Source: Cyanobacteria bacterium bin.51 | GTDB taxonomy: Bacteria; Cyanobacteriota; Cyanobacteriia; PCC-6307; Cyanobiaceae | NCBI GenBank assembly: GCA_013203655.1 | Contig: JABMPN010000089.1 | Coordinates: forward strand, 1-45,346 | Reading direction: 5' to 3' | Length of the DNA stretch: 45,346 nucleotides | In this document: positions 1 through 45,346 of the stretch, one piece after another | Layout: every line of letters starts with the position of its first letter | Position numbering within the stretch: the stretch's first letter is position 1 | Translations under genes and position numbers: made by a program | The notes under the pieces: model-generated | What the model saw: the letters and a program-made list of their open reading frames with translations, nothing else | Told to the model about the DNA's origin: nothing | Database searches by the model: none

Positions 1-591
1 CAGGGTCCAGGGGCTGGGGCTGAACAGGGCTTCGATCGGGGCCCCGGAGGCCGGCCCCCTGAGCAGGGCCGCCAGGGTGGCGGCGGTGGTGCTCAGCACC
101 AGAACCGCCACCACTACCTTACTCAACCGATCCAGGCTGCGGTAGTGCCCCCAGAGTAACAGCACCAGGCAGAACGCCAGCAGCAACAGGGCCAGAGTGG
201 TGGCCGGCAGTGCCCCTCCCAGCGCGGCGGGCAACAGGATGGCGACCAGGCTGCCGCTCACCGACGCCAGGGCCGCAATGTTGGCCACGCCGGTGGTGGC
301 CGTGATCAGCAGAAACAGGGGCAGATACCAGCTGGCCTGCCGCTGATAGCCCTCCAGCAGGCTCAGTCCGGTGACCGCCGTGAAGCGGGTCCCCACAAGC
401 AGAAAGGGGTACTTGATCAGGTTGATCAGCAGCACCAGCCCCAGCAACCCCAGCCCATAGGAGGCACCGGCCTGGGTGGAGGCCACCAGGTGCGAGCCAC
501 CGATCGCCGCGCCGGCCAGGAGGATGCCGGGTCCGAGGCTCCGGCGCAGCCCAGCCAAGCGGAGACGGGAGGAAACGGCGTTGGGGTGCAT
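1..591 (-). CDS. Nramp-family divalent metal transporter, N-terminal part (runs off the window start)
   Basis: Manual reverse translation from the CAT at 589-591 is open to base 1: MHPNAVSSRLRLAGLRRSLGPGILLAGAAIGGSHLVASTQAGASYGLGLLGLVLLINLIKYPFLLVGTRF..., an Nramp-like N-terminus with several TM segments. Not in the supplied ORF track, which lists other frames here. Confidence 0.75.
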   Translation of the reverse strand, partial: MHPNAVSSRLRLAGLRRSLGPGILLAGAAIGGSHLVASTQAGASYGLGLLGLVLLINLIKYPFLLVGTRFTAVTGLSLLEGYQRQASWYLPLFLLITATTGVANIAALASVSGSLVAILLPAALGGALPATTLALLLLAFCLVLLLWGHYRSLDRLSKVVVAVLVLSTTAATLAALLRGPASGAPIEALFSPSPWTL

Positions 592-636
592 GGCGACCGA
601 TTACAGCCAACAGTTTGATCATTCGCGGGCCAGTCG

Positions 637-684
637 CATCCGGGTGCTTGGAGATCCGGCTGCTTGACGATCCAGCTGCTTGAC
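637..684. repeat. Three imperfect tandem 16-bp repeats
   Basis: CATCCGGGTGCTTGGA / GATCCGGCTGCTTGAC / GATCCAGCTGCTTGAC, 46-93 nt upstream of the Nramp start codon. Confidence 0.7.
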
Positions 685-814
685 GATCTGCGGCATTGCC
701 CACGTCCCGGAGCTGGCCCTGCTTCACCCCACAAAAAACCGGCCATGTCAGAGGGACACAGCCGGAAATTCATCGTGTCAGATCAGATCAGGGGTTTGAT
801 CAGATCAAGCCAGA

Positions 815-1129
815 TCAGAACTTGTGATCGCGCAGGGCTTCCACCTGGTAGATGTAAGTGATGATCGAGTAATCCGCGTAAAACTTGGTTGCGATGTCAT
901 GGGTGATCTTGTCAGCCAGCTCGCGGGTGCCGGTGAGTACCTCGATTTTCACATTGGAAAGCGTATGGGAAACGCTTGGGTCTCCCGTAGAGCGGACATT
1001 GCGGCTTCCTTCCCCTCCAGCTGCATTCACAGTGTACCCAGTGGCACCTGCCGCCTTGATCAGCTTGATGATTTTCTTGGAGAGTATTTCCTCCCCTACG
1101 ATCACCAACTTCCACACTTGTTGACTCAT
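815..1129 (-). CDS. sbtB: SbtB, PII-like regulator of the bicarbonate transporter SbtA
   Basis: 104 aa, [49 protein letters not shown]..., PII-like, directly downstream of sbtA. Confidence 0.93.
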
Positions 1130-1168
1130 AGTCTTGGCCTCTGATTGGTTTTGATTTTGAACGTTGGA

Positions 1169-2164
1169 CTAGCGAGCCATCATCTCAGCAATCCCAATGA
1201 ACAGGGGGATGCAGATGGCGATCGCCACCGGCGTGCCGATGGCCGTGGAGGCGCCGATGTAGGCAGAGGGATTGGCTGAGGGAATGCCAGCACGCAGGGT
1301 CGGCGGCCCGGAGATATCCGAGCTTGACGCGGCGATCACCGCCAGCACCACAGCACCACCGATACTGAAACCGGTGATTTTGTGAATGATGAGGCCGACA
1401 CCGAAAGCGAGAAAACCATGCACGATGGGAGCAATGAATGCGTAGATGGCAAACCACTGAGCAACCTTGCGCAGCTCATTCATACGCTGGGCAGCCTCCA
1501 TCCCCATGATGATCATCAGAATCGCGAGGAAGCCTCTGAACAGAGGATTGAAGAACGATTCATAGACAGACTCGGGCTTGGTGAGAATGCCAAGCGCCAC
1601 ACCCAGGAGCATTGCTGTGACGGCCGAGCTCTGCAGGCTCTCCTTGATGATCGGCCAGATCTCAACTTTCTCGGAGGCCTCTCCGTTCTTCTTGGTGAGA
1701 TAAACGCTGGCCACCACGATCGCCGTCACCAGGGCCGGGATGTCCATGAAGGGATAGAGGGCTGCTGACCAGGCCTCATAGGGAATATTGGCAGAATCCA
1801 GCTGTGGCAGCAAAGCAGCCAGAGTGGAGCCGCTCACCGCCCCGAAGAGGCCACCCGTTGCCAAGGCATCAGTGGTTTTGATGCCTGGCAACCTCCCTAA
1901 GGTGTATTGACCGATGAACACGATTGCTATGCCCACTAACATAGCCCCGAGAGCCGGGAGGAAGATCTCGGTGGGGTTGGAATTGCGGATGGCGATGCCA
2001 GCACTCAACCCGATCTTCATCAGCAAGAAGAAGGTGATGAACCTGTAGATCGAATCTGGAATAGCCAGTTGGCTGCCGAAGGAGGCAACAACGATGCCGC
2101 CGATCAAGAAGCCAAGTGTTGGAGACTGAAGCTGCTTGATGAATAGTTCAATGAAGTCGGACAA
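1169..2164 (-). CDS. sbtA: SbtA, sodium-dependent bicarbonate transporter
   Basis: 331 aa multi-TM protein, MSDFIELFIKQLQSPTLGFLIGGIVVASFGSQLAIPDSIYRFITFFLLMKIGLSAG...; paired with sbtB. Confidence 0.95.
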   Translation of the reverse strand: MSDFIELFIKQLQSPTLGFLIGGIVVASFGSQLAIPDSIYRFITFFLLMKIGLSAGIAIRNSNPTEIFLPALGAMLVGIAIVFIGQYTLGRLPGIKTTDALATGGLFGAVSGSTLAALLPQLDSANIPYEAWSAALYPFMDIPALVTAIVVASVYLTKKNGEASEKVEIWPIIKESLQSSAVTAMLLGVALGILTKPESVYESFFNPLFRGFLAILMIIMGMEAAQRMNELRKVAQWFAIYAFIAPIVHGFLAFGVGLIIHKITGFSIGGAVVLAVIAASSSDISGPPTLRAGIPSANPSAYIGASTAIGTPVAIAICIPLFIGIAEMMAR

Positions 2165-2882
2165 TTCAAATCCTCATGTAATGTTAGAGATTTAGACCGC
2201 TGAGAAAGCAAGAATCACCAGATGATTAAAGACAAGACTGCAACTGGGCTGAGGAGTTTCAGTTCTTGTCATTTGACCTGCTTGATCCTGAATGTTGATC
2301 GTTCTGCCAATCGTTTCGCGAATAGTTCCAGCAATCAACGGGTGATCGTGAGTGGCTGGGCAGACTTGGTGAATGTGCTGAGAACGTGAGAAGAAGATTC
2401 AGGTCGTGTCTTTTCTTCTGTCAGGTGTCATGGGTTTTGAAGGCAAGGGAAGGAGGGAGATGGACGCCTGGCCGACCAAAGAAAGTGGCACAGATTTTAA
2501 ATTAAGCACACATCTGAATGGAAGCGTTAGGGCCTAGTCCAGAGCGTGAATAAGCGTTCTCAGCAGGGAAACATGTTTGTCAGGCCATAAGGATGGCTGA
2601 CCTTAATTCCTTTCCGCAGGGGTTGGGTGTCGGTCGCGCAAAGAGTCGTAAATCTGATCGATAAGCACGCATTATCTGAGGATCGACAGGTATTGGCACA
2701 GAAGGAGAAGACGCCGCATCGCAGCACGCTCCTGCCCCGCTGCCGTTGTGCTCCACCGTTGGGCCAAGCCGCGCCTATGGCTGCCATCAGATGGCCGAAT
2801 CGCCCCAGCCCGGCACGGAGGCCAAGGCGGCCAAGGAAAATCGCCTGGCGTTTCTAGAGTCGGGGTCCTCGCAGCACCGCCG

Positions 2883-4652
2883 ATGTCCGCCGCCATCTCC
2901 GCCCCGCTCGCTGCCACCGCCACAGCCCCCGCCGCTCCCCGCCTCTCGCTGCAGTGCGAGGCAATCGCACCTGACACCACCACGCTCCGCTCCCTGGACT
3001 GGGACCGCAGCCGCTTCGACATCGAATTCGGCCTGCGTAACGGCACCACTTACAACGCCTTTCTGGTGCGGGGCGAGCGCACCGCCCTGATCGACACCAG
3101 CCATCTCAAGTTCGCCGGCACCTGGCTGCCGTTGTTGGAGGAGCAGATCGATCCGGCCAAGATCGATCACCTGATCGTGTCCCACACCGAGCCCGATCAC
3201 TCCGGCCTGATCGGCGCCCTGCTCGATCGCAACCCCGACATCGAGATCGTGGCCTCCAAGGTGGCGATCGCCTACCTGGCCGACCAGGTGCACCGCCCCT
3301 TCCGCAGCCGGGCGGTGAAGAGCGGTGAAGAACTGGATCTGGGCACCAACCCCGAGAGCGGCGTCGCCCACCGTTTCGAATTCCTCAGTGCCCCCAACCT
3401 GCACTGGCCCGACACGATCTTTTCCTTCGATCACGGCACCGGCATCCTCTACACCTGCGATGCCTTCGGCCTCCACTACTGCTCCGAAGCGGTATTCGAT
3501 GTGGATCCCGGCGCCATCGCCCCGGACTTCCGCTTCTATTACGACTGCCTGATGGGTCCCAACGCCCGCAGCGTGCTGCAGGCCCTCAAGCGCATGGATG
3601 GCCTGCCGCCGATCACGATGATCGCCACCGGCCACGGGCCGCTGCTGCGCGAGCACCTCAACCTCTGGATCGGCGATTACCGCGACTGGAGCAGCCAGCG
3701 CAGCGCCGGTGAAACCTACGCGGCCGTCTGCTATCTCAGCCAGTACGGCTTCTGTGATCGGCTCAGCCAGGCCCTGGCCCGCGGCATCGGCAAGGCCGAA
3801 AGCCAGGCCCAGCTGGTGGATCTGCGCGCCACCGATCCCCAGGAGCTGGCGGCCCTGATCGGTGAGGCCAGCGCCGTGCTGGTGCCCACCTGGCCGGCCA
3901 GTCCCGATGCCGATACCCAGCAGTCGATCGGCACCCTGCTGGCGGCTCTCCACGCCAAGCAGTGGGTGGCCGTCTACGACGCCTATGGCGGCAACGACCT
4001 GCCGATCGACAGCATCGCCGCCCAGTTGCGTGGCCTGGGCCAGAAGGAGGCCTTCCCCCCCCTGCGGGTCCGCAAGGTGCCCGATGGCAACGATTACCAG
4101 CGCTTCGAGGAGGCCGGCACCGACCTGGGCCAGATGCTCGGCCGCGCCAAGACGATCGCGGCGATGAAGGCGCTCGACAGCGACCTGGACAAGGCGCTCG
4201 GCCGGCTGAGCGGCGGCCTTTATATCGTCACGGCCCGCCAGGAGGAACGCAGCAGCGCCATGGTGGCCAGCTGGGTGAGCCAGGCCAGTTTCGAGCCGCC
4301 GGGCCTCTCGATCGCCGTGGCCAAAGACCGGGCCATCGAAACCCTGATGCAGGTGGGTGATCGCTTCGTGCTCAACATCCTCCAGGAGGGCAAATACCAG
4401 GAGCTGCTCCGCCATTTCCTGCGTCGCTTCCCGCCCGGTGCCGACCGCTTCGCCGGGGTCGCCACCCTGGCGGGGGCCGCCAGGGGCGGTCCGGTGCTGA
4501 GCGAGGCCCTGGCCTACCTGGGGTGCCTCGTCGTGCAGCGCATGGAAACCCCCGACCACTGGATCATCTACGCCGAGGTGGAGGAGGGCACCGTGGCCGA
4601 CAGTGAGGGCGCCACCGCCGTTCACCATCGCAAGGTGGGCAACCACTACTGA
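2883..4652 (+). CDS. flv3: Flavodiiron protein of Flv3 type (canonical diiron ligands)
   Basis: ORF opens at 2748; the Met at 2883 gives a more typical N-terminus. Lactamase-like diiron motif SHTEPDHSG, flavodoxin domain, C-terminal flavin reductase domain (MVASWVSQASFEPPGLSIAVAKDRA). Confidence 0.92.
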   Translation: MSAAISAPLAATATAPAAPRLSLQCEAIAPDTTTLRSLDWDRSRFDIEFGLRNGTTYNAFLVRGERTALIDTSHLKFAGTWLPLLEEQIDPAKIDHLIVSHTEPDHSGLIGALLDRNPDIEIVASKVAIAYLADQVHRPFRSRAVKSGEELDLGTNPESGVAHRFEFLSAPNLHWPDTIFSFDHGTGILYTCDAFGLHYCSEAVFDVDPGAIAPDFRFYYDCLMGPNARSVLQALKRMDGLPPITMIATGHGPLLREHLNLWIGDYRDWSSQRSAGETYAAVCYLSQYGFCDRLSQALARGIGKAESQAQLVDLRATDPQELAALIGEASAVLVPTWPASPDADTQQSIGTLLAALHAKQWVAVYDAYGGNDLPIDSIAAQLRGLGQKEAFPPLRVRKVPDGNDYQRFEEAGTDLGQMLGRAKTIAAMKALDSDLDKALGRLSGGLYIVTARQEERSSAMVASWVSQASFEPPGLSIAVAKDRAIETLMQVGDRFVLNILQEGKYQELLRHFLRRFPPGADRFAGVATLAGAARGGPVLSEALAYLGCLVVQRMETPDHWIIYAEVEEGTVADSEGATAVHHRKVGNHY

Positions 4653-6511
4653 TGGGCGATTCCAACCTCGCCGCGGTCGCCGCCTCCCCCTCCGCTGCCG
4701 AGGCCGGCGACCGCCGCGTCATCCTGCTGCCGATCGAGCCCGGTCTGCTCTGCCTGTGGGGCCTCAGCCCGAAGCGCCTGCGCTTCGAGGTGGAGTACGG
4801 CCTGGAGCGAGGCACCACGGCCAACAGCTTTCTGTTCGAAGCCGGCAGCACGGCCGGGGGACAGTCCGTGCCGCCGGTGCTCGTCCATCCGCCGGGGGCG
4901 TCGTTCGCGGCCCCCTTCCTTGAGCAGCTCGCCCTGCTCGTGCCCTCCGACGCGCCGCTGAAGGTGGTGGTGGGGCACCTGAACCCCAACCGGATCGCGA
5001 TGCTGCGGGAGCTGGCCGTTCGCTGGCCCTCCCTGATGCTGGTCGCCTCCAACGCTGGCGCCCGCCTGCTGAGCGAGCTCTGGCCCCAGCGCAAACCCGC
5101 CGCTCCCGGCTCAAGCGAACCGGAACCGCCGCTGCCTCCCCTGCCCCCGATCGATGTGGTCAAGCAGGAGGTCAGCCGTGAGCTGGCCGCTGGTCACCGG
5201 CTCACCCTGATCCCCACCCCCACGCCCCGCTGGCCCAGCGCCCTGGTGGCCTTCGAGGAGACCAGCGGCCTGCTGATGAGCGGCAAGTTCTTCGCCGCCC
5301 ACCTCTGCCTTGAGGCCTTCGCCGAGGCCAACCGGGTCAGCAGCGAGGAAGACCGTCGCCACTTCTACGATTGCCTGATGGCGCCGATGGCCCGCCAGGT
5401 CGAATCGGTCGTCGACCGGCTCGAAGAGCTGCCGATCCGTACGATCTCCCCCGGCCACGGCCCGGCGATCAGCGAAAGCTGGCGCAGCCTGCTGGCCGAC
5501 TACCGCCGCTGGGGCGAACGGCAGGACAAGGCCAAGCTGGCAGTCGCCCTGCTCTATGCCAGCGCCTACGGCAACACCGCCGCCATTGCCGATGCCCTGG
5601 CCCAGGGGGTGTCCCGCACCGGCGTCCGGGTCGAGAGCGTCAACTGCGAGTTCGCCCCGCCCGAGCAGCTGCTCGAGACGATCCGCCGTTGCGATGCCCT
5701 GCTGATCGGCTCCCCCACCCTGGGTGGCCATGCCCCCACGCCGATCGTTTCGGCCCTCGGCACCCTGCTGGCCGAGGCCGACCGGGCCAAGCCGGTGGGG
5801 GTGTTCGGCAGCTACGGCTGGAGTGGTGAGGCGATCGATCTGCTGGAGGCCAAATTGCGCGACGGCGGCTTCCGCTTCGCCTTCGAGACGATCCGGGTGA
5901 AGTTCAGCCCCGACGCCTCCACCCTGCAGCGCCTGGAGGAAACCGGCACGGCCCTGGGGCGGGAACTGCTGGGCCAGCAGCGGCGCAGCAAGCGCACCCC
6001 CGCCGGTGGCCTCAGCCAGAGCCTCAGCAACAGCGCGGTGCTGGCCCTCGGCCGGGTGGTCGGCTCTCTCTGCGTCCTTACCACCCGCCGTGGCGAAGGG
6101 GAAGGGGCGATCGGCAGCGCCATGGTGGCCAGCTGGGTGAGCCAGGCCAGTTTCACGCCACCGGGGTTCACCGTGGCGGTGGCCAAGGACCGGGCCGTCG
6201 AGAGCCTGCTGCACGTGGGGGATGCCTTCACCCTCAACGTGCTGGCGGAAGGGAGGGAGACGGGCCCGATGAAACAGTTCCTGCAGCGCTTCCCCCCCGG
6301 CGCCGACCGTTTTGCCGGCCTTCAGCTGGAGACCAGCCCGTCCGGCCAGCCCGTTCTGCCCGAGGCGATGGCCTGGCTGGAGGCGCGGGTGAGCCAGCGG
6401 ATGGAATGCGGCGACCACTGGCTGCTCTACGCCCAGGTGAGCCATGGCGGCCTGCTCGATGCCGCCGCCCTGACGGCGGTGCACCAGCGCCGCAGTGGGG
6501 CCAACTACTGA
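4652..6511 (+). CDS. flv1: Flavodiiron protein of Flv1 type (substituted diiron ligands)
   Basis: Same domain layout as the upstream gene, but HxExDH reads HLNPNR. The ATG overlaps the upstream stop (TGATG). Confidence 0.9.
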   Translation: MGDSNLAAVAASPSAAEAGDRRVILLPIEPGLLCLWGLSPKRLRFEVEYGLERGTTANSFLFEAGSTAGGQSVPPVLVHPPGASFAAPFLEQLALLVPSDAPLKVVVGHLNPNRIAMLRELAVRWPSLMLVASNAGARLLSELWPQRKPAAPGSSEPEPPLPPLPPIDVVKQEVSRELAAGHRLTLIPTPTPRWPSALVAFEETSGLLMSGKFFAAHLCLEAFAEANRVSSEEDRRHFYDCLMAPMARQVESVVDRLEELPIRTISPGHGPAISESWRSLLADYRRWGERQDKAKLAVALLYASAYGNTAAIADALAQGVSRTGVRVESVNCEFAPPEQLLETIRRCDALLIGSPTLGGHAPTPIVSALGTLLAEADRAKPVGVFGSYGWSGEAIDLLEAKLRDGGFRFAFETIRVKFSPDASTLQRLEETGTALGRELLGQQRRSKRTPAGGLSQSLSNSAVLALGRVVGSLCVLTTRRGEGEGAIGSAMVASWVSQASFTPPGFTVAVAKDRAVESLLHVGDAFTLNVLAEGRETGPMKQFLQRFPPGADRFAGLQLETSPSGQPVLPEAMAWLEARVSQRMECGDHWLLYAQVSHGGLLDAAALTAVHQRRSGANY

Positions 6512-6639
6512 GCGGCGCCGTGCTCTCTTACTCCCTGCGCCCGAAGACGGCCAGGACGGTGTTCCCCGACACCGGCCCATCCGGTGTCCCATCGCCATTC
6601 TGCGAGGGAAGCCCCACCCGCCTGACCGCCTGCTCCCCC

Positions 6640-7716
6640 ATGGCCTCCGACCTGTTCACCCCCCTGCGCCTCGGCCCCCTGGAGCTGCCCAACCGGGTGT
6701 GGATGGCACCGCTCACCCGCTCCCGGGCCGAGGCCGATCACGTGCCCGGCGCGCTGATGGCCACCTACTACGCCCAGCGGGCCTCGGCCGGTCTGATCAT
6801 CGCCGAGGCCACCATGGCGATCGAGGGGCACTCTGCGTTCATCCGCGAACCCGGGATCCATTCAGCCGCCCAGATCGCCGGCTGGCGCCTGACCACAGAG
6901 GCGGTTCATGCCGCCGGAGGGCGCATCGTTCTGCAGATCTGGCACGGCGGCCGTGCCTGCCACCCGCTGCTCAACGGCGGTCTCCAGCCGGTGGCCCCCA
7001 GCCCGATCGCCATCACCGGCGACGAGATCCACACCCCCGAGGGCAAGCAGCCCTACGTGGTGCCGCGGGAGCTGGCCGATGGGGAGATTCCGGCGATCGT
7101 GGAAGGGTTCCGGCAGGCCGCCTGCAACGCCATGGCCGCCGGCTTCGACGGGGTTGAGGTGCATGGCGCCAACGGCTATCTGCTCGACGCGTTCCTGCGC
7201 GACGGCAGCAACCGGCGCAGCGGACCCTATGGCGGACCGCTCGAGAACCGGGCCCGGCTGCTGCTGGAGGTGATCGCGGCCGTGCGCCTGGAATCGGAGG
7301 TGGTGGGACTGCGGATCTCGCCCCTGAACGGCTACAACGCCATGGTCGACAGCGATCCCATCGGCCTGTCGACCTGGTTGGCGGAACGCCTCAACGCCGC
7401 CGGACTGGCTTATCTGCACGTGATGCGCGCCGACTTCGCCGGCCTCCAGCATGGTGATGTGCTCACGCCGATCCGTCGGCACTTCGGCGGCTTGCTTGTG
7501 GCCAACATGGGATATGACGTCGAGGAGGCCAACGCCGCCATCGGCGCCGGCGCCATCGATGCGGTGGCCTTCGTCACCGCCTTTCTCGCCAACCCCGACC
7601 TGCCCGAGCGTCTCCGGCTTGGCGCTCCGCTCAACGGCCCTGACCCCGCCACCTTCTACACGCCCGGCCCCGTCGGCTATACCGATTACCCGGCCTTGGC
7701 TGTCCCGGTGGCCTGA
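6640..7716 (+). CDS. Old Yellow Enzyme family NADH:flavin oxidoreductase
   Basis: MASDLFTPLRLGPLELPNRVWMAPLTRSRA...; FDGVEVHGANGYLLDAFLRDGSNRRSGPYGG. The ORF track start at 6406 is probably too long. Confidence 0.92.
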   Translation: MASDLFTPLRLGPLELPNRVWMAPLTRSRAEADHVPGALMATYYAQRASAGLIIAEATMAIEGHSAFIREPGIHSAAQIAGWRLTTEAVHAAGGRIVLQIWHGGRACHPLLNGGLQPVAPSPIAITGDEIHTPEGKQPYVVPRELADGEIPAIVEGFRQAACNAMAAGFDGVEVHGANGYLLDAFLRDGSNRRSGPYGGPLENRARLLLEVIAAVRLESEVVGLRISPLNGYNAMVDSDPIGLSTWLAERLNAAGLAYLHVMRADFAGLQHGDVLTPIRRHFGGLLVANMGYDVEEANAAIGAGAIDAVAFVTAFLANPDLPERLRLGAPLNGPDPATFYTPGPVGYTDYPALAVPVA

Positions 7717-7764
7717 GGTTTCCCGCCGCTGACCGCCCCCCGCCCCGCCTTCAGGAGCCCTCCG

Positions 7765-8508
7765 ATGACCCGCGCCCTGCCCACCGCCACCCCTCCGGTG
7801 TTCCGCCGGGGGGCTGAGCGCTTCCACAGCCGGCTCGACTGGCTCGAGAGCTGGCACAGCTTCTCCTTCTCCAGCCATTACGACCCGGCCTGGATGGGGT
7901 TCGGTCCGCTGCGGGTGATCAACGACGACACGATCGCCGCCGGCCGGGGCTTCGGCATGCACCCCCACATGGACATGGAGATCATCACCGTGATGGTGGA
8001 AGGGGAGCTCAGCCACCATGACTCCCTGGGTAACGGTGCCGTGCTGCGGGCCGGGGAGGTGCAACGGATGAGTGCCGGCACCGGCGTGATTCACAGCGAG
8101 ATGAACCAGGGGGCGGCGCCCTGCCGGCTGCTGCAGATCTGGATCGAACCGTCCAGCAGCGGCATTCCGCCCAGCTATGAGCAGAAGGCCTTCGCGGTGG
8201 GCGAGGACTGGACCCTGCTGCTCGATCCCGAACACCGCCAGGGGGCGATGGCGGTGCACCGTCCGGTGCGGCTCTGGCGGGCCAGGCCGGCACCCGGCAC
8301 CCGGCTGGCTCTGCCCCTGGCGCCCGACCGCAAGGGCTGGCTGCAGCTGATCGATGGGGAGGCGCGGCTCGATTCCGGGCGCCACCTGGGCCGTGGCGAC
8401 GGCCTCGGCTTTCAGGCCGCCCCCCCTGCCGAGGGCCTCACCGCCGCCGCAGACGGCCTCACCGCCGAGGCTTCAGGCGCTGACCTGCTGTGGTTTGAGC
8501 TGGCCTGA
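7765..8508 (+). CDS. Pirin-family bicupin protein
   Basis: DWLESWHSFSFSSHYDPAWMGFGPLRVINDDTIAAGRGFGMHPHMDMEIITVMVEGELSHHDSLGN...GTGVIHSEMN. Confidence 0.95.
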   Translation: MTRALPTATPPVFRRGAERFHSRLDWLESWHSFSFSSHYDPAWMGFGPLRVINDDTIAAGRGFGMHPHMDMEIITVMVEGELSHHDSLGNGAVLRAGEVQRMSAGTGVIHSEMNQGAAPCRLLQIWIEPSSSGIPPSYEQKAFAVGEDWTLLLDPEHRQGAMAVHRPVRLWRARPAPGTRLALPLAPDRKGWLQLIDGEARLDSGRHLGRGDGLGFQAAPPAEGLTAAADGLTAEASGADLLWFELA

Positions 8509-11500
8509 GCGCCGCCGGCTGATCAGCAGGTGCGCGGCGGGAATGTAGAAGAGCGCCAGCACCGTGGCGCCGCCCAGCCCACCGGCGATCGCGATCGCCA
8601 GGGGCGGCCAGAAGCCGGTGGGATCCAGCATCAGCGGCACGAAACCGATGATCGTGGTGAGGGTGGTGGTGATCACGTGGCGGGTGGCATGCAGCACCAC
8701 GCGCACCACCGCCGGGCCATCGCCGTGGCGGGCTTCGGGGTCCTGGCGCAGGGAGGAGAGCACCACGATCGAATCGTTGATCGCCAGGCCGATCAGGCCC
8801 AGAATCCCCAGGATCGCCGTGAAGCCGAACAGCGAACCGCTCAGGCGCAGGGCGAAGGCCGCCAGGCCCACCGAGAGCAGCCCCACCGAGCCGATCAGCC
8901 CGGCGGCCGCGAACGAACCCAGCGACAGCACAAGGGTGGCGGTCATCAGCAGGGCCAGCACCCCGACGGACACCAGCAGGTTGGCGACGGCGCCGCCGCG
9001 GGCATCGGCTTCACCCCCCAGTTCCAGCCGCACCCCCGCAGGCGGCTGCCACTGCTGTTGTTTCAGCTGCTCCTGCAACCGCTTCAACGCGGTGTCGGGC
9101 AGGGCACCCGCCTGTACGAAGGCCTGAACCGTGTTGAGCCGCTGGCCATCGCGGCGGGTGATCGCGGCGCGCTCGGGCTCCAGCCGGGCCGTGCCCAGGG
9201 CCGAGAGCGGAACGGCCCCTCCATCTGGGGCCACCAGGTCGAGATCGGCGGTGCCGGCGATCCGGCCGCGCTCGCCATCGCCCAGCCGCACCCGCACGGG
9301 GATCGTCTCGGTGTCCTGCAGAACGGTGCCGCCCAGGGCGCCATCGAGGTTGGCGCGCAGCTGCTGGGCCACGGCCGCATTGTCGAGGCCGCCGCGGAGG
9401 GCCTGCAGTTCATCAATCGGCAGGGTGAGCTTGGGCAGGGCCTCCGCCAGGCTGGCGCGGGTGTGGGTGATGGTCTCGATCCCTGAGAGCTCCACCCGGA
9501 TCCGGTCACCGGCCTGCTGCAGGGCCTCGAGATCGGAGCCGAACAGGCGCAGTTCGATCGGCGCATCGAACGGCGGCCCCTGCTCCAGCTGCCGCACCAG
9601 GATCTGGGCTTCGGGGAAGGCCTGGTCGAGGTCCTGCTGCAGGGCGCGGATAGTGGGGCGCACCTGATCGGTGCCCTTGAGTTGCACCAGGCCCTGGGCG
9701 TAGGCGGGATCGTTGTCGCGATCGGCCACCACGTTGTAGAAGAAGGAAGGGGCGCTGCTGCCGATGAACCAGTGCACGTCCTGCACAGCCGGATAGCGGC
9801 GGATCCGCTCGCGGGCCTCCAGTGCCAGCTTCTGGGTGCGACCGATGGCACTGGCCGGCGGCAGCTGCAGCTCGATCTGGAACTGATCGCGGTTGGTGGG
9901 GGGAAAGAACTGCTGCTCCAGGGTGCCGAGCATCGCGAAGCCGGCCACCGGCAACACCAGCGCCGCCGCCACCCCCAGCCAGGGCCGCCGGGTGATCCGC
10001 TCCAGGAATGCCCGGTAGCGGCGGGCCAGGACCGGGCTGGAGAGGCCGTTGAGCCACAGCTCCCCGTGCCAGCCCAGCGGCTGCCAGTCGCGCAGACGGC
10101 CCACCAGGGCCGGGATCACCGTGAGCGAGAGGAACAGGGAACTGAGCAGGGCCAGGATCACCGTGAGCCCGATCGAGCCGATGAATTCACCACTCGCCCC
10201 CGGGGAGGTGGCGATCGGCACGAAGGCCAGCACCGTGGTGAGGGTGGAGGCCAGCATCGGCACCTGCAGGCCGCGCACCGTGCCCACCACCGCCTGCTGC
10301 GGCGCTTCACCGGAGCGCAGCCGCTGCTGCACTTCGTCCACCACCAGGATCGCGTTATCGATCAGCAGGCCGAGGGCAATGATGATGCCGGTGGCCGACA
10401 TCTGATGCAGGGGGACCCCCAGCACCTTCATGGCGCCGAACACCATCAGGCTGGCCAGCGGCAGCGCCGCCCCCACGATCAGGGCCGCCTTGGCGCCCAG
10501 CATCAGCAGCGACACCGCCAGCACCAGTAACGACCCCACGATCAGGTTGCTGATCACGCCATTGAGACGCGCCTCCACGTAGCGGCTCTGGTCGAGCACG
10601 GTGCGCAGATGCAGGCCAGGGGGGAGGCTGTCGCCGAACTCCGCCAGGGTGGCGCGGGCCTGCTGGGCCCAGTCGTCCACGCGGTAGTCGGGCTCCACCG
10701 TGGCCGCCACCACCACCGCCGGATGGCCGGCCACGATCGCCAGCTCCCGCGCCGGCGACTCCACCCCCTGGCTCACCGTGGCCACATCACCCAGCCGCGC
10801 GGCTGTGCCGTCCGCGCCGATGCGGATCGGGATGCTGCGGATCTTCTCGGTGGAATCGAGGGCGCTCTCGAGCTCCAGCAGCAGTTGCTGGTTGGCGCCA
10901 CGGATCTCACCGGCCGCTTCCTTGGCATCACTGGCGCGGATCTGACCCGCCAGGGAGGCCGGGGTGAGACCCAGGCGGGCCAGGGACGCCGGCGACACCG
11001 CGACGGTGATCTCCTCCTGCTGGGCCCCGTAGCGCTCCACGGTGTCGGTGCCGGGCAGAGCCCGCAGGCGTTCCTCCAGCAGCTCCGCCTGGCGGGCCAG
11101 GATCACCTGATTGGCCGGATCAGGGCGCTCCCAGGTGAGCCCCACGATCAGAGCGCTGGCGCTGATCGCCGCATCGCGGAATTCCGGCGCGCTCGCCTCG
11201 CTCGGCAGCAGGGGAGTGGCGTCGTCGATCTTGCCGCGCACCTTGCTCCAGACCGGATCCACGTCCTTGAGCGTGTCTTTAAGTTCGATCGAGACGATCG
11301 AGGTGCCGCTGCTGGAGGTGGAGGTGATGTGGTCCACCTCCTCGAGTTCAAGCAGTTCGTCCTCCAGGGGCATGCTGACCAGCGCTTCGAGCCGCTCCGG
11401 TGTGGCGCCCGGCAGGAAGGTCACCACCTGGGCCGTGCGCCGGGTGGTGATCGGATCCTCCAGCCGCGGCAGGGTGAACAGCGAGGAGAGGCCCCACACC

Positions 11501-11559
11501 AGCACCAGCGCCACGGTGAGCAGCAGCAGCTGGCGGTTGCGAAAGAAGAGATCGTGCAT
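8473..11559 (-). CDS. RND efflux transporter permease (AcrB/HAE family)
   Basis: 1028 aa, two RND halves, partnered with an MFP gene. Tail-to-tail overlap of 36 nt with the pirin gene. Confidence 0.93.
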   Translation of the reverse strand: MHDLFFRNRQLLLLTVALVLVWGLSSLFTLPRLEDPITTRRTAQVVTFLPGATPERLEALVSMPLEDELLELEEVDHITSTSSSGTSIVSIELKDTLKDVDPVWSKVRGKIDDATPLLPSEASAPEFRDAAISASALIVGLTWERPDPANQVILARQAELLEERLRALPGTDTVERYGAQQEEITVAVSPASLARLGLTPASLAGQIRASDAKEAAGEIRGANQQLLLELESALDSTEKIRSIPIRIGADGTAARLGDVATVSQGVESPARELAIVAGHPAVVVAATVEPDYRVDDWAQQARATLAEFGDSLPPGLHLRTVLDQSRYVEARLNGVISNLIVGSLLVLAVSLLMLGAKAALIVGAALPLASLMVFGAMKVLGVPLHQMSATGIIIALGLLIDNAILVVDEVQQRLRSGEAPQQAVVGTVRGLQVPMLASTLTTVLAFVPIATSPGASGEFIGSIGLTVILALLSSLFLSLTVIPALVGRLRDWQPLGWHGELWLNGLSSPVLARRYRAFLERITRRPWLGVAAALVLPVAGFAMLGTLEQQFFPPTNRDQFQIELQLPPASAIGRTQKLALEARERIRRYPAVQDVHWFIGSSAPSFFYNVVADRDNDPAYAQGLVQLKGTDQVRPTIRALQQDLDQAFPEAQILVRQLEQGPPFDAPIELRLFGSDLEALQQAGDRIRVELSGIETITHTRASLAEALPKLTLPIDELQALRGGLDNAAVAQQLRANLDGALGGTVLQDTETIPVRVRLGDGERGRIAGTADLDLVAPDGGAVPLSALGTARLEPERAAITRRDGQRLNTVQAFVQAGALPDTALKRLQEQLKQQQWQPPAGVRLELGGEADARGGAVANLLVSVGVLALLMTATLVLSLGSFAAAGLIGSVGLLSVGLAAFALRLSGSLFGFTAILGILGLIGLAINDSIVVLSSLRQDPEARHGDGPAVVRVVLHATRHVITTTLTTIIGFVPLMLDPTGFWPPLAIAIAGGLGGATVLALFYIPAAHLLISRRRSGQLKPQQVSA

Positions 11560-11565
11560 CGGGCT

Positions 11566-12987
11566 TCAGGGCTTCGCCATCGCCGGTTGGGCCGTCACCA
11601 GTTGGCCTGGCACCACCCGGTGGACGCCGGAGCGGATCACCTGATCGCCGGAGCGCAGGGTGCCGCGCACCAACGACCGCTCCGCCTCGCTGTGCACCAG
11701 CTCCACCACCCGCCTGCCCACCACGCCGGTGCCGGGCGCTAGGGGACGGCCCCGCCTGATCTTGGTGGGCTTGCTCTCGGAGGGATTTCCATCGCTGGGC
11801 TGGCGACCCGCGGGCTCCTCCAGCACATACACCGCCCACAGCCCCTTGCCGGCCGCCACCAGGGCGGTGGTGGGCAGCCAGAAGCCCTGGCCGGTCTGCT
11901 CCTGGCGCAGGGCCAGGCGCACGGTCTGGCCCACGGCCAGGTTCTGGCCCGCCGCCTGGGTCTGGTCGGGAATCGTCAGCACCACCGTGACGGTGCGGCT
12001 GGCGGCATCGAGCTCGGGCAGCAGCGCCTGCACCCGGGCCGGGAAGGTGCGCTCGCCCACCGCAACGGTCTGGGAGCTGCCCACCGCCAGATCCGCGGCC
12101 ACCGCCGGCGAAACACCTACCCGGGCCTCGCGGGGGCCGCTCTCGACCACGCTGATCACCGGCTGCCCAGGCTCCACCACCACACCCTCATCGATCGAGC
12201 GCGTGCCGATCCGGCCGGCAAAGGGGGCCTTGAGCACGCTGGTGTCGAGATCGAGGTCGACCTGGCGGAGCCGGGCCTGGAGCTGGGCCACCTGGGCCTC
12301 CTGGGCCTCGAGTTGCTCGGTGCGGGTGCCGGCCTGCAGCTCCTCGGAGCGGCTGCGGGCCTGGGCGAGGCGATGGCTGCGGGCCGCGGTCTCGCTCACC
12401 AGCCGGTCTACGTCTTCGCGGGCGATGGCCCCCTGCCGGAAGAGCTCCTGGCGGCGGTCGCGCTGCAGGGTGGCCAGGGCCAGCTGCTGCTTCACCTCCG
12501 CCACCGCCGAGGCCGCCTCCTGGCGCCGCTCGGGCCGGGGGCCTGCGCGCAACTCACTCAGCAGGGCCTGGGCGCCCGCCAGCTGGGCCTGCAGATCGAG
12601 GCGCCGGGCCCGCAGGCGGCGGTCGTCGAGGCTGGCGAGGGCCTGACCCCGGGTCACCCGATCCCCCTCCTGGACCAGCACCGCGGCGACCGTGCCCTCC
12701 TGCTCGAACCCGAGGCTGCTCTGGCGTGTCGCCACCAGCTCGCCGCTGAACTGACGCTGGGTGCTGAACCGGTCGGTGGAGCGGACGGTGACCACCGCCA
12801 CGGGCAGGCCGCCGAGGGCCGGAGCCGGGGCGAGCGTGCGCCAGGCCAGCAGCCCTGCCCCCAGGACCACCACCGACACCCCAGCGGTGGCGAGCAGTCT
12901 GGGCTTCCGCCGCAGGGGCTCCAGCCGAGCGCTCAGTCGCCCCAGCACGGGCGGCGACCACCACCCACGCTGCCCATCAGCGTGCAT
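11566..12987 (-). CDS. RND efflux periplasmic adaptor (membrane fusion protein)
   Basis: Membrane anchor then lipoyl/coiled-coil/barrel pattern (FSGELVATRQSSLGFEQEGTVAAVLVQEGDRVTRGQALASLDDRRLRAR). Start placed at the ATG giving MHADGQRGWW; the track ORF extends to 13092. Confidence 0.88.
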   Translation of the reverse strand: MHADGQRGWWSPPVLGRLSARLEPLRRKPRLLATAGVSVVVLGAGLLAWRTLAPAPALGGLPVAVVTVRSTDRFSTQRQFSGELVATRQSSLGFEQEGTVAAVLVQEGDRVTRGQALASLDDRRLRARRLDLQAQLAGAQALLSELRAGPRPERRQEAASAVAEVKQQLALATLQRDRRQELFRQGAIAREDVDRLVSETAARSHRLAQARSRSEELQAGTRTEQLEAQEAQVAQLQARLRQVDLDLDTSVLKAPFAGRIGTRSIDEGVVVEPGQPVISVVESGPREARVGVSPAVAADLAVGSSQTVAVGERTFPARVQALLPELDAASRTVTVVLTIPDQTQAAGQNLAVGQTVRLALRQEQTGQGFWLPTTALVAAGKGLWAVYVLEEPAGRQPSDGNPSESKPTKIRRGRPLAPGTGVVGRRVVELVHSEAERSLVRGTLRSGDQVIRSGVHRVVPGQLVTAQPAMAKP

Positions 12988-13005
12988 AACAACTTTTTGT
13001 GTATG
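12985..13005. promoter_or_regulatory. Near-palindrome in the efflux/PadR divergent promoter
   Basis: CATAACAA-CTTT-TTGTGTATG; arms CATA(A)CAA / TTG(TG)TATG. Confidence 0.4.
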
Positions 13006-13066
13006 GCCGGACCCTAGCGGTACGTTGTTGGCTCCGTCAATTCCGCCGCCGGCGCCTCCCAACGCC

Positions 13067-13612
13067 ATGGCCCTGGCCCACACGATCCTCACGGTGCTCT
13101 GCGAGCAGCCCCGCAGCGGCTACGCCATCAGCAAGCTGTTCGAAGAGACCATCGCCTGCTACTGGAAGGCCAGCCAGCAGCAGATCTACCGGGAGCTGGC
13201 GGCCATGGAGGCGAAGGGCTGGCTGAATCACGAGCTGGTGCCCCAGGCCGGCAAGCCCGACAAGAAGGTTTACGCCCTCACCACTACCGGCCGCGAGGAA
13301 CTAGACCGCTGGAACCGGGAGCCCACCCATCCCACACCCATCCGGGAGGACCTGGGGGTGCGGGTGCTGGGCGGCGCCAACATGCCCCCGGCCGTGCTGA
13401 TCGGGGAACTGGAGAGGCGGCGCCGGATCCACCAGCAGAACCTCGAGAACTACCTACAGCGCCAGCAGGAATTCCAGCGCATGGCCGCCCCCAGCCTCCA
13501 TGACCAGTTCCGCTTCCTCACCCTGCGCCGCGGTATCCGCTACGAACAGGAGTGGGTGGCCTGGTGCGAGGAGGTGCGCGATTACATCAATGAGCACCTG
13601 CAGGACCGTTGA
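13067..13612 (+). CDS. PadR-family transcriptional regulator
   Basis: MALAHTILTVLCEQPRSGYAISKLFEETIACYWKASQQQIYRELAAMEAKGWLNHELVPQAGKPDKKVYALTTTGREEL, PadR winged helix plus C-terminal helical region; divergent from the RND operon. Confidence 0.93.
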   Translation: MALAHTILTVLCEQPRSGYAISKLFEETIACYWKASQQQIYRELAAMEAKGWLNHELVPQAGKPDKKVYALTTTGREELDRWNREPTHPTPIREDLGVRVLGGANMPPAVLIGELERRRRIHQQNLENYLQRQQEFQRMAAPSLHDQFRFLTLRRGIRYEQEWVAWCEEVRDYINEHLQDR

Positions 13613-13654
13613 AACTCCGATCGCGGAACGCTGAAATTCCGATGGCGGAACGCT
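13611..13654. repeat. Two 22-bp tandem repeats at the padR stop codon
   Basis: GAAACTCCGATCGCGGAACGCT / GAAATTCCGATGGCGGAACGCT. Confidence 0.7.
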
Positions 13655-13692
13655 GAACCTTCGGCAGCGCGGCCCAAGCGGCTGAGGTTCAG
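13653..13692 (+). terminator. Hairpin downstream of the PadR gene, terminator-like without a clear U tract
   Basis: CTGAACCT ... AGGTTCAG (8 bp perfect) enclosing CAGC ... GCTG. Confidence 0.45.
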
Positions 13693-13958
13693 AGGATGTA
13701 GCGAGTGCAATCTCAGGGGAAGATCACCAGGTGAGCCTCATTCCGCCTGCTCCAAAACCTCCCCAAACCATCCAACCGTTCGGTTCAATCCCGCCACGGG
13801 ACGACCCAACGGCAACACTCACTGGGCCCATCGCCTTGACAGTGACGCTTTTCCCTTGGTCACCGGGCCGGGGCTTGGCGAGCCGACGGCCCTCCAGCGG
13901 AAAGCGCTGCAAACCTTTGGGCCGGAACGCAAACCCATCGGGGCTCAGCGAAATCGCA

Positions 13959-14055
13959 GGATTCTCAGCGATCCCCCTGCGCATCGAAGACAAAACAACC
14001 TCCGCAGGGGCCTCGGTCCTGACGGGCACAGGAACCGTGAGTTTTCTGAGAATCC
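13959..14055. ncRNA. Candidate structured RNA (predicted three-way junction); strand unresolved
   Basis: Outer stem GGATTCTCAG (13959-13968)/CTGAGAATCC (14046-14055); inner stems CCCCTGCG/CGCAGGGG (13974-13981/14003-14010) and CGGTCCTG/CAGGAACCG (14014-14021/14029-14037, one bulge). Confidence 0.35.
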
Positions 14056-14083
14056 GTTGAAGAGTTGAGAAGAGGCCCGACGA

Positions 14084-14101
14084 CTGCAGCGTTTGCTGCA
14101 G
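14084..14101. other. Perfect 7-bp hairpin upstream of the 79-aa ORF
   Basis: CTGCAGC-GTTT-GCTGCAG. Confidence 0.6.
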
Positions 14102-14153
14102 CACTGTGCAGCACCCGTTCCTTCAATCAACTCGTTCTTCCCTTTGGCTGACC

Positions 14154-14393
14154 ATGGTTCAGCTACGTGCCCTGCCCGACCCCAGCCTTCCCGATCTTGA
14201 TCCGGAAGCGGTGGTGCAGGGCCGCCGCTGGTCAGCACGCTACCGGGGGTTCCTGCTCCTCCCCCAGCCGGACCTCAGCTGGCTGGTGCGGCCGGAGCGC
14301 AGCCCGATGGGAGTGCTGCCCTTCCGCACCCCTCCCAATTCCCTCGATGATGTCAAGGCCTTGGTTGACTGGCGCCTCAATCAGGCCGCCTGA
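14154..14393 (+). CDS. Small hypothetical protein (79 aa)
   Basis: MVQLRALPDPSLPDLDPEAVVQGRRWSARYRGFLLLPQPDLSWLVRPERSPMGVLPFRTPPNSLDDVKALVDWRLNQAA; coherent composition, not a shadow of a known gene. Confidence 0.7.
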   Translation: MVQLRALPDPSLPDLDPEAVVQGRRWSARYRGFLLLPQPDLSWLVRPERSPMGVLPFRTPPNSLDDVKALVDWRLNQAA

Positions 14394-14722
14394 GGCGGTG
14401 TTGGCGTTGGTGAGGTTTGGAACGGCAGCACCAGGGTGACCCAGCGATCCGGCCGTTCGGGCCTGGCACGCCGCGCCTGACGCACACCAAACGGAACCCG
14501 CAGCACATTGGTGCCCTCAACGTGAAAGACCTCGCCGCGGGAGTGGGAATGGGCCATCGAACCACGCAGGGGGGGGAGTTCGGGTTCGCGCCTCCTCGGA
14601 GTGCTGCCCTGTGGAGTGCTGCCACCCCTTCCATCAGCGCTGTCGTCTGCAATGGCCAGGGCCGCCAGGTTCAGGTGGCTGGGGGCACGGGGGCCTTTGC
14701 TGCTGCCGTCGTTGTTTTTCAT
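14381..14722 (-). CDS. Hypothetical protein (about 113 aa)
   Basis: MKNNDGSSKGPRAPSHLNLAALAIADDSADGRGGSTPQG...GEVFHVEGTNVLRVPFGVRQARRARPERPDRWVTLVLPFQ; start chosen inside the longer track ORF. Confidence 0.5.
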   Translation of the reverse strand: MKNNDGSSKGPRAPSHLNLAALAIADDSADGRGGSTPQGSTPRRREPELPPLRGSMAHSHSRGEVFHVEGTNVLRVPFGVRQARRARPERPDRWVTLVLPFQTSPTPTPPQAA

Positions 14723-14867
14723 GATCCCGGGTATGAGGAGCGGGCTGGCATGGGAGAGCAACCGCACGGGATTGCCCTGTTTGCCGGGAATGTAGCCCCC
14801 TTTCCAGTCGCCGGGTAGGGCGGAGATGCCGCCTACCGTTCCGGCTGAAGAAGTGACCGCATGATAC

Positions 14868-17800
14868 TCACTCGCTGACCGCCATCTCCTCCACCGTCGG
14901 ACAGGTGCAGACCAGGTTGCGATCGCCGTAGGCGTTGTCGATCCGGGCCACCGCCGGCCAGAACTTGTTGCGGCGCTGGGCTTCACCGGCCGGGAAGGCC
15001 GCCTGGCTGCGGCTGTAGGGACGATCCCAGTGGTCGGCGGTGACGGCAGAGAGGGTGTGGGGGGCGCGGCGCAGGGGGTTGTCGCTGGGATCGGCGGCGC
15101 CCGATTCAATGGCGGCCGCCTCGACGCGGATCGCCACCATCGCCGCGCAGAACCGCTCGATTTCCAGAAGCGACTCGCTTTCGGTGGGCTCGACCATCAC
15201 CGTGCCGGCCACCGGCCAGCTCACGGTCGGTGCATGGAAGCCGTAATCCATCAGCCGTTTGGCCAGGTCATCGACCTCCAGACCAGCACTGCGCTTGAGC
15301 GGACGCAGATCAAGGATGCACTCGTGGGCCACCCGGCCGCCGGCGCCGCGGAACAGCACCGGGTAGTGGTCCTCCAGCCGGCTGGCGACCAGGTTGGCGG
15401 CCAGCAGGGCCACCGCACTCGCCTGACGCAGGCCGGCGCCGCCCATCATCCGCACGTACATCCAGCTGATCGGCAGGATGCCGGCACTGCCCCAGGGCGC
15501 GGCGGACACCGGACCGATCGCCTGGCGCTCAGGCCCAGAAGCAGACGTCTCGGTATGGGGATGGCCGGGCAGAAAGGGAACCAGATGGGGCGCCACCCCG
15601 ATCGGGCCAACCCCGGGACCTCCGCCGCCGTGGGGAATGCAGAAGGTCTTGTGCAGGTTGAGGTGGCAGACATCGGCGCCGAAACGACCCGGCTGGGCGA
15701 GCCCCACCTGGGCATTGAGATTGGCGCCATCGAGATAGACCTGGCCGCCATACCGGTGCACCACCGCGCAGAGCTGGCGGATGCCGGTTTCAAAAACACC
15801 ATGGGTGGAGGGATAGGTGACCATCACCGCCGCCAGCGATGCGGCGTGGGTCTGGGCCTTGGCCTCCAGGTCGGCCAGGTCGATGTTGCCGTCGGCATCG
15901 CAGGCCACCGGCACCACCTTGAGGCCAGCCATGACGGCGCTGGCCGGGTTGGTGCCATGGGCGCTGGTGGGGATCAGGCAGATGTGGCGCGCGCCCTCGC
16001 CGCGGCTGCGGTGCCAGGCCCGGATCACCAGCAGGCCGGCATACTCCCCCTGGGACCCGGCATTGGGCTGCAGCGACACCCCGGCAAAGCCCGTGCAGGC
16101 CGCCAGCCAACCTTCCAGATCGGCCACCAGCTTTGCGTAGCCCAGGGTCTGGCTGGTCGGGGCGAAAGGATGCAGTTCGGCGAACTCCGGCCAGCTCACG
16201 GGCGCCAGCTCGGCGGCAGCGTTGAGCTTCATCGTGCAGCTTCCCAGCGGGATCATGCCGTGCACCAGCGAGAGATCTTTGGAGACCAGCCGCTGGATGT
16301 AGCGCAGCAGCTCGGTTTCGCTGCGGTAGCGATGGAAGACCTCCTGGTTCAGCCAGGGGCGCTGCCGCAGCGGCAGACCCGCCAGCAGGTGGCCATCCAG
16401 CGTGTGGCCAGCGCTGGTGGCGGTGCGCTCCAGCTCGGCCAGCAAGGCCGCCGCGCTCGGGGCCTGCTCACCTCCTGCAAAAACTGCCAACAAGCGATCC
16501 AGCTCGGCGGTGTCGGTGCGCTCATCGAGGCTGATGGCCAGACCACTGATTGCCGTGCCAGCAGGGGACAGCGGCCGCAGGTTGAAGCCGGCCGCCTCGG
16601 CGCTGGCCAGCAGGCTGGCGGCAGCCGGGGTGCGCAGGCTGAGCGTGTCGAAGGCCGGGCCGGGCTCCACGGCAAAGCCCAGCCGCTCCAGGCCCAGGGC
16701 CAGGGCGGCCCGCTGCAGCAGTAGCCGACGGGCGATCGCCGCGAGGCCATCGGGTCCGTGGTGCACGGCGTAGAAGCTGGCCATCACCGCCAGCAGCACC
16801 TGGGCGGTGCAGATGTTGCTGGTGGCCTTGTCGCGCCGGATGTGCTGCTCACGGGTCTGCAGCGCCAGGCGCAGGGCGGGGTTGCCTTCCGCATCAAGCG
16901 ATTGGCCCACCAGCCGGCCGGGAATCTGGCGCTGGTGTTGGGTCGTTGTGGCGAAAAAGGCGGCATGGGGCCCGCCGCAGCCGAGTGGTACCCCGAACCG
17001 TTGGCTGCTGCCGACGGCAATGTCGGCTCCGAGCTGGCCAACGGGCTCGAGCAGCACCTGGGCCAGGGGATCGATCGCCACGGTGACCAGGGCGCCGGCG
17101 GTGTGTGCCGCGGCGATCACGGCGCGGGGATCCCAGAGCCGGCCGCTGCGGCAGGGCAACTGCAGCAGAACACCAAAGATGTCGCCTGACCTCTCGCCTG
17201 GACCATCGCCAAGACCGACAGGCAGGAGTCCGGCAGGGTCAAAGGTCTCGATCACCAGGCCCAGCGGTTCGGCGCGGGTCTGAAGCACGGCCAGGGTCTG
17301 GGGGAAGAGCCCCTGATCAACCAGGAAGCGGCGGGCCTCGGGTCGCTTGCAGGCGCCATAGCTGAGTGCCATGGCTTCGGCCGCGGCTGTGGCCTCATCG
17401 AGCAGAGAGGCGTTGGCGATCGGCAGGCCGGTGAGCTCGCTGATCAGGGTCTGGAAGTTGAGCAGGGCCTCCAGCCGCCCCTGGGCGATCTCCGCCTGGT
17501 ACGGGGTGTAGGCGGTGTACCAGGAGGGGTTCTCCAGCACCTGGCGCTGGATCACCGCCGGGGTGGCGGTGCCGTAGTACCCCAGCCCGATCAGGCTGCG
17601 CCGCACCTGGTTGGAGGCGGCGATCTGGCGCAGCTCGGCCAGGGCCTGGGCCTCTCCCACTCCGACTGGCAAGCCCACGGCCGCCTCGGCGGAGCTGAGC
17701 AGGATGTCGGCGGGGACCACCTCGGCGAGGAAACTGTCGAGATCACCGCAACCAACGGCGGCCAGCATCCGTGCCTGATCGGCCGGCGACGGTCCGATGT

Positions 17801-17951
17801 GTCGCGCCACGAACGCAGAGAGAACGACCGCTCCGGCGTTGCTGGGCGGCGGCGGACCGTTATTGGACTCGGCAGGCGTGGAGGTTGATGCATCGAAAGA
17901 AGCCTGAGCTTCGATCGCTTCGGTCGCCAGTCCTGAAGGGGCTGCGGTCAC
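14868..17951 (-). CDS. gcvP: Glycine dehydrogenase (decarboxylating), P protein
   Basis: 1027 aa; [20 protein letters not shown] site [19 protein letters not shown]. Confidence 0.97.
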
Positions 17952-18023
17952 GGCCTGGCGCCTATTGGGGGTATGGGCGAGTGTAGGGATATTCGCCAGG
18001 CAGGCAGGCTCGCCCGAGCGCCT

Positions 18024-18413
18024 TCAACCCCCTTCGACCTTTGCGCGGTAGTGGCCGGCATCCATCAGATCGTTGAGTTCCGCCGCCGCACTGGGGCGCA
18101 CCAGCAGCAACCAGCCTTCGCCGAAGGGGTCGTTCTGGATCTCCTCCGGGCTGGCCAGCACCGCCTCGTTGCGCACCTCAACGGTGCCGCTGATCGGGGC
18201 GTAGACGTCTTCGACGGCCTTGACCGACTCCACCGAGCCGAAACTTGTGCCCCGCTCGAGGCTGGCGCCCACGTCCGGCAATTCGACAAAGACAATGTCG
18301 CCCAGTTGCTGCACGGCGAAGGCGCTGACCCCCACCCGCACCAGCTCGCCTTCGGCTCGGGCATATTCGTGGCTCTCGGCGTAACGGCAGTCGTCGGGGT
18401 AGGGGAGCGCCAT
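18024..18413 (-). CDS. gcvH: Glycine cleavage system H protein
   Basis: 129 aa, RYAESHEYARAEGELVRVGVSAFAVQQLGDIVFVELPDVG...FGSVESVKAVEDVYAPISG. Confidence 0.97.
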   Translation of the reverse strand: MALPYPDDCRYAESHEYARAEGELVRVGVSAFAVQQLGDIVFVELPDVGASLERGTSFGSVESVKAVEDVYAPISGTVEVRNEAVLASPEEIQNDPFGEGWLLLVRPSAAAELNDLMDAGHYRAKVEGG

Positions 18414-18460
18414 CGCTGCCGGAATTTCAGAGGTGCCTCACTGTGGCGGAACGCCGCCGG

Positions 18461-19789
18461 TCAGGGCAACCGGCCGGCAGGGGGCACCTGTCCTGCCGCT
18501 TCAAGGGCGGTGAGGGCCCGCTCCAGGGCCAGTTCCGCGTGGCAGTGATGGCTGCCGCCCTGGCTGAACAGCACATAGGGCTCCCGCAGGGGCGCATCGG
18601 CGGAGAACTCGCTGGTGCTGCCGTCGATGAAGCTGCCCCCGGCCATCACCAGCTCACTGGCATAGCCGGGCATCGGCGCAGGCACCGGATTGAGATAGGA
18701 CCCCACCGGCGAGCAGGCCTGGAAGGCCCGGCAGACGGTTTGAAGCGGCCCCGCTGCGCCGAAGCGCACCGCCTGGATCACATCGCTGCGTTCCCCTCCC
18801 ACCAGGGGTTGGATGGCGTAGCCGAGCGAGGCAAACACCGCCCCCACCAGTTCGGCGCTGATCAGCGCCTCGGCCACCATCTGCGGCGCCAGGAACAGGC
18901 CCTGGAACAGCAGGCGGTAGAGATCAAAACCGGTGCCGCCCTCCCGGCCGATGCCCGGGGCGGTGAGGCGGCAGCAGGCCTGCTCCACCAGCTGGCTGCG
19001 GCCGGCCACATAGCCGCCGGTGGGGGCCAGAGTTCCACCGGGGTTCTTGATCAAGGAGCCGGCGATCAGATCGGCCCCCACCGCCGGCGGCTCGCAGGCC
19101 TCAACGAATTCCCCATAACAGTTGTCGACAAAACAGAGGCAGTCGGGTTGGAGCGCCTTGACCCGCTCGATCAGCGCCCCGATCGCGGCGATGCCCAGCG
19201 ACGGCCGCCAGCTGTAGCCGCAACTGCGCTGGATCAGCACCATCCGGGTGGGAACCGCCAGGGCGTCGACCAGCCCAGCAGCGTCCACCCGGCCGTCGGC
19301 GTCGAGCTCAAGTTCGTCGTAGTGGATGCCGAACTCCGCCAGGGAACCCTGGCCGCTGCCGCGCAGGCCGATCACTTCTTCAAGGGTGTCGTAGGGGCGG
19401 CCGGTGAGGGCCAGCAGCCGGTCTCCAGGCCTGAGCACGCCGTAGAGGGCAGCGGCGATGGCGTGGGTGCCGCTCACGAACTGCAGGCGCACAGCCGCCG
19501 ATTCGGCCCCCAGCACCTGGGCGAAAACCCGATCGAGGACCTCCCGGCCCAGATCACCGTGGCCGTAGCCGCTCACCGAGGCGAAGTGATGGGGCCCCAG
19601 CCGTTCGGCTGCGAAGGCCTGCAGCACCCTGGCCAGGCCTGGCTTGACAGCGGCAGTGCGGCGGGCCGCCAGGGGAGTGATGGCGGCGACGGCGGCGGCG
19701 ACCCGATCGCTGGCCCAGGGGGAGATCGGCGCTGGAACGCTTCGTTGCGGCTGCCCGTCCATGACCCAAGGACTCAGGAGTGGAGCCAT
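18461..19789 (-). CDS. Methionine gamma-lyase-like PLP enzyme ('aluminum resistance' family)
   Basis: ASVSGYGHGDLGREVLDRVFAQVLGAESAAVRLQFVSGTHAIAAALYGVLRPGDRLL...PDCLCFVDNCYGEF...AGSLIKNPGGTLAPTGGYVAG. Confidence 0.88.
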   Translation of the reverse strand: MAPLLSPWVMDGQPQRSVPAPISPWASDRVAAAVAAITPLAARRTAAVKPGLARVLQAFAAERLGPHHFASVSGYGHGDLGREVLDRVFAQVLGAESAAVRLQFVSGTHAIAAALYGVLRPGDRLLALTGRPYDTLEEVIGLRGSGQGSLAEFGIHYDELELDADGRVDAAGLVDALAVPTRMVLIQRSCGYSWRPSLGIAAIGALIERVKALQPDCLCFVDNCYGEFVEACEPPAVGADLIAGSLIKNPGGTLAPTGGYVAGRSQLVEQACCRLTAPGIGREGGTGFDLYRLLFQGLFLAPQMVAEALISAELVGAVFASLGYAIQPLVGGERSDVIQAVRFGAAGPLQTVCRAFQACSPVGSYLNPVPAPMPGYASELVMAGGSFIDGSTSEFSADAPLREPYVLFSQGGSHHCHAELALERALTALEAAGQVPPAGRLP

Positions 19790-19876
19790 CGTGCCTGCTC
19801 TTCCTCCTCTCACGGCTAGATTCCACGGGTATTGAGCGGTGCCAAGCGCCGTTCTCCCAGGTCCAGGTGATCAGCT

Positions 19877-20959
19877 TTGCCCCCGTGGGGCTCCTTGCAG
19901 CGGGCCAGGCCCGTGGATGGCGAGGCGGCGGACACCACCCTGCCCACATCCGCGAGAGTTCATTTGGTTGCCGCTCCAGACACCAGCCCGGCCCCTTCCC
20001 AGCCGGGGCGATCCTCCCTTCAGACCCTGCGCAGCCCGGGTGTTCACGCCTCCGACAACCTGGAGGCGGCCATCCGCAGCGCCGTGAGCTCCCGGCGTGC
20101 GCCGTTGCCGCCCAAACAGCGCGTCTACAAGCTCGGCACCACCGGCTTCATGTTGGCGATGCACGTGGGTGCCGTGGCAGCCCTGCTCCCCCGCTTCTGG
20201 AGCTGGCAGGCCGTGGCGGTGATGGCCGTTCTCTACTGGACCACCGTGCTCGGGGTCACCCTGGGGCTGCACCGCCTGCTGGCCCACCGCAGCTTCGTGG
20301 CACCCAAATGGCTGGAGCACACCCTGGTGCTGATGGGCAGCCTGGCCTGCCAGAGCGGACCGATCGAATGGGTGGGGCTGCACCGCCACCACCACAAATT
20401 CTCCGACCAGCCCAACGACCACCACGACGCCGGCCGCGGTCTGTGGTGGAGCCACAGCGATTGGATGCTGCACGACATCCCCGCCGTTCGCGAGGTCGAG
20501 CGCTTCACCGGTGATCTGCAGCGCGACCCCTTCTACCGCTGGCTCGATCGCTGGTTCCTGATGCTGCAGCTGCCGCTCGGTGCCGCCCTCTGGTGGTACG
20601 GCGAGCGGGCCGGTGTTCCTGGTGGCGGCCTCGGCCTGGTGCTCTGGGCGATTCCGCTGCGCCTGGTTGTCGTCTATCACGTCACCTGGCTGGTCAACAG
20701 CGCCACCCACGCCTTCGGCTACCGCAACTTCGACAGCCCCGATCTGTCACGCAACTGCTGGTGGGTGGCCATCCTTTCCTTCGGTGAGGGCTGGCACAAC
20801 AACCACCACGCCCATCCCTCCAGCGCCCGTCACGGCCTGCGCTGGTTCGAATTCGATCTCACCTGGCAGCACATCCGGCTGCTCCAATGGCTGGGCCTGG
20901 CCCGGCGCGTGCGGGTGGCCCGCTACGGGCCTGAAAGCTCGGCGGCGGCGAGTTCCTGA
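19877..20959 (+). CDS. Acyl-lipid/acyl-CoA desaturase, DesC-like (copy 1)
   Basis: Histidine boxes HRLLAHR, HRHHHKF, HNNHH. Track ORF starts at a TTG; the true start may lie further downstream. Confidence 0.9.
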   Translation: MPPWGSLQRARPVDGEAADTTLPTSARVHLVAAPDTSPAPSQPGRSSLQTLRSPGVHASDNLEAAIRSAVSSRRAPLPPKQRVYKLGTTGFMLAMHVGAVAALLPRFWSWQAVAVMAVLYWTTVLGVTLGLHRLLAHRSFVAPKWLEHTLVLMGSLACQSGPIEWVGLHRHHHKFSDQPNDHHDAGRGLWWSHSDWMLHDIPAVREVERFTGDLQRDPFYRWLDRWFLMLQLPLGAALWWYGERAGVPGGGLGLVLWAIPLRLVVVYHVTWLVNSATHAFGYRNFDSPDLSRNCWWVAILSFGEGWHNNHHAHPSSARHGLRWFEFDLTWQHIRLLQWLGLARRVRVARYGPESSAAASS

Positions 20960-21696
20960 CGGATCACCTCGGCCAGTTCCCTGCTGCCCGCCTGTTTCTG
21001 CAGACGGGCTTTGTGGCGCAACACCTCAAGGAACTGATCGGCGCTGAGCTGCGGAGCGCCAGCCCCTCCCAGCCCCACCAGGGTGCGATGCAGATCGAGC
21101 AGTTCGCTGTCGAGTTCGCCCGAGCTGTAATCGCGCTGGCCGGCCATCACGGCGGCGAATCGTTCGCGGCGCTGGGATTTCTCGGCGGGATAGGCCGCCA
21201 GGATCTGATCGCGGCAGGATCGCCAGGGCCGACCACCGCTGAGCAGTTCAGCCAGGGCTGCACTGAGCTGAACCGCTTCGTCGTCAGCGATGCGCAGGTC
21301 GAAGGCCGTGGGCGGCTGGCGGATCCCCACGAAAATCTCCAGCAGCTGGCCGCAGCCCAGCGCCTCACCGTCGTTGTCGCGCAGGGGCAGGCAGCCGCTG
21401 GCGAGGGCCTCGATCAGCTCCGGCTGGCCGGCGAGCGCCTCGGAGCGGCCGGCCCCAGCGCCGGCGCTGGCCAGCCACTGGTTGATGCGCCCCAGGGCGA
21501 GGAACACCTCCGGGCCTGGGGCCGCCAGCTTGCGGTTGCGCAGCATCGAGACCTGGGAGTTATGAATGCGCCCGAGGCCAAGGGTTTCAGCCAGGCCGGG
21601 CAGAACCCGGTGGGACCAGCCGTTGCGCTCATGCCAGGCCCTGATCAGATGGGCAAAGGCTTCGCGGCCTGATTCGATTTCCTCTCGATATCCCAC
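20923..21696 (-). CDS. Unknown protein with an N-terminal HTH-like segment
   Basis: 257 aa from a GTG start; AWHERNGWSHRVLPGLAETLGLGRIHNSQVSMLRNRKL resembles a HTH. Overlaps desaturase 1 by 37 nt tail-to-tail and is divergent from desaturase 2. Confidence 0.75.
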   Translation of the reverse strand: MGYREEIESGREAFAHLIRAWHERNGWSHRVLPGLAETLGLGRIHNSQVSMLRNRKLAAPGPEVFLALGRINQWLASAGAGAGRSEALAGQPELIEALASGCLPLRDNDGEALGCGQLLEIFVGIRQPPTAFDLRIADDEAVQLSAALAELLSGGRPWRSCRDQILAAYPAEKSQRRERFAAVMAGQRDYSSGELDSELLDLHRTLVGLGGAGAPQLSADQFLEVLRHKARLQKQAGSRELAEVIRQELAAAELSGP

Positions 21697-21751
21697 TCGA
21701 TCTGGATTCGTATTGCTACCATTCTAAGGATTGATCCGGAGTTGTCCCCCC

Positions 21752-22711
21752 ATGACCCTCGCCGCCCAGCGCCCCCGCCCGCCGCTCCCGGCACCCAGGC
21801 CCCTTGGTGTGGCCCGTCCGGTTTCCGCCGGGCGCGCCCAGCCCGCCGCCGAGGCCCTGCATCGGCCCCGCCGCGGCGAAGCCGGCACCCCTGTTGCCGC
21901 CGGCACCAGCTGGGTCACGATCGGCTTCATGGCCGTGATCCACGTGCTGGCGCTGGTGGCGTTGCTGCCCCGGTTCTGGAGCGTTCCGGCGGTCGTCAGC
22001 CTGCTGGTGCTCTATTGGATCACCGCCTGCCTGGGGGTCACGGTCGGCTACCACCGGCTGCTCAGCCACCGCTCGTTCCGGGTGCCCCACTGGCTGGAGC
22101 GGTTCTTCGCCACCTGCGGCGCCCTGAGCTGTCAGCACGGTCCGATCGACTGGAGCGGCCTGCACCGCCATCACCACAAGTTCTCCGATACGGATGTGGA
22201 TCACCACAACAGCCACCGCGGCTTCTGGTGGAGCCACATGGGCTGGATGTTCCAGGCCATCCCCGCCACCGCCGCCGTGCCCCGGCTCACCGGTGATCTG
22301 CAGCGCGACCCCTACTACCGCTGGCTGAACAATTACTTCCTGCTGCTGCAGATCCCCCTGGGCCTGCTGCTGTTCTGGATCGGCACGGTCAGCGGCGCCG
22401 GCGGCTGGGCCCTGGTGCTCTGGGGCATCCCCCTGCGCCTGGTGATCGTCTACCACTGCACCTGGCTGGTGAACAGCGCCACCCACCGCTGGGGGCAGGT
22501 CCGCTACCCCAGCGGCGACCAGTCACGCAACAACCCCTGGGTTGCAGCCCTGACCTTCGGTGAGGGCTGGCACAACAACCACCACGCCTTCCCCCATTCG
22601 GCCCGCCATGGCTTCGGCCCCGCCCAGATCGACCTCACGTGGCAGCACATCCGCCTGCTGCGTGCCCTCGGTCTGGCGACCCACGTGCGTCTTCCCCGCA
22701 GCGCTGGCTGA
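21752..22711 (+). CDS. Acyl-lipid/acyl-CoA desaturase, DesC-like (copy 2)
   Basis: Histidine boxes [21 protein letters not shown]; collinear with copy 1 over most of its length. Confidence 0.92.
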
Positions 22712-22797
22712 GGCAAGCAAGCGTTGACCTAAGCTTGACAATCGCCCTTGCGGCCGCTCACCCGAGCCGGCCCTTCGTTCACCTTCCTGCAACTCCC

Positions 22798-23256
22798 ATG
22801 GCCAAACGCGTATCCGTCGTCCTCAGCGAAGACGTCGCCAGCCTCGGCAAGGACGGTGAACTGGTGGATGTGGCCCCCGGCTACGCCCGTAATTTCCTGC
22901 TTCCCCAAGGCAAGGCCGTGGCGGTGACCGCCGCGGTGCTGCGCCAGGTGGAGCACCGCCGGGCCAAGGAAGCCGAACGTCAGGCCGCCCTGAGGGCAGA
23001 AGCTGAGGCCTTCCGCACGGCCCTGGTCACGATCGGTCGCTTCACCGTCAAGAAGCAGACCGGCGGCGATGACGTGCTGTTCGGCACCGTCACCAACGGT
23101 GATGTGGCCGAAGCGATCGAAGCGGCCACCAAGAAGGAACTGGATCGCCGCGACATCCTGGTGCCCGAAATCCACCGCACCGGCGCCTACAAGGTGCAGG
23201 TCAAGCTCCACCACGACGTGACCGCCGAGATCAACCTCGAAGTGGTCAGCCACTGA
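22798..23256 (+). CDS. rplI: 50S ribosomal protein L9
   Basis: [44 protein letters not shown]. Confidence 0.96.
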
Positions 23257-23312
23257 GCCTGAACCGAGCCGAAGCGGCGGCTGAACCCCTCGCAGCGGCC
23301 TAGCCTCGGCCC

Positions 23313-24746
23313 ATGGTCAGCGCTCCCCTTTCAGCTCCGGATGGTCCCGGCCCCGAGCCCGGGGGGAACGTCACCCCGGCCTTCCGGCGCCGCGGCCGCG
23401 AGCAGGACGAAGCCCGCTTCGAGGCCCTTCCCGATCAGGTGCCGCCCCAGAACCTGGAGGCGGAAGAGTCGGTGCTGGGTGGCATCCTGCTCGACCCCGA
23501 TGCCCTCGGGCGCATCGCCGACGTGCTGCGTCCCGAGGCTTTCTACCTCAACGCCCACCGGGAGATCTACCGGACCGCCCTGATGCTGCACGGCCAGGGC
23601 AAGCCCACCGACCTCACGGCCATGGCCGCCTGGCTGGCGGACACTGGCCAGCTGGAGAAAGTGGGCGGCGGCAACAGGCTGGTGGAGCTGGTGGAGCGCA
23701 CGCTCAGCACCGCCTCAATCGACCAGGTGGCCCGCCTGGTGATGGACAAGTACCTGCGGCGGCAGCTGATCCGCTCGGGCAACGAGGTGATCCGGCTCGG
23801 CTTTGATCAGACCAAGCCGATGGACCAGGTGCTCGATGAAGCCGAGCAGCAGATCTTCGCGATCAGCCAGGAAAAACCGTCGGTGGGGCTCACCCCCACC
23901 GCCGAGATTCTCACCAGCACCTTCAACGAGATCGAAAGCCGCTCGCTCGGCACCTCGGTGGCGGGCATTCCGGTCAACTTCTACGACCTCGACGCGATCA
24001 CCCAGGGGTTGCAGCGCAGTGACCTGATCATCGTGGCCGGGCGCCCGGCGATGGGTAAAACCTCGATCGTGCTCAACATCGCCAAAAACGTGGCCCAGCT
24101 CCACCAGCTGCCGGTCTGCGTGTTCAGTCTGGAGATGAGCAAAGCCCAGCTCACCTACCGCCTGCTCTCGATGGAGGTGGGCATCGAGAGCGGGCGGCTG
24201 CGCACCGGCCGGCTGCAGCAGGAGGAATGGCCCCGGCTCGGCCAGGGCATCAACACCCTGGGCCAGCTGCCGCTGTTCATCGACGACAAGCCCAATGCCG
24301 GCGTCCTGGAGATGCGTTCTCTCTGCCGCCGGCTGATGGCCGAGCAGGGCAAGGAGCTGGGCCTGATCGTGATCGATTACCTGCAGCTGATGGAGGGCAC
24401 CACCCCCGACAACCGGGTGCAGGAACTCTCCCGCATCACCCGGGGCCTCAAGGGCATGGCGCGCGAACTGAACGTGCCGGTGATCGCCCTCTCCCAGCTC
24501 AGCCGTGGCGTCGAATCGCGCACCAACAAGCGGCCGATGCTCAGCGATCTGCGTGAATCGGGCTCGATTGAGCAGGACGCTGACCTGGTGCTGATGATCT
24601 ACCGCGACGAGTACTACAACCCAGAAACGGCCGATCGCGGCATCACCGAAGTGATCGTCACCAAGCACCGCAACGGGCCGGTGGGCACCGTGAAATTGCT
24701 GTTCGAGCCCCAGTTCACCCGCTTCCGCAATCTGGCGGCTCCTTAA
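23313..24746 (+). CDS. dnaB: Replicative DNA helicase DnaB
   Basis: PPQNLEAEESVLGGILLDPDALGRI; Walker A GRPAMGKTS; IVIDYLQLM. Confidence 0.97.
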   Translation: MVSAPLSAPDGPGPEPGGNVTPAFRRRGREQDEARFEALPDQVPPQNLEAEESVLGGILLDPDALGRIADVLRPEAFYLNAHREIYRTALMLHGQGKPTDLTAMAAWLADTGQLEKVGGGNRLVELVERTLSTASIDQVARLVMDKYLRRQLIRSGNEVIRLGFDQTKPMDQVLDEAEQQIFAISQEKPSVGLTPTAEILTSTFNEIESRSLGTSVAGIPVNFYDLDAITQGLQRSDLIIVAGRPAMGKTSIVLNIAKNVAQLHQLPVCVFSLEMSKAQLTYRLLSMEVGIESGRLRTGRLQQEEWPRLGQGINTLGQLPLFIDDKPNAGVLEMRSLCRRLMAEQGKELGLIVIDYLQLMEGTTPDNRVQELSRITRGLKGMARELNVPVIALSQLSRGVESRTNKRPMLSDLRESGSIEQDADLVLMIYRDEYYNPETADRGITEVIVTKHRNGPVGTVKLLFEPQFTRFRNLAAP

Positions 24747-24812
24747 ACCAGGCGGCACGCTGCTCGATCGATCAGCTGGATCCTGCTGTATCTCCATGAT
24801 TTCGGCTGTTTC

Positions 24813-24854
24813 AAGGCGGCGCGGTGTCCCTAAGCTGTGTGGTGACGCCGCCTT
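24813..24854. promoter_or_regulatory. 9-bp perfect inverted repeat upstream of the fatty-acid hydroxylase gene
   Basis: AAGGCGGCG (24813-24821) / CGCCGCCTT (24846-24854), 24-nt spacer, 15 nt before the start codon. Confidence 0.5.
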
Positions 24855-24869
24855 TGGGATAACCAGTCC

Positions 24870-25685
24870 ATGCCGATCGCACAGATCGACACTGAAACAG
24901 TGATCCGCTCACTCGGCGATCACTCCTTTGTGTTCTACGGACTTGTTTTCTTCGGTATTATTTTAGCCCGTTATTTTCTGCTGGCTGGTGGATCCTGGTG
25001 GTGGCTGTATGCCCGCACCCCGGAAACAACTCCCGCACCCACGCCACAGCAGACGCATCAGAACGCCGAGGGCATCCGCGCCGACATCCGCCTCTCGGTG
25101 CTCTCGGCGGCCGTGTTCGCCCTGGCCACGGCCGCCGTGCTCTCACTGCAGAGCCATGGGCTCACACGCCTCTATGCCAAGCCCGACACCTACGGCTGGT
25201 GGTATCTCGCCTTGAGTTACTGCACCGTGCTGATCCTTCAAGACGCTCTGTACTACGCCACCCATCGCCTCTTCCACCACCGCTGGCTTTACAGCTGGTG
25301 CCACCAAGGCCATCACCGCACGCGCCAACCCACCCCCTGGACCTCCTTCGCCTTCGATCCCCCCGAAGCGGTGGTTCAAGCCCTGGTGCTGGTGCTGCTG
25401 GTGATGCTGGTGCCACTGCACCTGATCACTCTGATGGCGGTGCTGAGCACGATGACGATCTGGGCGATCGTCAACCACCTGGGCCTTGATCACCTGCCCC
25501 GCCGTTTTCCCCACCACTGGCTGGGCCGCTGGGTGATCGGCCCGGCCCACCACTCCCGCCATCACCGTCGTCCGGACCTGCACTTCGGTCTGTACTTCAC
25601 GTTCTGGGACTGGATCGGCGGCAGCGAAGATCCCGACTACGCCACCGCCCTGGAGCCCCCGGGCGATCTGGGCGCCATACATTGA
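24870..25685 (+). CDS. Fatty-acid hydroxylase/sterol desaturase superfamily membrane protein
   Basis: Multi-TM with histidine motifs HRLFHH, HQGHH, HHSRHH. Confidence 0.9.
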   Translation: MPIAQIDTETVIRSLGDHSFVFYGLVFFGIILARYFLLAGGSWWWLYARTPETTPAPTPQQTHQNAEGIRADIRLSVLSAAVFALATAAVLSLQSHGLTRLYAKPDTYGWWYLALSYCTVLILQDALYYATHRLFHHRWLYSWCHQGHHRTRQPTPWTSFAFDPPEAVVQALVLVLLVMLVPLHLITLMAVLSTMTIWAIVNHLGLDHLPRRFPHHWLGRWVIGPAHHSRHHRRPDLHFGLYFTFWDWIGGSEDPDYATALEPPGDLGAIH

Positions 25686-25688
25686 GCC

Positions 25689-27644
25689 ATGGCCTTCAGC
25701 GTCGAGCCCACCGAAACCTTTGAGCTGATCGTTGTCGGCGGCGGCCATGCCGGCTGCGAGGCGGCGATCACGGCGGCGCGGCTGGGGATCTCCACGGCCC
25801 TGTTCAGCCTCAACATCGATCGGATCGCCTGGCAGCCCTGCAATCCGGCGGTGGGCGGGCCGGCCAAGAGCCAGCTGGTGCACGAGGTGGATGCCCTGGG
25901 CGGGGTGATCGGCCGCCTCGCCGATGCCACGGCCCTGCAGAAGCGGGTGCTCAACGCCAGCCGCGGTCCGGCGGTGTGGGCCCTGCGTGCCCAGACCGAC
26001 AAGCGCCAGTACGCCCGCCAGATGCTGCAGCTGCTGCAGCACACCCCGAACCTGCAGCTGCGCGAGGCGATGGTGACAGGCCTGGAGGTGGAGCTGGAGG
26101 GCAACAACCCCAACCAGGCCGGCAGCGGGACTGTGGGCCGGATCACCGGCGTGCGCACCTTTTTCGGCAGCGTCTACGCCGCGCCGGCCGTGATCCTCAC
26201 CACCGGCACCTTCCTCGGGGGGCAGATCTGGGTGGGCAAGCAATCGATGAGCGCCGGCCGCGCCGGCGAGCAGGCCGCCGAAGGGCTCACCGAAGCGCTG
26301 CAGGCCCTCGGTTTCCGCACCGGCCGTCTCAAAACCGGCACCCCCGCCCGGGTGGACCGCCGCAGCGTGGCCCTCGATCAGCTCGAGGAGCAGCCCAGCG
26401 ACGCCGAGGGTCGCTACTTCTCCTTTGATCCGGCGGCCTGGGTGAGCGCTGAGCCGATGAGCTGTCACCTCACCCGCACCACCGCCGCCACCCACCAGCT
26501 GATCCGCGACAACCTCCATCTCACGCCCGTCTACGGCGGCTCGATCGACAGCAAAGGCCCCCGCTATTGCCCCTCGATCGAAGACAAGATCGTGCGCTTC
26601 GCTGAGAAGGACAGCCACCAGATCTTTCTGGAACCGGAAGGCCGCGACACCCCCGAGCTCTATGTGCAGGGGTTCTCCACCGGCCTGCCGGAGCGGCTGC
26701 AGCTGGAGCTGCTGCGCACCCTGCCGGGGCTGGAGCGCTGCATCATGCTGCGGGCCGCCTACGCCGTCGATTACGACTACCTGCCCGCCACCCAGTGCCT
26801 GCCCTCGCTGCAGACCAAACGGGTGGCCGGGCTGTTCGCGGCCGGGCAACTCAATGGCACCACCGGCTACGAGGAGGCCGCGGCCCAGGGGCTGGTGGCC
26901 GGCCTCAATGCCGCCCGACTGATTCGCCACCAGCCGCCGGTGCATTTCCCCCGTGAGGGCAGCTACATCGGCACCTTGATCGACGATCTGGTCACGAAAG
27001 ATCTTCGCGAGCCCTATCGGGTGCTCACCAGCCGCAGCGAATACCGCCTGGTGTTGCGCGGTGACAATGCCGATCGGCGGCTGACGCCCCTGGGCCGCGA
27101 GCTAGGCCTGATCGATGACCGCCGCTGGCAGATCTTCGCGCTCAAGCAGGCCGCGATCGTTGCCGAGCAGCAGCGTCTGGCAACGGTGCGGCTGAAGGTG
27201 AGTGATCCGGTGGCCCCGGCGGTGGAAGCGGAAACGGGGGCGCCGATCAAGGGATCGATCACCCTGGCCGACCTGCTGCGCCGCTCCGGCTTCCACAGCG
27301 CCGATCTGGTCCGCCATGGCCTTGCCGATCCAGCCGTGCCGCTCGATGTGCGCGAAGCCGCCGAGATCGACACCAAATACAGCGGCTATCTGGCCCGCCA
27401 ACAACAACAGATCGACCAGGTCAGCAAGCAGCAGCAACGCCCGATCCCCGCTGGCACCGATTTCCACGCCATCACCACCCTGTCCCGCGAAGCCCGCGAA
27501 AAACTCACGGCCGTGGGGCCATTCAGCCTCGGCCAGGCCGCCCGCATCCCCGGGGTCAGCCCTGCGGACGTAACCGCCCTCCTGCTCTGGCTCGAGCTGC
27601 AGCGGCGCAAGGCCCCCGTTCCGGTGAAGGGACCGAAAGGTTGA
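25689..27644 (+). CDS. mnmG: tRNA uridine-5-carboxymethylaminomethyl modification enzyme MnmG (GidA)
   Basis: [62 protein letters not shown]. Confidence 0.97.
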
Positions 27645-27714
27645 GTCGATCCTGGCCCATTGAGCCCACCCTGGGCCAACGAAAATCCATAGGCTGAAGC
27701 TCCCGCAAGCTGCA

Positions 27715-28341
27715 ATGACGGGCGCCGTTTCCCCCAGCACCGTTCAAAGCCCAGCGGAGCTGGGCTTGTCGTTCCCCTCACCGCAGCCCCTCTGGCAATG
27801 TTCCTTTGCAGCGCTGGCTGAGGCCAGGACCACTGCCGAACTCAGCGGTCCCTGGCGGTTGCTGCTGCTCGGTGATGGCAGCCCCACCCGGCACCTGGAG
27901 CTGCTCACCGGCGCCCCGGTTGAAGTGGAGCTGATCGCGATGGCGCCGGATTCAGCCGGGGACAGCCGGGTACCGGCAGAAGTCGCCGAACTGAGCCCTC
28001 CCTTGTTGCGACGGCAGGTCTGGCTGCGCTGCGGCGGCCAGGCCCTGGCCTGGGCCGAGAGCTGGTGGAACCAGACGGAAGCGGAGCAAAGTCTCCGCGA
28101 CCGGCAGCTGCCGATCTGGCGCAGCCTCAGCGCCGACCGGGCCGAGCTGTTCCGCGAAGTTGATGGGCTCGCACGGGTGCAGGCGAGCTGGCTGCAGCAG
28201 GGGTTCGGCGAGGAAGGCCCCTACTGGAGCCGTCACTACCGCTTCTTCCGTGGCGGCAGAGAACTCACCGTGATCCGGGAGGTGTTCTCCCCGGCCCTGG
28301 AGCGCTGGCTTGGCCCCAGCAGCCCCAGCAGCGGCTCCTAG
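27715..28341 (+). CDS. Chorismate lyase-like protein (DUF98-type)
   Basis: LLLLGDGSPTRHLELLTGAPVEVELIAM...LLRRQVWLRCGGQALAWAESWWN...LPIWRSLSADRAELFREVDGL...YWSRHYRFFRGGRELTVIREVFSPALE. Confidence 0.85.
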   Translation: MTGAVSPSTVQSPAELGLSFPSPQPLWQCSFAALAEARTTAELSGPWRLLLLGDGSPTRHLELLTGAPVEVELIAMAPDSAGDSRVPAEVAELSPPLLRRQVWLRCGGQALAWAESWWNQTEAEQSLRDRQLPIWRSLSADRAELFREVDGLARVQASWLQQGFGEEGPYWSRHYRFFRGGRELTVIREVFSPALERWLGPSSPSSGS

Positions 28342-28865
28342 GCCGAACCCAGGCGCAGGGCCTCGGCCTGTTGACGGCTCTTTTCAAGCAGCTCACGCAG
28401 GCGGTCCTCGTCGGTGTGGCTGAGGCTGGTGCGCAGCAGCTTGGCGTGGGGAGCGAAGCGGCGCAGGCGCTCGATCACCCGATCGGGGGTGGCGTCACGC
28501 ACCAGCAGGCAAAGGGCGGCGTTGCCCTTCGGCAGGGTTTCGCCCACTTCCCGCAGAAAGCCATCGTTGATGCCCAGATCGCTGAGCGCGCCCGAGGCGG
28601 CACCCACGCCGGCACCGACAGCGGCCCCGAGCAGGGGGTTAAGGAAGAGCAGGCCAACGAGTGAGCCCCAGAAGCCCCCACCAAGGGCTCCGGCGGCGGT
28701 GAGGTTCACGGCCTGACGCAGCTGCACATGGCCCTGCTCGTCATGCTCGACCACTACCGCATCTTCCAGGGAAATCAGATGTTCCTGCTGGATGTTGACC
28801 AATTCACGGCGAACCTTATCGGCCTCATCAACCGAGGGGAACCCCACCACAATTAGGTTGCTCAT
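28338..28865 (-). CDS. DUF1269-type membrane protein
   Basis: 175 aa, glycine-rich central hydrophobic hairpin, SNLIVVGFPSVDEADKVRRELVNIQQEHLISLEDAVVV. Confidence 0.85.
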   Translation of the reverse strand: MSNLIVVGFPSVDEADKVRRELVNIQQEHLISLEDAVVVEHDEQGHVQLRQAVNLTAAGALGGGFWGSLVGLLFLNPLLGAAVGAGVGAASGALSDLGINDGFLREVGETLPKGNAALCLLVRDATPDRVIERLRRFAPHAKLLRTSLSHTDEDRLRELLEKSRQQAEALRLGSA

Positions 28866-28924
28866 CAGGCTTGCTCAAGAAATCACGAGTAAATTCCAAC
28901 CTAGGGGCAGCACCGGCGCGGCGA

Positions 28925-29398
28925 TCAGGGGCGGCGGCGGCTGGAGCGGGGCAGTGGCCTGGGCGAAGCCGATGCTGGCGGCAGCAGCGGGGCCGCCCGG
29001 CGGGAGATTGCATCAAGCAAACGGCGCTGCTGAGGGGCGGCTGGGGGCGGAGCGGCCGCTTGTTCGGCCTCGATTCGATCGTTGAACGGAGCTGGAGGCG
29101 ACCGGAGTTCTTCCGGGATCGATTGCTGCCACGACTCCGGGGAGCGTTCGGACCAGTCGTCTTCCTCCTCCATGAACGAGTCGAGCTGGTTTTCCATCCA
29201 GCGCCCCACCCCTTTAAAACTGGGTCGTTCGCTGGGTCGTTCTCGGCCGCGCTCGCCACCACGGGCCTGCGTCCGGGAGCCTGGGCGTGCTCCGGCCACC
29301 CCATCCACCAGCTGCCGCCCGGCGGTCACCCATTGATCCAGGGTGGATCCCGCTGATCGGCGCTTACCCCGACGGACGGGATCACCAGAACCGTTCAT
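28925..29398 (-). CDS. Hypothetical protein
   Basis: 157 aa with a WMENQLDSFMEEEDDW acidic patch in a disordered context. Confidence 0.6.
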   Translation of the reverse strand: MNGSGDPVRRGKRRSAGSTLDQWVTAGRQLVDGVAGARPGSRTQARGGERGRERPSERPSFKGVGRWMENQLDSFMEEEDDWSERSPESWQQSIPEELRSPPAPFNDRIEAEQAAAPPPAAPQQRRLLDAISRRAAPLLPPASASPRPLPRSSRRRP

Positions 29399-29440
29399 CG
29401 CGCTACCCTAGCCTACTCAAACGAAGCTGATTGCCCAACG

Positions 29441-29551
29441 TTAGCGGCTGTGGCGCAGCGCCCTGCGTCGCCTGAGCCAACGCTCCCGGCCAAGCCCCAG
29501 CAGGGCGATCGAAACACCGCCGACTTGCAGCACCCAAAGGAAAAGGTCCAA
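29441..29551 (-). CDS. Possible small single-TM protein
   Basis: Manual translation (TTG start assumed) MDLFLWVLQVGGVSIALLGLGRERWLRRRRALRHSR; the frame stays open upstream to about 29590. Below the track length cut-off. Confidence 0.4.
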   Translation of the reverse strand: MDLFLWVLQVGGVSIALLGLGRERWLRRRRALRHSR

Positions 29552-29593
29552 ACGGGCGAAGGGCAGAAGGGCGAACCTTAAGGGGCGGCGTTC

Positions 29594-30133
29594 TCAAACA
29601 CCGGCCTCGAAGATCAGCTGGCAGGCAGGGTTCCAGCGACCGCCGTGCAGGCGGTCACAGCAGAGGCGGCAGGCCACGCCCCGCACGCGGCGCTGGTAGG
29701 GAGCCGTGACACCGCAGCACGGGCAGCGCGCCAGCCAGCGCACAGTCTGGAGCGGCAGGGGGTAATGGTGGCGCAGGCTCACCTCGAAGTCGCTCTGCGC
29801 CCTGTTGATCTCCGCCATGCGGGCCCGGAAGCAGGGACCATGCACCTCGCGCACCCCCAGCACCCGGTCGATCCAGGCATGAATCATCTCGTGGCAGAGG
29901 GTGCCGAGCATGGCGGTCTGCGGCAGCGGCTCGAGCAGGGGCCTCGAGAGCACGATCTCGCAGAGGTCGGAGCCATCGGCGCGGCGACCGCGGCGGTAGA
30001 GGCCGGCGGTGCGGCGCATGCGGCCGTCACTCCAGCGCAACTCCACCAGGCGGCGGCCGGCCGGGGCCAGGGCGCCGTCGAAGTGCTCCCGATCGAGGCG
30101 ATGGAAGAGGGGAAGCAGGGGTGCGAGGGGCAT
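29594..30133 (-). CDS. SprT-like zinc metalloprotease-fold protein
   Basis: HEMIHAWIDRVLGVREVHGPCFRARMAEIN and a C-terminal CPCC...CRLC zinc ribbon; start chosen inside the longer ORF. Confidence 0.9.
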   Translation of the reverse strand: MPLAPLLPLFHRLDREHFDGALAPAGRRLVELRWSDGRMRRTAGLYRRGRRADGSDLCEIVLSRPLLEPLPQTAMLGTLCHEMIHAWIDRVLGVREVHGPCFRARMAEINRAQSDFEVSLRHHYPLPLQTVRWLARCPCCGVTAPYQRRVRGVACRLCCDRLHGGRWNPACQLIFEAGV

Positions 30134-30217
30134 GCCGCTTCGGCTTCGGGCCTGGTCGCCGCCAGTCTGGCGGGGCGGTCGGTCAGACTCCTGAGCTGGA
30201 AAGCACCGGCACACGCG

Positions 30218-32840
<2,623 letters not shown>

Positions 32841-33005
32841 GGCGGCCTCCGGCCCGGGGCTGCGGCCTGAGGGTTGTGATCGACACAGAAACTAATCGAT
32901 AGCACAGCGCCGAAGAAAGATGCGGGGATATCTGAGCGGATCGGGATCAGCACTTCGGATGCGCAATGACGCTTGAGGCATCACTACTGCCCTGCCAGCT
33001 TCGGG

Positions 33006-33021
33006 TGTGAGCGCTGTCACG
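33006..33021. promoter_or_regulatory. CRP-family-like dyad
   Basis: TGTGA-GCGCTG-TCACG, 9/10 match to TGTGA-N6-TCACA. Confidence 0.45.
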
Positions 33022-33065
33022 GCGCGCTGTGGCGAGGAGCACATTTCCCCGTCGAACGGCACAGA

Positions 33066-33095
33066 CTTAGCCAGGTGTTAATCGGCTCTTGAGAT
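33066..33095 (+). promoter_or_regulatory. Candidate Pho box (three 8-mers, 3-nt spacers)
   Basis: CTTAGCCA-ggt-GTTAATCG-gct-CTTGAGAT; 18/24 match to the cyanobacterial PyTTAAPyPy(T/A) repeat; 55 nt before the start codon at 33151. Confidence 0.5.
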
Positions 33096-33150
33096 GTGGT
33101 GGCGGGATGTATGGATCAATAGAAGGTGAAGTCAACGCACTTTCTGGGCA

Positions 33151-36100
33151 ATGTCTCTGATTTTTTCCGCGATTAATCCTGCGATTGCGGCGAATGGGGG
33201 CACACTCGACATTGCTTCACTGGAAGCCAACTCGGAAATATCTGCCTACAACCCTGAATCTGGATATCTTTATACCGTCGGTGGCGGATCCGGGGCGATC
33301 GTCGTCAGCGATCTGCGCGATCCGGCCAGCCCGCAGGCGGTGGCCCGCGCCACCTCCACCGGCAATGGTGAAACCCTGCAAAGCGCGGCGGTATTTGGCA
33401 ATCTGCTCGCCGTTGCGGTGCAGAACGCGGTCAAGACCGACCCTGGTTTCGTACAGTTCTACGACCTCACCAACCCGGCCCTGCCCGTTCACATCAGCAC
33501 GGTGACCTTGGGGGCCCTGCCCGACCAGGTCAAGTTCAGCAACGACGGCACCAAGCTGCTGGTGACCAACGAAGGTGAGCCGAACTCCCAATACACCATT
33601 GATCCGGTCGGTTCAATCTCCCTGATCAACACCAGCGGCTACCTGGCGGCCACACCCCTGGCTCCCGCCGCCACCGATGTGCAGAACGTGGGCTTCGAGG
33701 CCTGGGAAAACCGCCGGGCGGAGCTGATCAACCGCGGCGTTCGCATCGGCAGCCGCCTGGGCGTGACCACCACCCTGGCGCAGGACATCGAGCCGGAAGC
33801 GATTGCCATCAGCGCCGATGGCAACACCGCCTGGATTTCGCTGCAGGAGAACAACGCCATCGCCGTGCTCGATCTCAGCGGCGCCGCACCGGCGATCAGC
33901 ACCATCTTCTCGGCCGGCATCAAGGACTGGTCACGCGGTGTGGCCAGTGCCGACAACTTTGAATTTGAGCTGGAGTATGCCGCCGGGGCCAGCAACCAGC
34001 CCGAGGGCGTGCAGTCCGGTGGTCTCTCCGGCCTATTCTTCGCCGGCAAGGAAACGATCAATGGCACCGAGCTGGATGTTTATTACTCCGTCACCGATCG
34101 AGGCCCCAACGGTGATCTGATCGCCGGTCAGCGTCAGTTTCTCGACCCCGATTTCCAGCCCACCATCTACAAGCTGGGCATGAATCGCGCCACCGGCGCC
34201 GTCACCGAGCTGGGCCGGATCGGCCTCAAACGCCCCGATGGCACCCCGCTCACCGGCCTGCCCCAGCTGGCCCTCAAGGATGACGTGCCGATCGATTCCG
34301 CCAACGCCCTGCTCAGCTACGACCCGTTCGGCATCGATTCGGAAACGGTCTCGCTCTTCACCCTCGACATCGGCGGCAACGACCGTCAGGTATTCGCCGT
34401 CGGCGACGAATACCGCGGCCAGATCTCCATTTTTGATGCGGTCAGCGGCAACCTGATTCAGCGCTACATCCCCGCCGGCCAAAAGACCTTGCTGGCGGCC
34501 CAGCACAACGTGGGTGGCGCCAGCCCGATCGGCGCGGAAACGATGGACATCCTGCCCGCCATCTACGGCAACCGCTGGGCCAACCGCGGCATCGAGGGCA
34601 TGGCCTTCAACCCCACAGACGGCCTGCTCTATGCCTTCATGCAGAGCCCTCTCGATGTGGATGCCAACGGTGACGGCGTCACCGAAGGCCGCAGCCGCTC
34701 CGAGCTCACCCGCATCCTGGCCATCGATCCGGCCACCGGCGCCCCGGTGAAGGAGCACCTCTACCTGCTGAGCGGCCGCCCTGGCCAGGACAAGATCGGC
34801 GACGTGGCCTACGACGCCGAGCGGGGTGTGTTCCTGGTGATGGAGCGCGACAGCAGCCGCAGCCTCACCGGCTTCAAGCATGTGTACGAGGTGGATCTGC
34901 GCGGTGCCACCGACACCCTGCCGCTCACCACCGCCGCCAACCCGGCCACGGACGGCTGGCTGGGGGCGATCAGCCTGGCCAGCCCCGAGCTGATCGATAA
35001 CCGCCGCAGTCTGGTGGACCACGACAGCAACCCGGCCACCCCGGACATCTTCAGTGCCTCCAGCGCTGATGTGCTGGCGGAGGCCGGCATCCGGCTGGCC
35101 AACAAGATTGAGCTGTTCAACCTGCCCTCCATCGGCGGCAGCCTGGGCTTCGACAAGCCGGAAGGCCTCACCATCCGCGACGACGGCGCTCTGGTGATCA
35201 ACTACGACAACGACTTCGGCACCGAAGGCGCCAGCGGCAACACGATCACCGTGGTGAAGTTCGATGGCGCCGGCTTCGACAGCTCCGACCGGGACGTGGA
35301 CGGCAGCAGCGGCGGCGGCAACCAATATCTCCCCGTCAGCGGATTACCGCTCTACGGCCTCACCATGCCCGATGGCATTGCCGCGTTCACCGATGCCCAG
35401 GGACGCAATTTCCTGCTGGCAGCGGGTGAAGGCGATTCGCGCGAATACGAGCCTGATGAAGGAAACATCTTTTTCGATCTCACCCGGGCCAACAGCGATG
35501 ATCCGGTGAGTGGCACCGCCTTCCGTGATCATCCCGGCGTGGCCGCGCTGAATGCCGCCTTCGAGGCCGCCGCCGGCATCAGCGGCACCCGTCTCAACCT
35601 GCTCAACGACACCGGCGACATCGACGGTGATGGCCTGATCGACAAGCCGTTCAGCATCGGCTCCCGTTCGCTGCGCATCTTCGACGAGCAGGGCAACGTG
35701 GTGTTCGATTCCAGCTCGGCCCTGGAGGAACTGGCCAACAGCCTCGGCCTGATGGCCGGCAACCGCGACGATGACAAGGGCACCGAGCCCGAGATGGTGG
35801 AGATCGCCACCGTGGCCGGCCGCACCTACGCCTTCGTGGCCTTGGAGCGCACCACCACCAGCGTGGCGGCGGTGTTCGATGTCACCGATCCCTACAACGT
35901 GGCGGCGGTGGATCCGGTGGTGTTCCCCGGCGCCGAGCGCATCGAGGGCATCACCTTCCTGCGCAGCGCTGCTGGTGAGCAGGCCGGCGTGATCGCCAGC
36001 AGCGAGGGCAACGATGTGGTGAGCATCACCAGCGCCGCGCCGCTGCCCGCAGGCAGCGCCTTCCGCCTGCAGTTGTTCCACCTGTCCGACCAGGAAGCCG

Positions 36101-38589
36101 GCATCTCCGCCCTCGAAGACGCCCCACGCCTCTCCGGCGTGCTCAACGCCCTGCGCGCCGAGGACATCGACCTCGACGGCATCCCCAGCTTCACGAACAC
36201 TCTCACCCTCTCCAGTGGCGATGCCTGGATTCCCGGCCTGGTGTATGGAGCCTCGGCCCAGTCCTTCGGCGCAGTGGGCCGCGGCGATGTGCTCATCCAG
36301 AACGCCCTCGGCGTGCAGGCGATCGCTTTTGGCAACCACGAGTTCGACCAGGGCACCGCGGTGATCCGAGACCTGATCGCCGGCAATGCCGACGACGGTT
36401 TCCCCGGCACCGCCTTCCCCTACCTCAGCGGCAACCTCGATTTCTCCACAGACACCAACCTCGCCGATCTGGTGGTGCCCGGCGGCCAGGCGCCCCGCCC
36501 CGGCAGCATCAGCAGCAGTGTGGTGTTCGATGTGAACGGCGAGCAGGTGGGTGTGGTTGGAGCCACTACACCCTCGCTGCGCAGCATCTCCAGCCCTGGC
36601 GGTGTGGGTGTGGCCCCGGCGAGCTTCAGCGGCCCGCCCACCGCCGCCGATCTCGATGCCCTCGCCGCTGAAATCCAGGCGGATTTGGATGCCCTGATCG
36701 CCGCCAACCCCGGCCTGAACAAGGTGATCCTGCTGGCCCACATGCAGCAGCTCAGCATCGAGCAGGCCCTGGCCGAGCGCCTGCGCCATGTGGACATCAT
36801 CGTGGCCGGCGGCTCCAACACCCGTCTGTTCGACAGCAATGATCAACTCCGCCCCGGTGACAGCAACCAGGGCATCTATCCGATCGTGACCACGGACGCC
36901 GACGGCAGGCCGGTGGCCGTGGTGAACACCGACGGCAATTACAAGTATCTGGGCCGCCTGGTGCTCGATTTCGATGCCGCCGGCGTGATCATCCCCGAGA
37001 GCTACGACCCCACCATCAGCGGGGCCTTCCTTACCGATGCGGCGGGCGTGGCGGCCCTCAATGCCGAGGCCTTCATCGATGACCGCGTGCAGGCGGTGGT
37101 CGATGAGCTGCGCGAGGTGATCATTGCCCAGGAATCGGAAACCTTCGGTATCAGCGAAGTGTTCCTCAACGGCAACCGCAACCCGGGGGTGCGCAGCGAG
37201 GAAACCAACCTCGGCAACCTCACCGCCGACGCCAACCTCGCCTACGCCCGCCAGATCGATCCCACCGTGCTGGTATCGCTCAAGAATGGCGGCGGCATCC
37301 GCAACTCGATCGGCCAGTCGCTGGTGCCCACCGGCTCGGTGGATGGGGTGCCTGAACGGCTGCCCACCGCCGCGGTGTTCGATGCCCAGGGCAACGTGGT
37401 GAAGCCGGAGGGCGGTATCTCCCGTAACGACATCGCCAACGCCCTGAGCTTCAACAACGGGCTGACGCTGGTGAGCGTCACCCCCTCGGAGTTGAAAGCA
37501 CTGATTGAGCACGGCATCGCCGCTGGCGTGAACCAGGGGCGCTTCCCCCAGGTGGGTGGCCTGGCCTTCAGTTACGACCTCAACCGCCCGGCCGGATCCC
37601 GGGTGGTGTCGCTGGCCGTTCAGGACGACGCCGGCAACGACCTCGACATCGTGGTGCGCGGCGGCGCGGTGGTGGGTGACCCCAACCGCACCATCCGCAT
37701 GGTGACGTTGGACTTCCTGGCCAGCGGCGGCGACGGCTACCCCTTCGCCAGCCTTGCCAACCCCGACCGGGTGGACATCACCGACACCGGCGCCACCCCC
37801 AGCGGCACCGCCACCTTCGCCCCCAACGGCTCCGAGCAGGACGCCCTGGCCGAATTCCTGGTGGCCAATCACTCCCCCGCAAGTCCGTTCACGTCCGCGG
37901 ACACGGCCCAGGCCCTCGACACCCGCCTGCAGAACCTGGCCGTGCGCAGCGATGAGGTGGTCGATCCAGTCCGCCTCGGCAGCGCCGCTGACGACACCAC
38001 CCTGCCGGGCGTGTCCACCATCGATGGCTTTGACGGCCGCCTCGACACGGTCTTCACCGGTGCCGGCAACGACACCGTGGACATCGAGATCACGGGTGGC
38101 TCAGGCAACACGCTATTCACCGGTTCGGGCGCCGATGTGGTGTTCGCCGGCAGCCGTGATGTGATCACCGGGGGCAGCGGCATCGATCAGATCTGGGCCA
38201 CCGGTGGTGACAACAACCGCCTGAGCGGCGGCGGCGGCGATGACGATTTCATCATCGGCAGCGCCGGCAACCGCGCCCTCGGCGGCGCCGGCAACGACCT
38301 CTTCACCATCCTGGAAGGTGCCGGCACCAACTATCTCAATGGTGGCGATGGTGCCGATCAGTTCTGGCTGGTGAGTGCCGTGGGTGATCTGCCGGGCGCC
38401 AAGCAGTTCGTGATGGACTTCACTCCCGGCGAAGACCTCGTGGGCCTGCGCGGTGTGGACTTCGGGGCACTCAGCTTCACCCAGGTGGGTGGTGACACCC
38501 TGCTGAAGGTGAATGAAACCGAAGTGGGCCACTTCGTGAATCTCAGTGCCACCACGCTCAACAACCAGGCCAACTTCGCCCTGGCCTGA
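33151..38589 (+). CDS. Very large secreted-type protein: choice-of-anchor I / esterase-like phytase / metallophosphatase-5'-nucleotidase / RTX-like repeats
   Basis: 1812 aa. SLEANSEISAYNPESGYLYTVGGGSGAIVVSDLRDP; phytase-like LSGLFFAGKETINGTELDVYYSVTDRGPNGD; nucleotidase-like LFHLSDQEAGISAL, GNHEFDQG, GGSNTRLF, KNGGGIRNSI; C-terminal GGSGIDQIWATGGDNNRLSGGGGDDDF...GGAGNDLFTI...GGDGADQFWL. Confidence 0.88.
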   Translation: MSLIFSAINPAIAANGGTLDIASLEANSEISAYNPESGYLYTVGGGSGAIVVSDLRDPASPQAVARATSTGNGETLQSAAVFGNLLAVAVQNAVKTDPGFVQFYDLTNPALPVHISTVTLGALPDQVKFSNDGTKLLVTNEGEPNSQYTIDPVGSISLINTSGYLAATPLAPAATDVQNVGFEAWENRRAELINRGVRIGSRLGVTTTLAQDIEPEAIAISADGNTAWISLQENNAIAVLDLSGAAPAISTIFSAGIKDWSRGVASADNFEFELEYAAGASNQPEGVQSGGLSGLFFAGKETINGTELDVYYSVTDRGPNGDLIAGQRQFLDPDFQPTIYKLGMNRATGAVTELGRIGLKRPDGTPLTGLPQLALKDDVPIDSANALLSYDPFGIDSETVSLFTLDIGGNDRQVFAVGDEYRGQISIFDAVSGNLIQRYIPAGQKTLLAAQHNVGGASPIGAETMDILPAIYGNRWANRGIEGMAFNPTDGLLYAFMQSPLDVDANGDGVTEGRSRSELTRILAIDPATGAPVKEHLYLLSGRPGQDKIGDVAYDAERGVFLVMERDSSRSLTGFKHVYEVDLRGATDTLPLTTAANPATDGWLGAISLASPELIDNRRSLVDHDSNPATPDIFSASSADVLAEAGIRLANKIELFNLPSIGGSLGFDKPEGLTIRDDGALVINYDNDFGTEGASGNTITVVKFDGAGFDSSDRDVDGSSGGGNQYLPVSGLPLYGLTMPDGIAAFTDAQGRNFLLAAGEGDSREYEPDEGNIFFDLTRANSDDPVSGTAFRDHPGVAALNAAFEAAAGISGTRLNLLNDTGDIDGDGLIDKPFSIGSRSLRIFDEQGNVVFDSSSALEELANSLGLMAGNRDDDKGTEPEMVEIATVAGRTYAFVALERTTTSVAAVFDVTDPYNVAAVDPVVFPGAERIEGITFLRSAAGEQAGVIASSEGNDVVSITSAAPLPAGSAFRLQLFHLSDQEAGISALEDAPRLSGVLNALRAEDIDLDGIPSFTNTLTLSSGDAWIPGLVYGASAQSFGAVGRGDVLIQNALGVQAIAFGNHEFDQGTAVIRDLIAGNADDGFPGTAFPYLSGNLDFSTDTNLADLVVPGGQAPRPGSISSSVVFDVNGEQVGVVGATTPSLRSISSPGGVGVAPASFSGPPTAADLDALAAEIQADLDALIAANPGLNKVILLAHMQQLSIEQALAERLRHVDIIVAGGSNTRLFDSNDQLRPGDSNQGIYPIVTTDADGRPVAVVNTDGNYKYLGRLVLDFDAAGVIIPESYDPTISGAFLTDAAGVAALNAEAFIDDRVQAVVDELREVIIAQESETFGISEVFLNGNRNPGVRSEETNLGNLTADANLAYARQIDPTVLVSLKNGGGIRNSIGQSLVPTGSVDGVPERLPTAAVFDAQGNVVKPEGGISRNDIANALSFNNGLTLVSVTPSELKALIEHGIAAGVNQGRFPQVGGLAFSYDLNRPAGSRVVSLAVQDDAGNDLDIVVRGGAVVGDPNRTIRMVTLDFLASGGDGYPFASLANPDRVDITDTGATPSGTATFAPNGSEQDALAEFLVANHSPASPFTSADTAQALDTRLQNLAVRSDEVVDPVRLGSAADDTTLPGVSTIDGFDGRLDTVFTGAGNDTVDIEITGGSGNTLFTGSGADVVFAGSRDVITGGSGIDQIWATGGDNNRLSGGGGDDDFIIGSAGNRALGGAGNDLFTILEGAGTNYLNGGDGADQFWLVSAVGDLPGAKQFVMDFTPGEDLVGLRGVDFGALSFTQVGGDTLLKVNETEVGHFVNLSATTLNNQANFALA

Positions 38590-38603
38590 GCACGTGCGGT
38601 GAC

Positions 38604-38629
38604 GCCGGTCTCCGCCCCTGGAGACCGGC
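38604..38629 (+). terminator. Strong hairpin downstream of the 1812-aa gene
   Basis: GCCGGTCTCC-GCCCCT-GGAGACCGGC, 10-bp perfect stem, 6-nt loop; no U tract. Confidence 0.6.
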
Positions 38630-38678
38630 CGTATCTCCGGCACTGCAGATCGAATCGGGCAAACACAGATCGCCTGCT

Positions 38679-41213
38679 GTGATCAGCCTCGCTTTCGCTC
38701 CACAGCGATCCATCAGCCGGAAGTGCGGGACACCCTCACCGATCCATCGGTCCGCTGAACAGATGTTCAGGCCAGATCTGCCTCCAACTCCGCCCATCAG
38801 CGCCATCCCCGCGATGCAAGTTCCCGCCACCGGCTTTCCCCACGATGTTGTCCCCGGTGCCCCAGGCTCCATCGCACGGATCAACTGGCAAGCGGGTTGG
38901 CAGGAGCTGGACCTGATCACCGGGCTGGTGGTGGAGTCCAACGGCGCCCAGACCCTGCTGGATCCGGCTGCGTTTGGCGTTCTCCCCCGCAACGGTATCC
39001 AGCTGGCAGGCGTGCAGGTGCGCAGCTCTGCCGGCTCCGACCGGATTTTTGTGGGCGTGGGTTCCAGCGTTGATGGTGGCGCCGGCGCCGACGCTCTTTT
39101 CAACAGCGAGAGCCGAGGCGAAAACTGGCTGGTGGGCGGGATCGGCCCCGATCGGTTTTTTCTGCGTCAGGCGATGGATGTGGTGGTGGGCGGCAGCCTG
39201 ATCACCGGCACCCGCACCGGTGGCCTCGCCCCCGGTGCCGCCCTGGTGGATGGGGAGGCCGATCAGTTCCTGATCGATAGCTCCGAACGGGACCTGAGCG
39301 CTGATCCGCTTCGGATCAACGATTTTGAGCCCTACCGCGACGTTGCTCTGATCGATGGGGTTCTGGCCCAGGGCAGTTGGCTGGCGATCCGGCAGGCCCT
39401 GGAGGCAGCTGGCGTGATCGCCAACGCCGCTCCAGAGATCCTGGCGGCGGGCAACCGGCCCACGCTCACCCTGCTCCCAGGGGTTGAGAGCTTTCAGAGC
39501 TTCGCCACCCTCGGCACGGACCCCGACAACGACCCACTGCGGCTTGTCGTGCTTGAAGGGCCCGATTGGCTGGCCAGCCGCGACACAACGCTCAATTTCA
39601 CGGCTCCTGCAGGGTTGACGGCGGCAGATCTGGCAGGGCTTGACATCACCCTGGGCCTCTACGACGGCAAGGCTGTGACCCCGTTCGTGCCGGAATTGGC
39701 CCTCGGCACTGCCCCGGTTGCGGGGCCAGAGACGCCTCCTCAGCCGTCCGAAGACGACACCATCATCTCTGCGATCCATGTCTATGGCGGCATCCTCCGC
39801 GGGCCGGTGCGGGGGCTGGCCACCGGTGCTCGGGTGTCCGCGAGCTCAATGAATAATCAACGCTTCATTGCTGCGGATGGATTCGAGCTGGGTGAGCGGG
39901 CGCTTGACTTCACCCTGGATCTCTTTCCTTGGTTTTCGCAGGCAACCGTCAGCTTCGATCTGGCGGATGTCCTGGCGGAGGAGCTCTTTTCCGGCCCCAA
40001 TGGACGCCAGCCGGCCAGGCGATTCGGTTACTTCTCCATTGATGCATCCGGTGCACTGGCGCCACTGATCTATGACCCCCTGAGGCGGAGTGGGGCCCGT
40101 TTCTACGACCGAAATGGTGATGGCATCGCCGAGTTTCTGAGTTTCAGCCTTGCGGATGGCGGCTCAGGGGATAGAGATGGATTGGTCAATGGTGTGGTTG
40201 GGGGAGTCTCTGCCGCGGCAGTGGTTGATCTCAATCCGGTCTTCAGCCTCAGCAACAACCTGCTCACGCTGAGCGATTCCAGCAAGGCTTCTGCGCCTGC
40301 CAGCCTGGTGTTGCGCGCCAGCCTCAGTAACCGCGCCTCCACGACGAACCAGATCGGCTATGTGGTGTTGGACAGCTCAGAGGTGGCCAGTGCCGCCAGC
40401 CTGCTGGCTGATCCCAGCTTTGTGAAGGGCCGCGCCCAGACCCTCTTCTCCAGCCTTGAGAATACGGATGTCACCCTTCCCTCTGGCAGCGGTTTTGATC
40501 GGGAAATCCTTTTGCTCAATGGCCAGAGCATCCGTTTCTTTGAAGTGAGAGATGCCACCATTGATCAGATCACCAGCTTGAATGATCCCCGTTTCCGCTT
40601 TCTTGCACCGGGCAGTGTCACAGATGCCCAGGCGTTGCTCTCTTCAACCAGTGGTGTGCGTTTCTCGCTCAGCTTGCTCAACAGTGATCAGGGCCTCAAT
40701 GCCCTGATCGGCCAGGAGCAGGGCATGGCCCCGGTGCTTGACTTCTCAAACTTTGCTCCCACGGAGGTGGTGAGCGGTTCTTTCGTGCTCTCCCGCGAGG
40801 CTGATATTGATTCCATCACCGGCTTCTATCGAACCCTGGATGCACAGGGATCAGTGTTTTCTGCCGATGGCATCACTGTGCTGAGGCCGGGTGATGCGGG
40901 CTATGCCGCTGCAGCCCTTCGCTCCGACAATCTGGTGCGCGACCTCAGCAATCTCCAGGTGGCAGATGATCAGACAAGCACCAGGGCCATCAGTGTTTCC
41001 GAATCCTCCTTCCTTGCTCCCTTCGCGCGCGTGAACGGCGACACCTTCTTTGCCTTCGGTGCCGCCAACAGCGACGGCCTCAGCCACTTCCGCACGCTCG
41101 GCACCAACATGTTCGGCCTGGAGGACACCAAAGGGGGCGGCGACCTTGATTTCGACGACCTCATCATCGGCTTTTCGTTCACCTCCCTCAGCACCAGCCC
41201 TCTGCTGGCCTGA
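38679..41213 (+). CDS. Large DUF4114-type extracellular protein
   Basis: Up to 844 aa (start may be 38763 or 38816). RTX-like GGAGADALFNSESRGENWLVGGIGPDRF; GDGIAEFLSFSLADGGSGDRDGLVNGVV; DUF4114-like C-terminus FFAFGAANSDGLSHFRTLGTNMFGLEDTKGGGDLDFDDLIIGF. Confidence 0.8.
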   Translation: MISLAFAPQRSISRKCGTPSPIHRSAEQMFRPDLPPTPPISAIPAMQVPATGFPHDVVPGAPGSIARINWQAGWQELDLITGLVVESNGAQTLLDPAAFGVLPRNGIQLAGVQVRSSAGSDRIFVGVGSSVDGGAGADALFNSESRGENWLVGGIGPDRFFLRQAMDVVVGGSLITGTRTGGLAPGAALVDGEADQFLIDSSERDLSADPLRINDFEPYRDVALIDGVLAQGSWLAIRQALEAAGVIANAAPEILAAGNRPTLTLLPGVESFQSFATLGTDPDNDPLRLVVLEGPDWLASRDTTLNFTAPAGLTAADLAGLDITLGLYDGKAVTPFVPELALGTAPVAGPETPPQPSEDDTIISAIHVYGGILRGPVRGLATGARVSASSMNNQRFIAADGFELGERALDFTLDLFPWFSQATVSFDLADVLAEELFSGPNGRQPARRFGYFSIDASGALAPLIYDPLRRSGARFYDRNGDGIAEFLSFSLADGGSGDRDGLVNGVVGGVSAAAVVDLNPVFSLSNNLLTLSDSSKASAPASLVLRASLSNRASTTNQIGYVVLDSSEVASAASLLADPSFVKGRAQTLFSSLENTDVTLPSGSGFDREILLLNGQSIRFFEVRDATIDQITSLNDPRFRFLAPGSVTDAQALLSSTSGVRFSLSLLNSDQGLNALIGQEQGMAPVLDFSNFAPTEVVSGSFVLSREADIDSITGFYRTLDAQGSVFSADGITVLRPGDAGYAAAALRSDNLVRDLSNLQVADDQTSTRAISVSESSFLAPFARVNGDTFFAFGAANSDGLSHFRTLGTNMFGLEDTKGGGDLDFDDLIIGFSFTSLSTSPLLA

Positions 41214-41466
41214 GCCCCCCGCAGGCACGGCGGTCGGCGCCTGGCTGGCAGGGGCTGATCACCGGGCCGGCCCACTGGCCCAAACGCCCACCCGCGTGGT
41301 CATCAACGTACAGTCGACCTGATCAGCCGGCGCCGCTTGACGGCGGCTGGATCAAGCCCACCGGGCCCGCACTCCGCTGCTCCTGTCTGCATCAGCGCCC
41401 TGCCGGGCACTGGCGCACGCCATCAGCGGTGCTTGGCCTCCACCCGTGGGCTGTGCAGATGCCCCC

Positions 41467-42629
41467 ATACCCACCTGCGATTACTTCGCCTCCAGCTAAG
41501 CCGATGCCCGCGCCAGGTTCCTGACGGCGGCCGGCGCCGCTGGCGCTCGGCTAACGTCCCATCGCCTGCCCGGCCAGCTCGGTCCGGACGGCGAATTATT
41601 ATGCATAGATGTGGCCCTGCTGGCGGGGGAGGCCCCGCCGCGGGCGATGCTGCTGCTGATCTCCGGCACCCATGGGGTGGAGGGATTCTGCGGATCGGGA
41701 GTGCAGGTGAGCTATCTCACCGACCGCCTGCATGACGCCTTCCCGCCCGGCACCGCCACCCTGCTGATTTACGCCCTCAACCCTTACGGCTTCGCCTGGC
41801 GCCGCCGGGTGAACGAGGACAGCATCGATCGAAACCGCAACTTCCGCGATTTCAACGTGCCGTTGCCGGATGGCTCCGCCTAGGAGGCCGTGCACGACCT
41901 GCTTGTGCCTGCGGAGTGGGACGGTCCGGTCCGGGAGCAGGCCGATGCGGCGCTGCTGCAGCGCATCGCGGCCCATGGCATTCCCGCTTACCAGGCCCTG
42001 TTGCAGCGCGGCCAGTACACCCGCTCCACGGGGCTGTTTTATGGCGGCACCCAGCCGTGCTGGTCGAACCAGACGTTGCGCCAGCTGCTGCGTGAACACA
42101 TCCCAACCGGCCTGGCTCAGCTGGCGGTGCTCGACATCCACACTGGCCTCGGCCCGATGGGGTACGGCGAGCCGATCCATGCCGGCGACACGCCGGAGGG
42201 GTATGCGCGGGCGCTGTGCTGGTACGGCCCGGAGGTCACCCGCATGAGCGAGAACGAAGCGCCAGCCGCTCCGCTCGACCAGCTGGCCGCCGCATTGGCG
42301 AATCGTCCGGCCCTGCCGGTTGGCGGCCGTTCGGCCTCCGCGCCCATCTCGGGCGCCATGGTCGGGGCGTTCCGCGCCCTGGAGCCCGCCACCGAGGTCA
42401 CCTACCTGGCGCTGGAGTTCGGCACCTGCCCGATCCTGGAGGTGCTCGGCGCGCGTTGCGCGCCGACAGCTGGCTGCATGCCTTTCCCGGCCGCGACACC
42501 GTACATCGCGCGCCGATCCAGGCGCAGATGCAGTAGGCCTTCTACGTCGACACGCCGGCCTGGAAAACGGCGATGTATGGCCGCACGGCCGATTTCGTGC
42601 TGCGCGCGGGCCGGGGCCTGGCCGCCGGC
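41467..42629 (+). pseudogene. Degraded DUF2817 (M14-like) gene, paralog of 43966-45099
   Basis: Collinear with the intact copy but ATG>ATA start, in-frame TAA at 41497, TAG at 41881, a frameshift near 42448-42464 and TAG at 42534. Confidence 0.92.
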
Positions 42630-42826
42630 ATGGCCGCTGCCGCTGGCTTGCCTGCTGGCACGTCACGTGCCGTTACGTGCAATGCCCTGGCAGGAAGGAC
42701 AAAACCGCCGGGTCCGTGGTGAGGCCGATGCCCCTTGCCGCCGCAAGCCAGATGATGGTCATCAGCAACCACGGCCAGCCGAAAATTTCCATCAGACGGG
42801 GTAGATCAATGGCGCATGCCGGAACA

Positions 42827-42888
42827 ATGGCTTGACAGACCCAGTCAATGCCATGAAGATGCGAATCAGGAATTAGTATCTTCATGGC
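42827..42888 (+). promoter_or_regulatory. Two overlapping, mutually exclusive hairpins at a start codon
   Basis: Hairpin A ATGGCTTGAC (42827-42836)/GTCAATGCCAT (42844-42854); hairpin B GCCATGAAGAT (42850-42860)/ATCTTCATGGC (42878-42888). They share 42850-42854; B encloses the ATG at 42884. Confidence 0.45.
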
Positions 42889-43159
42889 CTATATCCTGTC
42901 TGACTTTTTTCCGGGCGCCACTGAGCAGGATTACAGGGATGAGATTGCTGCTGTTCATCCCGATGGAGGCTTGCCTGAAGGGCAGATTCATCATGCGGCC
43001 GGCCAGTCAGACGACGGGGTTCTGATTGTCACGATCTGAGATTCGAAGGAGTCTGCCGATCGATTTCTTGCCGACGTTCTGATGCCGCGTTTTGCTTCGG
43101 CCTCCAATGGCCTTCGCGGTGAGCGCCGGCATATCGGCGCTGCTGGTTTTCAGCTTTAG
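42884..43159 (+). pseudogene. Small ABM-like/ferredoxin-fold-type ORF interrupted by one TGA
   Basis: MAYILSDFFPGATEQDYRDEIAAVHPDGGLPEGQIHHAAGQSDDGVLIVTI[TGA]DSKESADRFLADVLMPRFASASNGLRGERRHIGAAGFQL; same frame before and after TGA 43037-43039. Confidence 0.65.
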
Positions 43160-43185
43160 CTGGCCAGTTGGGGGCCAACGGCGCT

Positions 43186-43800
43186 TCAACCCCCGTTTTG
43201 GCGCTCCAGCGCCCTGCGTGCGGCCCGGCCCGCCAGCCCGATCGAGCCGACCGTGGCGGCCAGGCCCAGAATGCGCAGGGCCCAGGTGCCGGCATCGGCT
43301 TCACCATGGAGCACCTCCCCGAAGCGGGACACATCGCCGGCCAGCTCCCCCAGTGCGCAGAACAGCACCGTGCCGGGCAGGATCGCCACCAGCCCGAGCG
43401 TGTAATCCCGCAGGCTCACCTCACTGAGCCCGTAGGCGAGGTTGAGCAGGCTGAAGGGAAAGGCGGGCGACAGCCGGGTGAGCACCACCAGCTTCAGACC
43501 CTCCCGGCTCACCGCCTGCTCGATTGCCAGCAGCTTCGGGAACCTCCCCAGCCGGCGGCGGGACCAGCCGCGCAGCCGGTGACGGGCCAGCAGGAAGGCG
43601 CCGATCGCTCCGAGCGATGCCCCAAGCTGCACGATCAGGCTGCCCCAGAAAGTGCCGTAGAGCGCCCCGGCCAGCATCGACGCCCAGATCCCCGGCAGCA
43701 GCAACGTGACCCACAGGGCATAGAGCAGCACGAAGGCCACCGCCCCGGCGGGGGTTCGCAAGGCAGGCAGAGCGGGTTCGAGCCAGGCGGAGAGGTCCAC
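43186..43800 (-). CDS. TVP38/TMEM64 (VTT/DedA-like) membrane protein
   Basis: VDLSAWLEPALPALRTPAGAVAFVLLYALWVTLLLPGIWASMLAGALYGTFWGSLIVQLGASLGAIGAFLLARH...LTRLSPAFPFSLLNLAYGLSEVSLRDYTLGLVAILPG; GTG start assumed. Confidence 0.85.
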   Translation of the reverse strand: MDLSAWLEPALPALRTPAGAVAFVLLYALWVTLLLPGIWASMLAGALYGTFWGSLIVQLGASLGAIGAFLLARHRLRGWSRRRLGRFPKLLAIEQAVSREGLKLVVLTRLSPAFPFSLLNLAYGLSEVSLRDYTLGLVAILPGTVLFCALGELAGDVSRFGEVLHGEADAGTWALRILGLAATVGSIGLAGRAARRALERQNGG

Positions 43801-43965
43801 GAACCGGTTGGCGCGTAAGCCCCAACCCTGGCAGGAACGGCCGGATAGGCAATCCCTCCTACAGTATGCCCCCCTGGAGCGGGGCCTTCCGAGCAGGAGC
43901 GCGGAGTCTTTCCGTCGCTTGCCAGCCTGGAGCTTTCTGGTCCTTCCCCAACCGGCTGACTGTCC

Positions 43966-45099
43966 ATGCCCACTTGCGATTTCTTCGCGCCCGGTTACGC
44001 CAGCGCCCGCGAGAAGTTCCTGTCGGCGGCTGAAGCCGCCGGGGCCAAGCTCAGCGCCCATGCCCTGCCGGAGCAGCGGGGGCCTGAGGGTGAGCCCTTG
44101 TGCATCGACGTCGCCGTTCTTGGTGCGGAGCAGCCACCGGAGGCGATGCTGCTGCTGATCTCCGGAACCCACGGGGTGGAAGGCCGCTGCGGTTCCGGCA
44201 TCCAGGTGGGATATTGCGTCGATCAACTGCACAGCAACCTGCCGCCGGGTACCGCCACGCTGTTGATCCATGCCCTCAATCCCTACGGGTTCGCCTGGCA
44301 CCGGCGGGTCAACGAGGACAACATCGATCTGAATCGCAACTTCCGCGACTTCAGTGCTCCATTGCCGGATTGCTCCGCCTACGAGGCGATCCATGACTGC
44401 CTGGTCCCGGAGTCTTGGGACGGTCACAGCCGGCTGGAGGCGGACAGGGAGCTGCAGCGCCGCATCGTGGCCTGCGGGATCCCTGCCTATCAGGCGGTGC
44501 TGCAACGCGGCCAGTACACCCGGCCGACGGGGCTGTTCTATGGCGGTACACAGGCCTGCTGGTCGAACAGGATGCTCCGGCGTCTTCTGCGCGAACACAT
44601 CCCCGCCAGCACCACACGCCTGGCGGTGCTCGACATCCACACCGGTCTGGGCCCCCTTGGCTACGGCGAACCGATCTATGCCCAGGATTCAGTGGAGGGC
44701 CTGGAGCGGGCGCGGCGCTGGTTCGGGCCGGAGGTGACAAGCATCGCCAGCGGCCCGGGGGACGCCGGCCCACAGAGCGGCGATGTGGGGGAGGCGCGCT
44801 CGGCGTCCGCGGCCGTTTCCGGGGCTTTGGTGACGGCCTTCCAGGAGCTGGATCAGGCCCTCGAGGTGACCTACCTGGCGCTCGAATTCGGCACCCGCCC
44901 GATCCTCGATGTGCTCGGGGCCCTGCGGGCCGACAGCTGGCTGCACGCCATCCCCGATCGGGTCACGCCCCACCGCGGGCCGATTCAGAACCAGATGCAG
45001 GAGGCCTTCCATGTGGACACTCCCGGCTGGAAGGCCGCGGTCTACGGGCGAACGGCCGACTTCGTGCTGCGGGCCGGTCGGGGGCTGGCAGAGGGTTGA
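43966..45099 (+). CDS. DUF2817 family protein (M14 carboxypeptidase-like), intact copy
   Basis: 377 aa; LLISGTHGVEGRCGSGIQVGY, LIHALNPYGFAWHRRVNEDNIDLNRNFRDF, LAVLDIHTGLGPLGYGE, LALEFGTRP. Confidence 0.9.
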   Translation: MPTCDFFAPGYASAREKFLSAAEAAGAKLSAHALPEQRGPEGEPLCIDVAVLGAEQPPEAMLLLISGTHGVEGRCGSGIQVGYCVDQLHSNLPPGTATLLIHALNPYGFAWHRRVNEDNIDLNRNFRDFSAPLPDCSAYEAIHDCLVPESWDGHSRLEADRELQRRIVACGIPAYQAVLQRGQYTRPTGLFYGGTQACWSNRMLRRLLREHIPASTTRLAVLDIHTGLGPLGYGEPIYAQDSVEGLERARRWFGPEVTSIASGPGDAGPQSGDVGEARSASAAVSGALVTAFQELDQALEVTYLALEFGTRPILDVLGALRADSWLHAIPDRVTPHRGPIQNQMQEAFHVDTPGWKAAVYGRTADFVLRAGRGLAEG

Positions 45100-45107
45100 C
45101 GGGGGGC

Positions 45108-45317
45108 TCAGTGATGGCCGTGCAGATGGGCCGCCAACTGCTGGATGAACTCCTCTGTCTTTCTTGGTCTGTAGGCCCGACCGATGTGTACAGCCTGCAC
45201 CGGGAAGCTAGGAGCCTGTTGCGCGTAGATCAGTGACGGGCTTCTCCGCAGACGCCCACTGATCTGCCCAGAACCCTTTGACTGCAATGGATCTGGGCGA
45301 GAGAATGGAGCATGCAA
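45108..45317 (-). pseudogene. Possible remnant of a LysR-family regulator C-terminus
   Basis: QAPSFPVQAVHIGRAYRPRKTEEFIQQLAAHLHGHH resembles the C-terminal end of LysR substrate-binding domains; no LysR N-terminus is visible in the bases left in the window. Confidence 0.3.
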
Positions 45318-45346
45318 AAGCCCAAATCCTTCCGTCCTTGGCAGCC

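Follow-up and report, generated by a model that had tools for sequence, protein, structure and literature searches.

A putative PhoB- and CRP-family-controlled phosphate-starvation promoter upstream of a PhoA-type phosphatase gene in a cyanobacterial genome bin

Results

The phosphatase gene

The window, i.e., the whole stretch of 45,346 nucleotides analyzed here, carries an open reading frame whose ATG start codon holds a position conserved in orthologs and which is separated from ligA, its upstream neighbor on the same strand, by an intergenic stretch of 310 bp (Table 1). Pfam and NCBIfam models place a phytase-like domain (residues 290-689) as an interruption of a choice-of-anchor I domain, followed by a core of the 5'-nucleotidase family and an RTX-like C-terminus. 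Residues 609-1615 share 53% identity with a 1398-aa protein of Synechocystis salina (L054), and the motifs DQExG, GNHE, GGSNT and NTDGxY are common to both proteins. By this homology and these motifs, the catalytic core is a metallophosphatase/5'-nucleotidase of the PhoA (sll0654) type in its predicted activity. A reading made from the sequence alone (hereafter the sequence-only reading) had called the gene phosphatase/phytase-like; the first term holds for the core, and the second fits only the inserted domain. A classification as a new phytase was rejected, as the catalytic half matches PhoA (sll0654-type), which is a known SphR target.

The site upstream of the S. salina gene, CTTAACCTtttCATAGCCTaatCATAAGTT, is nearly identical to the published site of sll0654 (phoA) in Synechocystis (PMC1906773). 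Together with the homology to L054, this places the window gene in a known family of SphR-target phosphatases. Levels of the sll0654 protein increase when phosphate is low (PMC3600050). The window phosphatase is probably secreted, and its RTX-like end suggests type I export.

Table 1. Genes and promoter elements of the locus in window coordinates.
Feature	Position	Strand	Remarks
ligA	30672..32840	+	upstream neighbor
Dyad A, GTG-N8-CAC	33007..33020		core of TGTGA-N6-TCACG (33006-33021); -70 from Pho box 2; ends kept in L039
Dyad B, GTG-N8-CAC	33029..33042		-48 from Pho box 2; ends kept in L039
Pho box 1, CTTAGCCA	33066..33073	+	matrix score 5.2; identical in L039
Pho box 2, GTTAATCG	33077..33084	+	matrix score 6.9; GTTAAC-type box at the aligned position in orthologs
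Pho box 3, CTTGAGAT	33088..33095	+	matrix score 2.6; identical in L039
TATGGA, proposed -10	33110..33115	+	unsupported; not conserved in L039
Phosphatase, PhoA/sll0654-type, 1812 aa	33151..38589	+	choice-of-anchor I, phytase-like insert, 5'-nucleotidase core, RTX-like C-terminus
DUF4114 gene, 844 aa	38679..41213		next gene
DUF2817 ORF	41890..42804	+	matches family middle only
DUF2817 ORF	43966..45099	+

The Pho array

Upstream of the gene lie three 8-bp repeats with a period of 11 bp, separated by GGT (boxes 1 and 2) and GCT (boxes 2 and 3). At least two are YTTAAYYW-like 8-mers at 3-bp spacing, and the third is weak. When the sequence was re-read, the letters, spacings and coordinates of the repeats, of the TGTGA-N6-TCACG dyad and of TATGGA were as the sequence-only reading had given them, and so was the match of the third repeat at 5/8 positions.

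That reading had proposed matrix scoring and an alignment of orthologous upstream regions as checks, and the repeats passed both. We used a single-box weight matrix made from 26 cyanobacterial three-box sites (Table 1 of Su et al., 2007; PMC1906773), summing three boxes at the 11-bp period. Positions 33066-33095 rank first among the 90,634 positions on both strands of the window, scoring 14.7 vs. 8.55 for the runner-up. Most orthologous promoters likewise have Pho arrays in the same register, whose distance to the start codon is comparable (taken from box 2, mostly -66 to -89), and in most orthologs no other site of the whole locus scores higher. The Cyanobium-type array reads CTTCAACA-3-ATTTGTCA-3-CTTAACCT, with the third box the strongest. 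The position of the weak window box 3 thus holds the strongest box (CTTAACC) in orthologs, while the first and second boxes are better in the window and in the orthologous locus L039 than in the Cyanobium-type orthologs. Window and L039 are identical at 24/24 Pho-box bases, compared with 34/54 of the non-element bases of 33000-33065.

Counts of loose consensus patterns were set aside as too weak in either direction. In the window, the two-box Pho consensus with three mismatches allowed gave 2 matches vs. 0.8 expected, which is not significant, and TGTGAN6TCACA with one mismatch gave 1 vs. 0.73, so that dyad A by itself is no rarer than expected by chance. A loose Pho-pattern count in the window's own bin (44 matches vs. 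94 in the reversed control) was uninformative. The suggestion that TATGGA serves as the -10 element found no support: besides its lack of conservation in L039, no sigma-70-type promoter match was found.

Conserved in-register boxes, membership in a family with a published SphR site, and phoB in all relatives checked all speak for the proposed PhoB control of a phosphorus-scavenging enzyme, and PhoB/SphR very likely controls this promoter.

Two phased dyads upstream of the Pho boxes

The sequence-only reading had described a single CRP-like dyad. We find two, the second (dyad B) lying within TGTGGCGAGGAGCACA at 33028-33043 with its center 22 bp downstream of that of dyad A. Both have the form GT-N10-AC (GTG-N8-CAC), which is an NtcA-like geometry. 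A classical cAMP-CRP operator, TGTGAN6TCACA with conserved arms spaced by 6 bp, was rejected: GTGA-N6-TCAC is kept in L039 only, and across the orthologs GT-N10-AC alone is common.

Of 17 non-redundant orthologous promoters (sharing <72% identity), 14 have GT-N10-AC dyads, and these keep an 11-bp phase with the Pho boxes. Relative to Pho box 2, they lie at -26/-27, -48/-49 and -70/-72, whereas the Cyanobium-type group has them at -59 to -63; no dyads were found in the ortholog promoters L026, L041 and L042. Among the 272 inverted-dinucleotide dyads compared in the 17 promoters, GT-N10-AC is the most over-represented (20 vs. 4.7 expected), and with one promoter per lineage the count is 15 vs. 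4.2 expected. In dinucleotide shuffles of the latter sample, 3 of 2000 equaled this excess for any dyad and, again for any dyad, 0 of 2000 reached the phased count of 14, although shared ancestry of the orthologs inflates all these statistics and makes the figures optimistic. Between the window and L039, the end bases of the dyads are kept at 12/12 positions and the spacer bases at 10/16. As the ends persist while the spacers change, the dyads appear to be under selection.

The own genome (2.08 Mb) and the L039 genome each contain a single copy of the strict tandem GTG-N8-CAC-N8-GTG-N8-CAC, in both cases in this promoter. The tandem was found at six places in the other 21 genomes and at three in the reversed control. 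In the homologous promoters of other cyanobacteria (n = 54), dyads are rare (10) and unphased, and pstS promoters carry Pho boxes without phased dyads.

The CRP-like dyad is more than chance, even if it had been misdescribed. Of the suggested CRP-family input, the family assignment and the enriched, phased dyads stand, whereas the single classical CRP site gives way to two sites of the NtcA-like GT-N10-AC form. On the strength of these patterns, some CRP-family regulator probably acts at the dyads.

Candidate regulators

Orthologs of ptrA and phoB, mostly adjacent, are present in 22/22 relatives searched, including all three same-genus genomes, with the ptrA orthologs named from family, neighborhood and literature and not via direct comparison with the WH8102 protein. 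In G091, ptrA, phoB and phoR form one cluster. Pho-box arrays precede ptrA in nearly all relatives. In the own bin, which is 80.7% complete, ptrA, phoB and phoR were not found; the simplest explanation, though unproven, is that a contig is missing. The same bin does encode three CRP-family proteins of similar recognition helix, one of which is NtcA. The helices of PtrA (TRVTVTR) and NtcA (TRVTITR) closely resemble each other.

In marine Synechococcus WH8102, PtrA is described as a regulator of the CRP family that is controlled by PhoBR and upregulates phosphatases (PMC11098088). As ptrA and phoB occur in all 22 relatives and Pho boxes precede ptrA, PtrA is the best candidate for the dyads, and we put its specific action there at about an even chance. 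The dual control by PhoB and CRP/PtrA in the sequence-only reading is supported for PhoB and in part for a CRP-family input, with PtrA as its best candidate.

A combined search for Pho boxes and tandem dyads in 400 genomes returned four phosphatase-family hits and one unrelated hit vs. 8 in the reversed control, and no PtrA target outside the phosphatase family. One of these hits (L243; G267 contig 65) is a degenerate duplicate promoter with a Pho pair and tandem dyads. This copy precedes a 109-aa remnant related to the N-terminus of the phosphatase.

The ptrA promoters of relatives (L189-L210) have up to four tandem Pho-like boxes. Most of them also contain a GTN-N8-TAC that possibly overlaps the -10, and autoregulation is possible. 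Because this conserved motif may share its right half with the -10, it was set aside as evidence for a PtrA autoregulatory site.

Discussion

The model that we lean towards is a phosphate-starvation promoter with PhoB on the repeats and a CRP-superfamily protein, most likely PtrA, on the dyads. Under low phosphate, PhoR (SphS) would phosphorylate PhoB (SphR), which would then bind the three 11-bp repeats and recruit RNA polymerase. A CRP-superfamily dimer would occupy each dyad on the same helical face as the Pho boxes. PtrA is the most likely of such proteins, being encoded with phoB in relatives and itself placed behind Pho boxes. PhoB would thus act on PtrA, and PhoB and PtrA together on the phosphatase, in a coherent feed-forward loop. 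For this promoter we infer binding, the identity of the second regulator, the direction of its effect, the hierarchy and the transcription start site.

It is possible, at slightly less than even chance, that the tandem dyads are the PtrA operator, that PtrA and PhoB sit on one DNA face at multiples of 11 bp, and that this forms a coherent feed-forward switch restricted to the picocyanobacterial family, with PtrA, itself induced by PhoB, allowing high expression of the phosphatase only when starvation is prolonged. The pstS boxes without phased dyads fit a division in which uptake would be under PhoB only and phosphatases under both PhoB and PtrA.

The dyads might be inherited or chance matches next to real Pho boxes, with no regulator of their own. 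That dyad A taken singly is no rarer than chance would agree with this, as would the three ortholog promoters without dyads and the fact that orthologs are not independent samples. However, both the enrichment and the phase survive one-per-lineage sampling, and the dyad ends are kept in full against 10/16 in the spacers, so that a PhoB-only promoter is unlikely. Since the dyads keep to the 11-bp phase of the Pho boxes and ptrA can be preceded by arrays of four boxes, they might be considered additional PhoB contacts extending the array. This is very improbable: the dyads lack a TTAAC-like core and are built as inverted repeats, and no such phasing is seen next to the strong Pho boxes of pstS genes or those of other cyanobacteria.

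Binding by NtcA or another CRP-family protein would couple the phosphatase to nitrogen or carbon status without a PtrA cascade. The dyads have the geometry of GTAN8TAC, the NtcA consensus (PMC3898017), a perfect GTA-N8-TAC is found in L037, and the own bin offers NtcA and two further CRP-family proteins and no detected ptrA. The letters differ, however: both window dyads are GTG/CAC and depart from the consensus at both variable positions, and GTAN8TAC was rejected as the operator type for them. Additionally, canonical NtcA sites center near -41.5, whereas the window dyads lie well upstream, and although NtcA is universal in cyanobacteria (PMC3898017), the homologous promoters outside the family have no phased dyads. 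We therefore regard this coupling as quite unlikely, and PhoB with a CRP-superfamily protein, most likely PtrA, as the better reading.

Pho boxes before PhoA-type genes are already known. Like the window, the SphR promoter of Synechocystis sp. PCC 6803 phoA (sll0654) has a set of three 8-bp repeats spaced 3 bp apart, and the phosphatase genes that follow are homologous (PMC1906773). The S. salina homolog differs in having no phased GT-N10-AC dyads before its Pho boxes, which lie further from the start (-174). The two-level PhoBR-PtrA response of WH8102 resembles what is seen in the window's relatives in that ptrA accompanies phoB and phoR, Pho boxes precede ptrA, and phosphatases are the target class (PMC11098088). 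No published PtrA operator or motif was found in the literature searched, and the window offers two phased candidate dyads. The NtcA operator shares the GT-N10-AC geometry, and PtrA has a similar recognition helix; the window dyads differ in their GTG/CAC letters, tandem arrangement at 22 bp, upstream position and phase with the Pho boxes. The E. coli ugp operon (PhoB and cAMP-CRP) also combines Pho boxes and a CRP-family site before a phosphorus-scavenging operon, but there the sites belong to two separate promoters (PMC4415409), while those of the window form one phased array.

With its dyads the window supplies a concrete and conserved PtrA operator candidate, of which no example was found in the literature searched. 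If it is real, the two-level picocyanobacterial phosphate response becomes testable by footprinting or promoter mutation, and the PtrA regulon becomes predictable from sequence.

Other features of the phosphatase and its neighborhood

The metallophosphatase motifs of the phosphatase (residues about 972-990 and 1212-1226) read HLSDQEAG and AGGSNTRL and are altered from the canonical D-x-H and GGHTH, respectively. Relatives including the Synechocystis homolog share these altered motifs, and the Pfam Metallophos model has no match to the window phosphatase; the alteration is therefore a family feature. In the viral contigs searched, no relative was found.

The next gene (DUF4114) matches the C-terminal module of the phosphatase weakly (30% over about 120 aa). 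It has a 69% homolog beside the ortholog in L039 and is possibly co-transcribed with the phosphatase. Further downstream, the first of two DUF2817 ORFs covers only positions 134-262 of the profile and may be a partial or broken copy. Orthologs including L044 and L045 share residues 1-1607 of the phosphatase, and in some the C-terminus is a different and longer one (2057-2528 aa). Further large ORFs nearby also contain the 200-aa module of the C-terminal end, and the pattern of the RTX-like end is one of predicted module swapping among orthologs and nearby ORFs.
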